From NCBI GenBank assembly GCA_017860345.1, contig JAFNAV010000033.1:1-64000 (forward strand): a DNA stretch of 64,000 nucleotides, written 5' to 3'. Numbering within the stretch: position 1 is the first letter of the stretch; each line of letters starts with the position of its first letter. This DNA comes from Bacteroidota bacterium. Lineage in GTDB: Bacteria > Bacteroidota > Bacteroidia > Bacteroidales > Paludibacteraceae. The translations under genes and the position numbers were made by a program. The notes below the pieces were generated by a model that saw nothing but the letters and a program-made list of their open reading frames with translations, had not been told where the DNA came from and did not search any database. Positions 1-64,000 of the stretch are shown here, piece by piece.

Positions 1-184
1 CTTCGTGTGTGGGCATTTCTAATTTCTCCGACATTTGAGCCACTGTAAGATCACCTTCGGCCAGCGCATCCAACATCCTTTTTTTAATTCCATTGAATTC
101 CTTCAGATTCTCTTTGGCCTGCTCAGGGATTCCTCCCCTTTTCTCGCGCAGGTATTTGGCGGTTTTTCCTTTTTCTATTTCCAT
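1..184 (-). CDS. Partial gene after the HdrA operon, winged-helix-like
   Basis: Only the first 61 codons lie in the window; the gene runs off the left edge. The ATG is at 182-184 and reads MEIEKGKTAKYLREKRGG. The visible N-terminus is basic, and residues about 42-61 (KRMLDALAEGDLTVAQMSEKLEM) look like the first helices of a winged helix-turn-helix. It lies 84 bp downstream of the hdrA-like gene on the same strand, so it is probably the sixth gene of that operon. I do not recognise the family. It could be a DNA-binding regulator or a small accessory subunit of the flavoprotein complex; what follows it outside the window (for example HdrB/HdrC or a QmoC-like subunit) would clarify the operon's role. 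Confidence 0.6.
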   Translation of the reverse strand, partial: MEIEKGKTAKYLREKRGGIPEQAKENLKEFNGIKKRMLDALAEGDLTVAQMSEKLEMPTHE

Positions 185-190
185 TTTTTT

Positions 191-250
191 AGAGGTAAGA
201 GGTAAGACGGTTAGAAGTAAGTAACAGGCATTTACTTGCCGCTTACCTCT
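191..250. repeat. Nested inverted repeat between hdrA-like gene and next gene
   Basis: Outer arms AGAGGTAAG (191-199) and CTTACCTCT (242-250) are perfect complements, and inside them AAGTAA (215-220) pairs with TTACTT (232-237). GGTAAG also recurs directly at 193 and 201. The element fills the junction and could be an intercistronic hairpin affecting mRNA stability, or a short dispersed repeat. Confidence 0.6.
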
Positions 251-268
251 CGCTTTCTTACTGCTGTT

Positions 269-1990
269 TTATACTAGCGCATCAATCATACTCATAATTT
301 CCTTGCTTGAGCAAGCTATCAGATTCACCGCATCGGGATCGCAAACGGGTGCACACATACCGCAACCTTTACAAACCGTGTTGTTGATTTCGGCAATTGT
401 TTTTCCATTTTTATCCGTTTTAATTATGGCATCGAACGGACAAGCTTCCTCACATGCTCCACACCAGGTACATTTTTCAGGATCGATAGTAGCTACCAAC
501 GGATCGGTTTCCAATTCGCCTTTGTTCAGAATGGTGTACGATTTAGTGGCTGCCGAAAGAGCAGAATTAACCGATTCGGCAATGTTCTTTGGTCCCTGAC
601 ACGTTCCTGCAATGGTAATCCCATCGATAACCGTTTCTACCGGACGAAGTTTCATGTGTACTTCGGTAAAGAATTTATCGCGTCCTTTAGGGATTTTGAA
701 TAAAGGACCCATATTGCTGTCGGTACGCGGAACCATACCTGTAACCAAAACCACCAGATCGGCTTCCACTTCCAGTTCTTTGCCAGAAGTAAGTATATCA
801 TTAATTTTGACGATCACTTTGTTGTTTTCAGCAATAACCGTTGCCGGATCTTCTTCGTACGATTGAAGATAAATATCGCCCTGTCGCAACGATTCGGCAT
901 AGATGATTTCCTGTTTGCCATAAGTACGCAAACCACGCGTAAAATGGAAATTGTGGATACCTGCAAATTTATTTTTAGCCGTTACCGCCGCATGAATAGT
1001 GGATGTACAGCAGTTACGCGAACAATAAGTATTTTCACCTTCGGTCTGACGGCTTCCCACACAGTAGATATAAGCGATATTTTTCACTTCTTTTCCGTTG
1101 TGTACAAGTTTGCCGTTTTGCGTATCCACCATGCGTTTAAATTCGGGAAGCGTAATGATTTTGTCCGACGAATGGTATCCGAATTCACCTTCTTCCGGTG
1201 TATAATGATCGAATCCTGTGGCCATCAATACCGAACCTACATTGATTTCGGCAATATGACCTTCGTTGTCATTTTCAGTCTTCGTGCGTACTTTCAGCAT
1301 TATATTTCCAACACTACCTTTGTTTTCGATCACCTCAGAGTTGGTCATAACGGAGATATTGTCGTATTGCTTCACCTCATTGTAAAGACGATTCACCATT
1401 TCCGATCCGGTTTCATTGGTCGAAAACAACGAACCCCATTCGGCTACATGTCCGCCCACAGCAGGCATTTTTTCAATCAGAAACACATGCGTATCTTTTT
1501 GAGCCAAAGTAATAGCCGCTTTCATACCTGCTACTCCTGCCCCGACTACCGCCACTGCCTTTGTGGTTTTAATTTTGTTGGTTTCCAGTGCCTGTGCATA
1601 ACGCGATTTAGCAATGGCAGCCTTTACCAAATGAATGGCTTTTTCGGTGGCCGCCGCTTTGTTATCGGAATGTGCCCACGAAGCCTGTTCGCGGATATTG
1701 GCATGAACGTAAGTGTATTTGTTCAAATCGGCACGAACCGATACATTGCGGAAAGTAAGCAGGTGCAACTTAGGCGAACACGAAGCGACAATCACTCCAT
1801 CCAGTTCGTTTTGTTTGATATCTTCCACCATATCGCGCTGATTGGCATCCGAACAAGCAAACATGGTGGTTTTGGCAATGAAAACAACATCTTCACCCTC
1901 CACCGACTGGCGAACCTTTTCCACATCTACATAATCGGAGATATTACCACCACAATGGCAAATATAGACTCCTATCTTTTTTGGTTTCAT
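269..1990 (-). CDS. HdrA-like FAD/iron-sulfur protein (first of two)
   Basis: 573 aa. The family passes electrons between thiols or disulfides, flavin and low-potential [4Fe-4S] carriers in the cytoplasm. Seen in the sequence: an N-terminal HdrA domain with Cys motifs (YICHCGG near residue 10, FACSDANQ near 45, VASCSPKLH near 70), a Rossmann FAD site VVGAGVAGMKAA near 148, the Cys-rich segment YCSRNCCTST near 323, and two C-terminal [4Fe-4S] motifs, CTWCGACEEACP and CKGCGMCAPVC. Methanogen HdrA is longer. The next genes upstream are a second HdrA-like protein and an MvhD-like protein, a set that also resembles split QmoA/QmoB of sulfate reducers. The ATG at 1988-1990 starts directly at the conserved domain. 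The electron partner and substrate cannot be read from sequence. Confidence 0.88.
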   Translation of the reverse strand: MKPKKIGVYICHCGGNISDYVDVEKVRQSVEGEDVVFIAKTTMFACSDANQRDMVEDIKQNELDGVIVASCSPKLHLLTFRNVSVRADLNKYTYVHANIREQASWAHSDNKAAATEKAIHLVKAAIAKSRYAQALETNKIKTTKAVAVVGAGVAGMKAAITLAQKDTHVFLIEKMPAVGGHVAEWGSLFSTNETGSEMVNRLYNEVKQYDNISVMTNSEVIENKGSVGNIMLKVRTKTENDNEGHIAEINVGSVLMATGFDHYTPEEGEFGYHSSDKIITLPEFKRMVDTQNGKLVHNGKEVKNIAYIYCVGSRQTEGENTYCSRNCCTSTIHAAVTAKNKFAGIHNFHFTRGLRTYGKQEIIYAESLRQGDIYLQSYEEDPATVIAENNKVIVKINDILTSGKELEVEADLVVLVTGMVPRTDSNMGPLFKIPKGRDKFFTEVHMKLRPVETVIDGITIAGTCQGPKNIAESVNSALSAATKSYTILNKGELETDPLVATIDPEKCTWCGACEEACPFDAIIKTDKNGKTIAEINNTVCKGCGMCAPVCDPDAVNLIACSSKEIMSMIDALV

Positions 1991-1993
1991 ATT

Positions 1994-2098
1994 AGCCCCC
2001 TCAATCCCCCAAAGGGGGAATTATAGTTAGTATTTTTATTATTATTCATATTATAAGCGATTTAAAGCCTCCCCTTCGGGGAGGTTGGAGGGGCTAAT
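1994..2098. repeat. Inverted pair of C/G-rich hairpin elements, junction 1
   Basis: Two mini-hairpins in opposite orientation bracket the gap between the two hdrA-like genes. The left one (1994-2018) has a C-tract then CCCCC-AAA-GGGGG; the right one (2066-2098) is CCTCCCC-TTC-GGGGAGG followed by a third G-tract. Between them lies AT-rich sequence containing GTTAGTATT. The right element is translated: it encodes the last residues of the second HdrA-like protein (PPTSPKGRL). Confidence 0.75.
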
Positions 2099-3450
2099 AA
2101 ATAACTTATAGCTTCCGATGAAGCGGCACCAGCTGATAAAATGGTATCGGGAATATCCATAGGCCCGATAGCTGTTCCGGCAACAAATACACCATCGATA
2201 CTTGTTTTAGCCGGACTTATCAACGCATCGCTCTGACCTACAAAATTGAACGGATCAAGTGCAAGCGTTTGATTGTCGAAAAACTTTTCGATACCTGTAT
2301 TGGGCAATACGCCTGTGGATAAAATCACCATATCGTGTTCAGCTTCCTGCAAACGTCCTTCGTTGATATCTTCGTAACGGAGAATCAGATTGCCGTTTTC
2401 TTTTTCGGATATTTTACCGATTTTGCCTTTCACAAAGTTCACACCCATCCCTTTGGCCTGTTGATAGAATTCCTCGAATCCTTTACCAAACGAACGGATA
2501 TTGATATAATAGATGGTTACATCAGCCATTGGCAATGCACCCATCAGCAACTGAGCCTGTTTGATGGAATACATACAGCAAATCTGTGAACAGAGCGGAT
2601 TACCTACCGAGGCATCACGCGAACCCACACAAAGCACATAAGCAATTTTATCAGGTACTTTTCCATCGCCGGGACGGAGAATGGTATTATATGGACGGGT
2701 TGGAGCCAACTCACGTTCCATTTGTTGTGCTGTAAGAATGTTTTTGAACTTACCATAACCATAACGCGGCATATTTTCAGGATCGAACAATTTGAATCCT
2801 GTGGCAAGCACCACCGTTTTTACATGCAGATTCATTTCTTCGGTCTCCATCGTAAAATCGATACAATTGGTAGGACAAGCCTTTTCGCAAGCTCCACAAA
2901 GCGTACAATTGTCAATATCGATAGCAGCCGCTTTCGGACTACATATACTGAACGGGATAAAAGCCGCTTTACGACCAATCAATCCAAACTGATACTGGTC
3001 GCGCACATTTACCGGACAAGCTTTTTCGCACAACTGACAAGCCGTACAATCTTCGATATGAACATATCGCGGATGTTTGGTTACTTTGGCGGTAAACTCA
3101 TTGTCGTTTATTTTTTTTATATTGCTTACTTCGCTTCCCGTAAAAATGGTAATGTTAGGGTGGCGCGAAATTTCGGAGACTTTCGGAGTAGTGATACAAG
3201 CGGCACAATCGAGCGTAGGGAAAACCTTACTCAACATAATCATTTTGCCACCTACCGACAATTCTTTATCAACGAGCAATACTTTATATCCGGTATTGGC
3301 CAGATTGAGAGCAGTCTCACCACCGGCTATACCCGCACCAACGACAAGTGCATCGTATGTAATGTTTTTTATTGGAGTCTTACCCCCTAAATCCCCCTGA
3401 AGGGGGACATTTTGAGTAACATCTTCCTGTATAATTATTTCTTTATTCAT
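2062..3450 (-). CDS. HdrA-like FAD/iron-sulfur protein (second of two)
   Basis: 462 aa from the ATG at 3448-3450; an upstream in-frame TTG at 3490-3492 would add 14 unconserved residues and is rejected. Visible: FAD site VVGAGIAGGETAL, the HdrA signature around DCAACITTPKVSEI, and two internal [4Fe-4S] motifs, CTACQLCEKACPV and CTLCGACEKACPT, then a C-terminal FAD-binding half with GVFVAGTAIGPMDI. This architecture matches HdrA/QmoA-type electron-transfer flavoproteins. The neighbours (MvhD-like, TusA, DsrE-like upstream; HdrA-like downstream) suggest a multi-subunit cytoplasmic complex linked to sulfur carriers. Odd feature: both termini are partly encoded by C/G-rich repeat elements (N-terminal VPLQGDLGGKTP and C-terminal PPTSPKGRL), so they are probably dispensable tails. 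Confidence 0.87.
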   Translation of the reverse strand: MNKEIIIQEDVTQNVPLQGDLGGKTPIKNITYDALVVGAGIAGGETALNLANTGYKVLLVDKELSVGGKMIMLSKVFPTLDCAACITTPKVSEISRHPNITIFTGSEVSNIKKINDNEFTAKVTKHPRYVHIEDCTACQLCEKACPVNVRDQYQFGLIGRKAAFIPFSICSPKAAAIDIDNCTLCGACEKACPTNCIDFTMETEEMNLHVKTVVLATGFKLFDPENMPRYGYGKFKNILTAQQMERELAPTRPYNTILRPGDGKVPDKIAYVLCVGSRDASVGNPLCSQICCMYSIKQAQLLMGALPMADVTIYYINIRSFGKGFEEFYQQAKGMGVNFVKGKIGKISEKENGNLILRYEDINEGRLQEAEHDMVILSTGVLPNTGIEKFFDNQTLALDPFNFVGQSDALISPAKTSIDGVFVAGTAIGPMDIPDTILSAGAASSEAISYLLAPPTSPKGRL

Positions 3451-3524
3451 AATCATCAATACTATTATTAAAGTACACCTTTGGAGGTGCAATCGGGATA
3501 TTACTCCCCTTTAGGGGTTGGGGA
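3381..3524. repeat. Inverted pair of C/G-rich hairpin elements, junction 2
   Basis: The left element (3381-3412) carries a C-tract then CCCCC-TGAA-GGGGG, inside the 5' coding part of the second hdrA-like gene. The right element (3503-3524) is CCCC-TTTA-GGGG followed by TTGGGG, and encodes the end of the MvhD-like protein (TIPNP). The two are in opposite orientation around an AT-rich core with ATCAATACTATT. Confidence 0.75.
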
Positions 3525-3981
3525 TTGTTTCTCTTGTTTTAAGTAAATACTCATTGAAATTACGCATCTGTTTTACGAACGACTCACTGCAAACCGAACA
3601 GATGGCAGCCATACGCAGGCGCGCCGGATCAATTTCTTTTTCTTTCATCATATTGTGTGTCTTGGCCATCAGATGACCTGTCTTTTCGGTACACGATTCT
3701 CCATAAACACAATCGCTTCCATCTGCCGCAATAAACACTCCGTCGAATCCTTTTTCGTAAGCGTAAAGAATCCAACTGGGTTTTATACCACTTGAGCAGG
3801 GAACTGAAATGGTATATACAGTGGGTGGATAATGCAATTTCAGTAGTCCGGCCATATCAATGGCAGGATCCGAAATCTTTTCGGTAGAAAACACCAGTAT
3901 TTTGGCTGTTTTTGTACCCCTAACCCCTAAAGGGGAACCGGAGTTAGTATTGTTAATCATACTCTCTTGTGTATCACTCAT
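3511..3981 (-). CDS. MvhD/FlpD-like hydrogenase iron-sulfur subunit
   Basis: 156 aa from the ATG at 3979-3981; the longer form starts at a TTG. MvhD-type proteins bind a [2Fe-2S] cluster and connect HdrA to an electron donor such as hydrogenase or formate dehydrogenase. Seen: Cys in SVPCSSGIKPSWILYAYEKG, the family signature FIAADGSDCVYGESC, and CSVCSESF near the C-terminus. Length is typical for the stand-alone family. It sits between tusA and the second hdrA-like gene, as expected for a physical partner of the HdrA proteins. In QmoB an equivalent domain is fused to the flavoprotein, so this could be a split Qmo-like module. The segment SPLGVRGTKT near the N-terminus is translated from a repeat element and is not part of the family. 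Confidence 0.85.
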   Translation of the reverse strand: MSDTQESMINNTNSGSPLGVRGTKTAKILVFSTEKISDPAIDMAGLLKLHYPPTVYTISVPCSSGIKPSWILYAYEKGFDGVFIAADGSDCVYGESCTEKTGHLMAKTHNMMKEKEIDPARLRMAAICSVCSESFVKQMRNFNEYLLKTRETIPNP

Positions 3982-4046
3982 ATTCAATTATATTTTAAAA
4001 ATATCAATACTAATATTCTATCCCCCTTCAGGGGTTAGGGGTCATT
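3918..4046. repeat. Inverted pair of C/G-rich hairpin elements, junction 3
   Basis: The left element (3918-3945) reads ACCCCTAACCCCTAAAGGGG and lies inside the start of the MvhD-like gene; the right element (4020-4046) is CCCC-TTCA-GGGGTTAGGGG just after tusA. They are close to reverse complements of each other. The AT-rich core contains GTTAGTATT and AATACTAAT, as at the other two junctions. Confidence 0.75.
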
Positions 4047-4053
4047 TTCTTCC

Positions 4054-4305
4054 TTATTTTTTCTTCATATACACTTTAAAGTAGCCGTTTTCTTCTATCC
4101 AGCCCATGTATTCATGACCTTGTTTGCCACACCATTTTGGGATGTCTTGTTTGGTTCCTTCGTCCGACGAAAGAATTTCCATTACATCACCGGCTTTGAT
4201 GGTGCCGATAGCTTTTTTTGCTTCCAAAAGCGGACCAGGACAAGCGGTACCACGTGCATCTACCGATTTTGCCACATCTACTGATTTTAATTCTTCTGCT
4301 GTCAT
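4054..4305 (-). CDS. TusA family sulfur carrier protein
   Basis: 83 aa. TusA proteins carry sulfur as a persulfide on a single conserved cysteine and hand it to partners such as DsrE/TusBCD or Hdr-type complexes. The defining motif is present near residue 22: DARGTACPGPLLEAKKAI, with the CPxP cysteine. The rest (GDVMEILSSDEGTKQDIPKW, then a C-terminal strand) follows the two-layer alpha/beta TusA fold; length is normal. Start at the ATG 4303-4305. It lies between a DsrE-like gene upstream and MvhD/HdrA-like genes downstream on the same strand, which points to a persulfide relay feeding or draining the flavoprotein complex rather than the tRNA thiolation role of Escherichia coli TusA. The direction of sulfur flow is not visible. 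Confidence 0.93.
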   Translation of the reverse strand: MTAEELKSVDVAKSVDARGTACPGPLLEAKKAIGTIKAGDVMEILSSDEGTKQDIPKWCGKQGHEYMGWIEENGYFKVYMKKK

Positions 4306-4316
4306 AATATTTAATT

Positions 4317-4482
4317 GTTATTTGTCCTTCGGACGTTATTTTGTTATTTACTTCGTGTTATTTGCCCATTGGGCGTTATTTTGTTATTTACTTTGTGTTA
4401 TTTGTCCTACGGGCGTTATTTTGTTATTTACTTCGTGTTATTTGCCCTTCGGGTGTTATTGTTTGTTATTTACTTCGTGTTA
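4317..4482. repeat. Four 40-bp tandem hairpin repeats (left half of array)
   Basis: Units begin at 4321, 4361, 4401 and 4441 (40, 40, 40 and 42 bp). Each is TTT, then a mini-hairpin (GTCC-TTC-GGAC, GCCC-ATT-GGGC, GTCC-TAC-GGGC, GCCC-TTC-GGGT), then GTTATTTTGTTATTTACTTCGTGTTA with few changes. The stems vary while the TTATTT spacers are conserved. It fills the tusA side of the dsrE-tusA junction. Confidence 0.9.
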
Positions 4483-4507
4483 TTTTCCTTTGAGTATTAT
4501 TACTATT

Positions 4508-4666
4508 AATAACGGCGAAGCTAAATAACAAGGCGTAGCCTAAATAACAGCGAAGCTAAATAACAGCAAAGCCAAATAACAAGGCGTAGCCTAAATAACA
4601 GCGAAGCTAAATAACGGCAAAGCCAAATAACAAGGCATAGCCTTAAATAAGAGCGTAGCTGAATAA
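4508..4666. repeat. AATAAC-spaced mini-hairpin array (right half)
   Basis: Ten copies of AATAAC (one AATAAG), each followed by a 10-14 bp mini-hairpin, in a repeating order of about 51 bp: GGC-GAA-GCT, AAGGC-GTA-GCCT, AGC-GAA-GCT, and variants with CAA/CAT loops. AAATAAC is the reverse complement of the GTTATTT spacers in the left half, so the two halves form one large inverted arrangement of small hairpins around 4495. The array ends one base before the dsrE-like stop codon. Confidence 0.9.
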
Positions 4667-5233
4667 CTATATAAATAATTGTATCGAACTCTCACCTGCA
4701 TCAGCCACAAATGTAGCTGCGCCTGCATAGCTTAAATTCGGATAGTCAATGAATTCTTCTTTCTTGAAGCCCATTAATCCCATCGACATTTCGCAGATAA
4801 CGATTTCGATACCCAACTCACCTGCTTCCTGAAGCATTTTTTCAAGAGACATCACGTTTTGTTTTTTCATCAGGTAGGAAATCATTTTAGGACCCATACC
4901 GGCCATGTTCATATTCGATAGTTTCAGTTTCTTGGTTCCGTTAGGAAGCATCATACCGAACATTTTTGAAATAAAATCTTTGCCTTTGGGTGATTTCTTG
5001 GGGTCGCGAAGTGCGGAAAGCGACCAAAATGAGAAGAAGAGTTTTACCTGTGTATCCATAGCTGCTGCTGCAATCGAAATTACAAAAGCTGCCAGAATTT
5101 TATCCAAATCGCCCGAAACCACAGCTATCGAAAGCTGATCTTTCCGCGCATCCTGTAATTGTTCTACTTTTGCCTGCAACTCATTGATTTGTGCCTGCAA
5201 TTGTTCCATGTTTATTTCAGTGGTGTTTTCCAT
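4667..5233 (-). CDS. DsrE/DsrF-like sulfur-relay protein (DsrE2 type)
   Basis: 188 aa. The N-terminal 30 residues form a short coiled coil (NMEQLQAQINELQAKVEQLQ), followed by a DsrE fold. The likely sulfur-binding cysteine is in IVICEMSMGLMGF near residue 150; a hydrophobic segment with AAFVISIAAAAMD near 50 resembles the DsrE2 type, which can be membrane-associated. DsrE proteins exchange persulfides with TusA, and tusA is the next gene, 361 bp downstream with a hairpin array in between. This is probably the first gene of the operon; a CRP-type palindrome lies 98 bp upstream of its ATG. It ends in TAG, so the organism uses UAG as a stop. Confidence 0.88.
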   Translation of the reverse strand: MENTTEINMEQLQAQINELQAKVEQLQDARKDQLSIAVVSGDLDKILAAFVISIAAAAMDTQVKLFFSFWSLSALRDPKKSPKGKDFISKMFGMMLPNGTKKLKLSNMNMAGMGPKMISYLMKKQNVMSLEKMLQEAGELGIEIVICEMSMGLMGFKKEEFIDYPNLSYAGAATFVADAGESSIQLFI

Positions 5234-5269
5234 TTTGAATCACTTTTAATGATTAAAGAATTTTTTCTG

Positions 5270-5277
5270 CAAATGTA
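5270..5277 (-). promoter_or_regulatory. Putative -7 box of the dsrE-tusA-hdrA operon
   Basis: The minus strand reads TACATTTG, matching TAnnTTTG, 37 bp upstream of the dsrE-like ATG. No TTTG lies at the usual -33 distance, which would fit a promoter that needs an activator. Confidence 0.5.
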
Positions 5278-5330
5278 TTGAAGAAAAATATATTTAATTG
5301 GAAAACCCGCGTGCAGCTTTGTACATAATT

Positions 5331-5348
5331 TTGTGATATAGGTCACAA
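5331..5348. promoter_or_regulatory. Perfect CRP-type palindrome upstream of dsrE-like gene
   Basis: TTGTGA-TATAGG-TCACAA has perfect arms of six around an N6 spacer, the form bound by CRP-family proteins with an SRExxxR recognition helix. Its centre (5339.5) is about 70-75 bp upstream of the start of transcription implied by the -7 box at 5270-5277, a class I activator position. The same TGTGA-N6-TCACA motif precedes the CRP-family gene at 8876. Confidence 0.75.
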
Positions 5349-5381
5349 ATTATATTGACTCAAAGAAAAGCTTTTTCTAAC

Positions 5382-5428
5382 AAAAAAACTCTAAATATAT
5401 TTATTTTTAAAATAAACGTATTTAGAGT
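5382..5428 (-). terminator. Terminator of the fakAB-DUF1295-plsY operon
   Basis: ACTCTAAATA (5388-5397) pairs with TATTTAGAGT (5419-5428) and an inner TTTATTT/AAATAAA stem extends it. Read on the minus strand it ends in a run of seven T (5382-5388), 29 bp after the plsY stop. Confidence 0.75.
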
Positions 5429-5456
5429 GGTGAAATGTGGTAAAGCAAAGTGCTTC

Positions 5457-6062
5457 TTAACTGGACGGAAGTTCCTGATTATGAATGAGACGACGAATAT
5501 TTCCCCGATGCTGAATAATAATCAAAGTCATGCAAACCAGCAGGTAAAAGCATGTAGGAGTAAATCCGTTAATGATAAGATCTGTAACCGGCAACGAAAC
5601 TGATAGTACGAGCGAACCAAGAGAAACAAACCTGAAACGCCATTTCACTAAAAAGTAAACGGCAACAGAAATAAAAACCGCATAAGGCGCGAGCAACACA
5701 GAGGCTCCCAGCGTAGTATTTACGCCTTTTCCGCCTCTGAACTTGAGAAAAATGCTAAAATCGTGTCCTATAATTGATGCTAAAGCGATAAAATACACAA
5801 AATAGGGTGAAATGCTATCATCCGCAGGCTGGAGAATCAGAGTTAATAACACAGGCAATAGTCCCTTAAACATATCCAGTAACTGCGTAATCAGCGCAAT
5901 CTTCTTTCCGGCAATCCGCTTTACATTGGTCGACCCGATGTTTCCACTCCCAAACTCAATGATGTTTTTCCCTGTTGAATATTTTGTTAGTATATATCCA
6001 ACAGGTATTGCCCCAATCAGGTATGTTGCTGCTATAAAAGTAATCTGAAGGAATGTGTTCAT
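5457..6062 (-). CDS. plsY: Glycerol-3-phosphate acyltransferase PlsY
   Basis: 201 aa integral membrane enzyme that transfers the acyl group of acyl-phosphate to the 1-position of glycerol-3-phosphate, the first committed step of phospholipid synthesis. Family motifs are present in order: GSGNIGSTNVKR near residue 38, GHDFSIFLKFRGGKGVNTT near 98 (glycine-rich acyl-phosphate site), and HRGNIRRL near the C-terminus, among about five to seven hydrophobic helices. Length is usual for PlsY. It is the last gene of a three-gene operon, 5 bp after a DUF1295 gene and downstream of a fused fatty acid kinase that would make acyl-phosphate, its substrate. A strong hairpin terminator follows. Confidence 0.96.
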   Translation of the reverse strand: MNTFLQITFIAATYLIGAIPVGYILTKYSTGKNIIEFGSGNIGSTNVKRIAGKKIALITQLLDMFKGLLPVLLTLILQPADDSISPYFVYFIALASIIGHDFSIFLKFRGGKGVNTTLGASVLLAPYAVFISVAVYFLVKWRFRFVSLGSLVLSVSLPVTDLIINGFTPTCFYLLVCMTLIIIQHRGNIRRLIHNQELPSS

Positions 6063-6067
6063 TGAAT

Positions 6068-6844
6068 TTATTTTTTAGGAAACCAGGGTAAAAAGGCATT
6101 GGTTTTACGAATATATTCCTGATACTGAGGCTTTGTGTTAGTCAACGATTTTTCGAGCAGTGCTACTCCCGATACCTTAATAATGAGCAATGTCATCAAT
6201 GCCGAACCCAAAGCAAGCCAGTAGCTGCCGGCTGCAATGCTGAACAGTGCATAGGCCCACCACACGGCTGAATCGCCAAAGTAATTCGGGTGTCGGGTAT
6301 ATCTCCAAAAACCGGTATTGAGTACTTTTCCCTTGTTCTGCGGATTGCTTTTGAACCGTGACAATTGTAAATCGCCACCCACTTCGAATGTAAACCCAAC
6401 TAACCAAACCACTATACCTGCATAGTCGGTAAACTGCAACGAACCACTTTCATCTCCCATATTAGCACCCAGTAATGGAGTGGAAACCAGCATCATTAAA
6501 ACCCCTTGCAATAAAAATGTTTGAAAGAAACTAAACCACCAATATCGTTCAGGGCCGTATTTCTTGCGAAATTCCTGATAGCGGAAATCTTCGGGCTTGC
6601 CAATATTTCTCCAGGCCAGATAGCCCGATAAGCGTAACCCCCACAGCGAAACCAGAACGAGCATAAGTATTTGCCTGTCAGTTATCTGATCAGACGAAAA
6701 AACGTAAAACGCGTTGATAACCACAAAGCCAAATCCCCAAAATAAATCGACTATACTTACGTTTTTAATAAATACGCTCACTACCCAGAGCAAAGTAAGA
6801 AGGGCAAGTATGATAAGCGAAGCCTGAAAGTATAAAGTTGCCAT
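6068..6844 (-). CDS. DUF1295 family membrane protein (steroid 5-alpha reductase-like)
   Basis: 258 aa from the ATG at 6842-6844 (MATLYFQASL); the longer reading from 6892 would overlap the upstream gene by 38 bp and is unlikely. The protein has six or seven hydrophobic segments and the family's C-terminal signature GFWRYTRHPNYFGDSAVWW, followed by KTNAFLPWFPKK. The superfamily contains NAD(P)H-dependent steroid reductases and isoprenylcysteine methyltransferases, but the substrate of bacterial DUF1295 proteins is not established. It lies 10 bp after the fakAB-like gene and 5 bp before plsY on the same strand, so a role in fatty acid or lipid modification is a reasonable but unproven inference. 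Confidence 0.85.
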   Translation of the reverse strand: MATLYFQASLIILALLTLLWVVSVFIKNVSIVDLFWGFGFVVINAFYVFSSDQITDRQILMLVLVSLWGLRLSGYLAWRNIGKPEDFRYQEFRKKYGPERYWWFSFFQTFLLQGVLMMLVSTPLLGANMGDESGSLQFTDYAGIVVWLVGFTFEVGGDLQLSRFKSNPQNKGKVLNTGFWRYTRHPNYFGDSAVWWAYALFSIAAGSYWLALGSALMTLLIIKVSGVALLEKSLTNTKPQYQEYIRKTNAFLPWFPKK

Positions 6845-6854
6845 ACGTAATAGT

Positions 6855-8672
6855 TTAATTGGTGAATAATAAAGATACTGCAATAGCTCCATTGCCTGCG
6901 TGCATGCCGATAACGGGCGAAATGTCGACTACCGAAACAGCGGTTTTACTGGTAATCCTTTTCATTTGTTCTTCGGCCTCCAGCGCTCCTTGCGGATTAT
7001 GGGCATGTAAAACGATGTAATTCCATACCGCTTTTTGCTCACACATTTTTTCAATATGATTGAATATTTTTTTCAAGCTCGATTTCTGGCTAAAGGTGTT
7101 GCCGAAAAGCATGGATTTGCCATTTTCGTCCATCGAAATTACCGGATTCAATCCTAATAAACCAGCTATCATGCCTTTGGGTTTAGATACACGGCCACCT
7201 TTAATCATGTATTTCAAATCGCGCACACTTACAAAGATGAACGACTGAGCTACTTCTGCCTGTATGTTTTTTACTATCGTGCTAAAATCTTCGCCCGCTT
7301 CGATGTATTGAGCTGCTTTGAGCACTAACAAGCCGAGCGATCCGGAAAGGTTTCTGGAGTCGATTACCTGAACCGGCTTGTTGAACTCCTGCGAAATGCG
7401 AATGCCTGCTTTGACACTATTGTTGTAAGTTCCGCTAAATTTTCCGGTCAGGTGAATGGCTATTATTGCATCGTAGTGAGAGGCCAGATGCGAATAAATA
7501 TTGGTAAAAGCCTGCTCGTTAATTTGCGATGTTTTCGGAAACTCGGCTTCGGTTTCGAGCATGTCGTAAAACTGCTCCGGCTGTATCGTCACTTTATCCA
7601 GAAAATGATTGTCGCCAAAATTTATATTCAGCGGTACCACATGAATCTGGTAAAAATCAATTAGCTCCTGCGACAAATCGCAGGTAGAATCAGTTACCAG
7701 CGCTATTTTCCACTTTCTTTTGTAAATAGTTTCCTGCTGACGCACCATATCATCTACTTTCTGAAAAGTAATGGTGCCTGCTTTTTTCAATTCCTGAAAC
7801 AATTGCGTAGGGTTGTTGGTATGCACATGTATCCTACAGGTTGTTTCTGATCCGGCCACTACTACCGAGTTGCCACTATCCGATAATAAGCTCTGAATCT
7901 GCTCATTATTTACATGTAAATTTTTTATTATAGCTTCGGTGCAATATCGAAATGGAATTTCGGACTCGCTGATATTCTCAGTATGAACAAGTGAAATAAC
8001 AGTTTGCGAATCCACTTTCAGATTACGAATATTAACAGCTTGTATGAAATCGATAATCCCTTTCATAAATACAACAAAACCCTTGGCACCGGCATCAACA
8101 AAGCCCGATTTACCCAGCTCTTTCAGTTTCAGCGTGGTTTCGGTAAGCGACTGTTCCAGTACTTGCACCGACTCTATCATCACTTGTTTAAAATCGTGAA
8201 TACGTTCTTTTTTAGTGTTGATATATTCTGCCCAGTCTCTGATTACAGTCAGCATAGTGCCTTCTACCGGATTGGAAATGGCTTTGTAGATGTAGGGAAT
8301 AGCTCTATTCACACTATGTGCAAACTCGGTGATGTTGATATGCGGTTTGTTCTGTGTTTCGCAACTCAGGCCATACAGAAACTGCGCAAAAATAACTCCG
8401 GAATTTCCCCGGGCTCCAACCAGCGCTGCTTCAGCTATGCTGTTTACCGTGGTTTTATACGACTTGTTTGGTTGAATGGTATCTATTACCGAACGAATGG
8501 TTGCAGCCAGATTAGTTCCCGTGTCTTTATCGCTTACCGGAAATACATTAATTCGGTTAATCTCTGCCTGATTTTGAAGTATCTGATTTCCACCCGCTAT
8601 AAATGCGTAATAAAGCAGCTTTCCGTTTATTGCTGTATGATTTTTTTTGTCTTTGCCAGTATAGTCTATCAT
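6855..8672 (-). CDS. Fused fatty acid kinase: FakA (DhaL) plus FakB (DegV)
   Basis: 605 aa. Residues about 10-205 are a DhaL/DAK2 kinase domain with the Mg-ATP aspartates in NVFPVSDKDTGTNL (the usual glycine between the aspartates is lysine) and GARGNSGVIFAQFLYG. Residues about 235-320 match the FakA middle domain (RYCTEAIIKNL, RIHVHTNNPTQLF). Residues about 330-605 are a DegV/FakB fatty-acid-binding domain (VTDSTCDLSQELIDFY, KTSQINEQAF, GGRVSKPKG, HAGNGAIAVSL). In Firmicutes these are separate proteins: FakB presents a fatty acid and FakA phosphorylates it to acyl-phosphate. Here they are one chain, in an operon with plsY, the acyl-phosphate consumer. Start ATG 8670-8672. Fusions of this type occur in other Bacteroidetes, so novelty is limited. 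Confidence 0.88.
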   Translation of the reverse strand: MIDYTGKDKKNHTAINGKLLYYAFIAGGNQILQNQAEINRINVFPVSDKDTGTNLAATIRSVIDTIQPNKSYKTTVNSIAEAALVGARGNSGVIFAQFLYGLSCETQNKPHINITEFAHSVNRAIPYIYKAISNPVEGTMLTVIRDWAEYINTKKERIHDFKQVMIESVQVLEQSLTETTLKLKELGKSGFVDAGAKGFVVFMKGIIDFIQAVNIRNLKVDSQTVISLVHTENISESEIPFRYCTEAIIKNLHVNNEQIQSLLSDSGNSVVVAGSETTCRIHVHTNNPTQLFQELKKAGTITFQKVDDMVRQQETIYKRKWKIALVTDSTCDLSQELIDFYQIHVVPLNINFGDNHFLDKVTIQPEQFYDMLETEAEFPKTSQINEQAFTNIYSHLASHYDAIIAIHLTGKFSGTYNNSVKAGIRISQEFNKPVQVIDSRNLSGSLGLLVLKAAQYIEAGEDFSTIVKNIQAEVAQSFIFVSVRDLKYMIKGGRVSKPKGMIAGLLGLNPVISMDENGKSMLFGNTFSQKSSLKKIFNHIEKMCEQKAVWNYIVLHAHNPQGALEAEEQMKRITSKTAVSVVDISPVIGMHAGNGAIAVSLLFTN

Positions 8673-8817
8673 AGATTTTTTTAAACTTGGTTTAACAGTG
8701 AATTGTCTGCTTTTTTCTTTATATTCAATACCATAAGAACAACATAAATATCTGATTGTTTTAAAACCAATTTATTTTGTTTAAAAAAATCTTTTTCTTT
8801 ATGATTGAAAAAGCCTT

Positions 8818-8833
8818 TGTGATGTGCATCACA
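8818..8833. promoter_or_regulatory. CRP-type palindrome in the promoter of the CRP-family gene
   Basis: TGTGA-TGTGCA-TCACA is centred 50 bp upstream of the regulator's ATG. A -7-like TATATTTA follows at 8839-8846, which would place the palindrome over the -33 region, a position that suggests autorepression. The motif is the same as that at 5331-5348. Confidence 0.72.
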
Positions 8834-8875
8834 TTATATATATTTACAGTCAAAAATCAATGAAAATAAAATACC

Positions 8876-9553
8876 ATGCAAAGCGATTGTAAACAATGTC
8901 CGTTCAACTCCAAAGCAGCAGCTACGCTGAGCGATTGCAGCTTTGAGCAATTGTCTGAAAATCATTTGGTTCTTTCGTTTAAGAAAGGGGATAGTATCAT
9001 AAAACAGGGCATGTATTCCACCAATGTGGTTTTTTTGCGTACCGGACTTGCCAAGATACATTTGCAGGGGCCTTATCACGAACAAATTGTACGTGTGGTA
9101 AAATCGCCAACTTATCTGGGACTACCTACCACTTTTGGCGATAAAATCAATCAGTATTCAGTTACAGCAATAACCGAAGCCGAAGTGTGTTTTATCGATG
9201 TACATGTTTTTCAGAAAATCCTGAATGAAAACCGGGAGTTTTCTAACGAAATAATTATCGAGCTCTGTCAGAATGAGCTGGAATCTTTTCATCGCTGTGC
9301 CAACCGTACCCAGAAACTTATTCGTGGTAACATGGCTGATGCCTTACTGGAGTTTGCTGATAAAATTTTTATATCAGATACCTTTACAATACCGCTTTCG
9401 CAGGCCGAACTGGCCAATTTAGTGGACACCAGCCGCGAAAGTGTAAGTAGGGTGCTTACCGAATTTGATAAAGATGGAATTATTAAAATGACCGGGAAAA
9501 AAATTGAAATTCTGAACAAAAAGTCATTAAAAATGATTAGTCAGAATGGATAA
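8876..9553 (+). CDS. CRP/FNR family transcriptional regulator
   Basis: 225 aa: an N-terminal cyclic-nucleotide-binding-like beta barrel (residues about 20-140, with FKKGDSIIKQGMYSTNVVFLRTGLAK) and a C-terminal winged helix (about 150-215). The recognition helix in LVDTSRESVSRVLTEF carries R-E-x-x-x-R, the residues that read TGTGA in E. coli CRP. Three N-terminal cysteines (MQSDCKQCPF and LSDC, residues 5, 8 and 21) recall FNR-type iron-sulfur sensing; other cysteines occur at VCFID, ELCQNE and HRCANR. A TGTGA-N6-TCACA site lies in its own promoter and another upstream of the dsrE-tusA-hdrA operon. The signal (redox, nitric oxide, sulfur or nucleotide) cannot be decided from sequence. Confidence 0.9.
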   Translation: MQSDCKQCPFNSKAAATLSDCSFEQLSENHLVLSFKKGDSIIKQGMYSTNVVFLRTGLAKIHLQGPYHEQIVRVVKSPTYLGLPTTFGDKINQYSVTAITEAEVCFIDVHVFQKILNENREFSNEIIIELCQNELESFHRCANRTQKLIRGNMADALLEFADKIFISDTFTIPLSQAELANLVDTSRESVSRVLTEFDKDGIIKMTGKKIEILNKKSLKMISQNG

Positions 9554-9631
9554 TTGAAAATGAATAATTCATAATACAATCAGTTGTAAATTGTATTCTA
9601 AATCGCAAACAGATAAATTGTAAATATTTTA

Positions 9632-10432
9632 ATGGGAATAGAAAAAGGAATTTTTCAGCGCACAGAGTTGCTCTTAGGTAAAAGCTTTATTGAAAGAGCT
9701 GCTGAAAAAAAAGTGATAATATTTGGAATTGGTGGTGTGGGTAGTTGGTGTGCCGAGAGTTTAGTCCGGTCGGGGATACGTAATCTGACCATTGTAGATT
9801 CGGACCGCGTGTGTGTTACCAACGTAAATCGCCAGCTGATGGCCACCACCAAAACAGTGGGGAAAGTAAAAACAGAGGTGTTGAAAGATCGTTTACTTGA
9901 GATTAATCCGAAGGCCGAAATCATAGCGCTTCAAAAAATCTATAGTCCCGAAACGCACGATTCGTTTAATCTGGATTCGTACGATTTTATTATCGATGCG
10001 ATTGATAGTTTGTCCAACAAAGTGTATCTTATCCAACAGGCCACTAAGACGAATGCCGTTTTTTTCTCGTCGATGGGGGCTGCTTTAAAAATGGATCCTA
10101 CACGCATAAAGGTAGCTGAATTTTGGAAAGTACAGGGCTGCCCGTTGGGAGCTGCTCTGCGCGGTAGGATTAAAAAATTTGGTGGTGTTACTAAAAAATT
10201 TTTGTGCGTATACAGCGATGAGCTACTGAAAAACAAAGGCGAAAATGCGTCGTGCGGTACCGAAAAGTGTATGTGTCCCAAGGCAGAACACGGACCGGGC
10301 GATCCGGATCTGGTGAATCACGAGTGGTGTAGCCTCAAAGCCAAAATTAATGGAACCACGTCATACATGCCGGCTATGTTTGGCATGACTATAGCCGGAC
10401 TTGTGGTGCAATCTATTGAGAGCGAAGCATAA
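9632..10432 (+). CDS. tcdA: tRNA threonylcarbamoyladenosine dehydratase TcdA
   Basis: 266 aa, E1-like ThiF/HesA family. TcdA uses ATP to cyclise the N6-threonylcarbamoyl group at tRNA position 37 (ct6A). Visible: nucleotide-binding GIGGVGSWCAESLVRSG near residue 31, DSDRVCVTNVNRQ with the adenylation residues near 57, DAIDSLSNKVYLI near 120, and a Cys-rich C-terminal part (SCGTEKCMCPKAE, EWCSLK). The length and N-terminus agree with the CsdL/TcdA group rather than ThiF or MoeB, which lack this C-terminal block. It begins 78 bp after the CRP-family gene on the same strand, and its stop codon directly abuts the convergent gene at 10433 with no terminator between them. Confidence 0.9.
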   Translation: MGIEKGIFQRTELLLGKSFIERAAEKKVIIFGIGGVGSWCAESLVRSGIRNLTIVDSDRVCVTNVNRQLMATTKTVGKVKTEVLKDRLLEINPKAEIIALQKIYSPETHDSFNLDSYDFIIDAIDSLSNKVYLIQQATKTNAVFFSSMGAALKMDPTRIKVAEFWKVQGCPLGAALRGRIKKFGGVTKKFLCVYSDELLKNKGENASCGTEKCMCPKAEHGPGDPDLVNHEWCSLKAKINGTTSYMPAMFGMTIAGLVVQSIESEA

Positions 10433-11107
10433 TCAGAGGTGTTTGTAGACCTTTATTTCTGTTGTATCCCAATAATTTTTCAGTATATCAGCAAGGTCTT
10501 GTTTGGCTTCAGCTTTTAGTATGCCGTTTTTTGTATGGAATATTCCATTGTAATAAAATACAGAATGGGTAATCGTTCCATACTTATTGCTGAATACTAA
10601 TAAGCTGTTGTTTATGATTTCTTGCTCAGGTTTTAGTTTTTTACTTTTTGAAACATGAAATACCTGAATGATTCTGAATGATGCTTTCAGAACCTTAGGA
10701 TAGCTGTCGGAAAGGATTGAACTTGTTTTGTCGAAAATTTTGTTTTCGGAGGTGTTATTATGCGCAAAATAGCATTCAAGCGCATAGCTATGGCAGTTTT
10801 GAGCTGCAGTTGCAAAATACGCATTGTTGTTGTTTATTTCTATGCTGTCCGGAATATAGGATTGGTTGTTGTGCAGCTTTCTGAAAAAACTTGTGTCGAC
10901 CTTTGAAGGTTCCGAATATTTTCTGATAACTATCGTATCATTTTGCCAGCGGACCCGAATTTCGGTATAATGCAGTCCTTTTTTGAGCGTGTCAGGCAAA
11001 ATGATTTTTTTCTCTGATTTTAGACAGTCTACCAAGTTTATATTGGTAGTGTTGGCCAATATAAAACCGGATGCTCCTAATAGTAAAAAAAGGAAAATTC
11101 TTTTCAT
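10433..11107 (-). CDS. Exported hypothetical protein with Cys-His motif
   Basis: 224 aa, family not recognised. A signal peptide is clear (MKRIFLFLLLGASGFILANT), so the protein is exported. Two segments resemble the catalytic Cys and His of papain-like or NlpC/P60-like hydrolases: AQNCHSYALECYF near residue 108 and GTITHSVFYYNGIFH near 183. The spacing and order Cys-then-His are right for that fold, but the surrounding sequence does not match a family I know, so this is only a suggestion. It stands alone on the minus strand, between the convergent tcdA gene and the PBP1a gene, with an intergenic gap of about 145 bp upstream that holds the PBP1a terminator. Confidence 0.7.
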   Translation of the reverse strand: MKRIFLFLLLGASGFILANTTNINLVDCLKSEKKIILPDTLKKGLHYTEIRVRWQNDTIVIRKYSEPSKVDTSFFRKLHNNQSYIPDSIEINNNNAYFATAAQNCHSYALECYFAHNNTSENKIFDKTSSILSDSYPKVLKASFRIIQVFHVSKSKKLKPEQEIINNSLLVFSNKYGTITHSVFYYNGIFHTKNGILKAEAKQDLADILKNYWDTTEIKVYKHL

Positions 11108-11253
11108 GGTATTAGATATTTAAATACAACTTAAGTAAGATAGGGGTCTGGAATTTAACCTATAGTTCTGTTGATTGTGAAAATCTTTATTTCAACGAAT
11201 ATTACAGATGCTCTGATTATTTCTTGAGTACTCATTTTGTACAAAAAAAAATC

Positions 11254-11291
11254 AAAGTCCGATATTCAGAATATCTTGAATACCGGACTTT
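11254..11291 (-). terminator. Terminator of the PBP1a gene
   Basis: AAAGTCCGATATTCA (11254-11268) pairs with TGAATACCGGACTTT (11277-11291) with one mismatch. On the minus strand it is followed by a T-rich run, just after the PBP1a stop at 11301. Confidence 0.8.
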
Positions 11292-11300
11292 TTGAGTTTC

Positions 11301-13772
11301 TTATTGTACCTGTGGTACCGTGGTGGGAGTAGGGGGCGCTGGTACTCCGGTGGATTCTTCCAGAGGTATGGCTTCCAGTTCACCATCTTCGTCAGATACT
11401 GAATCAAGAGCTGTTGTATCTTTTGGTACGTAGGTATAGCAATTGTAGCTTTTTGTAATAACTTCTTTAGGCTTGGTTGGGAATTTGCCCTGGTAGTTCT
11501 GGAAATGCTTGTCTTTAAGTACTTTTTCCATGAAGTAGCCAAATACCGGCAGCGCTGTTCTACTACCCTGACCCAACTCGCCTGTACGAAAATGTACGCT
11601 GCGGTGGTCGCCGCCAACCCACGAACCGCCAACCAGATTTTTGCTTACGCCTACAAACCAGGCATCGGAGTGGTTGGATGAAGTTCCGGTTTTTCCACCA
11701 AAATCGGTGTTGTATCTGAACAAATCCCAGCCCCACAATGCCTGCGAGGTGCCGCCGGGTTCAGTCATGCCGCCTTTCAGCATTTCGGTCATAAGCCAGG
11801 CGGTTTCGTAAGGAATAACACGCTTTTGTTCGGTGGCAGCCTGATATATTACTTTTCCGTTTTTATCTTCTATGCGGGTTACCATAATAGGGTCGTGGTA
11901 CATGCCTTCGTTTACTACAGTAGCGTACGAATTTACAAGTTCAAGGAGCGAAACATCCGACGAACCAAGGCATGTTGAGGGCTTGTCTTCAAGGGCGGTT
12001 TTTATTCCCAGTAAATGAGCATATTTAATCACTTCCGGAATGCCTACCTCTTGAGCAAGCTGCACCGCTACCGTATTGATGGAGCGGGCAAAAGCATGTT
12101 TCAGGCTCATCTCGTAACCCATGTATGATCCGTTGGCATTGCGCGGTATCCATGATTTTGGCTGGCCATTTTCCATGTAATCCCATTTTACGTATTTATC
12201 GGTGGCGCGGTCGCAAGGCCCTTTGCCGTGCATAAATGCTGCGGTGTATACAAAAAGTTTGAAAGTTGAACCCGGCTGGCGTTTTGATTGAGCCACTTTA
12301 TCATACTGCCAGAATTTGAAATTGATGTCGCCCACCCAGGCTTTTACATTGCCCGTGTTAGGCTCCATAGCCACAAAGCTGCAATGCATAAAGTGGTTCA
12401 TATAGCGGATGGAGTCCATTACGCTAAATGTAGTATCTTTTTCGCCTTTTTCGTAGTCAAAAACTTTAGTTCTGTGTTTCAGATTCAGATATTTATCGAT
12501 AGAATCTTTATTGCCGTCAAATCGGGCTTTCAGACTTGCATAAGTTTTTGTTTTTTTAGCAATATCTTCAATAAAATTCGGGATGTCTTTGTGGTTTTCG
12601 TCCTGCCAGGGATTCTGCCCCCGCCAATGGTCGAAGAAACGTTTTTGTACTATACGCATTTGCTTATCCACAGCTTCTTCGGCATATTTCTGCAATCGCG
12701 AGTCGATGGTTACATAAATTTTAAGCCCATCGGCATAAATATCGTAGCCGCTTTGTTTTTCCCAGTCTTCAAGGTATTTCGCTAAATATGCTCTGAAGTG
12801 TAATGCTTCGCCGTCGTATGATTGTTCTACGCTGTAATTGAGTATTAAAGGTAGCTTCTTAAGTGAGTCGCACTCGCTTTGGCTGATTACTTTCTGAGTA
12901 ACCAGATTTTGCAAAACCACATTGCGGCGCTCTTGCGACCGTTTGGGATTTACCTTGGGGTTGTAGGTGGTGGTGGCTTTCAGCAACCCTACCAGCGTGG
13001 CCGATTGTTCGTAGCTAAGCTTATCGGGTGTGGTTTTGAAATAGGTTTTTGCAGCTGTTTTCAGGCCGTAAGCATTGCTTCCAAAGTCTACGGTATTGAA
13101 ATACATGGTCAGAATTTCCTGCTTCGAGTAAAACATTTCAATCTTAACCGCTGTAACCCATTCCTTGGTTTTCATGATTACTAACTTAATGCCGGGTATA
13201 TAGCCAAAAAGTCCCGTAGAATATTGATTTCGGGTTTTGTACATGTTTTTAACCAACTGTTGCGTAATGGTACTTGCACCACGGGCATTTCCTTTGGCCA
13301 TGTCTTTTAATGCAGCAAAAACGCCCTGAAAATCAATGCCGAAGTGATCGTAGAAGCGCTCATCTTCAGTAGATATAAGGGTTTTGATAATTTTGGGCGA
13401 AATATCCTTATACTCCACGGGCATGCGGTTCTCGGTGAAGTATTTACCGATTACTTTCCCGTCGGAACTGATAATTTCGGAAGCTATGCTTTGTTCGGGG
13501 TGACCTATGCTATGGAGGCTGGGCGACTTGCCAAATAGCCACAGGAAGTTGATGTCCACAAGGAAAAGGTATAGAACGAACATCCAGATGCAGGTGAATG
13601 CGATATTTGCAAGTTTGCGGTACCATACCAGTCCACGAAATCTTGCCATGCGTGCTTTACGCCATGTGATAAATTTATTCCACCAACGGATAATGAAATC
13701 TATCCATAATGGGAAATGCTCAAGAATGTATTTTCGGACATTCAAAAACAGCCTATTGAATTTTTCCAACAT
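11301..13772 (-). CDS. Penicillin-binding protein 1A, bifunctional
   Basis: 823 aa class A PBP that polymerises and cross-links peptidoglycan on the outer face of the inner membrane. A basic cytoplasmic N-terminus and one transmembrane helix (FTCIWMFVLYLFLVDI, near residue 55) precede the GT51 transglycosylase (EDERFYDHFGID, then GASTITQQLVKN) and the transpeptidase with SxxK in RQPGSTFKLF, SxN in ARSINTVAVQ and KTGTSSNHSDAW. The C-terminus is a Pro/Thr-rich tail (GVPAPPTPTTVPQ). I chose the ATG at 13770-13772: the longer reading begins with a TTG that overlaps the promoter box TAACTTTG at 13794-13801. It is the mrcA/ponA equivalent; the gene appears monocistronic with its own terminator. Confidence 0.95.
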   Translation of the reverse strand: MLEKFNRLFLNVRKYILEHFPLWIDFIIRWWNKFITWRKARMARFRGLVWYRKLANIAFTCIWMFVLYLFLVDINFLWLFGKSPSLHSIGHPEQSIASEIISSDGKVIGKYFTENRMPVEYKDISPKIIKTLISTEDERFYDHFGIDFQGVFAALKDMAKGNARGASTITQQLVKNMYKTRNQYSTGLFGYIPGIKLVIMKTKEWVTAVKIEMFYSKQEILTMYFNTVDFGSNAYGLKTAAKTYFKTTPDKLSYEQSATLVGLLKATTTYNPKVNPKRSQERRNVVLQNLVTQKVISQSECDSLKKLPLILNYSVEQSYDGEALHFRAYLAKYLEDWEKQSGYDIYADGLKIYVTIDSRLQKYAEEAVDKQMRIVQKRFFDHWRGQNPWQDENHKDIPNFIEDIAKKTKTYASLKARFDGNKDSIDKYLNLKHRTKVFDYEKGEKDTTFSVMDSIRYMNHFMHCSFVAMEPNTGNVKAWVGDINFKFWQYDKVAQSKRQPGSTFKLFVYTAAFMHGKGPCDRATDKYVKWDYMENGQPKSWIPRNANGSYMGYEMSLKHAFARSINTVAVQLAQEVGIPEVIKYAHLLGIKTALEDKPSTCLGSSDVSLLELVNSYATVVNEGMYHDPIMVTRIEDKNGKVIYQAATEQKRVIPYETAWLMTEMLKGGMTEPGGTSQALWGWDLFRYNTDFGGKTGTSSNHSDAWFVGVSKNLVGGSWVGGDHRSVHFRTGELGQGSRTALPVFGYFMEKVLKDKHFQNYQGKFPTKPKEVITKSYNCYTYVPKDTTALDSVSDEDGELEAIPLEESTGVPAPPTPTTVPQVQ

Positions 13773-13793
13773 ATAAAAACCGGAATTATGACG

Positions 13794-13801
13794 CAAAGTT
13801 A
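13794..13801 (-). promoter_or_regulatory. Putative -7 box for the PBP1a gene
   Basis: The minus strand reads TAACTTTG, matching TAnnTTTG, 22 bp upstream of the chosen ATG. The overlapping in-frame TTG is therefore unlikely to be transcribed. No clear -33 TTTG was seen. Confidence 0.5.
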
Positions 13802-13836
13802 CAGCAAAAGATGGAATTATAACTTAGTTTTTTATA

Positions 13837-14238
13837 TTAATCGATAAATCTTTTTATGTGATTGGTCGGAATTGTTTGGCATTCAGACTTTTTTGATGTT
13901 AATTGATGCCGGTTTCGGGCTACGAATTTGTATACCGAATCACGCCAGGCGACGGGTATTTTTTGGAATATCCTCACAAGTTTCCAGAGGCCACCGCAGT
14001 CGCTCAAAATCTGAATTACAGCATCGGAAGAGGTATAGTATGAGTTGTTGCGGTAATAGATAACACTGTCGGGGGTGGGGCTTTTTCCGCTCGCAAAGCT
14101 GGACGCTAAATGCCCTGCAGCCGAATGCAATGACGAGAAGTAAAAAATCTTCTTTTTGTCAGCTTTCAGAAGGAACCTAACCCAACGGGAACAGAATCCG
14201 CAAGTGGCGTCGTAAAAAATGACGTGGTTTTTATCCAT
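13837..14238 (-). CDS. DCC family thiol-disulfide oxidoreductase-like protein (DUF393)
   Basis: 133 aa. The N-terminus has the family motif FYDATCGFCSRWVRFLL, with a CxxC that gives the DCC family its name; the middle part PDSVIYYRNNSYYTSSDAVIQIL is also conserved in DUF393. The fold is thioredoxin-related and a redox role is presumed, but no reaction is established. The protein has no signal peptide and is probably cytoplasmic. The gene is on the minus strand between metK upstream (with its own terminator at 14293-14335) and PBP1a downstream, so it is probably transcribed alone. The start ATG at 14236-14238 begins right at the conserved strand. Confidence 0.85.
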   Translation of the reverse strand: MDKNHVIFYDATCGFCSRWVRFLLKADKKKIFYFSSLHSAAGHLASSFASGKSPTPDSVIYYRNNSYYTSSDAVIQILSDCGGLWKLVRIFQKIPVAWRDSVYKFVARNRHQLTSKKSECQTIPTNHIKRFID

Positions 14239-14292
14239 CTCAGCGATTTTTAATTATAAAAACAGATGGATACGGACATTTGTTTAAAATAA

Positions 14293-14335
14293 AAGCCGCA
14301 GATGATACTAAATAATTTAGTCTCTCCTGCGGCTT
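14293..14335. terminator. Hairpin terminator after metK
   Basis: AAGCCGCAG (14293-14301) pairs with CTGCGGCTT (14327-14335), and ACTAAA/TTTAGT extends the stem inside. An A/T-rich tract on the minus-strand side fits termination of metK, whose stop is at 14366. Confidence 0.75.
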
Positions 14336-14365
14336 ATTTAATCGGAACAGAGTGGGTGATTTTTT

Positions 14366-15646
14366 TTATAACCCAAACTCAGCTTTTATTTCGTTCACCT
14401 TGTCGGTTTTTTCCCAGGTAAACAGTTCTACGGTTTGAGAAAATTCGTTACCGTTACCGTCTTTGAAAGTTTTGGTTACAGTTTTGGGCTCGCGACCAAC
14501 GTGTCCGTACGATGCTGTTTCTTCATAAATAGGGTTGCGTAGTTTCAGACGTTCTTCAATGGCTTTGGGACGCATATCAAAGATGTTCTCAATTTTCGAA
14601 GCTATTTCGCCGTCGCTAAGTTTTATCTGTGCTGTACCATAGGTGTTTATGTACAGGTTCATAGGTTTGGCTACCCCAATGGCATAAGCTACCTGTACCA
14701 GAACTTCGTTGGCTAAGCCTGCAGCTACAATGTTTTTGGCAATGTGGCGTGCTGCATAAGCTGCCGAGCGGTCTACTTTGGAAGGGTCCTTGCCCGAGAA
14801 TGCACCACCTCCATGAGCGCCTTTGCCTCCGTAAGTGTCTACAATGATTTTACGACCAGTTAAACCGGTATCGCCATGCGGACCTCCGATAACGAACTTG
14901 CCGGTAGGGTTAACATGGAGCGTGTAGTCGCCCTTGAAGAGCTCGGCAAACTGAGCATCGAGAGCTTTTACCCGTGGAATGAGTATGTTTTTAACGTCTT
15001 CGCGGATTTTGGTGAGCATCTCGTCGTCGGCCTGAGCCTGCGATTTGGTGGCCGATGGTTGTACAAAATCATCGTGCTGGGTAGAAACTACGATGGTGTT
15101 GACTTTTACGGGCTGATTGTTGTCGTTGTACTCAATAGTAACCTGCGACTTTGAATCAGGACGGAGGTATGTCATTACTTTGCCTTCGCGGCGGATGGCT
15201 GCCAGTTCCTCAACCAGTGCGTGCGAAAGGTCGAGGGCTATCGGCATCAGATTTTTGGTCTCGTTGCTGGCATAGCCAAACATCATACCTTGGTCGCCGG
15301 CACCCTGATTCATAGGGTCTTCGCGTTCTACACCGCGGTTGATATCGCCCGATTGCTCGTGAAGAGCCGAGAAAATTCCACAGGCATTGCCGTCGAACAT
15401 GTACTCGCTTTTGGTGTATCCGATGCGGTTAATAACGCGACGGGCAACCGACTGAACGTCGATGTAAGCGTTGGATTTTACTTCGCCGGCCAACACTACC
15501 TGTCCGGTAGTTACCAGTGTTTCGCAGGCTACTTTAGATGTTTTGTCAAGTGCCAGAAAGTTGTCGAGAATGGCATCTGAAATTTGATCGGCTACTTTGT
15601 CGGGGTGTCCTTCCGAAACCGATTCTGATGAAAATAAATATCCCAT
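14366..15646 (-). CDS. metK: S-adenosylmethionine synthetase MetK
   Basis: 426 aa cytoplasmic enzyme that makes S-adenosylmethionine from methionine and ATP. Visible: N-terminal [20 protein letters not shown] with the ATP-binding histidine, [14 protein letters not shown] near 120, the glycine-rich [20 protein letters not shown] near 253, and [19 protein letters not shown] near 278. I chose the ATG at 15644-15646; the alternative TTG at 15650-15652 adds only two residues. The length is slightly above the E. coli enzyme, as usual in Bacteroidetes. A 140-nt leader precedes it, with features of a SAM-II riboswitch, which would allow feedback by the product. A terminator follows. Confidence 0.97.
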
Positions 15647-15727
15647 ATACAATTAGTAATTAAATAATTAGTAATTAATAATGGAGTTTTTTTGGGGACT
15701 TAGTTGCTGAAAGGTTGGAAATGAATT

Positions 15728-15778
15728 TACCATTTAGCATTTTTTTCTGTGGTTGCAAGCAGTCCAAATTTCTCCACA
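15728..15778 (-). promoter_or_regulatory. SAM-II-like riboswitch candidate in the metK leader
   Basis: On the minus strand: P1 strand TGTGG (15774-15778), loop with ATTTGG, then CTTGCAACCACA whose CCACA (15748-15752) closes P1, an A-rich linker, and GCTAAA (15733-15738). The CTTGCAnCCAC and GCTAAA blocks and their order agree with the SAM-II (metA) consensus, and CTAAAT can pair with ATTTGG as a pseudoknot. I could not confirm all pairings. SAM-II is known mainly from Alphaproteobacteria. Confidence 0.5.
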
Positions 15779-15791
15779 TATATTTCGGCTG

Positions 15792-15799
15792 CAAAGTTA
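15792..15799 (-). promoter_or_regulatory. Putative -7 box for metK
   Basis: The minus strand reads TAACTTTG, matching TAnnTTTG. It would give a leader of about 140 nt that contains the whole SAM-II-like element. Confidence 0.5.
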
Positions 15800-15891
15800 G
15801 TAAAAAATTTTTTTTGTTGATGTTTTTTTGTTGAAAAAGATTCTGTTATGTGTTTTTTCGTGGTTTAGCGCGGAGTGCTCTCGGGCAGCGT

Positions 15892-16000
15892 GGGTGAGGG
15901 ATAGTAGCGAAAAGGCCGCCGGCTCAGGACGGGACGCAGGCACGGACTGAGCCGGTGGACTTGTAGCGGATAGCCCGACCCGCAGGGGCACCCCCAAAAA
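15892..16000. repeat. Dispersed repeat, copy 1 (structured, about 110 bp)
   Basis: Starts GGGTGAGGGATAGTAGCG and ends AGCGGATAGCCCGACCC plus GGGGCACCCCCAAAAA. A second copy lies at 38499-38627 with the same conserved ends, but the middle hairpin differs (CCGGCTCAG/CTGAGCCGG here). It lies between the 3' end of rarA and the metK leader. Reading frames across it (15797-15997, 15865-16140) are not taken as genes. Confidence 0.85.
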
Positions 16001-16021
16001 GAAAAAATGTAATGGGCTGGT

Positions 16022-17290
16022 TTAAAATCGGTTTTTCCAGAGGAAACGCAGCCATTCGCCATGTTTTTTTTCGGCGGGATTGTCCTGAACTTTCCAGATG
16101 GAGGTGTTTTTGAGTTCGTCGGGGAGAAACTGTTGCGCAACGAAATGGTTGGGATAATCGTGCGAATACATGTAATTTTTACCGTAATTCAGTTCTTTCA
16201 TTAGTTTGGTGGGCGAGTTACGCAAATGCAGCGGCACGGGTAGGTTTCCGGTACGTTCTACCAGGGCTAAGGCTTCGTCTATAGCAAGATAGGCGGAGTT
16301 GCTTTTGGGCGATGAGGCCAGATATACGGTGGTTTCGGCCAGTATAATTCTGCCTTCGGGCCAGCCGATTTTTTGGAGGGCATCGAAGCAGGAGTTGGCC
16401 AGAAGCAGGGCGTTGGGGTTGGCCAGTCCAATATCTTCGGCTGCTGAAATGACCAAACGGCGGGCGATAAATTTGGGATCCTCGCCTCCGGCTATCATGC
16501 GTGCCAGCCAGTAGATGGCTGCATCGGGGTCGCTGCCGCGGATGGATTTAATAAACGCCGAAATGATGTCGTAGTGGAGTTCCCCGTCTTTGTCGTAAGC
16601 CATGGGGTTTTGCTGGAGGCGTTCGGTTACTATCTCGTTGGTGAAACGGACGGTTCCTTCGGGTTCGGCAGCAATGACTAAGTCCAGAATATTGAGCAAC
16701 TTACGGGCATCGCCACCGGCAAAACGCAGCAGGGCATCGGTTTCGTCGAGTTGAATTTTGCGTGTTTTTAATTCGGTGTCGGTTGCAATGGCGCGGTTGG
16801 CGAGTTCCAGCAGGTCGTCGTCCTGCAGCGATTTGAGTACGTACACCTGGCAGCGGGAGAGGAGAGGTGTGATTACTTCGAACGATGGATTTTCGGTGGT
16901 GGCGCCAATCAGCGTAACTGTACCGTTTTCTACGGCTCCGAGCAGCGAATCCTGTTGCGATTTGCTGAAACGGTGAATTTCGTCGATGAAAAGGATGGGG
17001 TTTCCGCCCTGCGAAAAAAATCTGCTTGATTTGGCTTTTTCTATCACCTCTCTTACGTCTTTAACGCCTGAGGTTACTGCGCTTAGCGAGTAGAAAGGGC
17101 GGTCGAGCTTGTTGGCAATGATTCTGGCTAAAGTGGTTTTGCCAACTCCGGGAGGGCCCCAGAGAATGAACGATGCTATTCTGCCCGACTCTATCATTTG
17201 TCGCAGAATGGCTTTTTCGCCAACCAAATGTTTCTGGCCTATATACTCATCCAGTGTTTGCGGGCGAAGCCGTTCAGCTAAAGGTTGCAT
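16022..17290 (-). CDS. rarA: Replication-associated recombination protein A (RarA/MgsA)
   Basis: 422 aa clamp-loader-like AAA+ ATPase acting at stalled replication forks. Visible: N-terminal PLAERLRPQTLDEYIGQKHL, Walker A GPPGVGKTTLARII near residue 42, Walker B ILFIDEIHRFSKSQQD near 92, sensor 1 GATTENPSFEV near 120, and the C-terminal tetramerisation part (GSDPDAAIYWLARMIAGGEDP, AAEDIGLANP). The ATG at 17288-17290 gives the usual N-terminus; the 20-residue upstream extension is not conserved. A near-ideal promoter lies 30 bp upstream. The gene is transcribed alone, and a dispersed repeat follows its stop codon. Confidence 0.95.
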   Translation of the reverse strand: MQPLAERLRPQTLDEYIGQKHLVGEKAILRQMIESGRIASFILWGPPGVGKTTLARIIANKLDRPFYSLSAVTSGVKDVREVIEKAKSSRFFSQGGNPILFIDEIHRFSKSQQDSLLGAVENGTVTLIGATTENPSFEVITPLLSRCQVYVLKSLQDDDLLELANRAIATDTELKTRKIQLDETDALLRFAGGDARKLLNILDLVIAAEPEGTVRFTNEIVTERLQQNPMAYDKDGELHYDIISAFIKSIRGSDPDAAIYWLARMIAGGEDPKFIARRLVISAAEDIGLANPNALLLANSCFDALQKIGWPEGRIILAETTVYLASSPKSNSAYLAIDEALALVERTGNLPVPLHLRNSPTKLMKELNYGKNYMYSHDYPNHFVAQQFLPDELKNTSIWKVQDNPAEKKHGEWLRFLWKNRF

Positions 17291-17319
17291 GGTGATGTTT
17301 CTTTTTATTATTTTGAAGA

Positions 17320-17351
17320 CAAACATACGTAAAATAATACTAAAATGCAAA
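17320..17351 (-). promoter_or_regulatory. Promoter of rarA (TTTG-N20-TATGTTTG)
   Basis: On the minus strand TTTG (17348-17351), a 20-bp spacer and TATGTTTG (17320-17327) match the Bacteroidetes -33/-7 consensus with standard spacing, 30 bp upstream of the rarA ATG. Confidence 0.7.
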
Positions 17352-17482
17352 CCGAAATGGAATGAGAAGAACGGTGGAGGAGAGTTGGGTGACGTTGGAA
17401 AATAATGTTTGGCCTACTTGTATATTCGTAGTTTACTACATTGATTTTTTTTGTGCTTTATTCAGGATTAAATTATAATGAT

Positions 17483-17490
17483 TATCTTTG
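17483..17490 (+). promoter_or_regulatory. Putative -7 box of the men locus
   Basis: TATCTTTG matches TAnnTTTG, 24 bp before the menI ATG at 17515. No -33 TTTG at the standard distance was found. Confidence 0.5.
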
Positions 17491-17514
17491 CTTGATAATA
17501 AGTAGGATGTGTAT

Positions 17515-17928
17515 ATGACTGTAAAACAGCTTAATTTGCTTTGTAAGGATACCTTGATGGAGCATTTGGGGATAGAGTATGTTGAACTCACGCAGGAGCG
17601 GATAGTGGCCAAAATGCCGGTGGATAGAAGAACATTTCAGCCGATGAAACGTTTACATGGCGGAGCTACTATGGCTTTGGCCGAGTCGGTTGGGAGTGCG
17701 GGTTCTTTTGCCTTGGTTGATACTGACAGATATGCTGTTTTAGGGGTAGAGATAAGTGGTAGCCATGTGGCAACTACCAGAGAGAGTGAGGTTTTTGGCA
17801 TTGGGACTATTGTGCACAGAGGACAAACGCAGCATGTTTGGGAAATTCGTATTGAAGATAAAACAGGCAAGCTTATATCGCTCTGTAGGCTGACCAACCG
17901 GATTGTTCCAATAAAGACTGAAAAATAA
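17515..17928 (+). CDS. menI: Hotdog thioesterase, likely DHNA-CoA thioesterase MenI
   Basis: 137 aa, PaaI/YdiI-like hotdog fold. The catalytic region KRLHGGATMALAESVGSAGS near residue 48 has the HGG loop and the catalytic Glu of E. coli YdiI (MenI), followed by GVEISGSHVATTRES and VWEIRIEDKTGKLISLCRLT. MenI releases 1,4-dihydroxy-2-naphthoate from its CoA ester in menaquinone synthesis. The assignment rests on both the motif and the position: menF begins 1 bp after its stop and the other men genes follow. The start is the ATG at 17515; a GTG two codons upstream is possible. A related PaaI-type aromatic thioesterase cannot be excluded from sequence alone, but the context makes MenI most likely. 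Confidence 0.85.
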   Translation: MTVKQLNLLCKDTLMEHLGIEYVELTQERIVAKMPVDRRTFQPMKRLHGGATMALAESVGSAGSFALVDTDRYAVLGVEISGSHVATTRESEVFGIGTIVHRGQTQHVWEIRIEDKTGKLISLCRLTNRIVPIKTEK

Positions 17929-17929
17929 C

Positions 17930-19060
17930 ATGGCATTTGATTCATTTGCATACCAATCTCTTGGCAGGCTACAGCAAGTCTGTCTGAAACAAAATATTCC
18001 TTTCGCGTCGTACCGTTTGCCGCTCGACCGCGAAATAGTGACCGTTGTACAGCATCATTCCATGCCCGAAAAGCTGAGCCGGATGAATGAGCCTGAACTT
18101 AAAGCGGGTTTTGTGGTAGCTCCGTTTACCGAGTCTACCGGAAATGACAGCTATTTTCTTCAGCCGGATTGTGTGTTTTTTTCAAATGACATTGACGATA
18201 TTTATATAGAAAAACTGGCTGCCAATAACAGATTTGTGCTTGAGGATAAGGCTGCGAACAATGTACGTACTACCAGTTCGGAAGAATTTGTAGGCCAGGT
18301 AAACAAAGCTGTTGCAGTGCTGAAAGATAATGCTTTACAGAAAGTGGTGTTGTCGCGTGTGCGTGTTGAAGAGTTGCCTGAAGGTTTTAGCCCTGATGTT
18401 TTTTTTCTGAACCTTTGCCGAAAATACCCGTATGCTTTTGTGTATATGATGCAGTTACCACAGGTTGGGTGCTGGATAGGTGCAAGTCCTGAGCCGTTAC
18501 TTGCTGTGGAAGATGGAAAGGTAAAAACTGTTTCGCTGGCAGGTACTCAGGTAGCTACCGACCTCGATACCGAAAAATACAGATGGACTTCCAAAGAGAT
18601 TGAGGAGCAAGGTATTGTTACCAATTATGTGGAAAAGACCTTACAGTCATTTGACGTTAAAGATATAAGCAAAACAGGACCCGAAAATTATCGGGCTGCC
18701 AACCTTATTCATTTGAAAACGAGTTTCGAGTTCAGACAAGCTGGCTTGAAAAACGGTTTTTTCGATTTTCTGAAAGCGTTGCATCCTACTCCTTCGGTGG
18801 GTGGACTTCCAAAAGTTGAGGCACTTGAATTTATATTAGAAAACGAAAAACACGATCGTAGTTTTTATAGTGGCTTTCTGGGGCCGGTAAATATCGAAGG
18901 AAAAAGTGCGGTTTTTGTTAACCTGCGTTGTCTGCGGTTATTCGAAAAGGAATTTGTGCTGTACAGCGGCGCAGGTATCACTACAGCGTCGGTTGCTGAA
19001 AAAGAATGGGACGAAACTGACAATAAAATGCTGACGATGTTGAATGTAATACGGTCATAA
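17930..19060 (+). CDS. menF: Isochorismate synthase MenF
   Basis: 376 aa chorismate-binding enzyme that isomerises chorismate to isochorismate, the first step of menaquinone synthesis. Visible: KVVLSRVRVEEL near 143, GASPEPLLAVEDGKVKTVSLAGT near 185, LHPTPSVGGLPK near 285 and YSGAGITTASVAEKEWDETD near 350, which form the Mg-chorismate site. The N-terminal 100 residues are divergent, as usual in Bacteroidetes. It starts 1 bp after menI, so the two are likely translationally coupled. An accessory ATPase gene with its own promoter lies between menF and menD. The related EntC or PabB activities are less likely, given the men context and the absence of other siderophore genes. Confidence 0.92.
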   Translation: MAFDSFAYQSLGRLQQVCLKQNIPFASYRLPLDREIVTVVQHHSMPEKLSRMNEPELKAGFVVAPFTESTGNDSYFLQPDCVFFSNDIDDIYIEKLAANNRFVLEDKAANNVRTTSSEEFVGQVNKAVAVLKDNALQKVVLSRVRVEELPEGFSPDVFFLNLCRKYPYAFVYMMQLPQVGCWIGASPEPLLAVEDGKVKTVSLAGTQVATDLDTEKYRWTSKEIEEQGIVTNYVEKTLQSFDVKDISKTGPENYRAANLIHLKTSFEFRQAGLKNGFFDFLKALHPTPSVGGLPKVEALEFILENEKHDRSFYSGFLGPVNIEGKSAVFVNLRCLRLFEKEFVLYSGAGITTASVAEKEWDETDNKMLTMLNVIRS

Positions 19061-19092
19061 AAACTCTGGAAAAGAATAAAAACTGCGAAAAT

Positions 19093-19155
19093 CGTCAATG
19101 AACTGACGAATTTATATATAAAATCGTCAATATACTGACGAAATTCGTATATTTG
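19093..19155 (+). promoter_or_regulatory. Two direct palindromes and -7 box before ATPase 1
   Basis: CGTCA-ATGAAC-TGACG (19093-19108) and CGTCA-ATATAC-TGACG (19125-19140) are perfect palindromes 32 bp apart, about three helical turns. TATATTTG at 19148-19155 is a good -7 box, so the second palindrome covers the -33 region. This looks like a repressor operator for the ATPase gene. Confidence 0.75.
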
Positions 19156-19175
19156 CACTTGAAAAGTTCAACAAC

Positions 19176-20309
19176 ATGGCAAATATTAAACGAATCATAC
19201 AAAGAAGAATTATCCAGCGATTGAAACCCAATAAGGTTATATTATTGTTTGGAGCTCGGCGAGTAGGTAAAACAATCCTGCTTCGGGACATTGTTGCGGA
19301 TTTTAGCGGTAAAAGTTTGATATTGAATGGAGAAGATTCTAACACTCTTTCTTTGCTCGACCGACAAACCGTGGCCAATTATCGCCAATTGCTCGAAGGG
19401 ATTGATTTGTTGGTTATCGACGAAGCCCAGAATATTCCTAATATCGGACAAAAACTCAAACTAATTGTAGATGAGATTGATGGTATCCGGGTTATTGCCA
19501 GTGGGTCATCTTCTTTCGATTTGCTGAACAAAACCGGCGAACCATTGGTAGGCAGAAGTACTTCCTTTTTGCTTTTTCCGTTTAGCCAGTCCGAACTCTC
19601 CGCTGTAGAAAATCCCTTTGAGACAAGAGCAAATCTGGAATCGAGATTAATTTACGGCTCTTATCCTGAATTGACTCAAATCATTGGAAATGAAGAAAAA
19701 ACAGAGTATCTTCGCGATATTGTAAATGCTTATTTATTAAAGGATATTTTATCGGTAGAAGGTTTGAAAAATTCATCCAAAATGAAAGATTTACTTCGAC
19801 TTATCGCTTTTCAGATGGGCAACGAGGTGTCGTACGATGAGTTGGGACGACAACTGGGCATGAGCAAAAACACTGTGGAGAAATACCTCGATTTACTATC
19901 CAAAGTATTTGTAATCTATCGTTTAGGAGCATACACAACAAATCAGCGCAACGAGGTTTCAAAGGCTGGTAAATGGTATTTTTACGACAATGGAATTCGC
20001 AACGCGATAATCGGAAATTTTCAGCCACTGTCGGCACGGCAGGACGCAGGAGCACTGTGGGAGAGCTATTTAATTGCTGAACGTATTAAACAAAATCAAT
20101 ATCTTGGACTAAACAAGGAATTTTATTTCTGGAGAATATATGGTGGAAAAGAAATTGATTTAATTGAGTCGTCGGCTGATACACTGAATGCCTTCGAATT
20201 TAAATGGGGAAATAAAATTCCTAAAGTTCCGGCTCCCTTTGCCGGCAATTACCCAACCGCGACTTTCACAGTTATCAATCAACAGAATTATTTAGATTTT
20301 ATCAAATAA
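19176..20309 (+). CDS. AAA ATPase with DUF4143 domain (accessory gene 1 in men locus)
   Basis: 377 aa of the AAA_14/DUF4143 family, whose function is not established. Visible: Walker A FGARRVGKTILL near residue 26, Walker B LLVIDEAQNIPN near 84, sensor-like VIASGSSSFDLL near 110, a helix-turn-helix-like segment EVSYDELGRQLGMSKNTVEKY near 215, and a C-terminal part with FYFWRIYGGKEIDLIES and LNAFEFKWG, the E-xD-ExK spacing of PD-(D/E)xK nuclease folds. It is not a menaquinone enzyme. It sits 9 bp before menD and has its own promoter with two palindromes, possibly bound by its own HTH. It appears to be a later insertion that still lets menD be transcribed. Confidence 0.85.
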   Translation: MANIKRIIQRRIIQRLKPNKVILLFGARRVGKTILLRDIVADFSGKSLILNGEDSNTLSLLDRQTVANYRQLLEGIDLLVIDEAQNIPNIGQKLKLIVDEIDGIRVIASGSSSFDLLNKTGEPLVGRSTSFLLFPFSQSELSAVENPFETRANLESRLIYGSYPELTQIIGNEEKTEYLRDIVNAYLLKDILSVEGLKNSSKMKDLLRLIAFQMGNEVSYDELGRQLGMSKNTVEKYLDLLSKVFVIYRLGAYTTNQRNEVSKAGKWYFYDNGIRNAIIGNFQPLSARQDAGALWESYLIAERIKQNQYLGLNKEFYFWRIYGGKEIDLIESSADTLNAFEFKWGNKIPKVPAPFAGNYPTATFTVINQQNYLDFIK

Positions 20310-20318
20310 AAAATTATT

Positions 20319-22016
20319 ATGCCACACTTCCGACAAGGAATTAAAAATATACCTGAAATTTGCGCCCAACTTGGCGTAAAAAAAGCAGTCATCGCGCCGG
20401 GTTCGCGCAATGCGCCCCTCATTTTTGCTTTTACAGCTCAGACTGATATTGAATGCCTGAGTATTACCGACGAACGATCGGCGGCATATTTTGCGCTGGG
20501 CATTTCGCAATATAGCAACGAACCGGTGGCGCTGGTTTGCACGTCGGGTACAGCCGTGCTCAATTTTGCGCCAGCTATAGCCGAAGCGTATTACCAGAAT
20601 ATCCCGTTAATAATATTTACTGCCGATCGCCCTGCCGAGCTAATCGACCAGGCCGATGGGCAAACCTTGCGGCAAAGCAATATTTACGGAAATTATATCA
20701 AAGCAGCTTTCGATTTGCCGGTTGAAACAACTACCGCAGCCGATCTGCTTTTTTCCGACCGGCAGGTTTCGCAGGCTTTAGATACTGCCATGGCGTTTCC
20801 TCAGGGGCCAGTGCAAATCAATGTACCACTTCGTGAACCCATTTACACCGCTATCCCCGACCAACATTCAAATCCGAAAATCATAAAAACATGCGCGGCA
20901 CAAGCTGTTTTGTCGAAAGAAAGTTTAGATGAATTACAGGAAAAATGGCTTAAATACAAGCGGAAATTAGTTATATTCGGCGTTTTTCCCAAAAATGAAT
21001 GTCTGAACCGTTTGGCTCATCAATTGGCTAATGAACCCGATGTGGTAGTATTGGCCGAAAATCTGTCGAATATAGCCGGTGAAGGAATTATAACACAACC
21101 GGAATCATTATTTTCAAGAATAAATTCATTGAACAACAAAGACGATTTCAGGCCCGACCTGCTCATAACCATCGGTCATTCTGTAATTTGCAAGCAGCTG
21201 AAAGTCTTTTTACGGGATAGGATGGCTGACGAACAATGGCAGATAGAATCGTCGTTGCCTTACGTGGATACTTATCAAAGTCTGACAATCGTAGTGCCGG
21301 GACTTGCAACGGAAATTTTCGGAAAAATGCCTTTCGGAAAAACAAAAAGTAATTATGCCGCAGTGTATGACAATGAGTTATTCAAAGTACATCACCTTCA
21401 TGATAAATTTCTCCTGTCCGCTCAGCAAGCGCTTTCCGATCTGTCCATCACCACCGAATTACTTCAGCAATTGCCAGCCGGAGCCGTACTCCATCTGGCC
21501 AACAGCACATCGGTGCGCTGGACGCAGCTTTTCAGCGCACGCGAGGATTTAACCTACATTTGTAACCGGGGTACTTCGGGCATCGATGGAAGCTTGTCGA
21601 CAGCTGCCGGATATGCTTACAGCGCGAAGCAACCTACCGTTTTCCTCACAGGCGACCTGTCGTTTATATACGACTCCAATGGTCTGTGGAACAATTATAT
21701 AACCGACCATTTTAAAATCGTTGTAATGAATAACAATGGAGGAAATATTTTTCGTTTTATAGGAGATAAAGAGTTGATGGCTAACAGTCTGAAGTTTTTC
21801 ACAACTCCACATCAAGTCAGAATTCAATCCTTGGCCGAAGCCTATGGGATAGAATATCTTTCGTGCTGTACCTTGGACGATTTGGAGCAAAGCATCACCC
21901 TGCTTTTGCAATCTGAAAAAGCTACGGTGCTGGAGATTTTTACAGATAGTGATTTGAATACCGAAAATTACAAAGGATACTTTACAAACATTAGAAAAAC
22001 AGATGCTGAGATCTGA
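20319..22016 (+). CDS. menD: SEPHCHC synthase MenD
   Basis: 565 aa thiamine-diphosphate enzyme joining isochorismate and 2-oxoglutarate to give 2-succinyl-5-enolpyruvyl-6-hydroxy-3-cyclohexene-1-carboxylate. Visible: KKAVIAPGSRNAPL near residue 21, DERSAAYFALG near 52 with the ThDP glutamate, FTADRPAELIDQADGQTLRQ near 100, and the ThDP/Mg site GDLSFIYDSNGL with MNNNGGNIFRF near 445-475. Length is typical. It starts 9 bp after accessory ATPase 1, which suggests transcription from the ATPase promoter or read-through from menF. It ends in TGA; 183 bp follow before the next accessory gene. Confidence 0.96.
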   Translation: MPHFRQGIKNIPEICAQLGVKKAVIAPGSRNAPLIFAFTAQTDIECLSITDERSAAYFALGISQYSNEPVALVCTSGTAVLNFAPAIAEAYYQNIPLIIFTADRPAELIDQADGQTLRQSNIYGNYIKAAFDLPVETTTAADLLFSDRQVSQALDTAMAFPQGPVQINVPLREPIYTAIPDQHSNPKIIKTCAAQAVLSKESLDELQEKWLKYKRKLVIFGVFPKNECLNRLAHQLANEPDVVVLAENLSNIAGEGIITQPESLFSRINSLNNKDDFRPDLLITIGHSVICKQLKVFLRDRMADEQWQIESSLPYVDTYQSLTIVVPGLATEIFGKMPFGKTKSNYAAVYDNELFKVHHLHDKFLLSAQQALSDLSITTELLQQLPAGAVLHLANSTSVRWTQLFSAREDLTYICNRGTSGIDGSLSTAAGYAYSAKQPTVFLTGDLSFIYDSNGLWNNYITDHFKIVVMNNNGGNIFRFIGDKELMANSLKFFTTPHQVRIQSLAEAYGIEYLSCCTLDDLEQSITLLLQSEKATVLEIFTDSDLNTENYKGYFTNIRKTDAEI

Positions 22017-22146
22017 GATAATCAAAAATTGTAAGTTGTGCTATGCAATTTTTAGATATTATTCTTTAGATAGGTCGTAGAAAATTAAGTGTTTATTAAT
22101 TCTCTATAAAAAATAATTTTGTGTATTGTAATTCAATTATTTATTG

Positions 22147-22185
22147 TATTTTTGTTCCGATTTAAACCCGCACTTTAAATCGGAA
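22147..22185 (+). promoter_or_regulatory. -7 box and 12-bp inverted repeat before ATPase 2
   Basis: TATTTTTG (22147-22154) is directly followed by TTCCGATTTAAA (22155-22166), a 7-bp spacer and its perfect complement TTTAAATCGGAA (22174-22185). The ATG of ATPase 2 is 15 bp further. The repeat covers the expected transcription start, so it may be an operator or an RNA hairpin in the leader. Confidence 0.78.
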
Positions 22186-22199
22186 TATTTTTTCATTAT

Positions 22200-23354
22200 A
22201 TGTTGATAAACAGGCACATAAAATCGGAAATTGAGCGATTAATCAAGTATTTCTCAGTTCTTACCATAACCGGCCCCAGACAATCCGGTAAAACCACGTT
22301 GTGTAAAGCACTGTTTTACAACTACAAATACGTCAACCTCGAAGACATACAAGTAAGAGAACTTATAGCTTCTTCTCCAAAATCATACCTTGTGGAAAAC
22401 TCCAAAGGCCTGATTATCGATGAAGCGCATTATCTTCCTGAGCTTTTTTCCTATATTCAGGTATTGGTTGATGAAGATAAAAGTTGCCGTTTCGTACTTA
22501 CAGGCAGTAGTAATTTTTCATTACTTAGTCAGGTTACCCAATCGTTGGCCGGCAGAGTAGCAATACTAAATCTGTTACCTTTATCCTTAGCTGAGCTCGG
22601 CGCAGATATCAACAAGCCAACTGATGAGTTAATACTCCGTGGAGGTTACCCGGGTGTATGGAATAATTCTGCGCCTTTTTATGATATTTACAGAAATTAT
22701 TATAATTCATATATCGAAAGAGATATTCGGCAAATTTCAAACATCAAAGACATCTCAAATTTTCAGCGTTTTATAAAACTCTGCGCCGGAAGAGTTGGCT
22801 ATGAATTTAATGCCTCTACATTTGCAAATGAATTAGGTGTCTCGGTACCCACCATTCAGGAATGGCTGACGATACTTGAAGCATCGTTTGTTGTTTTCAG
22901 GCTTCAACCTTACCACCGAAATACCGGAAAACGATTGATTAAAAGTCCTAAAATCTATTTTTACGACACTGGATTAGTGTGCTATCTTCTTGGTATTGAA
23001 AATGAAAACCATCTAAAAACGTACCCAATAAGAGGAAATTTGTTCGAAAACATGATTGTAATTGAGTTTTTAAAAAACAGGTATAATAAAGGCAAAGATC
23101 CTAATGTCTATTTTTACAGGGATAACCAGCAAAAAGAGGTGGATATAGTACAGGAAACAGGCGGAAAACTATCTGCTTATGAAATAAAATCGGCTAAAGA
23201 CTTTCATAAAGACTTTCTGAAGGGTTTGAATTATTTCAAAAAATTATTTCCGAATGAAATTGAAAGCACAAAAGTGATTTACGATGGAGACATGGAAAAT
23301 CCGTCGACCGAAAATGGACTTATCAATTTCAGAAACTTGAACAAATATATTTAA
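22200..23354 (+). CDS. AAA ATPase with DUF4143 domain (accessory gene 2 in men locus)
   Basis: 384 aa, same family as the protein at 19176-20309 but clearly a different subgroup. Walker [16 protein letters not shown] near residue 24, Walker [15 protein letters not shown] near 72, [11 protein letters not shown] near 102, an HTH-like segment [19 protein letters not shown] near 208, and C-terminal [17 protein letters not shown] and [10 protein letters not shown], again compatible with a PD-(D/E)xK-like fold. The two proteins are not recent duplicates of each other: their motifs differ throughout and their operators are unrelated. It lies between menD and menB with its own promoter and palindrome. 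Function is not known; a role in defence or DNA metabolism is speculation. Confidence 0.85.
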
Positions 23355-23410
23355 AACAGATATTAAAAAAAAATCTCAACCATTTGAGATACATACCAAT
23401 ATTTATCATT

Positions 23411-24226
23411 ATGAGACAGTGGACAACCATTAAAGAATTTGAAGAAATTAAGTTCGAATATTTCGAAGGAATCGCTAAAATTACGATCAACCGACCGCGA
23501 TACCGCAACGCTTTCACGCCGGATACGATCAAAGAAATTATTCAGGCTATGGTGTATTGCCGCGAAAGTCAGGACATTGCCACCATTATTCTCACGGGCG
23601 AAGGCGACAAGGCTTTTTGCGCCGGCGGCGACCAAAATGTGAAAAACATTGCCGGATACATAGGCAAAGATGGCGTACCTCGCCTGAATGTACTTGACTT
23701 GCAGAAAATGATCCGGAGCATTCCCAAGCCCGTGGTTGCCATGGTAAATGGGTATGCCATTGGAGGCGGACATGTGTTGCACGTGGTTTGCGACCTTTCA
23801 ATTGCTTCGGAAAATGCCATTTTCGGACAAACCGGGCCACGCGTAGGGAGTTTCGATGCCGGTTTTGGCTCGTCGTATCTGGCACGTATCGTAGGGCAGA
23901 AAAAAGCCCGCGAAATTTGGTTCCTTTGCCGCCAGTACTCCGCGCAGGAAGCTTTGGAAATGGGCTTGGTGAATACAGTAGTACCATTTGACCAGCTCGA
24001 AGACGAAGCCGTAAAATGGTGTAAGGAAATGATGAATCACAGTCCGCTGGCACTGCGCATGATCAAGGCAGGGCTTAATGCTGAGCTCGACGGACAAGCA
24101 GGTATTCAGGAACTTGCCGGAAACGCCACCATGCTTTACTACATGACTGAGGAAGCGCACGAAGGAAAAAATGCTTTCCTCGAAAAGCGCAAACCGGACT
24201 TTGGAAAGTTTCCTAAATTGCCATAA
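23411..24226 (+). CDS. menB: 1,4-dihydroxy-2-naphthoyl-CoA synthase MenB
   Basis: 271 aa crotonase-family enzyme that closes the second ring of the naphthoquinone. Visible: the oxyanion-hole and active-site segments [17 protein letters not shown] near residue 62, [24 protein letters not shown] near 112, and [22 protein letters not shown] near 138, all typical of MenB. I chose the ATG at 23411 ([20 protein letters not shown]); a TTG nine codons upstream gives no conserved sequence. The gene begins 57 bp after accessory ATPase 2 and is followed 59 bp later by menA. Confidence 0.96.
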
Positions 24227-24285
24227 AAATACTACTTGCTGAATATCCCGATAGGGACCTCTTAATCAAAAAAATAAATACAAAA

Positions 24286-25230
24286 ATGGATGATAAAAAC
24301 GTGGGCAATCAAGAGACCACTCTTGGAAGACCCGGGGGACTTGTATGGATTAAATCTTTTCGACTGAAAACTTTGCCGCTGGCTTTGTCAAACACTATCA
24401 TGGGTTCGGCTTTGGCAGCAAGCGAGGATAAGTTTAGGTGGTTGGTATTTGTTTTGGCTGCGCTCACCACTATCTTGCTGCAAATCATGTCGAATATGGC
24501 TAATGATTATGGCGATTTTGTAAATGGTAAAGATACTGCTGAAAGAATAGGGCCGGAGCGTATGGTGCAGTCCGGAAGAATTTCGCCCAAAACGATGTTG
24601 CGTGGTATTGCCATTGTCGGGGTTTTTACGGCTTTTTCCGGGCTTTCGCTTATCCTTATTGGTACTGCCGGAATCGATATAAAAAACATCCTGATTTTTG
24701 GAGCATTAGGGCTTGCAGCTATTGCCGCAGCCATCAAATATACTGTTGGTAAAAATCCATACGGTTACCGTGGGTTGGGCGATATATTTGTTTTCGTTTT
24801 CTTTGGATTGGTAGGCGTTATCGGAACTTATTTTCTGCATACGCAAACTTTTAGTTGGGATTTGTTGCTGCCGGCCTCTGCCATGGGCTTATTGAGTACC
24901 GGTGTGCTTAATATGAATAACCTGCGCGATTATGAGGCGGATAAAAATGCTGGTAAGCGAACCATAGTAGTGGCCATGGGCACGCAAAAAGCGGTTTACT
25001 ATCATTTGTTTTTGGTTGTAGGTGCTATATTATTGGCCGTGATTTATACTTTAATAAATTACAAATCGCCCTGGCAATGGTTAGTGTTGCTTTCATTTCC
25101 TGTTTTGTTTCAAAATCTGAAAACTGTTTTTACCTATAAAAATTCTATTGAGCTTTATCCGGAATTAGGAAAGCTGGCGATGGGAACTCTGATTTTTGCA
25201 ATAAGTTTTGGTTTGGGATTGATTATTTGA
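24286..25230 (+). CDS. menA: DHNA polyprenyltransferase MenA
   Basis: 314 aa UbiA-family membrane enzyme attaching the polyprenyl chain to 1,4-dihydroxy-2-naphthoate. The two Asp-rich motifs are clear: NDYGDFVNGKDTAER near residue 77 and NNLRDYEADKNAGKRT near 210, with about eight to nine hydrophobic helices. The N-terminus WIKSFRLKTLPLALSNTIMG is also typical. It lies in the inner membrane. The gene is 13 bp upstream of menC on the same strand, within the menB-A-C block that has not been interrupted by accessory genes. Confidence 0.95.
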   Translation: MDDKNVGNQETTLGRPGGLVWIKSFRLKTLPLALSNTIMGSALAASEDKFRWLVFVLAALTTILLQIMSNMANDYGDFVNGKDTAERIGPERMVQSGRISPKTMLRGIAIVGVFTAFSGLSLILIGTAGIDIKNILIFGALGLAAIAAAIKYTVGKNPYGYRGLGDIFVFVFFGLVGVIGTYFLHTQTFSWDLLLPASAMGLLSTGVLNMNNLRDYEADKNAGKRTIVVAMGTQKAVYYHLFLVVGAILLAVIYTLINYKSPWQWLVLLSFPVLFQNLKTVFTYKNSIELYPELGKLAMGTLIFAISFGLGLII

Positions 25231-25243
25231 TAAACATAGTTTT

Positions 25244-26281
25244 ATGAAAGCCCGTCATATTCATTTCGATTTACAGTTCAGATTCCCGGCCGGAACATCT
25301 CGCGGCGTGTTGTTGAAAAAACCATCATCGTTTCTGATACTCGAGCAGGATGGTTTCACCGGTATTGGCGAATGTTCCACTATTCCCGGATTGAGTATCG
25401 ACCCTATGCCTCTTTATGAACAAAAGTTGAATAATCTTTGTGACTGGCTCAGTTTGGGTAAAAAACCCGAAGATGTCGATTTGTCAGCTTTTCCTTCCAT
25501 TGCTTTCGGACTCGAAACCGCCTTGCTCGATTTAAAAGCTGAGGGTTCAAAAAAGCTTTTTCCTTCGATGTTTACTGATGGAAAGACCGGGATTCCTATC
25601 AATGGGTTGGTTTGGATGGGTGATAAAGCTTTTATGCAGCAACAAATTACCGAAAAAATTGCGGCAGGGTATCATTGTATAAAACTAAAAGTCGGAGCAT
25701 TAGATTTTAATACTGAGCTCGAAATTATAAAAGGTATTCGTAAGCATTTTTCAGCTCAGGAAATTGAATTGAGGTTGGATGCTAATGGCGGTTTTACACC
25801 CGAAGAAGCTTTGGATAAGCTGGATAGGTTGGCAGTTTATCAGATTCATTCTATTGAACAACCGATAAAGCCGGGATTACCTGACGATATGGCCTTGATC
25901 TGCAATAAATCTCCCATACCAATAGTGCTCGATGAAGAATTGATAGGAGTGAATTCGGATGATAAAGAATTAGTGCTTGAGAAAATAAAACCTGCATACA
26001 TTATTTTAAAGCCAAGTCTGCTTGGTGGATTTAAACAATCGGAAGAGTGGATTACTTTAGCCGAAAAGCATGATGTAAAATGGTGGGTTACTTCGGCGCT
26101 CGAAGCCAATATCGGTCTGAACGCTATTGCGCAATGGACTTACACTTTGAACTCAGAGCTTCCTCAGGGTTTGGGTACCGGGCAATTATATCACAATAAT
26201 ATTCCTTCGCCTTTAGAAATAGTTCATGCTAAGTTGCATTACAACCCGCAGATACGTTGGGATTTAACTTCTTTTGTTTAG
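25244..26281 (+). CDS. menC: o-Succinylbenzoate synthase MenC
   Basis: 345 aa member of the enolase superfamily (muconate-lactonizing subgroup) that dehydrates SHCHC to o-succinylbenzoate. Catalytic residues can be placed: the KxK lysine pair in HCIKLKVGALDF near residue 148, metal ligands in LRLDANGGFTPEEA (Asp), HSIEQPI (Glu) and IVLDEELIG (Asp), and the second lysine in YIILKPSLLGGF near 255. It ends with TAG. It follows menA by 13 bp; 108 bp downstream an accessory BRO-domain gene interrupts the way to menE. I saw no menH gene for the preceding step in this locus. Confidence 0.93.
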   Translation: MKARHIHFDLQFRFPAGTSRGVLLKKPSSFLILEQDGFTGIGECSTIPGLSIDPMPLYEQKLNNLCDWLSLGKKPEDVDLSAFPSIAFGLETALLDLKAEGSKKLFPSMFTDGKTGIPINGLVWMGDKAFMQQQITEKIAAGYHCIKLKVGALDFNTELEIIKGIRKHFSAQEIELRLDANGGFTPEEALDKLDRLAVYQIHSIEQPIKPGLPDDMALICNKSPIPIVLDEELIGVNSDDKELVLEKIKPAYIILKPSLLGGFKQSEEWITLAEKHDVKWWVTSALEANIGLNAIAQWTYTLNSELPQGLGTGQLYHNNIPSPLEIVHAKLHYNPQIRWDLTSFV

Positions 26282-26331
26282 CAATAGCATTAAAAAAAAT
26301 GTTTGTTGAAAAGTTTCTGAATCTACATACG

Positions 26332-26359
26332 ATAACTGACCCTTTTTCAGTTATATTTG
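26332..26359 (+). promoter_or_regulatory. Inverted repeat over the -7 box before the BRO gene
   Basis: ATAACTG (26332-26338) and CAGTTAT (26348-26354) are perfect complements 9 bp apart. The right arm overlaps the -7 box TATATTTG (26352-26359). This is an arrangement expected of a repressor site controlling the BRO-domain gene. Confidence 0.7.
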
Positions 26360-26389
26360 TGACACTTTATATTTTAAAAACTTGATACT

Positions 26390-27217
26390 ATGACGAAACA
26401 AAATGCAATTAAAATTTTTGAAGAAAAGAAAGTTCGTACTGTTTGGGATGACGAAAATGAAAAATGGTACTTCTCTATTGTTGATGTAATCGAAGTTTTG
26501 ACCGGGACAGATCGGCCGCGAAAGTATTGGAATGATCTGAAAAACAAACTTAAGAAAGAAGGGAGTGAGTTGTCCGAAAAAATCGGACAACTTAAAGTTC
26601 AAGCCTCTGATGGTAAATTATACAAAACCGATGTGGCTGATACAGAGCAGCTTTTTCGCTTAGTGCAATCAATTCCCTCGCCTAAGGCCGAGCCTTTTAA
26701 GCTTTGGATAGCTGAGGTAGCTAAAGAACGACTGGATGAGATGCAGGATCCGGAGTTGACTATCGATCGTGCCATGGAGCAATATTTACGGCTGGGTTAT
26801 TCCGAAAGCTGGATTAATCAACGATTAAAGAGTATTGAAATAAGAAAAGAGCTTACCGATGAATGGAAACGAAGAGGGGTGGAAGAGGGTCAGCAATTTG
26901 CAACATTAACTGATATAATAACTAAAGCGTGGTCGGATAAGACTACCAAAGAGTATAAACAATTTAAAGGGCTCAAAAAGGAAAATCTTAGGGATAATAT
27001 GACTAACACGGAGTTAATTCTGAATATGTTAGCAGAAGCCTCTACGAAAGATATTTCGCAGGTGATTGAGCCCGATACATTGGAGGCAAATGCCGATGTG
27101 GCACGTCAGGGTGGAAATGTAGCCAGGGTGGCTCGTAAAGAATTGGAGCTAAGAACCGGTAAAAAGGTTGTATCTCCGATAAATGCCAAAGCGGCGTTGA
27201 AAACTAAAAATGATTGA
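26390..27217 (+). CDS. BRO-N/antirepressor-like protein (accessory gene 3 in men locus)
   Basis: 275 aa. Residues about 1-105 are a BRO-N domain (AIKIFEEKKVRTVWDDENEKWYFS, IVDVIEVLTG, ADTEQLFRLVQSIPSPKAEPFK), as in phage antirepressors and DinD-like proteins; the rest is helical with a C-terminal region (NTELILNMLAEASTKDISQ) shared by chromosomal members of this group. The function of the stand-alone family is unknown; several members respond to DNA damage. It has its own promoter and palindrome, and its last 8 bp overlap the menE start (27210-27217), so menE is probably translationally coupled to it. It is unrelated to menaquinone chemistry and looks like an inserted gene that has become part of the operon. 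Confidence 0.82.
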   Translation: MTKQNAIKIFEEKKVRTVWDDENEKWYFSIVDVIEVLTGTDRPRKYWNDLKNKLKKEGSELSEKIGQLKVQASDGKLYKTDVADTEQLFRLVQSIPSPKAEPFKLWIAEVAKERLDEMQDPELTIDRAMEQYLRLGYSESWINQRLKSIEIRKELTDEWKRRGVEEGQQFATLTDIITKAWSDKTTKEYKQFKGLKKENLRDNMTNTELILNMLAEASTKDISQVIEPDTLEANADVARQGGNVARVARKELELRTGKKVVSPINAKAALKTKND

Positions 27218-28280
27218 CAAACAGGATAAAATAAAACTTGACGGTAGGATTTATCATGCCAATAATATGGATGAATTTGGTCTGTTGTACGGGCAGAACA
27301 ATTCGTGGAGAAATGATATCGATCTGTTTCTGAGAAATTGGTTTGATGATACTGACTATATAAGTACGCGCACATCGGGCTCTACCGGCGAGCCCAAAGA
27401 AATCAGATTAAGCAAAAAAGCCATGCGTAATTCGGCTGCGATGACTAATGCTTTCTTCGGTCTTGATAAATCCAAAAATGCTTTGCTTTGTATGCCTGCT
27501 GCTTATATTGCCGGTAAAATGATGCTTGTGCGGGCTATAGTAGGTGGTTTTAACCTTATAGCTACTGAACCGAAAGCCAATCCGTTTCTGAATCTGAATG
27601 CCGAAATTGACTTTACGGCAATTACGCCTTATCAGCTTACTAACTCGGCTGAAACACTCAAAACAGCTCGAGTGAAAAATATCATTGTCGGGGGCGGACA
27701 TGTGAGCGAAAAACATGAAGCTCTGGCATCAGAAATTTCTGCTAAAATGTACGAAACTTATGGTATGACGGAAACGGCTTCGCACATAGCCTTACGATGC
27801 TTTAATGGTGCAGGAAAGGCAGAATGCTTTACTGTGCTCGATGGTGTAACTATCCGACAGGATGCACGCGGCTGCTTGGTAGTGCTTGCACCGCATATAA
27901 TTGATTGTGAACTCGTAACCAATGATATTGTTCAGATAGTTGCTTCCAATAGCTTTCGTTGGCTCGGAAGAGCAGATAATGTAATCAACTCTGCCGGCGT
28001 TAAAATATTTCCGGAGGAAGTAGAAAAAAAACTTGAAAATTTTATTCCACATCGTTTTATGATTGGATCTTTGTACGATGAAGTTCTTGAAAACAAGGTT
28101 GTTTTGCTTATTGAGGCGGCAGAATTTGATTATGAGTTTGAAAATGAGATGCGTAAACATATGTCAGCATGTTTGAGAAAATACGAAATTCCTAAGGAAA
28201 TTCATTATATACCCCGGTTCGTATGTTCTGCATCTGACAAAGTTTTGCGTAAAGAAACGATGAAGCTACTAAAGCCATAA
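27210..28280 (+). CDS. menE: o-Succinylbenzoate-CoA ligase MenE (short form)
   Basis: 356 aa acyl-adenylate-forming enzyme that activates o-succinylbenzoate with CoA. Motifs: the P-loop-like STRTSGSTGEPKEIRLS near residue 50, ETYGMTETASHIAL near 188, the AMP-binding GRADNVINSAGVKIFPEEVE near 252, and a C-terminal lysine in ASDKVLRKETMK. It is shorter than the 450-490 aa MenE of Proteobacteria and Firmicutes, as is usual in Bacteroidetes, where the N-terminal subdomain is reduced. The start codon lies inside the end of the BRO-domain gene. hlyIII follows 19 bp later. Confidence 0.93.
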   Translation: MIDKQDKIKLDGRIYHANNMDEFGLLYGQNNSWRNDIDLFLRNWFDDTDYISTRTSGSTGEPKEIRLSKKAMRNSAAMTNAFFGLDKSKNALLCMPAAYIAGKMMLVRAIVGGFNLIATEPKANPFLNLNAEIDFTAITPYQLTNSAETLKTARVKNIIVGGGHVSEKHEALASEISAKMYETYGMTETASHIALRCFNGAGKAECFTVLDGVTIRQDARGCLVVLAPHIIDCELVTNDIVQIVASNSFRWLGRADNVINSAGVKIFPEEVEKKLENFIPHRFMIGSLYDEVLENKVVLLIEAAEFDYEFENEMRKHMSACLRKYEIPKEIHYIPRFVCSASDKVLRKETMKLLKP

Positions 28281-28299
28281 AAAATTAAAAAACAGAACG

Positions 28300-28974
28300 A
28301 TGAATAAAACTAAAGGACAAGATATAACGAAACGATATTCGGCTAAGGAAGAAAAATACAATACAATAACTCATGCTTTGGGCATTGTGTTTGGACTTGT
28401 GGCAGGTACGGTTATCGTTCGCAATGCAGCGCTTTCAGGTAATCCATGGGGCGTTGGGAGTATTATTGTTTACGCCTTGTTTATGACGTTTTCGTACGTA
28501 ACTTCTACACTGTATCATTACAATAAAAACGAAAAAACAAAGACACTTTTACGCAAATTTGATCATGCTGCTATTTACCTCAGTATTGCGGGTAGTTATA
28601 CGCCCTTTACGTTGGTGGTTTTGCGTAATCAGGGCTATTGGGGCTGGACTCTGTTTGCGGTCATCTGGTTTGCAGCCATAGCAGGTGTTTTCCTGAGTTT
28701 CTATAATCTGAAAAATGCCAGTAAACTCGAACTGGCTTGCTATATTGCTATGGGTTGGGTGGTAGTGATAGCCCTTAAGCCTCTTATTGATAGTTTATCG
28801 GCAACAAATTCGATGAATGTGTTTTGGTGGTTGATAGGTGGTGGAATGGCCTATACACTGGGTGCAGTGCTATATTCTTTTAAAAAAATACCTTATATGC
28901 ACGCTATTTGGCACTTGTTTGTTCTTGCCGGAAGCGTTTGCCACGTTATGGCTATAGGTCAAATCAAACTTTAA
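28300..28974 (+). CDS. Hemolysin III family (PAQR/YqfA) membrane protein
   Basis: 224 aa with seven hydrophobic segments. The family motifs are present: EEKYNTITHALGIVFG near residue 18, SYVTSTLYHYNKNEKTKTLLRKFDH near 68, AAIYLSIAGSYTPF near 92 and MHAIWHLFVLAGSVCHVMAI near 200; the conserved histidines and Asp/Ser fit the zinc-binding site of the PAQR superfamily. Despite the name, a haemolytic role is not expected; bacterial members have been linked to membrane fluidity. It starts 19 bp after menE and ends the operon at a strong hairpin terminator. Confidence 0.9.
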   Translation: MNKTKGQDITKRYSAKEEKYNTITHALGIVFGLVAGTVIVRNAALSGNPWGVGSIIVYALFMTFSYVTSTLYHYNKNEKTKTLLRKFDHAAIYLSIAGSYTPFTLVVLRNQGYWGWTLFAVIWFAAIAGVFLSFYNLKNASKLELACYIAMGWVVVIALKPLIDSLSATNSMNVFWWLIGGGMAYTLGAVLYSFKKIPYMHAIWHLFVLAGSVCHVMAIGQIKL

Positions 28975-29045
28975 TTTCTTGGAAAAAATAGTGATAATAA
29001 TGAGTATGCGCTAAATACGTCTTTCTTGTAGCAATCAGTAAAAAT

Positions 29046-29093
29046 AAAGAGACTGGTTCAAATGTTGTAAATAGCTTTGAACCAGTCTCTTTT
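29046..29093. terminator. Bidirectional terminator between hlyIII and pyrF
   Basis: AAAGAGACTGGTTCAAA (29046-29062) is perfectly complementary to the arm at 29076-29092, with T runs on both strands. It can end the men/hlyIII transcript and the convergent pyrF side. Confidence 0.9.
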
Positions 29094-29125
29094 TGTATTA
29101 TTAGTTGTATATAAATACGTGTTGC

Positions 29126-29965
29126 TTATATCAATTTTGCATCGGTAAGTATTAGTTCCATTTCGGCCTGAACTTTGGCAGCTTCCGTACGGGCTGCCTG
29201 TGCATAATCTTCAGCAACCGAAGCAAAAATTATCTGGCGCGATGAATTTACTAATAATCCGCAGCTTGAGTTGAGTCCGTATTTAGCTACTTCCTGCAAG
29301 CTACCTCCTTGCGCACCAACGCCGGGTACAAGCAAGAAGTGATCCGGCACTATAGCCCTAATGTCAGTAAGCATTTCGGCTTTGGTGGCTCCTACTACGT
29401 ACATCATATTTTCGTCGTTGCCCCAGTTGAGCGATGTTTTTAATACCTTTTCAAATATGCGTTCACCTGTTTCGGCATCGCGTACAAACTGGAAATCGTA
29501 AGCTCCTTTGTTTGAGGTTAATGCAAGTAAAATTACCCATTTGCCTGCATAAGTAAGGAACGGAGTTACTGAGTCCTCGCCCATATAAGGTGCCACGGTT
29601 ACAGCATCGTAATTTAGCTCGTTGCCAAAAAAAGCATGCGCATACATGGCCGATGTATTGCCAATATCACCGCGCTTAGCATCGGCAATAATGAAATGGG
29701 CTGGATAGTTTGTGCGGATATATTCTACAGTAGCATCCAGCGTGTCAAGTCCATTTACACCACTGTTTTCGTAAAAAGCCAGATTGGGTTTATAGGCTAC
29801 GCAATAATCAGCCGTAGCGTCAATAATAGCTTTATTAAACTCAAGAACGGGGTTTTCGTATTTCTCCGATAAAAAAGCAGGGATTTTTTTCGCGTCGGTA
29901 TCAAGCCCCACACACAGGAAAGATTTTTTCTCCTTGATTAGTTTAAATAATTCTTGTTTGGTCAT
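29126..29965 (-). CDS. pyrF: Orotidine 5'-phosphate decarboxylase PyrF (type 2)
   Basis: 279 aa, last step of UMP synthesis. The catalytic signature is [15 protein letters not shown] near residue 95, preceded by [15 protein letters not shown] near 15 and [12 protein letters not shown] near 55, and followed by [10 protein letters not shown] near 217. The length and motif spelling place it in the longer type 2 (mycobacterial) group common in Bacteroidetes. Start ATG at 29963-29965. The prfA-like gene lies 71 bp upstream on the same strand, and the two may be co-transcribed. A bidirectional terminator lies 33 bp after the stop codon. Confidence 0.95.
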
Positions 29966-30036
29966 CTATATTCCTATTTATTTTAAAATACTATTTATAA
30001 GATTGCAGCTGAAAATAAAGTGTCGATGCGTTTTTT

Positions 30037-31041
30037 TTATAATTCGCTTTCTTTCAGTCTTTCAGCATTTTCGGCAACTATCAGGTTGTCAATCACATCC
30101 TGTATGTCGCCTCCTACGAAAGCAGTCAGGTTGTACATTGTGTAATTGATTCGGTGGTCGGTAACTCGTCCCTGCGGGTAGTTATACGTCCGGATTTTGG
30201 CTGAGCGGTCGCCTGTAGATACCAGCGTTTTTCTGCGGGCTGCAATGGCCTCATGGTGTTTTGATACTTCGATGTCGTACAGTTTTGTGCGCAGCATTTG
30301 CATAGCCAGTTCTCTGTTACCCAGCTGTGTACGAGCCTGCTGACACACCACAACCATCCCCGTAGGTTTGTGCGTTAATTGCACCTTGGTTTCTACTTTA
30401 TTTACGTTTTGCCCACCAGCACCTCCTGAGCGCGAAGTCTGCATTTCAATATCAGCCGGATTCAATTCAAAATCCACTTCTTCAGCTTCGGGCAGCACTG
30501 CTACGGTGGCTGCCGATACACCCTCGCCGGTAACGGTAAATATAATTTCCTTAAAACCACCAGAGGTCCCTTCGCTCAAACTGGTAATTTCAATTTTCCA
30601 TCCTTTCGATTCGCAGTATTTTGAATACATCCTGAATAAGTCGCCTGCAAAAATAGCCGCTTCATCGCCCCCGGTGCCACCACGTATTTCCACTACAGCA
30701 TTTTTCCCGTCTTCAGGGTCGGCAGGTATAAGGAGTAATTTTATACTTTCCTCCATCTCAGGAATTTTTGGTTCGGTTTCATCCAATTCAGCCTTAGCCA
30801 TTTCTCTGAGTTCGGGATCGTTCTCATTTTCTAAAATCTGTTTTGCTTCGGCGCAATGAGCCAAAGCAAGTTCGTATTCTTTTTTAGCTGTCAGAATTTT
30901 TTCCAGATCATGGTATTCTTTGTTGAGCTTTACATAGCGCTTTTGATCCGAAATAACTGCCGGGTCGGTTATCAGGGTCGATATTTCTTCAAATTTGTGT
31001 TGCAGTCCTTCTAATTTTTCAAGAATTGTTTTTTCAGCCAT
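30037..31041 (-). CDS. prfA: Peptide chain release factor 1 with internal 27-residue gap
   Basis: 334 aa. RF1 ends translation at UAA and UAG. The catalytic GGQ ([15 protein letters not shown]) and the C-terminal [14 protein letters not shown] are intact, and the N-terminal domain is normal. However, FTVTGEGV is followed directly by [15 protein letters not shown]. In RF1 proteins the segment between these holds about 27 residues (YGxLKYESGxHRVQRVPxTExxGRxHT), including the PxT tripeptide that reads the stop codon. The gap is in frame; the junction lies between 30516 and 30517. Adding 27 gives 361 aa, the family's usual length. Either this gene has an 81-bp deletion and cannot read stop codons normally, or the assembly lost 81 bp. 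Two genes in the window (dsrE-like, menC) end in UAG, which needs RF1. Confidence 0.9.
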
Positions 31042-31075
31042 TACAATAATTTATCTTGTTATATTTTTTTTATTC

Positions 31076-31774
31076 TTATTTTTTTGTCTGGAGTTCGTAG
31101 GTTCTTATTCTATCTCTGTTTATAGCTTCGTTGGCTATGTTATGCATCATTTTCTGAAAGCGCCATTCCATAATTTTTTTAAAAATATTTTTAGTGACAA
31201 AAATATTAAAAAACCAACCAAATTTTATATACGTTGTCAGTACTATGGTACATTCGTTTTTCTGTGGAATTACCTGAAAAATTCCAATTGTTTTCTTAAG
31301 AAAAGCATCAGCATCGAGCATCTCTAAATGTACGCTTATGTGTCCGTTTTGCTCTGTTTTTGTTAATCTGCTGTCAACATGTATCTCCGGGAAAGAGATA
31401 ATACCGGTAACATCTACTGCGCCGGTGGCCTTTAGTATGTTGTTCGACTCATCAAATGCTGTCGATTTCAGGTTGAATACCATCATAGCATCGTTTTCTT
31501 TTCTAAGCTTCATCCCTTTCAGCGCCCAGGTAAAGAGCTTGTTCAGGTCGTATTTTAATTGGTATACATAGTCGTTTGCCACATCGTTCATAATTTCGGG
31601 CGGTACTTTCACCTTTACCTGGCAGTATGTAACAAACTGGCCATCTGTATATTTTGTCGACAAGGAATCGATATCACTCCCTTTCGCAGAAGGTGCAACT
31701 GCAAGGAAAATAATCAGAGAAACAATATATTTTGCAACCATGCTATGAAGCAAAGATCTACAGATTTTTTTCAT
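31076..31774 (-). CDS. Exported hypothetical protein
   Basis: 232 aa, family not recognised. The N-terminus is a signal peptide or membrane anchor (AKYIVSLIIFLAVAPSAKGS), so the mature part is periplasmic or surface-facing. The rest is alternating strands and helices without cysteine-rich, nucleotide-binding or catalytic motifs that I can identify (segments LKATGAVDVTGIISFPEI and NECTIVLTTYIKFGWFFNIFV are typical). A START/SRPBCC-like fold is conceivable from the pattern but is not supported by a motif. It lies 34 bp upstream of prfA on the same strand and may head a transcript with prfA and pyrF; a -7-like TATTTTTG is at 31792-31799 on the minus strand, 17 bp before its ATG. Confidence 0.75.
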   Translation of the reverse strand: MKKICRSLLHSMVAKYIVSLIIFLAVAPSAKGSDIDSLSTKYTDGQFVTYCQVKVKVPPEIMNDVANDYVYQLKYDLNKLFTWALKGMKLRKENDAMMVFNLKSTAFDESNNILKATGAVDVTGIISFPEIHVDSRLTKTEQNGHISVHLEMLDADAFLKKTIGIFQVIPQKNECTIVLTTYIKFGWFFNIFVTKNIFKKIMEWRFQKMMHNIANEAINRDRIRTYELQTKK

Positions 31775-31849
31775 AATAAACTTTTGTTGTGCAAAAATAC
31801 CACTTTATAAGTTTACTATAAAATTATAGGATTGAATTTGTTGCAAAAT

Positions 31850-31889
31850 AAAAAACATCCTGCCCCCTTTTTCAAGGAAACAGGATGTT
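31850..31889 (-). terminator. Terminator of the broken lipoprotein gene
   Basis: AACATCCTG (31854-31862) pairs with CAGGATGTT (31881-31889); on the minus strand a T-rich run follows. It lies 23 bp after the lipoprotein stop codon. Confidence 0.75.
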
Positions 31890-31912
31890 ATCATAATTAT
31901 TAATACCCCTAT

Positions 31913-32369
31913 TTATTTAGCTTTCATATAATCCGAGTTTGAAAATGTAAAATCATACACGCAATACTCTGCATTTATCACTTTAGCATCGTAAGCGTCC
32001 AAAAACATGATGTTTTCATTTGTTTGAGGTGTTTCTACACCGTATTTCAAGCATTTGTTGTCTTTGTATTTAACCACAACTGAGTCAACACCATATTCCA
32101 TAAAAGGATCCGGAAACTCACCGTATGAGAATCTTTCGAGTTTATAAGATGTAGTATTGGAGATTGAAACGGTAATCGGAGTTGACACTGCGTGATAATA
32201 TATTACCAAAGTCAAATCGCTTCCCGATTCGTTATTTATATTGAATTCTGATTTGTATACCGGTTCGTAACCTATACAGGCAGTAAATAATGCTGCTACA
32301 GCTATTATTACTAAAAACAGTAAATAATGCTGCTACAGCTATTATTACTAAAAATTTATACTTTTTCAT
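31913..32369 (-). pseudogene. Lipoprotein gene frameshifted by a 37-bp tandem duplication
   Basis: From the ATG at 32367-32369 the reading begins MKKYKFLVIIAVAALFT and then enters a second copy of a 37-bp unit, shifts frame and soon stops. If one copy is removed the frame runs through a lipobox (ALFTAC) into GYEPVYKSEFNINNESGSD and on to the 100-residue part that is open in the sequence as it stands, giving exactly 140 codons. So the ancestral or alternate product is a 139-residue secreted lipoprotein. I do not recognise the family (ends FSNSDYMKAK). The change could be a fixed mutation, an ON/OFF switch by slippage or an assembly artefact. The remnant could be translated only from an internal TTG at 32215 without a signal peptide. 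Confidence 0.85.
32281..32354. repeat. Exact 37-bp tandem duplication
   Basis: Two identical 37-bp units lie at 32281-32317 and 32318-32354. Because 37 is not a multiple of three, the copy number decides the reading frame of the lipoprotein gene that overlaps it. Confidence 0.95.
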
Positions 32370-33269
32370 AAATCTGTTATTTTAAAAGTTTTTTTTTGAA
32401 TTCTATTAAATATCTCCTTTAAAAAGGTTCAACGCACCATATACTACAATTTTTGTTTTTCGACTGAATGTATATGTAATGTTTAAATTCAAATAGTTGA
32501 ATATTTCAATCTTTTTGTGTTACAAATATAGCTTATCAAATTGCCTAAGTCAATAGTAATCAACAGGTAGCATTACCGATTATAGCTTATAGTATATTTT
32601 GCTACATTTTACGATTTTACAAAATATTAAAAATGACATAAATCTTTTTGTTATACTTGTTTTATTTACTGTATGTTGCTTATTAATAGTTGTTTATATT
32701 GGCTTGCCTGTCGTATTTTATTTGTCCTTATATTGTGTTTGTTGCTTATCTATGTTGTGTAGGCTAATTTTTTTTACTTAATATATCAGTTGTGTTTAGT
32801 GATATTGGTTAATATGTTTTACGTATGTGTTTTATATCATTTTTTTGATTGATGATTTTTTTATCAATTAACATATATTAACACAGTTCTTGTCAATATT
32901 TTATATTTTAACTTATATTTATTCTAAAATTAATAGCTTGTGTAATAATTTGTATGAAATTAGTGTGGGGGTGTTATAATAGTATTATCTACAAAAAAGT
33001 AGTCTTTCGCTTTGCTAAACACGGTAATGAATAATAACTGCTATTTCGTATTCACTACAAAGCCTCGTCGTTGTTATTATGTAGCTTTTTTTCTATGGCG
33101 TTAGCTTATTAGCTTGATATTAATGCTCAGGTAATCAGTTAATGCCTGTTTAAAGCAGTTTTCAATGATGTTTTTTGTAAACAGAGTAATTACTCCATTT
33201 TTTGAAAACTATTGTGCGTATAGTGCTTGTGTATCGTTATGCCGTTGCCGGTTGTTTGGCTGGTTCAAT
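32370..33269. other. 900-bp AT-rich gene-poor region
   Basis: No convincing coding region on either strand; a 60-codon frame at 32599-32781 is low-complexity and hydrophobic only because of T-richness. What can be seen: a -7-like TATATTTG on the minus strand (32523-32530) that could serve the broken lipoprotein gene; a stem CTACA/TGTAG followed by a T run (about 33054-33088) that could end a short plus-strand RNA; and nested complementary segments CTGTTTA/TAAACAG (33146-33152, 33178-33184). The base composition differs visibly from neighbouring genes. Confidence 0.5.
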
Positions 33270-33309
33270 AAAAAAACGCAACCGGACGTTTTTTTTACTT
33301 CCGGTTGCG
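33270..33309 (-). terminator. Terminator of the gene at 33413-33850
   Basis: CGCAACCGGA (33277-33286) pairs with TCCGGTTGCG (33300-33309). On the minus strand it is followed by TTTTTTT, about 100 bp after the gene's stop codon. Confidence 0.85.
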
Positions 33310-33412
33310 CTTACGTGTCGAAAAAATGTTTTTTGCAAAAGTCCTATCCTACATAAATGGTTTAGGTTACATTTTCTTTTTCCTTTACAAATATTTAAAA
33401 TCCAAATAATAA

Positions 33413-33850
33413 TTAGTTTACAGCATTCTTTTTTTCTTCCGATTGCTGCTTCTGCATTAGCCATTTTACGGCTTGCTCTTCCGATTTATAAACCCGGATA
33501 TTTATTCCGTGGTTTAGACAGACAGTTTGAATAAAATTGTAAAAACTTTCTTGTTCAGGGTTCATTATATATGCCGTAGGTGTATACCTGATTTTTTCAT
33601 CTATTTTATCGTAATAGTGTTCAAACCAAAAATAGGCACTTCCCATAAGTATAAAATTGTAAGCTTCGCTGAAATCGAAGAATAACTTACAATCGGTTTC
33701 GAGTGCTTTTTTTCTAAAAAAGATGCCCATCTCAGCTGCTTCATTTTCGTATATGTTACCACTTATTTTTACATAAATGATTTTATTGACAATATCTATT
33801 GTATAGAAATATCGCAATTGTCTGTTGTTGTAAATTGGGCTCGCTATCAT
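33413..33850 (-). CDS. Hypothetical protein, possibly STAS/SpoIIAA-like
   Basis: 145 aa, no signal peptide, no membrane segment. The pattern NKIIYVKISGNIYENEAAEMGIFF, then KLFFDFSEAYNFI, then RYTPTAYIMNP, then INIRVYKSEEQAVKWLMQK gives alternating strands and helices like the SpoIIAA/STAS-like proteins that are common but poorly described in Bacteroidetes. No catalytic motif is visible. It is an isolated minus-strand gene with its own terminator and a plausible promoter (minus strand TAAATTTG at 33944-33951, with CTTG 19 bp upstream). I cannot assign a function; the fold suggestion is an inference from the residue pattern only. Confidence 0.7.
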   Translation of the reverse strand: MIASPIYNNRQLRYFYTIDIVNKIIYVKISGNIYENEAAEMGIFFRKKALETDCKLFFDFSEAYNFILMGSAYFWFEHYYDKIDEKIRYTPTAYIMNPEQESFYNFIQTVCLNHGINIRVYKSEEQAVKWLMQKQQSEEKKNAVN

Positions 33851-34173
33851 TGTCAGTGAAATTTGTTAGTGAATATATATTTTCGTGATTGTGAATTTCG
33901 ACTTTTTCTCTGATGCTAAAGTAATATGATAGTTTCCGATAACCAAATTTATTGATTTGTATATTCAAGACAAGTGTTTGTGTAAGTGTCTACAAATCAA
34001 ACATTTGTATATTTGTATTAATTCAATAATTAAGACAGACCATTTTGAGACAGTTGTTTTTAGTTAAAATGAATGATTCTAACGCATTATTTTAAAAGAA
34101 AATGCTTTATTTCTGAAACAAAAAAACTGTTTGTGACATCTATTAATAGGGAATAATAAATTCAAATTTTTAT
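33851..34173. other. AT-rich intergenic region with divergent promoters
   Basis: About 320 bp without a gene. On the minus strand TAAATTTG (33944-33951) may drive the gene ending at 33413. On the plus strand TATATTTG (34008-34015) overlaps the inverted repeat TACAAAT/ATTTGTA (33991-33997, 34003-34009) and may drive the DHFR-like gene. Nothing else is supported. Confidence 0.45.
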
Positions 34174-34710
34174 ATGGATAAAAGGATAATTCTTTATATA
34201 GCAATGAGTCTCGATGGCTATATTGCAGATAGTGATGGTGGTCTCGATTTTCTGTCAGTAGTGGAAAAAGAAGGTGAGGACTACGGGTACGAAAAGTTTG
34301 TAGAGTCGGTAGATACTATAATCATGGGCAGAAAAACCTACGATAAGGTGTTGTCGTTTGGGATAGATTTTCCGCATGCACATAAAAGATGCTATATACT
34401 GACGCGCACCCAACGGCCTGACGAAGGTAACATTACATTTTATAATCAGGGGAATTTAAAAATGCTGATTCAGCATCTGAAAAGCCAACAGGGTAAAGAT
34501 GTTTTTGTGGATGGTGGGGCTGATGTGGTTAATGAATTGCTGAAGGATGGACTGATTGACGAGCTGATTATTTCGGTTGTACCGGTGTTGTTGGGTGGCG
34601 GAGTTAGCTTGTTTAAAATGGAATATCCGGTGCAAAAACTGACGCTCAGCTCAGCAAAAAGCTTTGATACGGGACTGGTGCAACTGCATTATATTACTGA
34701 CAGGCAATGA
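34174..34710 (+). CDS. DHFR/RibD C-terminal-like reductase
   Basis: 178 aa, dihydrofolate-reductase fold of the RibD C-terminal group. Visible: LYIAMSLDGYIADSDGGLDFL at the N-terminus, TIIMGRKTYDKVLSFG near residue 48, RCYILTR near 72, DVFVDGGADVVNELLKDGLIDEL near 110 and PVLLGGGVSLF near 138. Proteins of this type (YwjB/YyaP-like) bind NADPH; the physiological substrate is unknown and true dihydrofolate reductase activity is not implied. It stands alone on the plus strand, in an AT-rich area, upstream of the Phe/Tyr attenuator. No terminator is obvious after it, but the next gene has its own promoter and leader. Confidence 0.88.
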   Translation: MDKRIILYIAMSLDGYIADSDGGLDFLSVVEKEGEDYGYEKFVESVDTIIMGRKTYDKVLSFGIDFPHAHKRCYILTRTQRPDEGNITFYNQGNLKMLIQHLKSQQGKDVFVDGGADVVNELLKDGLIDELIISVVPVLLGGGVSLFKMEYPVQKLTLSSAKSFDTGLVQLHYITDRQ

Positions 34711-34899
34711 TGCTGAGTGCCTTGCTGTAAAGATGTTGCTGATTATAAATATTTTGTGCTGATAATGTAATGATGATGTTGGGCGGTTAAGTTGCTGTTA
34801 ATTAGTCATTTGGTTGATTGCTGCTGTGTAAGTGAATTTCATTTTTAATTTTTTTGAAAGTTTTTTCTGATAGTTTCGTTATTTTTCTCAAAATAATAT

Positions 34900-34907
34900 T
34901 ACTTTTG
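34900..34907 (+). promoter_or_regulatory. Putative -7 box of the pheA operon
   Basis: TACTTTTG matches TAnnTTTG. Transcription would start about 20 bp before the leader-peptide ATG at 34934. Confidence 0.55.
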
Positions 34908-34933
34908 CCAACGAATCAGAAACGATAGACGAA

Positions 34934-34984
34934 ATGACAAGATTTTTTACATACTTTTATTTTTACTTTTACTTTAGCAGGTAA
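34934..34984 (+). CDS. Phe/Tyr-rich leader peptide of the pheA operon
   Basis: A 16-residue open frame, MTRFFTYFYFYFYFSR, with six Phe and four Tyr codons, ending in TAA at 34982-34984. Ten of 16 residues are the end products of the pathway encoded downstream. It is followed at once by the antiterminator strand and then the terminator at 35039-35075, so it is a regulatory peptide that senses charged tRNA-Phe and tRNA-Tyr through ribosome stalling, as in classic amino acid attenuators. It is too short to be found by length-based gene finding. Confidence 0.88.
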   Translation: MTRFFTYFYFYFYFSR

Positions 34985-35075
34985 GGGCAGGATGAACGTA
35001 TGTAAATAAATTATGAACAATACTAAATGACATATACAAAATCCTGCCCGTAGATTACGGGTGGGATTTTTTTTT
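34985..35075 (+). terminator. Attenuator: antiterminator and intrinsic terminator
   Basis: The strand GGGCAGGAT (34985-34993), immediately after the leader stop codon, is fully complementary to ATCCTGCCC (35041-35049). That same segment forms the 5' arm of a 14-bp terminator stem (35039-35052 with 35056-35069, loop GAT) followed by a T run. A ribosome that finishes the leader covers 34985-34993 and lets the terminator form; a ribosome stalled on Phe/Tyr codons leaves it free to form the antiterminator. Confidence 0.88.
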
Positions 35076-35123
35076 GATTGCGGAGTAAAATAAATATAAG
35101 ATTGTATAATAACATTCAATTAC

Positions 35124-35969
35124 ATGAGAAAAGTAGCTATTCAGGGTGGACTTGGCGCCTATCACGGCATTGCGGCAGAGAATTTTTTTGCCAATGATGA
35201 GGTTGAAATTATTCCTTGTATTACGTTTCGGGATATTTTTGAGACTATAAAAAAAGACCCCAATGTAATAGGTATTATGGCTATTGAAAATACAATTGCC
35301 GGTAGCTTATTGCCTAATTATGAATTACTCAAGGAATATAAGCTCCCTATTGCCGGCGAATTTAAACTGCGTATTTCTCATTGCCTGGCAGCTTTGCCCG
35401 GGCAAACTATCCATGATATCAGGGAAGTGCAATCGCACCCCATAGCTCTGATGCAGTGCGGTAATTTTCTGAATACATTGCCGGGAGTTAAAGTGGTGGA
35501 GCATGAGGATACTGCACTTGCAGCCCGCGATATTGCAGCCAATCATTTGATGGGTAATGCGGCCATTTGCAGTGCAAGAGCCGCCGAAATCTATGGACTG
35601 AATATTCTTGCATCGGGAATTGAAACAAACAAGCATAATTTTACCCGTTTTCTGATTTTTGGCAACCAATGGGTGGTGGACGAAATACAAAAGGATGAGG
35701 CTATTAATAAAGCATCGGTGGTTTTTACCTTGCCACACAATGAGGGTAGCTTGTCTAAAGTGTTGTCTGTGTTTTCGTTTTATGACATCAATCTTACTAA
35801 AATACAATCGCTTCCTATTATTGGTCGCGAATGGGAATACCAGTTTTACGTCGACTTTAAGTTTGCGGATCACGAACGTTATAAACAGTCGTTATCGGCC
35901 ATCAAGCCATTGATTAACGAGCTACGTACTTTGGGTGAATATCCCGAGGGCGTTACCCCACTGGTGTGA
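35124..35969 (+). CDS. pheA: Prephenate dehydratase PheA with ACT domain
   Basis: 281 aa cytoplasmic enzyme turning prephenate into phenylpyruvate. Catalytic domain motifs: VAIQGGLGAYHGIAAENFF near residue 4, GIMAIENTIAGSL near 52, ALAARDIAANHLMGNAAICS near 132, and HNFTRFLIFG near 172 with the essential TRF. Residues about 198-275 are an ACT domain with LTKIQSLPIIGREWEYQFYVDF, the usual Phe-binding ESRP-like site; here SLP replaces SRP. It is not fused to chorismate mutase, which is found on the AroF fusion two genes downstream. Expression is likely controlled by the leader-peptide attenuator that ends 48 bp upstream. Confidence 0.95.
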   Translation: MRKVAIQGGLGAYHGIAAENFFANDEVEIIPCITFRDIFETIKKDPNVIGIMAIENTIAGSLLPNYELLKEYKLPIAGEFKLRISHCLAALPGQTIHDIREVQSHPIALMQCGNFLNTLPGVKVVEHEDTALAARDIAANHLMGNAAICSARAAEIYGLNILASGIETNKHNFTRFLIFGNQWVVDEIQKDEAINKASVVFTLPHNEGSLSKVLSVFSFYDINLTKIQSLPIIGREWEYQFYVDFKFADHERYKQSLSAIKPLINELRTLGEYPEGVTPLV

Positions 35970-36066
35970 AAACGGTGTTAAACAAATGTTACTACTGACC
36001 GATTTTCAGGTACCAGAACAGAGATAATGAACAAAATAATGAATTAATAAGTTTTTTTTCAGAAAC

Positions 36067-37296
36067 ATGAATAATAAAGCCATAACTGACGATACAACTT
36101 CTGCCACACCAAATGAGAGTGTGGTTGCAAAACCGGTTGTGCCGGCTGACAGACTTAATACGGTGAGCGAATATTATTTCTCTACCAAGCTGAAAGAAGT
36201 GGCCGGGATGAATGCCCGCGGACTGAATGTGATTAGTTTGGGTATTGGTAGTCCGGATCTTCCGCCTTCAAAGGAAACAATTGAAGCTCTTGCTCAATCG
36301 GCTACGGAGTCAAATGCTCATGGTTATCAGCCATATGTGGGAATTCCGGAACTTCGTGAGGCTTTTGCTGCCTGGTATAGCCGCTGGTTTGGTGTAACGC
36401 TGAATGCTGCCAACGAAGTTCAGCCGCTGATAGGATCCAAAGAAGGAATTTTGCATATATCTATGGCTTTCCTTAATCCGGGCGATGGCGTGTTGGTGCC
36501 TAATCCGGGTTATCCTACCTATTCGTCGGTTAGTAATTTGGTGCAGGCCAGGGTTATTGCTTACGACCTTGATGAGGATAATAATTGGCAGCCCGATTTT
36601 GACGCATTGGAGCAATTGGACCTGAGCGGTGTAAAACTGATGTGGGTGAATTATCCGAATATGCCCACAGGAGCAAGCGCTACTCCCGAATTGTTTGAAA
36701 AATTTGTGGCTTTTGGTAAAAAACATGGCATTGTTATTTGTAACGATAATCCTTATAGTTTTATTCTGAACGAAAACAGGCTGAGCATTTTGCAGGTTGA
36801 GGGTGCAAAGGATATTTGTATTGAACTGAATTCGATGAGCAAATCGCACAATATGCCGGGTTGGCGTATGGGTGTTCTGGCTTCCAATGCTCAGTTTGTA
36901 CAGTGGATACTTAAGGTTAAAAGTAATATCGATAGTGGACAGTTTAAACCTATGCAGGTGGCTGCTGTGGCTGCGTTGAATAATACGGACGAATGGCACA
37001 GAGAGATGAATATCAACTTGTACCGCAACCGCAGGCAGCTGGCCGAAGAGATATTGACAACGCTGGGTTGTACTTTCGACCCCAAACAGGTGGGTATGTT
37101 TCTTTGGGGAAAGATACCTGATTCGTACAGCGATAGCGGCGAACTGGCTGATAAAGTACTGTACGAGGCAAAGGTGTTTATCACTCCCGGATTTATTTTT
37201 GGAGATAAAGGAAAAAGATATATCCGCTTGTCGCTTTGTGCCAACGAGATAATGCTTGCAGAGGCCCTGGCAAGGGTAAAACAGTTGGTAGGGTAA
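36067..37296 (+). CDS. PLP-dependent aminotransferase, class I/II (aromatic pathway)
   Basis: 409 aa fold-type I aminotransferase. Visible: ISLGIGSPDLPPSKETIEAL near residue 57, GYQPYVGIPELREAF near 88, PGYPTYSSV near 145, NYPNMPTGA near 195, NDNPYSFI near 228 and the PLP lysine in ELNSMSKSHNMPGWRMGVLA near 255. Lying between pheA and aroF-CM, it probably converts phenylpyruvate and/or 4-hydroxyphenylpyruvate to Phe and Tyr; amination of prephenate is an alternative that sequence alone does not exclude. An N-terminal extension of about 20 residues (Thr/Asn/Val-rich) precedes the conserved part. No tyrA follows in this operon, so tyrosine synthesis needs a dehydrogenase gene elsewhere. Confidence 0.88.
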   Translation: MNNKAITDDTTSATPNESVVAKPVVPADRLNTVSEYYFSTKLKEVAGMNARGLNVISLGIGSPDLPPSKETIEALAQSATESNAHGYQPYVGIPELREAFAAWYSRWFGVTLNAANEVQPLIGSKEGILHISMAFLNPGDGVLVPNPGYPTYSSVSNLVQARVIAYDLDEDNNWQPDFDALEQLDLSGVKLMWVNYPNMPTGASATPELFEKFVAFGKKHGIVICNDNPYSFILNENRLSILQVEGAKDICIELNSMSKSHNMPGWRMGVLASNAQFVQWILKVKSNIDSGQFKPMQVAAVAALNNTDEWHREMNINLYRNRRQLAEEILTTLGCTFDPKQVGMFLWGKIPDSYSDSGELADKVLYEAKVFITPGFIFGDKGKRYIRLSLCANEIMLAEALARVKQLVG

Positions 37297-37379
37297 ATGA
37301 ATAGTGGAAAGTGAGCGGCGTTGATTGCTACTATCGGATATCGTAATTATTAAAATAAACAAATAAAAAGTAAATATAT

Positions 37380-38441
37380 ATGGAATTAGAATCGATTTTA
37401 TTCCCGGGTATGGACGATAAACGTCCGCTTATAATTGCCGGGCCTTGTAGTGCCGAAACCGAAGAGCAAGTGATGGATACTGCTCGTAAATTAGCTGCTA
37501 ATGGTGTGAAAATTTTTCGTGCCGGTATATGGAAACCCCGTACCAAGCCCGGAGGCTTTGAGGGTAATGGCGTGAAAGCGCTGCCTTGGTTGAAGCGTGT
37601 GAAAGCGGAACTGGGAATGTATACTGCAGTAGAGGTGGCTACGGCTGCTCATGTGCGCGAGGCGTTGGCTTACGACGTGGATATGCTTTGGATAGGTGCA
37701 CGTACCTCGGCCAATCCTTTTGCTGTACAGGAGGTGGCTGATGCGCTGGAGGGTATGGATATTCCGGTGTTGATAAAGAATCCGGTAAATCCTGATCTGG
37801 ATTTGTGGATTGGCGCCATTGAGCGTATTTATAACGCAGGAATTCGTAGGATTGGAGCTATACATCGTGGATTTAGTTCATATGATAAGAAAATATACCG
37901 TAACCTGCCTCAGTGGCATATTCCTATTGAGCTGAAACGTCAGATACCAAATTTGCCTTTAGTGTGCGACCCGAGCCATATTGGCGGCCGCAGGGAGTTG
38001 ATTGCGCCGCTTTGTCAGCAGGCTATGGACTTGAATTTTGATGGACTGATAGTGGAGTCGCACTGCAACCCAGAAAAGGCGTGGAGCGATGCTTCGCAGC
38101 AGGTTACGCCTGAGGTGCTGGATTTTATTCTGAACACTATGGTGATACGTGATACTAACCAAACTACTGAGAGTTTGGCGAGCTTGCGCAGACAGATTGA
38201 TGAACTGGATAATAGTTTGCTGGAGTTGCTGGCGCGGCGTATGCGTATATCCGAAGAGATTGGGCAGTACAAAAAGGAGCATAATATGCCTATTTTGCAG
38301 GCGCAGCGCTATGATGAGATATTGCAAAACCGGATTTCGCAGGCCGAAAGTATGGGCATGGACGGAGAGTTTATGAAAACCGTGCTGGTGGCTATTCATG
38401 AGGAATCGGTGAGGCATCAGCAGGAGATTATGAAGCAGTAA
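37380..38441 (+). CDS. DAHP synthase - chorismate mutase fusion
   Basis: 353 aa. Residues about 1-260 are a type I-beta DAHP synthase (AroA/KDSA family): LIIAGPCSAETEEQVMDTA near 18, FRAGIWKPRTKPGGFEGNG near 46, LPLVCDPSHIGGRRELIAPL near 192 and GLIVESHCNPEKAWSD near 222. Residues about 265-353 are an AroQ chorismate mutase helix bundle (LRRQIDELDNSLLELLARRMRIS). The fusion catalyses entry into the shikimate pathway and the branch to prephenate; fused mutase domains often act as the allosteric sensor. This fusion at the end of a pheA operon is common in Bacteroidetes. It is the last gene of the operon, followed by a dispersed repeat and a terminator. Confidence 0.95.
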   Translation: MELESILFPGMDDKRPLIIAGPCSAETEEQVMDTARKLAANGVKIFRAGIWKPRTKPGGFEGNGVKALPWLKRVKAELGMYTAVEVATAAHVREALAYDVDMLWIGARTSANPFAVQEVADALEGMDIPVLIKNPVNPDLDLWIGAIERIYNAGIRRIGAIHRGFSSYDKKIYRNLPQWHIPIELKRQIPNLPLVCDPSHIGGRRELIAPLCQQAMDLNFDGLIVESHCNPEKAWSDASQQVTPEVLDFILNTMVIRDTNQTTESLASLRRQIDELDNSLLELLARRMRISEEIGQYKKEHNMPILQAQRYDEILQNRISQAESMGMDGEFMKTVLVAIHEESVRHQQEIMKQ

Positions 38442-38498
38442 TTTTGCTTGTTTTTTGCAAGGGGGATGATTGTTTGGTGTTGACAGTGGCGTTGCGCC

Positions 38499-38627
38499 GG
38501 GTGAGGGATAGTAGTGGAAAGGACGCGCGCGAGGGAGCGGCCTGAGCCGTAGGCGAGGGATGGGACTGAGTGCGTGGACTTGGAGCGGATAGCCCGACCC
38601 GACCTTGGGAGGGGCACCCCCAAAAAA
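38499..38627. repeat. Dispersed repeat, copy 2 (structured, about 130 bp)
   Basis: Begins GGGTGAGGGATAGTAGTGG and ends AGCGGATAGCCCGACCC, then GGGGCACCCCCAAAAA, matching copy 1 at 15892-16000. The variable middle pairs ACGCGC with GTGCGT, a different stem from copy 1 in the same place. It lies 58 bp after the aroF-CM stop and before the operon's terminator. Frames across it (38417-38773, 38428-38682) are not taken as genes. Confidence 0.85.
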
Positions 38628-38666
38628 TGAAAGATGTATTTATGGATGGAATGTGGGGGATAAGAA

Positions 38667-38700
38667 AAAGCCCGATACTCAAATGTGAGTGTCGGGCTTT
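38667..38700. terminator. Bidirectional terminator between aroF-CM and frdB
   Basis: AAAGCCCGATACTCA (38667-38681) and its complement at 38686-38700 form a 15-bp stem with one G-T pair and loop AATG. The minus-strand side ends in a T run, so it can stop both the pheA operon and the convergent frd operon. Confidence 0.9.
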
Positions 38701-38726
38701 GTTCTACTTTGTATGCCTGATTTAGA

Positions 38727-39482
38727 TTAATCCTGGAATTTTGCACACAGGAACTCGCGGTTGAGGCGGGCAATGTGTGAAATGGATATGGCTTTGGGGC
38801 ATTCTGCTTCGCAGGCGCCGGTGTTGGTACAGTTACCGAATCCGAGTTCGTCCATTTTGGCTACCATGGCTTTTGCGCGTGCAGAGGCTTCTACGCGTCC
38901 TTGCGGAAGTAGTGCCAGCTGACTTACTTTAGCTGCGAGGAAGAGCATGGCTGAACCGTTTTTGCAGGCAGCAGCGCAGGCGCCACAGCCGATACATGAG
39001 GCGGCATCCATGGCTTCGTCGGCTTTGATTTTGGAAATAGGAATGGCATTGCCGTCGGGCACACCACCTGTATTTACCGATACGTAACCGCCGGCCTGAA
39101 TGATTTTGTCGTAAGCGCTGCGATCGACCATGAGGTCTTTGATTACAGGGAATGCGGCTGAGCGCCAAGGTTCAACCACGATGGTTTCGCCGTCGCTGAA
39201 ACGGCGCATGTGGAGCTGGCAGGTGGTGGTTTCGCCATCTTTGCCGTGTGGGTGTCCGTTGATGTAGAGCGAACACATACCGCAGATACCTTCGCGACAG
39301 TCGTGGTCGAATACGATAGGTTCTTTGCGTTCTTTGATTAGTTTTTCGTTCAACACGTCCAGCATTTCAAGAAATGAACTGTCTGTCGAAACGTTGTCCA
39401 GCTTGTAGAGTTCGAATGCTCCTTTAGCTTTAGGACCGGCCTGACGCCATACTTTGAGTGTTACATTTATAGTTTTTTCCAT
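38727..39482 (-). CDS. frdB: Fumarate reductase/succinate dehydrogenase iron-sulfur subunit
   Basis: 251 aa, electron relay between the flavoprotein and the membrane cytochrome b. Three cluster-binding motifs are seen: [2Fe-2S] in [18 protein letters not shown] with the distal Cys in TTTCQLHM, [4Fe-4S] in [17 protein letters not shown], and [3Fe-4S] in [17 protein letters not shown]. It is the last gene of the frdCAB operon on the minus strand, 21 bp after frdA. Direction (fumarate reduction versus succinate oxidation) is not given by sequence; the menaquinone genes in the same window and the cytochrome b type favour fumarate reduction in an anaerobe. Confidence 0.95.
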
Positions 39483-39503
39483 TTTACTTTCTGTGATTAC
39501 GGG

Positions 39504-41462
39504 TTACGCTTTATAATTACGTTGCTGACGTTGGATAAATTCGTAATCCAATGCTTCTTTAAGCAATGTGGGTTCCTGGCCTTCGCCATTATATTTCCAG
39601 CATGATGCGAATGAGAATTCTTCGTCGTTACGAAGGGCTTCACCGTCGGGTGTCTGGTATTCTTCGCGGAAGTGACCACCGCAGGATTCTTCGCGCATCA
39701 GAGCGTCGCGTGCCATAAGTTCGCCAATTTCGATAAAGTCGGCAACGCGTAAGGCTTTTTCCAATTCAACATTAACGCCGTCGGTAGTTCCCGGTACGTA
39801 TACTTTAGTCCAGAACTCTTCGCGGATTTGTTTGATTTTTTCCAAAGCAATTTCCAGACCTGCTTTGTTGCGTCCCATACCTACAAAATCCCACATAACC
39901 AATCCCAGTTCGCGGTGGATAGAGTCTACCGAGTGGTCGCCCTGAACTTTCATGATTCTTTCAATTTTGTCTTTTACCGCTTTTTCGGCTTCGTCAAACT
40001 CAGGTAAATCTGTGCTCATGCGCGGAACCTGGATTTGATCCGAAAGGTAATTCTGAATGGTGTAAGGGAGTACGAAATATCCGTCGGCCAAACCTTGCAT
40101 CAGAGCCGATGCCCCAAGGCGGTTGGCTCCGTGGTCGGAGAAGTTGGCTTCGCCAATACAGAACAGGCCTTTGATAGATGTTTGTAGTTCGTAATCGACC
40201 CAGATACCACCCATGGTGTAGTGGATAGCCGGATAAATCATCATCGGGGTTTTGTATGGATTGTCGTCCACAATTTTTTCGTACATCTGGAAAAGGTTGC
40301 CATAACGGGCACGGATGGTGTCTTCGCCAAGGCGTTCGATAGCCGATGAAAAGTCGAGATATACTGCCAGCCCGGTGTTGCCTACACCAAATCCGGCATC
40401 GCAGCGTTCTTTGGCGGCGCGCGATGCTACGTCGCGTGGTACAAGGTTCCCGAAAGCCGGATAGCGACGTTCCAGATAGTAGTCGCGATCTTCTTCTTTG
40501 AGATCGGTTGGTTTTAATTTACCGGCGCGAATGGCTTCGGCATCTTCTTTTTTCTTGGGTACCCAGATGCGTCCGTCGTTACGAAGCGACTCTGACATCA
40601 AAGTCAGTTTGGACTGGTATTCGCCGTGTACAGGAATACAGGTAGGGTGAATCTGAGCGTAAGCCGGATTGGAGAAATATGCTCCTTTTTTGTAAATTTG
40701 TACTGCTGCCGAGCCATTGGAACCCATAGCATTGGTAGAGAGGAAGAACGTATTACCGTAACCACCGGTACCGATTACTACGGCGTGTGCAAAAAAGCGT
40801 TCAACCTTGCCTGTAACCAAATTACGGGCAATGATACCGCGAGCGCGACCGTCGATGATAACTACGTCGAGCATTTCGTAGCGGGCATATAGTTTTACTT
40901 TACCCTGACCAATCTGACGGCTTAAGGCTGAGTATGCTCCGAGAAGCAACTGCTGGCCGGTTTGACCTTTAGCGTAGAAAGTACGCGATACCTGTGCACC
41001 ACCAAATGAGCGGTTGTCGAGCAAGCCGCCGTATTCGCGGGCAAAAGGTACACCCTGAGCCACACATTGGTCGATGATGTTTCCTGATACTTCGGCCAAA
41101 CGGTGAACATTGGCTTCGCGGGCGCGGTAGTCGCCTCCTTTGATAGTGTCGTAGAAAAGGCGGTAAACCGAGTCACCGTCGTTCTGATAATTTTTTGCTG
41201 CATTGATACCACCCTGAGCGGCAATGGAGTGCGCGCGGCGTGGAGAGTCCTGAATACAGAAGTTGAGTACGTTGAACCCAAGCTCAGCAAGACTGGCTGC
41301 TGCCGAAGCTCCAGCAAGTCCTGTACCAACAACAATTACGTCGAGGCGACGTTTGTTGGCCGGGTTCACTAATTTTTGATGTGACTTATAATAGTTCCAT
41401 TTTTCTGCCAATGGTCCGGCAGGAATTTTAGCATCTATCTTAGTTTCTTCTATCTTTGCCAT
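39504..41462 (-). CDS. frdA: Fumarate reductase/succinate dehydrogenase flavoprotein subunit
   Basis: 652 aa catalytic subunit with covalent FAD. Visible: [21 protein letters not shown] near residue 43, [15 protein letters not shown] near 77 with the FAD-linking His-Ser region, [15 protein letters not shown] near 275, the active-site region with [13 protein letters not shown] near 415, and [21 protein letters not shown] near 438. Length (over 640 aa) and the single cytochrome b partner agree with the Wolinella/Bacillus-type complex found in Bacteroidetes. It lies between frdC upstream (27 bp) and frdB downstream. Confidence 0.96.
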
Positions 41463-41489
41463 AAGTTTTAGTATTTACAAAATTAATGA

Positions 41490-42167
41490 TTAACATCCTG
41501 AACCACAGCCTAACAGGTAGTAAACAGGGATAGATACGAACAATAAAATAACGATGGTTGAAACAATATTGGAAATTACCTTAACACGGGGCAACCATGT
41601 TTTATTGTTCAGACCGAGCGACTGTAAAGCACTCCAAACACCATGGGTAAGGTGAAGCCACAAAGCTACAAGCCAAACGATGTAAATAACGCAATATACC
41701 GGACTGCTGAACAGGTCGGCTACATAAGCAGCTCCATCGGCCGGGTGAAACTGGCCGGTATGAATGCCGGTAAGTTCGGCAAACTGCATTTTGTACCAAA
41801 AGTTGTACAGGTGCAACACCAGAAAACCAAGAACAATAGCCCCCAGAATAAGCATGTTTTGCGATGCCCATTCTACGCTTTTCTGATTTTTACTCACCGC
41901 GTATCTTTCTTTGCCGCGGGCGCGCATGTTTTGTGCCGTAAGGTACAAAGCATACAAAATGTGAATTACAAAACCGGCAGCCAAAACCGATGTGCCCACT
42001 AAAGCATACCAGTTAGCTCCCAGAAACTCACATATAGCATTATAAGCTTCGGGCGATATAATCACCGTGAAATTCATAAGGCTGTGAAACAGCAGGAATA
42101 GCACCAGAAATACTCCGGTGATACTCATAATAAACTTTCTCCCGATGGAGGAATCAATTAACCACAT
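41490..42167 (-). CDS. frdC: Fumarate reductase/succinate dehydrogenase cytochrome b subunit
   Basis: 225 aa membrane anchor with five hydrophobic helices. It binds haem b and exchanges electrons with menaquinone. Histidines in the membrane helices likely to bind haem: VLFLLFHSLMNF near residue 28, FVIHILYALYL near 68, GFLVLHLYNFWY near 118 and WLHLTHGVWSALQ near 170, as in the dihaem type-B anchors. First gene of the frdCAB operon, after a 600-bp region that holds a plausible promoter. Confidence 0.92.
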   Translation of the reverse strand: MWLIDSSIGRKFIMSITGVFLVLFLLFHSLMNFTVIISPEAYNAICEFLGANWYALVGTSVLAAGFVIHILYALYLTAQNMRARGKERYAVSKNQKSVEWASQNMLILGAIVLGFLVLHLYNFWYKMQFAELTGIHTGQFHPADGAAYVADLFSSPVYCVIYIVWLVALWLHLTHGVWSALQSLGLNNKTWLPRVKVISNIVSTIVILLFVSIPVYYLLGCGSGC

Positions 42168-42321
42168 AAAAATTGTTTTTTGTTAGTATAATAGTTGTTT
42201 GTTTTTTTTGTTTTGGTTCTTCGAAATGGTTTATCTTACAGTTTGCTGAACGAGCATTGGTGCTTAATGTTCTTTATATCAGATGTTTGTGCGTTGAGGT
42301 TCTGCTCTTTTATCGCAATGC

Positions 42322-42352
42322 AAAATTAATCATTTGATGTTATTGTACAAGT
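42322..42352 (-). promoter_or_regulatory. Putative promoter of frdCAB
   Basis: The minus strand reads CTTG (42349-42352), 19 bp, then TAATTTTG (42322-42329), close to the Bacteroidetes consensus. It implies a leader of about 150 nt before frdC. The rest of the gap (42353-42706) shows no gene or strong signal. Confidence 0.5.
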
Positions 42353-42706
42353 AATTACTGAAAAAATTCTTTAATTGAATTGTTGTTTTAAATAATCTAT
42401 TTGTATTCAGTGATTTGCGACGAATAAAAACCATTTTTTGTATTGTTTCCAAATTATAGGAATCAAATATAATGAAAATAAATGATTCCAATCCAAATAT
42501 CAAAGCAATGTGTCAAATATTATGTCGGATTTTCTAAAAATAACAGGATTTTGTTTTTCGTCATTATTGCAAAAAAGGCATAGGTGAAATGAAGTTGAAC
42601 TGATTGGTTTTGAATCCATGTTGCAGGGTTAGAATTATTCAAATTTTTCGTTCTGCTCTGAATTTAAAATGATGACAGGTTTTTTGTTTTATCCATGTTA
42701 TTATAC
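42353..42706. other. AT-rich intergenic stretch upstream of frdCAB
   Basis: About 350 bp with no convincing frame on either strand and no clear hairpin. It may hold regulatory sites for frdCAB, but I could not find an inverted repeat of the CRP type here. Confidence 0.4.
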
Positions 42707-42710
42707 AAAA

Positions 42711-42748
42711 AACGCGAACAAGAAATATTGAATGTCTTTGTTCGCGTT
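42711..42748 (-). terminator. Terminator of the nfnAB operon
   Basis: AACGCGAACAA (42711-42721) pairs with TTGTTCGCGTT (42738-42748), flanked by A and T runs, 22 bp after the nfnB stop codon. Confidence 0.88.
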
Positions 42749-42769
42749 TTTATTTGACTTACAATGTGA

Positions 42770-44227
42770 TTATTTGCTTAACCATTCGTGCATGGAAGCG
42801 GCTGCTTTTCTGCCATCGCCCATGGCCAGAATAACGGTAGCTCCACCACGTACAATATCGCCTCCGGCAAATATCATCGGGATGTCAGTTTGCATGGTGT
42901 CATTGTTGACTACAATGGTGCCCCACTTGGTTACTTCGAGCCCTGTAACAGACTGCGGTATAAGCGGGTTAGGAGATACGCCAACGCTGATGATCACCTC
43001 GTCAACCTCTATTGTTTCAGTTTTTCCGGGAACTTCAACGGGTGAACGGCGTCCCGAGGCATCGGGCTCGCCAAGTTCCATTACCTGAAGGGTCATCTGT
43101 ACCACGCGCCCCTGAACATTGCCTTTGAAGTCAATAGGGTTGCGGAGCGTCATAAATTCAATACCCTCTTCTTTGGCATGTTTTACTTCTTCGAGGCGGG
43201 CAGGCATTTCTTCTTCGGAGCGGCGGTATACAATCATGGCTCTTTCGGCTCCGAGCCTGCGAGCTGTTCTCACAGAGTCCATCGCTGTGTTTCCACCGCC
43301 TATTACGGCTACTTTTTTACCCAGAAATACGGGTGTGTCGGAATTTTCGCTCGAAGCATCCATCAGGTTAACGCGGGTGAGGTATTCGTTGGACGACATG
43401 ATGCCCACCAGATTTTCGCCTTTGATGTTCATAAATCTGGGTAAACCGGCTCCACTTCCTACAAAAACACCTTTGAAACCATCGGCTTTTAAATCGTCGA
43501 TAGTAATGGTTTTGCCCACAATACAATTATTGATAAATTTTACTCCGATTGCTTTCAGGTTATTTATTTCTACATCTACAATGGCGTTGGGCAGGCGGAA
43601 CTCAGGAATGCCATATTTAAGTACGCCGCCAATTTCGTGAAGTGCTTCAAATACGGTTACATCATAACCTAACTTAGCCATATCGCCGGCAAAAGATAAG
43701 CCGGCAGGGCCCGAACCTACTACGGCTATTTTAATGCCGTTAGCCGGAGCTGTTTCAGGTACAGAGATATTCCCGCTTTCGCGTTCGTAGTCGGCTACAA
43801 AACGTTCCAGATTACCAATTCCTACGGCATCTTTATTCATTTTGGTGTGAATACATTGCGCCTCGCATTGTTTTTCCTGAGGACATACCCGTCCGCAAAC
43901 TGCCGGTAGGGCAGAGGTTTCTTTCAGTGTGCGGGCGGCTGCCAGAAAGTCGCCGGTTTCTACCTGCTTCACGAATTTTGGTATGTAGATTCCTACGGGG
44001 CAACCTTGCATACAGGTAGGGTTAGCGCAATCGAGACATCGTTTGGCTTCCTGCATAGCCATTTCGGGGGTCAACCCAAGGTTTACCTCCTCGAATAAGG
44101 TGTGACTACGGTATTGCGGGTCAAGTTCGGGCATGTGAACGCGGGGTATCCCGGTGCGTTCTTTTGCTTTCATGGCGTTGCGCAAGTCTACTCGCCACTG
44201 CTGTGCTCTTTCTTCGGTAATATTCAT
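42770..44227 (-). CDS. nfnB: NfnB: NADPH-binding subunit of bifurcating transhydrogenase
   Basis: 485 aa, GltD-like fold. N-terminal iron-sulfur motifs EAKRCLDCANPTCMQGCPVGI and AVCGRVCPQEKQCEAQC, then FAD site VVGSGPAGLSFAGDMAKLG near residue 167, NADP site VIGGGNTAMDSVRTARRLGAERA near 310 and GGDIVRGGATVILAMGDGRKAA at the end. Because the gene upstream is a DHOD-electron-transfer-like subunit rather than GltB, this is better read as NfnB (NfnL) than as the small subunit of glutamate synthase. NfnAB couples oxidation of ferredoxin and NADH to reduction of NADP+. It is the second gene of the pair, 85 bp after nfnA. Confidence 0.88.
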   Translation of the reverse strand: MNITEERAQQWRVDLRNAMKAKERTGIPRVHMPELDPQYRSHTLFEEVNLGLTPEMAMQEAKRCLDCANPTCMQGCPVGIYIPKFVKQVETGDFLAAARTLKETSALPAVCGRVCPQEKQCEAQCIHTKMNKDAVGIGNLERFVADYERESGNISVPETAPANGIKIAVVGSGPAGLSFAGDMAKLGYDVTVFEALHEIGGVLKYGIPEFRLPNAIVDVEINNLKAIGVKFINNCIVGKTITIDDLKADGFKGVFVGSGAGLPRFMNIKGENLVGIMSSNEYLTRVNLMDASSENSDTPVFLGKKVAVIGGGNTAMDSVRTARRLGAERAMIVYRRSEEEMPARLEEVKHAKEEGIEFMTLRNPIDFKGNVQGRVVQMTLQVMELGEPDASGRRSPVEVPGKTETIEVDEVIISVGVSPNPLIPQSVTGLEVTKWGTIVVNNDTMQTDIPMIFAGGDIVRGGATVILAMGDGRKAAASMHEWLSK

Positions 44228-44312
44228 TTTTATTATAAAAGGAATGTTTTTTTACGGGGTTGATGTCGTGGTATGATACTTTGATGCCACTTTTTTAGCC
44301 AAATCCGGTGCG

Positions 44313-45146
44313 CTAAAAGGCTCCGCTGGCACATTTAAGTTTCTCCATTTCTTCTCGTTCAATGTCTCGGTATCCACCAAGACGCATCAGCATCTCATCG
44401 AAATCGACCAGATGAGCATCAAACTCGGGGCCATCTACACAAACAAATTTTGTTTTTCCGCCCACACTTACGCGGCAAGCGCCACACATTCCTGTTCCGT
44501 CAACCATAATGGTATTGAGCGAAGCTAAAGTTGGAACATCGTATTTTTTTGTCAGCAGACTTACAAACTTCATCATTATAGCCGGACCAATGGTTACGCA
44601 CAAATCTACTTTTTCGCGGTTTATAACTTTTTCCACGCCATTGGTTACTAATCCTTTATTGCCGTACGAACCGTCATCGGTCATTACAATTACTTCGTCA
44701 GCCAGTTTTTTCATCTGCTCTTCCAGTATGATGAGGTCTTTTGAGCGGGCGGCAAGTACGGTGATTACCTTGTTGCCGGCTTCCTTAAGGGCGGCCACAA
44801 TAGGCAGCATGGGGGCAGTACCTACACCACCACAGGCACAGATTACGGTTCCAAAGTTTTCGATGTGAGTTGCTTTTCCGAGCGGCCCAACCAAATCAGT
44901 AATATAGTCACCTTCATTTAAAGCACAAAGTTTTGAAGATGATACACCCATTTTTTGTACTACCAAGGTAATAGTACCTTTCAGGATGTTGGCATCGGCA
45001 ATGGTCAGAGGTATTCGTTCGCCCTTAGCGCCAACCTTAACCATTACAAAATGTCCTGCTTTGCGGGAGCGGGCTATCAATGGAGCCTCTACTTCAAACT
45101 TAATAACGTTAGCTGAGAAATACTCTTTGCTGACAATTTTGTTCAT
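44313..45146 (-). CDS. nfnA: NfnA: NADH/FAD, [2Fe-2S] subunit of bifurcating transhydrogenase
   Basis: 277 aa, ferredoxin-NADP reductase/PyrK-like. Visible: AGHFVMVKVGAKGERIPLTIAD near residue 30 (FAD), ICACGGVGTAPMLPI near 100 (nucleotide), and the [2Fe-2S] motif DGTGMCGACRVSVGGKTKFVC near 218. Bifurcating flavin sites are in NfnB; this subunit binds NADH. The pairing with the GltD-like gene is diagnostic. SudA/sulfide dehydrogenase is an older name for the same pair in some species. The minus strand has TAATTTTG at 45178-45185, 31 bp before the ATG, a likely -7 box. Confidence 0.9.
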   Translation of the reverse strand: MNKIVSKEYFSANVIKFEVEAPLIARSRKAGHFVMVKVGAKGERIPLTIADANILKGTITLVVQKMGVSSSKLCALNEGDYITDLVGPLGKATHIENFGTVICACGGVGTAPMLPIVAALKEAGNKVITVLAARSKDLIILEEQMKKLADEVIVMTDDGSYGNKGLVTNGVEKVINREKVDLCVTIGPAIMMKFVSLLTKKYDVPTLASLNTIMVDGTGMCGACRVSVGGKTKFVCVDGPEFDAHLVDFDEMLMRLGGYRDIEREEMEKLKCASGAF

Positions 45147-45177
45147 TCTGTTGTTCTTTTCTTTTTTTTTGATGGCG

Positions 45178-45185
45178 CAAAATTA
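45178..45185 (-). promoter_or_regulatory. Putative -7 box for nfnAB
   Basis: The minus strand reads TAATTTTG; a TTTG (45208-45211) lies 22 bp upstream, slightly more than the usual spacing. Confidence 0.5.
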
Positions 45186-45298
45186 CAAAAAAACTCTCCG
45201 AAAAATTCAAAAAAACAAAGTTTTAAATTGATTTGCTGCTTAGTTGTTTTCAGGGGGGTGTTTGGTTGCACGTTCCGGGTATTTTTATACAAAAAAGA

Positions 45299-45329
45299 AA
45301 CCGCCCGGTTTTTGAATTTCCGAACGGTT
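45299..45329 (-). terminator. Terminator of the acyl-CoA synthetase gene
   Basis: On the minus strand AACCGTTCGG pairs with CCGGGCGGTT (two G-T pairs), followed by TCTTTTTT. It lies 12 bp after the stop codon. Confidence 0.78.
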
Positions 45330-45341
45330 GTTGTTTTGTTT

Positions 45342-47105
45342 TCAGGCAAATAGTTTCTCAATTCTGTCAGCGTAATGAGCTTCTATCACATTGCGTTTGA
45401 TTTTGAGGGTGGGCGAGAGGAAGCCGGCCGGTTGAGTCCACTCGTCGGGTACCAACTGGTATTTTTTTACTTGCTCAAAATCGCCAAAGAAATGGTTGTA
45501 CCTTTTCACCTCTTCGGCATAGCGCTTCAATACTGCCGGATGTTCTATCATTTCCTGATTGGTAGTATGCGGAATTTTATGAACTGCACACCACGATTTG
45601 AGATAAACAAAATCGGGCGAGATAAGTGCTGCCGCAAATTTTTTGTTTTCGCCGAGTACAATCATGTTCTCAATTAGTGGCGATTCGGTGAATTTGGATT
45701 CTATCAACTGCGGGTTCACGTATTTACCAAACGAGGTTTTGAAAATGCTTTTCAGGCGGCCGGTAATGATTAGTTGTCCTTCGGGGGTGAATTTGCCGGT
45801 ATCGCCTGTATGCAACCATCCATCGGCATCAATAGCCTGAGCAGTAAGCTCAGGGTCTTTGTAGTAGCCAAGCATAACATTGTGTCCGCGGCATATTATT
45901 TCGTCACGCTCACCTAATTTCACTTCTACTCCGGGAAGAGGAAGGCCTACTGTGCCAAACTTTCGGCCGTTTGGCCCGCGCTGGCTAACGGCGATTACGG
46001 GCGAACTTTCGCTCAGTCCGTAGCCCTCGAAAACCGGCATGCCGATGGCTGAGAAAAATGAGGCTATATGCGACTGAATGGCTGAACCGCCCGAAACTAC
46101 TATGTCGAAATTGCCTCCGATAGCTGCACGCCATTTTGAATATATCAGTTTATCCGCAATTTTATGTCTTGTTTTGTACCAGGCGCTCATGCCTTCAAGT
46201 TGATATTGCGTGGCCAGATGAAAAGCCCAGTAGTAAAGGTGCTTTTGTATGAATGGTAGTTTTTTCCCCGACAGATAAAGCTTGTCGTAAATTTTTTCGA
46301 GCAGGCGTGGTACGCACGACATCATACTGGGGTGAACCTCTTTGATGTTTTCGGCAATGGTACCCAAACTCTCGGCATAATAAACCGACATGCCAAGATA
46401 TTGATACAAATACACCAACATACGTTCGTAAGCATGGCACAAAGGCAGAAAACTCAAGGCTACACGGCTCCATTTAGCCGGAGTGGCTTCAAGGTTTTTG
46501 AGCTGATTTACAATATTGCTGTGCGATAGCATAACGCCTTTGGGATTGCCCGTGGTGCCCGACGTATATATAATGGTGGCCATATCTCCAGTTTTTACGG
46601 CTGCTTTCAGCTGTTTGAGCTCTTCGGGCTGTGGGTTTTGTTGCCCGCTTTCTATCAGCTGATCAAGATAGGAGTATTCTGTACCCTGATTGTCAAAAGT
46701 GTAAATAAATTCAAGGGACTTTACTTCGGGTAATATTGGTTGCAACTTATTGCGCAGTTCCTTGCCTTCGATAAAAATCATGCGCATCTCGGCATGATTC
46801 AGAATATAGCGATAGTCGTCCTGGCTGATGGTTGGGTAAATGGGGATAGAAACTGCACCTATCTGCATGATAGCAAAATCTATCATATTCCATTCGGGTC
46901 GGTTGCCGCTTACGATACCCACTTTATCGCCCGGCTTTATTCCGAGCGCCATCATGCCATAGCTTATTGTGTTGGTAAGTTCCACATACTCCTGAATGCT
47001 GAATTTGCGCCACTCACCGTTGCGCTTGCAGGCCAAAGCAGCATCCTGATCGGGATATTTCTCCAGATAATTTTCTTGTATATCAAATAAACGGAAAAGT
47101 TCCAT
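45342..47105 (-). CDS. Long-chain fatty acid-CoA ligase
   Basis: 587 aa acyl-adenylate enzyme (FadD15/long-chain acyl-CoA synthetase group). Visible: IIYTSGTTGNPKGVMLSHSN near residue 183, LPLCHAYERM near 222, FEGYGLSESSPVIAVSQ near 360, and YWLHTGDTG-like DGWLHTGDTGKFTPEG near 430 with GRLKSIFKTSFGKYVNP near 450. Activates fatty acids to CoA esters in the cytoplasm or at the membrane. Bacteroidetes usually lack full beta-oxidation, so its role is more likely in lipid recycling. It is a single gene on the minus strand with its own terminator; a -7-like TATATTTG lies at 47147-47154 on the minus strand. Confidence 0.92.
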   Translation of the reverse strand: MELFRLFDIQENYLEKYPDQDAALACKRNGEWRKFSIQEYVELTNTISYGMMALGIKPGDKVGIVSGNRPEWNMIDFAIMQIGAVSIPIYPTISQDDYRYILNHAEMRMIFIEGKELRNKLQPILPEVKSLEFIYTFDNQGTEYSYLDQLIESGQQNPQPEELKQLKAAVKTGDMATIIYTSGTTGNPKGVMLSHSNIVNQLKNLEATPAKWSRVALSFLPLCHAYERMLVYLYQYLGMSVYYAESLGTIAENIKEVHPSMMSCVPRLLEKIYDKLYLSGKKLPFIQKHLYYWAFHLATQYQLEGMSAWYKTRHKIADKLIYSKWRAAIGGNFDIVVSGGSAIQSHIASFFSAIGMPVFEGYGLSESSPVIAVSQRGPNGRKFGTVGLPLPGVEVKLGERDEIICRGHNVMLGYYKDPELTAQAIDADGWLHTGDTGKFTPEGQLIITGRLKSIFKTSFGKYVNPQLIESKFTESPLIENMIVLGENKKFAAALISPDFVYLKSWCAVHKIPHTTNQEMIEHPAVLKRYAEEVKRYNHFFGDFEQVKKYQLVPDEWTQPAGFLSPTLKIKRNVIEAHYADRIEKLFA

Positions 47106-47384
47106 GTCTATGTTCTTTTTATGATTTTTTATTCAAAAAACGGGGACAAATATAACTTTTAATTGTCATATTTTATCCTTTTTTTTATTGTATAAGTGTC
47201 TTTTATACAAATTATTTTCATTTTTAATGTCCGTGTATATCTTAAAATGATATTCGTAGAAGCTTCTTGCCGCTAAGAAAATTGTTGTTTAGATGAATTT
47301 CTTTTAGCTCGGATTTTTCAAATCAAGGTAGGTGTTTGTTGGCCTTTTTAGGTAAGCCGGCTCGTTTTTTTGCGAATTAACTTG

Positions 47385-47392
47385 TATCTTTG
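47385..47392 (+). promoter_or_regulatory. -7 box directly before truA
   Basis: TATCTTTG ends only 4 bp before the GTG start of truA at 47397. With the usual distance of about 5-7 bp from box to start, transcription would begin at or within the first codon, so the mRNA may be leaderless. No TTTG is found 20 bp upstream (one lies only 12 bp away). Confidence 0.5.
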
Positions 47393-47396
47393 CACC

Positions 47397-48155
47397 GTGA
47401 AAAAACGTTACTTCATATATCTTTCGTACAAAGGTACGGCGTATCATGGATGGCAAATTCAGCCGAATGGTATTTCGGTACAGGAGGTGTTGTCCAAAGC
47501 GCTGTCAATGGTGCTACGTGTTGATACCGAAATTGTGGGTGCCGGACGTACCGATACCGGAGTGCATGCCCGGCTTATGGTGGCGCATTTTGATGTGGAG
47601 GACGATATAGAAAACCTTGTGGCATTTGCTGTTAAGCTCAACAGCATTCTTCCCCGGGATATAGCAGTTTACAAGGTCGTTGCTGTAAAGCCCGATGCTC
47701 ATGCCCGTTTTGATGCTGTGGCGCGAAGATACGAATATCACCTTGTAACGAATAAAGATGTGTTCAAAACCGATACGGCAGCTCGTTTTAATGAACGACT
47801 TGATTTTGAGCTAATGAATAAGGCTTCTGCTGTTTTGCCTGAATATATAGATTTTACCAGTTTTAGTAAACTGCATACCGATGTGAAAACCAATAATTGT
47901 GTGATTGCTTTTGCCCGTTGGGAACAAAGTAATGGCGAATGGGTTTTTACTATCGAGGCCGACCGTTTTCTGCGAAACATGGTGCGGGCTATCGTTGGTA
48001 CGTTGATAGAAGTGGGACGTGGTAAAATGTCAGTTGAAGGTTTTAGGGCTGTAATCGAGGCAAAAAACAGGTGCAAAGCGGGAACTTCGGTTCCGGCTCA
48101 GGGTTTGTATCTGGTAGATATTCAGTATCCCACAGAGATATTTACAGAGCTATGA
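47397..48155 (+). CDS. truA: tRNA pseudouridine(38-40) synthase TruA
   Basis: 252 aa. Catalytic Asp in [21 protein letters not shown] near residue 52, N-terminal [20 protein letters not shown], and C-terminal [19 protein letters not shown] are all typical. It isomerises uridines in the anticodon arm of many tRNAs. I chose the GTG at 47397 ([12 protein letters not shown]); the longer reading from 47370 crosses the -7 box and is not conserved. Length then matches bacterial TruA. It begins a short operon with the EamA permease gene, which starts 66 bp after its stop. Confidence 0.92.
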
Positions 48156-48221
48156 AATGGTTACTCTGTTTGAAAGTTCACTTCTGGTGTTTTTTTTTAA
48201 TGATATAATTTCCAATAAGAT

Positions 48222-49118
48222 ATGTGGTTAGCGCTTGCTCTTTTTTCGGCATTATTGCTGGGTATGTACGATGTAAGTAAAAAAGTATCGCTTCAGAATA
48301 ATGCAGTAGTTCCTGTTTTGCTCACATCGGTGCTGTTCTCGTCATCCATATTGTTGCCGTTTTTAATTATTTCGCGTGTTCAGCCTGAATGGCTTCAGAA
48401 TACTCCCTTCTTTGTACCTACAGTCGATTTTACTACACATTTGTACCTTGTGTTAAAGGCGGTTATCGTGCTTACATCCTGGCTTTTTGCTTATTTTGCC
48501 ATGAAACATCTGCCTATTACCATTGCGTCGCCTATCAAGGCTACCCAGCCGGTATGGGTGGTGATTGGCGGAATGCTGATTTTTGGAGAGAAATTATCTG
48601 GTTTTCAGGCTATAGGGGTAGCTATTACGCTGGTATCGTTTTTCATGTTCTCGTTTGCCGGCAAAAAAGAGGGGTTTGAAAAAGGTGAATCAAAATGGAT
48701 TTGGTTTATTGTGATGGCTACGCTTACCGGAGCTGTAAGCGGGCTTTATGATAAATACCTGCTACACAGGTTTGATCATATGGCTGTGCAAACTTATTAT
48801 ACATTTTATCAGGCACTTATCATGGCTGTTATTACACTACTGCTGTGGTATCCCGGCCGAAAAAAAACAACTCCGTTTACATTTCGGTGGTCAATAGCTT
48901 TTATTTCGATATTTCTGGTAGCAGCCGATTTTGCATATTTCTACGCACTTACCATACCCGATTCACTTATATCTGTAGTTTCGACTATGCGCAGGGCTGG
49001 TGTTGTAGTTCCGTTTTTTTACGGAGCGTTGGTAATGCGCGATAAAAATATGAAGATGAAAATTATTGATATGATAGGCGTTATTTTAGGGATGATTTTT
49101 CTGTTTCTTGGCTCTTAA
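48222..49118 (+). CDS. EamA/DMT family permease
   Basis: 298 aa with ten hydrophobic helices in two similar halves, typical of the drug/metabolite transporter superfamily. EamA-like signatures are IASPIKATQPVWVVIGGMLIFGEKL near residue 105 (end of the first half) and DSLISVVSTMRRAGVVVPFFYGALVM near 245 (end of the second half). The substrate is not predictable. It follows truA by 66 bp on the same strand and may share its transcript. No terminator is visible before the rpmE2 promoter, 86 bp downstream. Confidence 0.88.
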   Translation: MWLALALFSALLLGMYDVSKKVSLQNNAVVPVLLTSVLFSSSILLPFLIISRVQPEWLQNTPFFVPTVDFTTHLYLVLKAVIVLTSWLFAYFAMKHLPITIASPIKATQPVWVVIGGMLIFGEKLSGFQAIGVAITLVSFFMFSFAGKKEGFEKGESKWIWFIVMATLTGAVSGLYDKYLLHRFDHMAVQTYYTFYQALIMAVITLLLWYPGRKKTTPFTFRWSIAFISIFLVAADFAYFYALTIPDSLISVVSTMRRAGVVVPFFYGALVMRDKNMKMKIIDMIGVILGMIFLFLGS

Positions 49119-49203
49119 AGTCAAAAAAATATTCTGATTCTCAGAAGTATAAAGCATAAATGTAAGCCTCTTGAATAGTTTATGAAAATTTCAGGCCGAA
49201 TTA

Positions 49204-49235
49204 TTTGATATTTAGAAAGAAAGTTTGTAATTTTG
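49204..49235 (+). promoter_or_regulatory. Promoter of rpmE2 (TTTG-N20-TAATTTTG)
   Basis: TTTG at 49204-49207, a 20-bp spacer and TAATTTTG at 49228-49235 are a textbook Bacteroidetes promoter, 42 bp upstream of the L31 start codon. Confidence 0.78.
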
Positions 49236-49277
49236 CAAGCCCGAATAAAAAACTGAAAATAAAAAACAAATTAAGAT

Positions 49278-49538
49278 ATGAAAAGCGGAATTCACCCAGA
49301 AAATTATCGTACCGTAGTATTCAAAGATATGTCTAATGGCGATACTTTTTTCTCACGTTCAACTGTAAATACGAAAGAAACTATCGAGATCGATGGCGTT
49401 GCATACCCTATCGTAAAACTTGAAATTTCAAGTTCATCACATCCTTTCTACACTGGTAAATCTAAACTGGTGGATACTGCAGGACGTGTTGATAAATTTA
49501 TGAACCGCTACGCTAAGCGTATGGAAGGTAAGAAATAA
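49278..49538 (+). CDS. rpmE2: Ribosomal protein L31, type B (cysteine-free)
   Basis: 86 aa. The sequence [46 protein letters not shown], then NRYAKR is typical for L31B. It lacks the CxxC zinc ribbon of type A L31, so it does not need zinc; in species with both forms, type B is used in zinc limitation, but in Bacteroidetes it is commonly the only L31. It has a near-perfect promoter and a terminator 35 bp after the stop codon. Confidence 0.97.
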
Positions 49539-49572
49539 TAAAGAAATTTATTATTCGAAATGATTTTTTTTG

Positions 49573-49612
49573 AAAGAGGCTGACTCATTTTATTTTGAGT
49601 CAGCCTCTTTTT
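49573..49612. terminator. Bidirectional terminator between rpmE2 and the AsmA-like gene
   Basis: AAAGAGGCTGACTCA (49573-49587) is a perfect complement of 49596-49610; T runs occur on both strands. It separates two convergent genes. Confidence 0.9.
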
Positions 49613-49620
49613 ATTTATGG

Positions 49621-52600
49621 TTATTGAACTACTTCACTTTTCAGCGCTTCTCGCATTTTCCTGATAATGTCAAGCTTTTTTGTGTCTACATCCTTGCGTT
49701 GTGCCGGGCGGTAGAGGTTAGCGTACTTGCATTTTGCCGGTCTGATACACTTAAACGGATGGTTCATAATATCATCCATGGTACCTTGAATGTTTACCCC
49801 AAACTTAATAGGTAGGGGCGAGTCGGTAACAGAGATATGATACTTGAAAGTCATGTCTAAATTATGTCGGCCATCTACTACCGCCTTGTATTTATCCATC
49901 ACTATCTGGAAAGGATAAATGTCTACTTCGTTTCTGAAAATTGTAAATTCGGCATTTAAACTATCAATCTTATTTTCGGTTTTTTTATTGAAGCGAAGTA
50001 TTTTAGCTATTTCAGAGAATGTTTCACCATCCATCAGTACCAGATTATCTCCTCTGATTGACGATGCGCCAATCAGTGTCGATTTCTTGAGGTTATACAT
50101 AGAGTCCATATTGGTTTCTAAAGCAAAATGAAATTCTGCTTTTCCTCTGAACGAACGTAACATAGGCATAATGGTATCTACATCTGGTATCATGCTCAGC
50201 AGTTCGGGTATCTCAATATCCAGAATATGAAGATTGATACCTGCATATAGATGATTCCGACGAGGCGATTTGTACATAGATGTAATTTGCATACGGGCGG
50301 CGGATGTGGTAAACCTTAAATCTTCAAGAGCCAATACACCGTCTTTAACGTATATATCGCCAAGTATGTTGCTGGCAGAGTCAAATCCGAGTAGGGCTTT
50401 GTCTATTTTAGCGTGCAATTTCAGGTCTACCCCTTTGGGTACCATGTAAGGTCCGGTGGTGGTCGATGAGCTATCTGCTACGGCCTGAGCGGTTGCGGTG
50501 GTGTCGGCTTCGCCAAACCCACTGGTCATATCTATGAGTTGATATACGTCAGTTGTGTTGGATGTAAAGTCAAAATCACCTTTCAACAATCCTTTGTCGT
50601 GCATAAATTCATCTACATTCCAAAGCTTGCCTACTAGCTTAAAGTCTGATTTTCCAATGGTCATTCTACTGTCAGTGATATTGTAAAAATCGGGGGTGAA
50701 GTCCATTTTGATAGCTGGAATATGTATTTCGTCGTTGATGCCGGCTATCACCACTTTGCCCTGATTCATGGCCACGTTGCCTTTGGCTTGCCATTGTTGT
50801 AAAGCGTTGGTGGCTTTGTCGTCATATACAAGATTTGTGTTGATGTTCATGTCGTTGGCACTGAATTGCTGTGAGCCCATGGCGGCGTTAATGGTGCCGG
50901 TGGTGCCCCGGATATCGAATGCCGGATTGGCCGGATTTTTCTTCGATGGTAACATGGAGAATCGTCCTTTGGGGTAGGCAATTACAGCTGAAGTGGTGTC
51001 GTCCATGATGGCTTTTACCTTGGCTATATCAAAATCGCACACCACCGAAGGCATCGAAACTGAATCGCTGAAATTCATTTTCAGATCAAGGTTTCCGTTC
51101 GATTTATCGAGTAAGGCCTGCATTCCGTCCATCGAACCTGTCAGGTGGTCGAACCTGAATCCACATAAAATATTGTTCATCTGGTCGGTTTTGGTCAGGT
51201 CGGATGTTTGGGTTTTTATATCGGCATTCAGTATGGTGGCAGACATGCCTTTGCCCTGATTGTATTTCAACTTATCGGCCCACAACGAGGCATCGATAAA
51301 TCCGGTTTTGCTGCTTTTTTTGTTGGGAATAGCCACAGCCAGTTTTGCTTTGTTGGCATACATGGAAATAGAATCATAAACAAGCCCCAGATTGGTGACG
51401 TCAAAATTACCGCCGATATTCATTTTGGTCAGATTCGCATTCATGGCGTCAGACAGCATGAATTTTACGTTGGCAGTTCCGTTGGCGTATCCCTCCAGAC
51501 CGATATTCATGTCTTCGGGCATCATAGGTTCCAACTCAGGCAGATTCAGTTTCATTTTCATGCTCAGATCAAAAAGCATATCGTCGCTCAGGATATAATT
51601 AATCAGTCCGGTGGCATCTACCTGCGAACGTCCGGTTTTGGCATGTACTTCATTGAGCACTATTTTCGAATCCCGTTCGTTATTCATATTTAGCTTCACA
51701 TCAGCATTCCCGGCCAGGTCGTACAGTTTATAAGGTAAAGCATTGTACTCAAATGTACCGCTGTCAAGTATAGCGTTTACATCAATTAGAGGTAAACTCT
51801 TTTCGTTGACAATGCCCTGAACACTACCTGTAGCAGATACAAAGCCATCTAACTTCATCCCATCGAGCGCCGAGGTGTAAGCGGCTGGGATTAATTTCAA
51901 CAGTGGGGCAAGACCATATTTTTCAGTACTGAAAGTGAGGTCGGTTCGTATATCGTCATTTGTTTTGCTCATGCCTATCTGGCCATCTAAGGTAGCTTTA
52001 AGTCCGTTAAGTTCCAGTTTGGCGTCGGCAAGTGTGGTCAGCAGGTTATCAAAGTCGTATTTTACAGGAACTGCTAATTTGATATTGGCATCTTTCACAT
52101 AATCAACACTATCCATTTTAAACGATACCTTGTTGGCATCGGCATTCAGCTTAGCATTCAGTACATTGCCGGTCATATCCAGCTGCATATCAGCATTCAT
52201 ATCGGCAAGCGATGCTTTCATGTCGGTCGATAAGTCCAGATAAGACACTTTTGCATTGCGAAGTTTGATTGCGCTTATATCAATTTTTTTAAACGGATTG
52301 CTGAAAGCTGAAGTGTCTTTGGCTGTGGTATCGGGTACCATTACATCGTAATTGGCTTTACCGTTTTTATCTACAAAAGCGTTTACGGCGACATCGCTGA
52401 GAGTAATTTCTCTCATAATCAATTCGTTCCTGTTCCATAAAGCTTTAAAGTCGAGTGCAGCAGTAGCCTGATGCGCCGCCAGCAAGGTGTCGTTAGGAGC
52501 GCCGTTAACGGGGTTGACAAGATTTACACCCTCTATTTTCAGACTAAATTCAGGAAAGGTGCTGAAAAAAGTCAGTTCTACCTCACCTATATCTGTCTGG

Positions 52601-52749
52601 CAGGTTAAGTATTTGGCCGCCTGTTCGCGAACCATTGGGGTAAGTCTTGACGGTGTAAACACAATCCACACTACTATACTTATAGCAACAATAAGCAGGA
52701 CTAATAAGGATAGCAGGCTTATCAGACTAATTTTCAAGGCTTTTTTCAT
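49621..52749 (-). CDS. AsmA-like envelope protein
   Basis: 1042 aa. An N-terminal membrane anchor (ISLLSLLVLLIVAISIVVWIVF near residue 10) is followed by the AsmA signature LTPMVREQAAKYLTCQTDIGEVELTFFSTFPEFSLKIEGVNL and a long series of beta strands with repeated DxxxxGxxxx patterns. AsmA/TamB-like proteins form elongated beta-grooves in the periplasm and are linked to phospholipid transport and outer-membrane assembly. The C-terminal region (FSEIAKILRFNKKTENKIDSLN, then VSVTDSPLPIKFGVNIQGT-like VTDSPLPIKFGVNIQG) is the usual AsmA C-terminal domain. A small lipoprotein gene lies 14 bp upstream and they are probably co-transcribed. Confidence 0.88.
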   Translation of the reverse strand: MKKALKISLISLLSLLVLLIVAISIVVWIVFTPSRLTPMVREQAAKYLTCQTDIGEVELTFFSTFPEFSLKIEGVNLVNPVNGAPNDTLLAAHQATAALDFKALWNRNELIMREITLSDVAVNAFVDKNGKANYDVMVPDTTAKDTSAFSNPFKKIDISAIKLRNAKVSYLDLSTDMKASLADMNADMQLDMTGNVLNAKLNADANKVSFKMDSVDYVKDANIKLAVPVKYDFDNLLTTLADAKLELNGLKATLDGQIGMSKTNDDIRTDLTFSTEKYGLAPLLKLIPAAYTSALDGMKLDGFVSATGSVQGIVNEKSLPLIDVNAILDSGTFEYNALPYKLYDLAGNADVKLNMNNERDSKIVLNEVHAKTGRSQVDATGLINYILSDDMLFDLSMKMKLNLPELEPMMPEDMNIGLEGYANGTANVKFMLSDAMNANLTKMNIGGNFDVTNLGLVYDSISMYANKAKLAVAIPNKKSSKTGFIDASLWADKLKYNQGKGMSATILNADIKTQTSDLTKTDQMNNILCGFRFDHLTGSMDGMQALLDKSNGNLDLKMNFSDSVSMPSVVCDFDIAKVKAIMDDTTSAVIAYPKGRFSMLPSKKNPANPAFDIRGTTGTINAAMGSQQFSANDMNINTNLVYDDKATNALQQWQAKGNVAMNQGKVVIAGINDEIHIPAIKMDFTPDFYNITDSRMTIGKSDFKLVGKLWNVDEFMHDKGLLKGDFDFTSNTTDVYQLIDMTSGFGEADTTATAQAVADSSSTTTGPYMVPKGVDLKLHAKIDKALLGFDSASNILGDIYVKDGVLALEDLRFTTSAARMQITSMYKSPRRNHLYAGINLHILDIEIPELLSMIPDVDTIMPMLRSFRGKAEFHFALETNMDSMYNLKKSTLIGASSIRGDNLVLMDGETFSEIAKILRFNKKTENKIDSLNAEFTIFRNEVDIYPFQIVMDKYKAVVDGRHNLDMTFKYHISVTDSPLPIKFGVNIQGTMDDIMNHPFKCIRPAKCKYANLYRPAQRKDVDTKKLDIIRKMREALKSEVVQ

Positions 52750-52763
52750 TGCAGTAGGTTTTA

Positions 52764-53126
52764 TTATTGTTTGGTAAACGTATATTTCGTTCCACTTAAC
52801 TCATCCTTATACTCCAGCGTTGTTGAAGTAAGTTTGGTTATCGTATATACTTTGGTTACCGTAGCTCCGCTTATATCCATCTGTAAAATGTGTGTCAGGT
52901 CCGATTGGTCGAGTACCCAGGTGAATTTAGTTCCTTCGGCTTCGGTAACATCGTCGGCGGTGTCCCAGGTTGCGCCGGAGCCTGTGTTGTCGTATCTATA
53001 GTACAGTGTTCCTGATTTCCACTTCCCGATTAAAAGGGCTTCGTCGTACGATTCTACAGGAGCACATGATACTATGGTAACAATTATAGTAAGGATAATG
53101 GCAGAATACAAAGATATTCTTTTCAT
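52764..53126 (-). CDS. Small lipocalin-like lipoprotein
   Basis: 120 aa with a signal peptide and lipobox (TIVTIVSC, Cys 21), so it is a secreted lipoprotein. The mature part begins LIGKWKSGTLYYRYDNTG and consists of strands (TFTW-like TKFTWVLDQSDLTHIL, TVTKVYTITKLTSTTLEYKDEL, TKYTFTKQ), the pattern of the small lipocalin-like proteins common in Bacteroidetes. Ligand is unknown. Its ATG lies 37 bp downstream of a strong promoter and the AsmA-like gene follows 14 bp after its stop, suggesting a joint envelope function. Confidence 0.8.
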   Translation of the reverse strand: MKRISLYSAIILTIIVTIVSCAPVESYDEALLIGKWKSGTLYYRYDNTGSGATWDTADDVTEAEGTKFTWVLDQSDLTHILQMDISGATVTKVYTITKLTSTTLEYKDELSGTKYTFTKQ

Positions 53127-53163
53127 AAGGCATTGATATTTAGATGTTTTATTTGTTTGCTTA

Positions 53164-53195
53164 CAAAGGTAAAAATTTTATGGTTAAAAATCAAA
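53164..53195 (-). promoter_or_regulatory. Promoter of the lipoprotein-AsmA operon (TTTG-N20-TACCTTTG)
   Basis: On the minus strand TTTG (53192-53195), a 20-bp spacer and TACCTTTG (53164-53171) match the consensus and spacing exactly, 37 bp upstream of the ATG. Confidence 0.75.
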
Positions 53196-53197
53196 TA

Positions 53198-53232
53198 TAT
53201 ACACCGCAAATATTCATAATTTGCGGTGTATA
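53198..53232. terminator. 14-bp perfect stem between creD and the lipoprotein promoter
   Basis: TATACACCGCAAAT (53198-53211) and ATTTGCGGTGTATA (53219-53232) pair fully around a 7-nt loop. It probably ends the creD transcript, although the T run on the minus strand is weak; because it lies just upstream of the -33 box at 53192 an operator role is also possible. Confidence 0.6.
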
Positions 53233-53295
53233 GTTTAATTTCGATGACTACAAAAAAGCTGCCAGAAATTTTATCGAAATATATAAAATCAGTTT

Positions 53296-54627
53296 TTATT
53301 CCTGAGTAGCTTCATCTTCGGTTGGTTTATACCATGTTATACGTTTCGAGAAATACATGATGATAGCCAGTATTACAAATAATCCGATACTGCCAATAAG
53401 CAATGCTACGTTTTCGAGTTGAAGCACTACGTAAAGGAAAATATACAACAGTGTAAGCAATAAGCCTAAGATGGCTGTAGGAATACGATTTTTGAAAATA
53501 CTGTGAGAATAACTGGTAATGAGGGCTATAATGGCTACTGATGCACTGATATATGCCCACCCGAAACCAATCTGTTCAGACAAAGACAGTAGCAGACTAT
53601 AAAACAGTATAAGCGCAAGACCTACAAGTAAATACTGTACAGGGTGGATTCTTTTGCGGGTAATAAGTTCTACAAAAAAGAAGAGTAAAAATGTTAGGCC
53701 GATAAACAAAATGGCATATTTTGCTGAGCGCATATTCTGCTGATAATGATCAATGGTATCAACAAGATTTACGCCGAACTCCGTGTCGACAAAGGCAGAA
53801 GCAGTGTTATCAATCCATCTTTCGGGAATAGCTCTGTTGAAGTGTAATACGGTCCATTGCGCTGCAAATCCGTTTTTATCTATCTGATAGTCTGGCGAGA
53901 AACTGCCTGTAAATCCCGGAGCTTGCCAGGCACCGCTAACTTTTACCTGAGTGGTTTTACCCATGGGTACAAAGTTGATGTTTGAGCTGCCTTTAAGTTT
54001 CATTGTACAGTTAAATTTCAGGTTGTTACCTTCGCTGATGCTTTTTCCATCAGGCCAGATAATGAGGCTGTTGCCTATGGCATCCTGATAAGCATTGCCT
54101 GTGCCGGCGGTCATGTGTTTTCCATTCATTTCAAAATCAATGCTGGAGCTAACACCTCGTAAATCGCTTAATCCCAGACGTATGTAAGTTTCGTCCCAAT
54201 GAACCTGAGCTATGTCGGCACCATTCAGGTTTATGGCCGGAAAATTGCCTGTGATTTTTATATCGCTGTTGTAAAGAATAGTTTTGTAGATGCTGAAATG
54301 ACGTACTTCCGGAAAAAGTTTTACATCGTAGTTCAGCTGCTCCGGTGCAAGATACAGGTTGTGTTTAACTTGTACCTGTTTCTTGTTATTGTCGGTGGTA
54401 TAAACCGTGTATGGTACAACAAGCACCGGCCCGGTAAGCGTTTGTGCCTGACTCCATTTGTCGTTGATTTTCAGGATGGTTTCGTCGCTTCGTTGCTGGC
54501 GTTCGCGAATAAGATCCTGAACCAGAAAGCCCGGTATCAGCAGTAACAGCGATAGAAAACCTATCACAAATGCTTTTAATGTAATTGACTGACTGATTTT
54601 TTCAGTAATTTTTTGTTTTGTTTCCAT
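53296..54627 (-). CDS. creD: CreD family inner membrane protein
   Basis: 443 aa. An N-terminal transmembrane helix (AFVIGFLSLLLLIPGFLVQDLI near residue 20) is followed by a periplasmic domain with TGPVLVVPYTVY and QLNYDVKLFPEVRHFSIYKT, and then five or six C-terminal helices beginning near residue 300 (AKYAILFIGLTFLLFFFVELI). CreD is part of the CreBC regulon in Gammaproteobacteria and is linked to envelope integrity; in Bacteroidetes it occurs with the small winged-helix gene found here. It lies 80 bp after that regulator gene, and a palindrome between the two (54675-54691) suggests a second, regulated promoter. Confidence 0.92.
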   Translation of the reverse strand: METKQKITEKISQSITLKAFVIGFLSLLLLIPGFLVQDLIRERQQRSDETILKINDKWSQAQTLTGPVLVVPYTVYTTDNNKKQVQVKHNLYLAPEQLNYDVKLFPEVRHFSIYKTILYNSDIKITGNFPAINLNGADIAQVHWDETYIRLGLSDLRGVSSSIDFEMNGKHMTAGTGNAYQDAIGNSLIIWPDGKSISEGNNLKFNCTMKLKGSSNINFVPMGKTTQVKVSGAWQAPGFTGSFSPDYQIDKNGFAAQWTVLHFNRAIPERWIDNTASAFVDTEFGVNLVDTIDHYQQNMRSAKYAILFIGLTFLLFFFVELITRKRIHPVQYLLVGLALILFYSLLLSLSEQIGFGWAYISASVAIIALITSYSHSIFKNRIPTAILGLLLTLLYIFLYVVLQLENVALLIGSIGLFVILAIIMYFSKRITWYKPTEDEATQE

Positions 54628-54674
54628 TGTTTTTTTGTTTAAGAAGTTATTGTTGTTTTTTTGTTATATAGAGT

Positions 54675-54691
54675 ACTTTGAAATTCAAAGT
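54675..54691. promoter_or_regulatory. Palindromic operator upstream of creD
   Basis: ACTTTG-AAATT-CAAAGT. An almost identical palindrome, ACTTTG-AGATG-CAAAGT, lies upstream of the first gene of this operon (55641-55657). The site is about 50 bp upstream of the creD ATG. The winged-helix protein encoded between them is the obvious candidate to bind both. Confidence 0.7.
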
Positions 54692-54707
54692 TTAATTTTA
54701 AAAAAAA

Positions 54708-54998
54708 TTATTTCAGAAACTCTTCCAGAGCATTGAGATGCTCTACAAAGCGTTCTTTTCCCAAAGCTGTGATGGCGTATTGGGTATTTGGCTTTCGGCC
54801 AATAAATTGCTTGGTGGATATTATATAATCAAGACTTTCGAGGGCTTTGAGATGACTGGCTAAGTTGCCATCCGTCGCATCCAACAACTCTTTCAGGGTG
54901 TTGAAGTCCACTGTGTCGTTAACCATGAGCACCGACATGATGCCCAGGCGGATGCGACTTTCGAACGCTTTATTCAGGTTGGCAATGATGTTTTTCAT
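54708..54998 (-). CDS. Winged-helix transcriptional regulator (HTH_34 type)
   Basis: 96 aa, a single winged-helix domain: ESRIRLGIMSVLMVNDTVDFNTLKELL, then the recognition helix area DGNLASHLKALESLDYIISTKQ, then the wing FIGRKPNTQYAITALGKERF. Proteins of this small family usually sit in operons with a membrane protein and creD, as here. It likely binds as a dimer; two near-identical palindromes in the flanking promoters (54675-54691, 55641-55657) are candidate targets. The upstream gene ends 12 bp before its start, so the two are co-transcribed. Confidence 0.9.
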   Translation of the reverse strand: MKNIIANLNKAFESRIRLGIMSVLMVNDTVDFNTLKELLDATDGNLASHLKALESLDYIISTKQFIGRKPNTQYAITALGKERFVEHLNALEEFLK

Positions 54999-55010
54999 TC
55001 AAAGGAGGTT

Positions 55011-55616
55011 TTATTTTTTTAAATCGTATTTCCGGTACATGGCAAATCCGTAGATTATATGGCATAATCCAAATCCGATTGTCCAAAAAATAATGCCGTT
55101 GTGCATAAATATTGCTGCCAGTAAGCCAAGTATTATTTCGGTTATTCCCAAATAATGTATTTCGTTGTATGTGAATTTTGAAACATTGACCAATGCTAAA
55201 CCATAAAACAAAAGGGTGGCTGAAGCTACCATTTCAACATCGCCCCGCAATAGAAAAATAAGCGAAAATATTCCTCCGGATAAAAGCGGAATGGCCAAGT
55301 GATACAGGAGTTTGTATGTTACGTTATTGAATATCTTTTGTTTGCTTTTACGTGCCTTTTTCCACGAGAAGTAGAACGCATAGCTTAATGACAGAATTAG
55401 CACCAGCATGGCATCGGCAAGCATAATCATGGTTTCCTGAAAACGATTGTAATCCGTTGCCGAGGGGTCGCGCAGGAGATAAAAATAGGCAAATGCTGCT
55501 CCACAAATAGCTGTGGCTCCCGCAAGTATCCCCGACATGCCGCTTAAAGACAGGAACTTGGTGGATTTCTCCATCATTTCGCGTATTGCTTTCAGATCTT
55601 CTAATTGTTTTTCCAT
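55011..55616 (-). CDS. Membrane protein of the creD operon
   Basis: 201 aa. After a cytoplasmic N-terminus with a heptad-like segment (MEKQLEDLKAIREMMEKST), about six hydrophobic helices follow (SGILAGATAICGAAFAYFYLL, DAMLVLILSLSYAFYFSW, LLYHLAIPLLSGGIFSLIFLL, and so on). It is not homologous to a transporter or enzyme family I can name. In Bacteroidetes this gene type regularly precedes a small winged-helix regulator and creD, so it may be a membrane-bound sensor or anti-regulator for that protein; this is inference from gene order. Start ATG at 55614-55616, 25 bp downstream of a palindromic operator. Confidence 0.8.
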   Translation of the reverse strand: MEKQLEDLKAIREMMEKSTKFLSLSGMSGILAGATAICGAAFAYFYLLRDPSATDYNRFQETMIMLADAMLVLILSLSYAFYFSWKKARKSKQKIFNNVTYKLLYHLAIPLLSGGIFSLIFLLRGDVEMVASATLLFYGLALVNVSKFTYNEIHYLGITEIILGLLAAIFMHNGIIFWTIGFGLCHIIYGFAMYRKYDLKK

Positions 55617-55640
55617 ATATTTAGTGGAGTAATAAAAAGT

Positions 55641-55657
55641 ACTTTGAGATGCAAAGT
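55641..55657. promoter_or_regulatory. Palindromic operator upstream of the creD operon
   Basis: ACTTTG-AGATG-CAAAGT, with T and A outside extending the match by one pair. The same 6-5-6 architecture occurs at 54675-54691. On the minus strand the right arm reads TTACTTTG, close to a -7 box, so a bound protein could block the promoter. Confidence 0.7.
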
Positions 55658-55764
55658 AAAACTAAATTTTTTATATAAAAAAATAATTCACACTATTTAA
55701 CAGGTGTGTAAATAAATGCAAGGCACTTATCTTACAACAAAATTAAAAATAATTCAGGACGGTT

Positions 55765-56415
55765 TTATTTTAAAATAAGCTCGCCGAAGAACTCTGGCCT
55801 GTGAAAATCGGGCTTTTCGGTCTTAATCGGATTCCACGAAACAAAGTGCGGGCTATCCGTTTTGTCGGCACATTTATAAAAGTTTCCTTCAAGTTTTTCG
55901 GGTATGTCAGTGGGTTCAATGCCCATCAACTCAAACGGAATTTCTACCGTTACTTCCCACTCAAATATTCCCTGCATCTCGTTTCGGGCGCGGTTGCCGA
56001 TAGATGGATACCGATGAATGGATTTAAGTTCATTCGGGGTCAGTGGTATAACGTCGGTATTACGCCCACGTCTTTTGGAGGCCGAGCAAGTGCCTATACA
56101 ATTGAATTCAAAGTTATAATAAAAATCGTCGTCGGGCAGCTTGCAGAAAAACTCAACGCAACTGTCTTCGTGTACCGGGCTTTGATCGGTGGAGTAAACG
56201 GCTTTCAGTAAATTACCATGCACATAAAACCTGATGAAAATACTTGTACGGGAACGGGCTATGTTGAAAAAAGTAATTGGTTTATAGGGATATTGAGCGA
56301 ACCAGTTTACCGATTCTATGGCATCGGACTTACCTTCGTCTTCGAGAATGGTAGCTGCTAAGGAAATTTCGCAGTCGCTGAGTGCCTCAATGAATGGAAC
56401 AACGATACTTTTCAT
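55765..56415 (-). CDS. CBM9-like domain protein
   Basis: 216 aa from the ATG at 56413-56415 (MKSIVVPFIEALSD); the longer reading starts at a TTG at 56484 and is not favoured. The sequence matches the carbohydrate-binding family 9-like proteins of Bacteroidetes: FNIARSRTSIFIRFYVHGNLLKAVY, SPVHEDSCVEFFCKL, FYYNFEFNCIGTCSASKRRGR and WEVTVEIPFELMG. No signal peptide is visible, so it is probably cytoplasmic, unlike CBM9 modules of secreted xylanases. Its ligand is unknown. It stands alone on the minus strand. Confidence 0.8.
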   Translation of the reverse strand: MKSIVVPFIEALSDCEISLAATILEDEGKSDAIESVNWFAQYPYKPITFFNIARSRTSIFIRFYVHGNLLKAVYSTDQSPVHEDSCVEFFCKLPDDDFYYNFEFNCIGTCSASKRRGRNTDVIPLTPNELKSIHRYPSIGNRARNEMQGIFEWEVTVEIPFELMGIEPTDIPEKLEGNFYKCADKTDSPHFVSWNPIKTEKPDFHRPEFFGELILK

Positions 56416-56672
56416 ACGACTTAAATTATAATTTTCTGCAATTATACTAAATTTTTTTGAAATCTGTGCGTTAATTATAGTCAATTTTTCTAAGATTGTA
56501 AGTGTGTTCTGTCAATTTGTAATTTTGAATAATTATGTGTATTTTTGAAAATTATATATAGTAAATTTGTATGTGATGTAATTGAAATTATTGAAGTAAT
56601 GGTAGTTAATGAGATAATTGAGGTTGCGAAAGTATTTATATAAAGGAGATTAATAACATTATTTATTTAAAA

Positions 56673-58763
56673 ATGAAGAAGAAAATAGTTACGCTTATGA
56701 CTGCAATTACGGTTACCGGCACTATTCTGGCCGGAAATCCGCTACTGGAGACCTACAAAACTCCGCATCAAACCATCCCGTTCGATAAAATCAAAATTGA
56801 ACATTATATGCCTGCTTTTGAGGAAGCTATGAAGGTGAACAACAAGGAAATACAGGCAATTATTGACAACAAACAGACTCCAACTTTTGAAAATACCATT
56901 GTGGCTCTCGAAAAAAGTGGCTCGTTGCTCAACAAAGTAGCTTCGCCGTTTTTTAATTTGATGAGCGCCGAAACAAGCGACGAACTTCAGGATATTGCCA
57001 TGAAAGTTCAGCCTCAGATTACTGAGCATTACAACGCTATTCGTCTGAACGAAAAACTGTTTGCCAGGGTAAAGGCTGTGTACGATACCAAAGACAAGCT
57101 AAAACTGACTCCGGAACAAAAAATGTTGCTGAAAAACACCTACGAAGGCTTTGCTGATAATGGTGCTAACTTGTCGGAAAAAGATAAGGAAACATACCGC
57201 GCTTTGTCAACCGAGATGAGCATGCTTACGCTTAATTTTGGTCAAAATGCGCTGAAAGAAACTAATAAATGGAATCTGCTGATTACCAATAAAGCGCTTT
57301 TGTCGGGCTTGCCACAGGATGTTCTGGATATGCTTGCCCTGAACGCCAAAAAGGCCGGAAAAGAGGGCTGGTTGCTCGACCTCAAGGCTACTACCTATGG
57401 CCCGGTGATGAAATATGCCGATAACCGCGATCTGCGTCGTGAGTTATATATGGCTTACGCTACCCGTTGTATGCAGGGTGGTGAATTCGACAATCAGGAA
57501 ATTATCCGAAAAATTGCCAATACGCGCCTGAAAATAGCTAACCTGCTTGGCTATAAATCTTATGCTGATTATGTGCTGGTGAAACGTATGGCCGAAAATA
57601 AGGACAATGTATACAAATTGCTCAATCAGTTGCTGGATGCTTACAAACCAGCTGCGCTGAAAGAATATGCTGATGTTCAGGCTTATGCCGATAAAAATGG
57701 CGCTTATTTCAAAGTGCAGTCATGGGACTGGTCTTATTATTCGGAAAAACTGAAAGCCGAAAAATTTGACCTTACCGATGAAATGCTGAAACCTTATTTT
57801 GAACTTGAAAATGTAAAGAAAGGGGTGTTCGGCCTGGCTACCAAGCTCTATGGAATTAAATTTGTTAAAAATCCATCTATCCCGGTTTATCATCCTGAGG
57901 TGGAGGCTTTTGATGTGATTGACGAAAAAGGTAAGTTCCTTGCTGTACTTTATACTGATTTTCATCCGCGCGATGGTAAACGTGCCGGTGCATGGATGAA
58001 CGATTTCAAGGCTCAGTCCATGGACGGAAAAACCGATAGCCGTCCGCATATCACCATCGTAATGAATTTTACCCGTCCTACCGAAAGCAAGCCGGCTTTG
58101 CTTACTTTTGACGAAGTTACTACGTTTTTGCATGAGTTTGGCCACTCGCTACACGGTATGCTTACCAAATGTACTTACGAATCGCTTTCGGGTACCAGCG
58201 TATATCGCGATTTTGTAGAGCTGCCATCGCAGGTAATGGAAAACTGGGCTTCGGAAAAAGCTTTCTTAGATGGTTTTGCCGTACATTATAAAACAGGCGA
58301 AAAAATTCCGGCTGAATTAGTTAAGAAAATTAAAGATGCTGAGAATTTCAATGTGGCTAATTTTTGTTTGCGCCAGTTGAGCTTCGGACTGTTTGATATG
58401 GCCTGGCACACCATTGAAACTCCTTATACAGGCGAGGTAATTAAAATGGAAAAAGAATCCATGGCTCCTACACAAATATTGCCGGTAATAACCGATGCTG
58501 CTACGGGTCCTACATTCAGCCACATATTTTCAGGCGGTTATGCTGCCGGTTATTATAGCTATAAGTGGGCCGAAGTACTCGATGCCGATGCTTACTCCGT
58601 ATTTGTGAAAAACGGAATTTTTGATAAAAAAACGGCTGCTTCGTTCCGCGAAAATATCTTGATGAAAGGTGGAACAGAACATCCGATGACGCTTTACAAA
58701 CGCTTCCGTGGCCAGGAACCTACCATAGATGCTTTGCTGAAACGTAACGGTATCGCTTTGTAA
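56673..58763 (+). CDS. M3 family zinc metallopeptidase (oligopeptidase A/Dcp-like), exported
   Basis: 696 aa. The zinc site is in TFLHEFGHSLHGMLTKC near residue 485 (HExxH, with the third ligand Glu downstream in GTSVYRDFVELPSQVMENWA). The C-terminal substrate-binding part has SGGYAAGYYSYKWAEVLDADAY. A signal peptide precedes it (KIVTLMTAITVTGTILAG), so the enzyme acts in the periplasm, where it would cut short peptides, probably as peptidyl-dipeptidase Dcp or oligopeptidase A; these cannot be told apart here. An OPT-type oligopeptide transporter is encoded two genes downstream. A terminator follows the stop codon. Confidence 0.93.
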   Translation: MKKKIVTLMTAITVTGTILAGNPLLETYKTPHQTIPFDKIKIEHYMPAFEEAMKVNNKEIQAIIDNKQTPTFENTIVALEKSGSLLNKVASPFFNLMSAETSDELQDIAMKVQPQITEHYNAIRLNEKLFARVKAVYDTKDKLKLTPEQKMLLKNTYEGFADNGANLSEKDKETYRALSTEMSMLTLNFGQNALKETNKWNLLITNKALLSGLPQDVLDMLALNAKKAGKEGWLLDLKATTYGPVMKYADNRDLRRELYMAYATRCMQGGEFDNQEIIRKIANTRLKIANLLGYKSYADYVLVKRMAENKDNVYKLLNQLLDAYKPAALKEYADVQAYADKNGAYFKVQSWDWSYYSEKLKAEKFDLTDEMLKPYFELENVKKGVFGLATKLYGIKFVKNPSIPVYHPEVEAFDVIDEKGKFLAVLYTDFHPRDGKRAGAWMNDFKAQSMDGKTDSRPHITIVMNFTRPTESKPALLTFDEVTTFLHEFGHSLHGMLTKCTYESLSGTSVYRDFVELPSQVMENWASEKAFLDGFAVHYKTGEKIPAELVKKIKDAENFNVANFCLRQLSFGLFDMAWHTIETPYTGEVIKMEKESMAPTQILPVITDAATGPTFSHIFSGGYAAGYYSYKWAEVLDADAYSVFVKNGIFDKKTAASFRENILMKGGTEHPMTLYKRFRGQEPTIDALLKRNGIAL

Positions 58764-58773
58764 ACAAAAACTT

Positions 58774-58808
58774 AAACACGTGGGTATGCTATACTCACGT
58801 GTTTTTTT
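58774..58808 (+). terminator. Terminator of the M3 peptidase gene
   Basis: AAACACGTG (58774-58782) pairs with CACGTGTTT (58796-58804), with an inner GTA/TAC pair, followed by a run of T. Confidence 0.85.
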
Positions 58809-58860
58809 CTAATAGCCATTCATCTCGATAAATAATTTATTTTTAATACTTAAATATATT

Positions 58861-60861
58861 ATGAAATTTAAAAATGCTATTATGACTCTTGTTGCAGTAA
58901 CTTTGTGTGCCTGTAATTCAAATCCCGTGTACAAAAGTTATGAGGAGTACCCCGTGTATGACGGTAGTGATTTGGAGCTGACGTATACGCCCCGAACGAG
59001 CAAATTCAGAGTATGGGCACCTACGGCCACTGAAGTAAAATTGTTGTTGTACGACAATGGAGCTGAAGGGGCTGCTTATGAAACGCTTGATATGAAACGC
59101 TCCGACGAAGGTACATGGCTAAAGGAGATTGAGGATGATTTGAAAGGTAAGTTTTACACTTTTCAGGTACGAATAGGCGAAAAATGGCTCGACGAAACTC
59201 CGGGTATGTGGGTAAAAGCTACCGGCGTGAATGGCAAAAGAGCCGCCATTCTGGATATGGCAGACACTAATCCGGATGGATGGGAAAATGATAAACGCCC
59301 TGAACAAGTTAATTTTACGGACATTGTGCTTTATGAAGTGCATGTACGCGATTTTTCTGTATCGCCCAATTCGGGAATGAAAAATAAGGGAAAATTCCTG
59401 GCTTTTACCGAAACAGGAACTAAAAATACGGCTGGCGAAGCTACCGGCATCGATCACCTGAAAGAGTTGGGTGTAACGCATGTACACTTGCTACCTGCTT
59501 TTGATTATGCATCGGTAGACGAAACCCGATTGAATGAGAAAAAATATAACTGGGGTTATGATCCGCTGAACTATAATGTGCCCGAAGGTAGTTACGCTAC
59601 TAATCCGTATGATCCCGCCTGTAGAATCAAAGAGTTTAAACAAATGGTACAGGCGCTTCACAAAGCCGGAATACGTGTGGTGATGGATGTGGTATACAAT
59701 CATACCTTTACGGGCGAAAAATCGCATCTTAATCTGCTGGCGCCCGGATATTTTTACCGGATGAATGCTGATAGCACGTGGTCGAATGCTTCGGGCTGCG
59801 GCAACGAAACAGCCTCGGAAAGGGCTATGATGCGAAAATTTATGATAGAATCGGTGGTACACTGGGCTACCGAATATCATGTTGATGGTTTTCGCTTCGA
59901 TTTGATGGGCATTCACGATATTGAAACCATGAACGAAATACGGGCTGCGCTCGATAAGGTTGACACCTCAATATTTATTTATGGCGAAGGTTGGACAGCT
60001 GCCGGGTCGCCTTTGGCCGAGGAAAAACGCGCGCTGAAGAAAAATGCCAAGGAGCTTGATAATATAGCCGTTTTTAGCGATGATATACGCGATGCGCTGA
60101 AAGGTAGCTGGATGCACTCCGAAATTCCGGGATTTGTTTCGGGTACCGATAGTCTGGAAGAAAGCGTGAAATTTGGTGTGGTGGGTGCTACACAACATGC
60201 ACAGGTAGATTATACCAAACCTATTTACTCCAAAGCTCCTTATGTAAATAATCCTACTCAGATAATCAACTATGTTTCGTGCCACGATGATATGTGTCTG
60301 GTTGATAAGCTTAAGGAGTCGAAACCCGAAGGCGCAACCGACGAAGAGTTGGTGCGATTCAATAAACTGGCTCAAACAGTTGTGTTTACTTCGCAAGGTG
60401 TGCCATTTATTTATGCCGGCGAAGAAGTTTACCGTAACAAGAAAGGGGTTCATAACACATACCAGTCGCCAGATTCCATCAACCAGATAAACTGGGACAA
60501 CAAAACAAGTTATAAGGATATTTTTGATTATTATAAAGGGCTTGTGGCGTTGCGCAAAACTCATCCGGCTTTCCGCATACCTAAGCAGGATATGATTCAG
60601 CAGAATTTGCAGTTTATTGATTCGCTGGCTCCTAATGTGGTGGCGTTTACGTTGAACAATCATGTAAATGGCGATACATGGAAAGATATTCTGGTTATTT
60701 ATAATGGAAACCGCAAAGCTGTAAGTGTACAAATTCCCGAAGGCAAATGGAACTTGGTTTGTCACGATGGCAAAATTGACCTGAATGGTTTTGCTCCGGT
60801 AGAAAAAAACACTTTTAAAGTTGAGCGCTCATCGGCCAGTATATTGTATAAGCAGGATTAA
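58861..60861 (+). CDS. Type I pullulanase, lipoprotein
   Basis: 666 aa glycoside hydrolase family 13. A lipobox (LVAVTLCACNSN, Cys 18) shows it is an outer-membrane or periplasmic lipoprotein. Residues about 35-130 are a CBM48-like N-terminal domain (SKFRVWAPTATEVKLLLYDNG). The pullulanase signature KKYNWGYDPLNYNVPEGSYAT is near 222, followed by the GH13 regions VVMDVVYNHTF near 272, DGFRFDLMGIHD near 347 (nucleophile Asp), YGEGWTAAG near 378 (acid/base Glu) and YVSCHDDMCL near 478. It hydrolyses alpha-1,6 branches of glycogen, pullulan or starch fragments. It is not next to a SusCD pair in this window. Confidence 0.93.
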   Translation: MKFKNAIMTLVAVTLCACNSNPVYKSYEEYPVYDGSDLELTYTPRTSKFRVWAPTATEVKLLLYDNGAEGAAYETLDMKRSDEGTWLKEIEDDLKGKFYTFQVRIGEKWLDETPGMWVKATGVNGKRAAILDMADTNPDGWENDKRPEQVNFTDIVLYEVHVRDFSVSPNSGMKNKGKFLAFTETGTKNTAGEATGIDHLKELGVTHVHLLPAFDYASVDETRLNEKKYNWGYDPLNYNVPEGSYATNPYDPACRIKEFKQMVQALHKAGIRVVMDVVYNHTFTGEKSHLNLLAPGYFYRMNADSTWSNASGCGNETASERAMMRKFMIESVVHWATEYHVDGFRFDLMGIHDIETMNEIRAALDKVDTSIFIYGEGWTAAGSPLAEEKRALKKNAKELDNIAVFSDDIRDALKGSWMHSEIPGFVSGTDSLEESVKFGVVGATQHAQVDYTKPIYSKAPYVNNPTQIINYVSCHDDMCLVDKLKESKPEGATDEELVRFNKLAQTVVFTSQGVPFIYAGEEVYRNKKGVHNTYQSPDSINQINWDNKTSYKDIFDYYKGLVALRKTHPAFRIPKQDMIQQNLQFIDSLAPNVVAFTLNNHVNGDTWKDILVIYNGNRKAVSVQIPEGKWNLVCHDGKIDLNGFAPVEKNTFKVERSSASILYKQD

Positions 60862-61109
60862 GAGAGTTGTTTTCAATATCGAAGTTCTGAAAGAGCGAAA
60901 CAAGAATTAGGTAAAAGCATCTGAGAAATTTGCTTAGGTGTAACTTGATTCAGAAAATAAAACTATCTGTATCATGTGGCGAAAAAAGAAATCGGACAGG
61001 CCACTAAAAGAAAACTTTATAAACAGATAAGGACTAAATGCTTTCAGGGTATGATACCTGAGATTTAATAGATAAAAATACGTAAAACTAATTTTTTTAA
61101 AAACTAAAA

Positions 61110-63107
61110 ATGCAGGAAGAAGAAAAAATTACCGGTCTGCCGGAAAATGCGTCGCGGGAATTGCAACCGGGCGAAGAGTACAGACCATTACTCTCGCCGG
61201 ATAAAGTTTATGCTGAGGTTAATACCCGCTCTGTGAGTTTAGGTGTGCTGATGGCTATAATATTCTCGGCAGCAGCAGCTTATCTTGGTCTGAAAATAGG
61301 TCAGGTGTTCGAAGCAGCTATTCCTATTGCCATTATTGCTGTAGGTTTGTCGAGCGCGTCGAAACGTAAAGGTGCTTTGGGCGAAAATGTTATTATCCAG
61401 TCTATCGGTGCGAGTTCCGGAGTTATTGTGGCAGGGGCAATTTTTACTTTGCCGGCATTATATATTTTGCAGGCTAAGTATCCCGATATTACGGTTAGTT
61501 TTATGCAGGTTTTCCTGAGTTCATTGTTGGGCGGCGTGTTGGGTATTCTTTTTCTGATACCGTTCAGGAAGTATTTTGTGTCGGATATGCACGGTAAGTA
61601 TCCTTTCCCCGAAGCCACTGCCACTACACAGGTGTTGGTGTCGGGCGAGAAAGGTGGCGATCAGGCTAAACCGCTTATTATGGCAGGTGTTATCGGAGGT
61701 TTATACGATTTTATCGTGGCCACATTCGGCACATGGGCCGAAACGGTAACTACGCGCATTTTACCTTTTGGAGAACATCTGGCCGATAAAGCCAAGTTAG
61801 TTTTCAAAAACAACGTAGGCGCTGCTGTGTTAGGACTTGGTTATATCATCGGTTTAAAATATTCGGCCATAATAGTAGCCGGTTCGGCGCTTGTATGGTT
61901 TGTAATAGTTCCGGTATTGCCAGTACTGGGCGATAGTTTTGCACAACTGCTTAATCCCACGTTTACTGGTACGTTGGCATCGGTAGCTCCCGAAACTATT
62001 TTCAAGGAATTTGCCCGTCATATTGGCATTGGTGGTATAGCTATGGCCGGTATTATAGGTATTATCCGTTCCTGGGGCATTATCCGCAGTGCAGTAGGTC
62101 TGGCATCTAAGGAATTTAAAAGTAAAGGTCATGCTGTAAGTGCCGAAGTTAAACGCACTCAACGCGATTTATCGATGAAAATTATTACCATCGGAGTAAT
62201 ACTGGCGCTTATCACTACCTTCGTTTTCTTTTATTTCGGAGTAGTCGATTTCAATTTGCTCCATGCCATTGTGGGTATTCTTGTAGTTGCAGTTATAGCC
62301 TTTTTATTCACCACCGTTGCTGCCAATGCCATAGCCATTGTGGGTACCAATCCGGTTTCGGGAATGACGTTGATGACCCTTATTCTGGCTTCGGTAATTA
62401 TGGTAGCTGTAGGGCTGAAAGGTACTGCCGGAATGGTAGCTGCCCTTGTAATAGGCGGTGTGGTGTGTACAGCGCTTTCCATGGCAGGTGGCTTTATTAC
62501 CGACCTGAAAATTGGTTATTGGATTGGTACCACGCCTGCTAAGCAGCAAACGTGGAAGTTCCTGGGTACACTTGTGTCGGCTGCCACGGTGGGTGGTGTT
62601 ATCATGATTCTGAATAAAACTTATGGCTTTACAGGCGACAATGCTTTGGTAGCTCCACAGGCTAATGCCATGGCTGCCGTTATCGAACCGCTGATGTCGG
62701 GTGCCGGAGCTCCCTGGTTTTTGTATGCCATTGGTGCTGTTATTGCTATCATACTTACGTTTTTCAAAGTGCCTGCACTGGCTTTTGCATTGGGGATGTT
62801 TATCCCGATGGAACTCAATGCTCCTTTGTTGGTAGGTGGCATCGTTAGTTGGTATGTTTCTACCCGTTCCAAAAACAAAGAACTCAATACGGCTCGTCAC
62901 GAAAAAGGAACTTTGCTGGCTTCGGGCTTTATTGCCGGTGGTGCTTTGATGGGTGTTGTAAGCGCGGGGCTGCGTTTTGGTGGCGTGGACTTAATGAATG
63001 CTGAATGGGCCGAAAGTAATGGTGCGCAATGGCTTGGATTAGTTATGTACGGCGCTATTATCGGCTACCTTATCTGGGACTCTATGCGGGCTAAACTTAC
63101 AAAATAA
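61110..63107 (+). CDS. OPT family oligopeptide transporter
   Basis: 665 aa with about 14-16 hydrophobic helices. It belongs to the bacterial OPT group (TIGR00728-like): SLGVLMAIIFSAAAAYLGLKIGQVFEAAIPIAIIA near residue 45, KYPFPEATATTQVLVSGEKGG near 168, TNPVSGMTLMTLILASVIM near 415 and APQANAMAAVIEPLMSG near 515. OPT proteins import peptides or metal chelates using the proton gradient. Location in the inner membrane. It is a single gene; the 248 bp upstream contain no gene and no strong promoter match that I could find. A terminator follows. Confidence 0.93.
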   Translation: MQEEEKITGLPENASRELQPGEEYRPLLSPDKVYAEVNTRSVSLGVLMAIIFSAAAAYLGLKIGQVFEAAIPIAIIAVGLSSASKRKGALGENVIIQSIGASSGVIVAGAIFTLPALYILQAKYPDITVSFMQVFLSSLLGGVLGILFLIPFRKYFVSDMHGKYPFPEATATTQVLVSGEKGGDQAKPLIMAGVIGGLYDFIVATFGTWAETVTTRILPFGEHLADKAKLVFKNNVGAAVLGLGYIIGLKYSAIIVAGSALVWFVIVPVLPVLGDSFAQLLNPTFTGTLASVAPETIFKEFARHIGIGGIAMAGIIGIIRSWGIIRSAVGLASKEFKSKGHAVSAEVKRTQRDLSMKIITIGVILALITTFVFFYFGVVDFNLLHAIVGILVVAVIAFLFTTVAANAIAIVGTNPVSGMTLMTLILASVIMVAVGLKGTAGMVAALVIGGVVCTALSMAGGFITDLKIGYWIGTTPAKQQTWKFLGTLVSAATVGGVIMILNKTYGFTGDNALVAPQANAMAAVIEPLMSGAGAPWFLYAIGAVIAIILTFFKVPALAFALGMFIPMELNAPLLVGGIVSWYVSTRSKNKELNTARHEKGTLLASGFIAGGALMGVVSAGLRFGGVDLMNAEWAESNGAQWLGLVMYGAIIGYLIWDSMRAKLTK

Positions 63108-63142
63108 TTAGCCATCAACAGCAGGATTATTACCATATGAAC

Positions 63143-63180
63143 AAATGCCCCGGAAAAGCTAATTGTCCGGGGCATTTTAT
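63143..63180. terminator. Bidirectional terminator between the OPT gene and dps
   Basis: AAATGCCCCGGA (63143-63154) pairs with TCCGGGGCATTT (63166-63177), followed by a T-rich run on the plus strand; dps converges from the other side. Confidence 0.88.
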
Positions 63181-63193
63181 TTTTTTTAGGTAT

Positions 63194-63670
63194 TTATTTC
63201 GAGGTGTAAGCTACCAGCATCCATACCATTTTTTCCTGTTCTTTAAGATAATCGCTCATCAAAGTAACTGTGGTATCATCGCCTGCCGCGGCAGCCAGTT
63301 TCAGTATATTTCGTTCCGACCTGATAAACAGGCTATAAGTTTCGAGCACGTGTGCCAATCCGGCATCACCGCTTGTTACATATCCACTTTCCTTTACCTG
63401 CGATGTTTTCAGATATTCGCTGAAGTTATGAGCAGGCACACCGTCGAGCATCAGTATGCGTTCTGCTATTTCATCTACCTTTTCGGCAGCATCATCGTAC
63501 AGTTTTTCAAATTGTGAATGAAGTACGAAAAAATCTTTTCCTTTTACATTCCAGTGAAAACCACGAAGGTTAGTGTAAAATACCTGATAGTCGGCTAATA
63601 ATTGTTGTAAAGCTTCAACTACTTTTTGAGATGCTACTGCATCTAATTTTGTGAAATCTAATGTTTTCAT
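63194..63670 (-). CDS. dps: Dps family ferritin-like DNA-protection protein
   Basis: 158 aa from the ATG at 63668-63670; the 27-residue upstream extension crosses the promoter and is not conserved. Ferroxidase-site residues appear in YTNLRGFHWNVKGKDFFVLHSQFEKLYDDAAEKVDEIAERI (His near 37 and the Asp/Glu near 60-64), then the dodecamer helices. Dps oxidises Fe(II) with hydrogen peroxide, stores iron and can coat DNA. The C-terminus ends at LKEQEKMVWMLVAYTSK with no long lysine-rich tail. The promoter 50 bp upstream is an exact TTTG-N20-TATCTTTG; control by OxyR or PerR is usual in the group but no operator was identified. Confidence 0.94.
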   Translation of the reverse strand: MKTLDFTKLDAVASQKVVEALQQLLADYQVFYTNLRGFHWNVKGKDFFVLHSQFEKLYDDAAEKVDEIAERILMLDGVPAHNFSEYLKTSQVKESGYVTSGDAGLAHVLETYSLFIRSERNILKLAAAAGDDTTVTLMSDYLKEQEKMVWMLVAYTSK

Positions 63671-63720
63671 AACTGTTTGATTTTTGATATTTATTATTAT
63701 TTGTTTCAATTTTGATATGA

Positions 63721-63752
63721 CAAAGATAAAGCTAATGTCTATATAAAGCAAA
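63721..63752 (-). promoter_or_regulatory. Promoter of dps (TTTG-N20-TATCTTTG)
   Basis: On the minus strand TTTG (63749-63752), a 20-bp spacer and TATCTTTG (63721-63728) match the consensus exactly. Confidence 0.78.
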
Positions 63753-64000
63753 TAGATATTAATTATATCAATATAGACGGTTTTTTGATATAAATAACTA
63801 AGGGTGGGACACGCTAAGAGTGAATAATAAAATGACTTAATTTCAATTTATTATTCAAAGTTTACATGCCATTGGCCGGTTAGCCGATGTGTGGGTGTTT
63901 TCGGGATTTTTTTCGGAGAAAGCTCCATACGAACTGTTTTGTCGTACTAAGCTTTGCCTCCGGATATGTAATATCAAATATCAATATTCTTATATTGAGA
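63753..64000. other. Right-edge intergenic region with a nested hairpin
   Basis: No gene is visible. At 63913-63963 a nested stem forms: CGGAG/CTCCG outside, AAAGCT/AGCTTT in the middle and TACGA/TCGTA inside. It could be a terminator or a small structured RNA of a gene beyond the window. Confidence 0.4.

Follow-up and report, generated by a model that had tools for sequence, protein, structure and literature searches.

A release factor 1 gene lacking the stop-codon-reading segment in a Paludibacter-like draft genome: a probable error of assembly or recent deletion

The prfA locus and the 81-bp gap

The window, i.e. the stretch of 64,000 nucleotides of contig JAFNAV010000033.1 analysed in the present study, holds a prfA locus of the ordinary kind, belonging to a Paludibacter-like genome of the Bacteroidales (Table 1). 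The gene encodes release factor 1 (RF1), the factor for the stop codons UAG and UAA, starts with ATG at 31041 and ends with TAA at 30037-30039 on the minus strand. Because pyrF follows downstream and the same gene without a Pfam match lies upstream as in two members of the genus, G001 and G016, the short gene is the native prfA; with its best similarity to RF1s of the genus, it is an orthologue by descent. The upstream gene has a relative at the corresponding place in G001 and a tandem pair of relatives in G016 (222 and 221 aa; L131 14761-16113, G016:C1:924761-926113).

Table 1. Position of the short prfA, its parts and neighbours, and of the genes ending in TAG within the window.
Feature	Coordinates	Strand	Remarks
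prfA, release factor 1	30037..31041	minus	ORF of 334 aa, without stop-codon-reading segment
N-terminal part, residues 1-175	30517..31041	minus	domain 1 (PCRF) and start of domain 2
81-bp junction	30516..30517	minus	27 codons absent in comparison with relatives
C-terminal part, residues 176-334	30040..30516	minus	rest of domain 2, GGQ domain 3, domain 4
pyrF (OMP decarboxylase)	29126..29965	minus	downstream neighbour (Pfam); same order in G001 and G016
Gene without Pfam match	31076..31774	minus	upstream neighbour; relatives in this position in G001 and G016
DsrE-like gene	4667-5233	minus	TAG-ended
MenC-like gene	25244-26281	plus	TAG-ended
Oxidoreductase-like gene	44313-45146	minus	TAG-ended

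A first-pass annotation of this DNA had described an otherwise complete prfA-like gene with intact GGQ, from which 81 bp were missing in frame, and both statements were confirmed: the GGQ region is unbroken, and the coordinates together with an alignment of 113 RF1s place the loss between 30516 and 30517 as a property of the sequence and no effect of alignment. On codon level, GTA (Val of GEGV) ends with base 30517 and is followed from 30516 by TCG (Ser of SAATVAV). With the 27 missing residues HRVQR and PxT are gone; PxT is the stop-codon-reading motif of RF1, and SP(F/Y) that of RF2 (PMC1586002; PMC4530459). The closest RF1s, those of G001 and G014 with 361 aa each, possess 27 residues between the same two points. 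Identity to the intact RF1 of G001 amounted to 89% with the gap excluded and 82% with it included, the N-terminal part reaching 84% and the C-terminal part 94%. It was also considered whether GEGV directly before the junction (GDNV in G001, GENV in G014) was a trace of a two-step event, and this was dismissed, GEGV being present in 22 of the 113 aligned proteins, the short one included.

Profile searches recognized both the PCRF domain (PF03462, 177.2 bits, residues 13-175, profile positions 1-162 of 194) and the RF-1 domain (PF00472, 132.3 bits, residues 188-297) with its GGQ motif. The best NCBIfam family was RF1, where NF001859 reached 403.5 bits (cut-off 400) in a match split in two and TIGR00019 reached 400.5 bits (cut-off 423.25); three intact relatives gave undivided matches to these profiles, scoring 502.7 to 522.7 and 493.6 to 513.3 bits, respectively. 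Of the features looked for in a functional RF1, the short protein has the GGQ motif and the PCRF domain, and lacks PxT and HRVQR. It shares with bacterial RF1 (PrfA) the PCRF domain, the GGQ domain and the locus adjacent to pyrF, but differs in the absence of the 27 residues and in falling below the TIGR00019 cut-off.

Comparison with other RF1s

The alignment comprised the RF1 of the window, 29 RF1s of the same genus (35 genomes searched, six of them without a kept locus), 80 named loci and three sequences from a scan of the order. The named loci were the best 80 of 585 relatives, a choice from which the genome of the window and its near kin may be missing, and four contigs, judged by their length, had entered twice (L012/L044, L026/L056, L039/L115, L034/L116), so that the 112 other sequences represent at most 108 distinct ones. 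All 112 of these (at most 108 distinct) fill the 27 columns and carry a PxT tripeptide, namely PQT (49), PAT (44), PDT (11), PVT (3), PET (2) and PRT, PST and PLT (one each), and the RF1 of the window shows 27 gaps.

The own genome of the window (G000) was included in scans of the genus, the order and the phylum. A peptide of 48 residues spanning the junction found an unbroken match in G000 only among 48 genomes of the genus; 46 of the other 47 gave matches, none of which crossed the junction, and G031 gave no match. With the same peptide, 291 of 393 genomes of the order showed some match, the other 102 being uninformative, and among the matches listed only that of G000 was unbroken (89.9 bits; next 39.8). 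The phylum was scanned with a DNA pattern for Val-Ser-Ala-Ala-Thr-Val-Ala-Val, which other short forms would escape, and five of 395 genomes matched, the own genome included. Of the other four, L182 and L183 proved to be an OPT transporter and a sodium:solute symporter, respectively, the match in L180 lay in a frame open for just 43 codons, and in L181 the peptide was not in open reading; a second match in G806 was left out of this classification. Stray matches of this kind were to be expected, since the pattern written backward as a control matched 15 genomes. The search for relatives sharing the short form was therefore negative: among the matches listed for 48 genomes of the genus, 393 of the order and 395 of the phylum, as well as in the 112 aligned RF1s, no other RF1 had the junction form.

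Near-invariant columns, defined by one residue shared among 97% or more of the other sequences, numbered 123, of which 22 lie inside the gap. The short RF1 keeps all 101 outside it, domain 2 included. Among the 112 other RF1s, 69 showed no departure at near-invariant columns, 26 showed one and 17 two or more. Identity of prfA to its nearest relatives at third codon positions is only about 45-49%, which argues for an old split of lineages with the protein under constraint. As a long-standing loss of function, or an equally old new function without the reading hairpin, should have relaxed residues of domain 2, and none was relaxed, the pattern of conservation indicates that the 81-bp loss is recent, or present in the assembly alone.

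Predicted structure and function of the short protein

AlphaFold2 models, each built from an alignment of 29 sequences and of modest confidence, were compared, with the intact RF1 of G001 as the one control, and conclusions were drawn from the difference between the two models only. In the control model (mean pLDDT 74.9, pTM 0.57) a helix (residues 175-182) is followed by a strand (184-190), the PQT loop and a second strand (201-211). The gap corresponds to residues 176-202 of G001 and hence takes out everything from the helix through the first strand and the loop to the beginning of the second strand. In the model of the short RF1 (mean pLDDT 66.4, pTM 0.37) the hairpin of domain 2 is lost, what remains of the second strand is unformed (mean pLDDT 39, residues 181-190) and confidence lies below that of the control in the blocks from residue 101 onward, some further stretches of low confidence being common to both models. 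This predicted contrast agrees weakly with a loss of function. With the motifs that read stop codons gone, the short protein as written very probably could not read stops, i.e. terminate at UAG or UAA.

A likeness is offered by the truncated prfH of E. coli K-12, another homologue of class-I release factors, in which the sheet of domain 2 has lost a central strand, and whose folding the authors judged unlikely and which they called a pseudogene (PMC1586002). However, prfH as described there is an accessory gene and about 1,000 nt were lost across two genes (PMC1586002), whereas the short RF1 would be needed for UAG and lost 81 bp in frame.

The first-pass annotation had allowed for an unusual RF1 that reads stops differently. 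Such a protein would have to recognize stops through other parts or act as a codon-independent rescue factor like ArfB or RFH. Its intact frame, GGQ motif and domain 1 speak in favour of this, as does the existence of other release-factor relatives with a GGQ domain (RFH and ArfB, matched here below cut-off). However, the scores of the short RF1 are far under the cut-offs, with 67.9 bits against 166.65 for the RFH (prfH) equivalog and 46.4 bits against 100 for that of ArfB, in a protein of 334 aa with a PCRF domain, and neither score is higher than those of intact RF1s. Furthermore, no relative with the same form was found, no new loop stands in place of the lost one, constraint was kept at all 101 near-invariant positions including those of domain 2, the predicted domain 2 is damaged and both pTM and pLDDT of the model fall below those of the control, RF2 is of an ordinary kind (see below), and toxicity would be expected of a release factor that acts independently of the codon and without regulation. 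A working short RF1 thus found no support and is considered very improbable.

Use of UAG and other release capacity

Stop codons were counted in mechanically called ORFs of at least 100 aa, which are not annotated genes, in the window and 20 further stretches of the genome (together 319,667 bases of 3.27 Mb). TAG ended three of 53 ORFs in the window and 14 of 181 in the further stretches, 17 of 234 altogether. Among them are the dsrE-like gene and menC, from which UAG had been noted earlier as a stop in use, and both are indeed TAG-ended. Stretches from relatives contained 13 of 116 (G001), 8 of 48 (G014) and 16 of 71 (G016) TAG-ended ORFs; the share hence varies within the genus from 7% (17/234) in G000 to 23% (16/71) in G016. 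Read-through past TAG would add a median of 8 aa and in none of the 17 cases more than 50, a length exceeded after 24 of 167 TAA and 2 of 50 TGA stops. Reassignment of UAG was rejected in view of the 17 of 234 ORFs ending in TAG and the short read-through extensions. UAG is a working stop here, low in share but not avoided. A suppressor tRNA was not seen in the window and the 20 stretches, a weak negative given that these 319,667 bases of 3.27 Mb yielded just two tRNA genes besides one tmRNA gene.

The assembly consists of 113 contigs and is 86.22% complete. Apart from the short RF1, one class-I factor with a PCRF domain was detected there, namely RF2 on contig 36. It has an ordinary SPF loop and, of 218 columns that are invariant among 15 relatives (14 of the genus, one of the order), departs at a single one (V to I). 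In this genome and all 15 relatives (L002 = G000:C36; L184-L198) an in-frame stop precedes the long frame of RF2 at a common point, as would be expected of the programmed frameshift known in prfB. At the position that we take to be 246 in E. coli numbering, RF2 carries Ser. All E. coli strains used for one RF1 knock-out had Ala, not Thr, at that site (PMC3982533).

It had also been suggested that a second intact prfA exists, in which case the copy in the window would be a relic and the working gene would lie in an unbinned part of the genome, for which an assembly of 86.22% completeness leaves room. No second RF1 and no RF1 fragment was found elsewhere in this assembly. A peptide search for another segment of the VHRVQR/PxT type returned only the equivalent in RF2 and the flank of the short prfA, and a DNA pattern for the VHRVQR-type site gave, on contig 51, a single stray hit that contained a mismatch. 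Further evidence against a second copy is the position of the window's gene in a conserved locus beside pyrF, and the fact that, among the matches listed, no member of the genus had matches of RF1 strength at two places. We regard this explanation as most unlikely.

Domain-3 types and recombination

The GGQ domain occurs in two types among the 30 RF1s of the genus (L003-L032): 27 have SSGAGGQSVNTTYSA, and three (G000, G001, G014) belong to a minority type. The minority type comprises L003, L004 and L006, as opposed to L005 and L007-L032, and corresponds to 30040-30480 of the window; judged by eye in the alignment, the switch of type lies about 13 residues past the gap. Ishikawa et al. (2015; PMC4530459) described swapping of domain 3 in RF1 of Bacteroidia by gene conversion between RF1 and RF2, and named Paludibacter propionicigenes as having a reverted motif in this domain. 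The two types seen here fit this conversion and reversion as published there. The short RF1 shares with that system the mosaic RF1 of the group, and the boundary given for Prevotella nigrescens, Glu213, is near the end of the gap, by residue number only (PMC4530459). However, the conversion concerns domain 3 and leaves PxT intact in the RF1s seen here, which the short RF1 lacks, and since G001 and G014 are of the same type without a gap, a domain-3 swap alone does not explain it. A slip in a later recombination at the domain-3 border is a possible source of the gap. Within prfA, GC3 rises from 0.37 in the N-terminal to 0.48 in the C-terminal part, which hints slightly at a mosaic origin.

Assembly error or genuine deletion

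Breakpoints, repeats, k-mers and composition were examined and no mechanism of an artefact was seen in them. Compared with the 29 genus relatives, the breakpoints shared 1 bp in 25 and 2 bp in four cases, and at most five of 12 bases. Between 30380 and 30650 one direct pair of 9 nt (89% alike) and one inverted pair of 9 nt were detected, neither at the junction, in a search blind to any copy inside the lost stretch. Unusually conserved DNA might have tangled assemblers at the level of k-mers, but the data lent this little weight: in nucleotide conservation within the genus the missing stretch holds rank 6 among 335 windows, at a value of 0.82 that is hardly above the others, and the longest exact match of the short prfA with the 29 genus loci does not exceed 21 bp. 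A chimeric contig joining two species within prfA was rejected, as the flanks are alike: the tetranucleotide distance between the 20 kb on each side was 0.10, below the mean of pairs of stretches from the own genome (n = 45, mean 0.14, sd 0.03), and GC3 of ORFs was 0.420 to the left (24 ORFs) and 0.442 to the right (21 ORFs) of the gene (p = 0.052). Nor is the assembly generally prone to gaps, since 17 of 18 orthologue pairs with G001, all except RF1, were free of gaps longer than four residues on the side of G000. That the loss is in frame has an expectation of 1 in 3 under an artefact and counts against one.

Nevertheless, an error of assembly or a damaging deletion of recent date is the most likely interpretation, more so than a novel mode of translation termination. 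Of the three options in the first-pass annotation, this one fits, with the short form in no other scanned genome and all other conserved positions intact, whereas a second prfA was not found and an unusual RF1 is unsupported. Within it, we would give slightly better than an even chance to a loss of the 81 bp in assembly or consensus making, and consider this somewhat likelier than a genuine recent deletion, because the short form occurs in one draft assembly only, the gene is kept in the genus, and neither decay nor compensation was seen. The 81 bp would then have dropped out during assembly or consensus making in this one assembly, the living organism would keep an intact RF1, and the short protein as encoded would retain domain 1 and the peptide-releasing GGQ domain with the stop-codon-reading hairpin gone. 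The likelihoods attached here to the four explanations, i.e. artefact, genuine deletion, second prfA and working short RF1, are matters of judgement and were not computed.

A genuine recent deletion in the sampled strain or population, equivalent to a loss-of-function allele of RF1, is a serious though tentative candidate. Cells could survive it if RF2 ends the genes with UAA and UGA, and the few with UAG depend on rescue by tmRNA and on second stops near by; alternatively, cells with intact RF1 would coexist in the population. The clean in-frame junction without repeats or signs of a chimera is what such an event may leave behind, and the modest share of UAG (17/234 ORFs), the short read-through after TAG (median 8 aa, 0/17 over 50) and the presence of tmRNA would make it tolerable. 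Ser at the supposed site 246 of RF2 points in the same direction, and published work reports Ala, not Thr, in the strains of one RF1 knock-out (PMC3982533) and RF1 knock-outs of E. coli viable under certain conditions (PMC4434889). However, the second of these also tells that earlier RF1-less E. coli grew badly until 95 UAG genes were changed (PMC4434889), and RF1 and RF2 are both indispensable in bacteria with the standard code, as stated by Ishikawa et al. (PMC4530459). RF1 is matched in 46 of the 47 other genomes of the genus, a null allele is unlikely to reach the consensus of a natural population, and RF2 is without signs of adaptation to a codon that is low in share yet not avoided. RF1-less E. 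coli resembles a cell with the short allele alone in leaving UAG without a dedicated reader, but those strains were engineered in the laboratory (PMC3982533; PMC4434889). A non-exhaustive literature search by title found no report of a natural RF1-null bacterium.

It is unlikely that the deletion is both real and fixed, which would mean a free-living bacterium that uses three stops with no factor reading UAG. An equally doubtful extension of this is that UAG would fall to RF2, to near-cognate tRNAs and to rescue of ribosomes, the organism being an intermediate on the way to UAG reassignment.

Conclusions

As the evidence stands, the short prfA is mainly a caution that 81 bp missing perfectly in frame from an essential gene can, in a draft genome, mimic a new protein variant. 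If it were a true and fixed allele, a bacterium with no functioning reader of UAG would exist in nature, which to our knowledge is otherwise known from engineered strains only. The 'unassigned codon' step in a change of the genetic code would then become directly observable.
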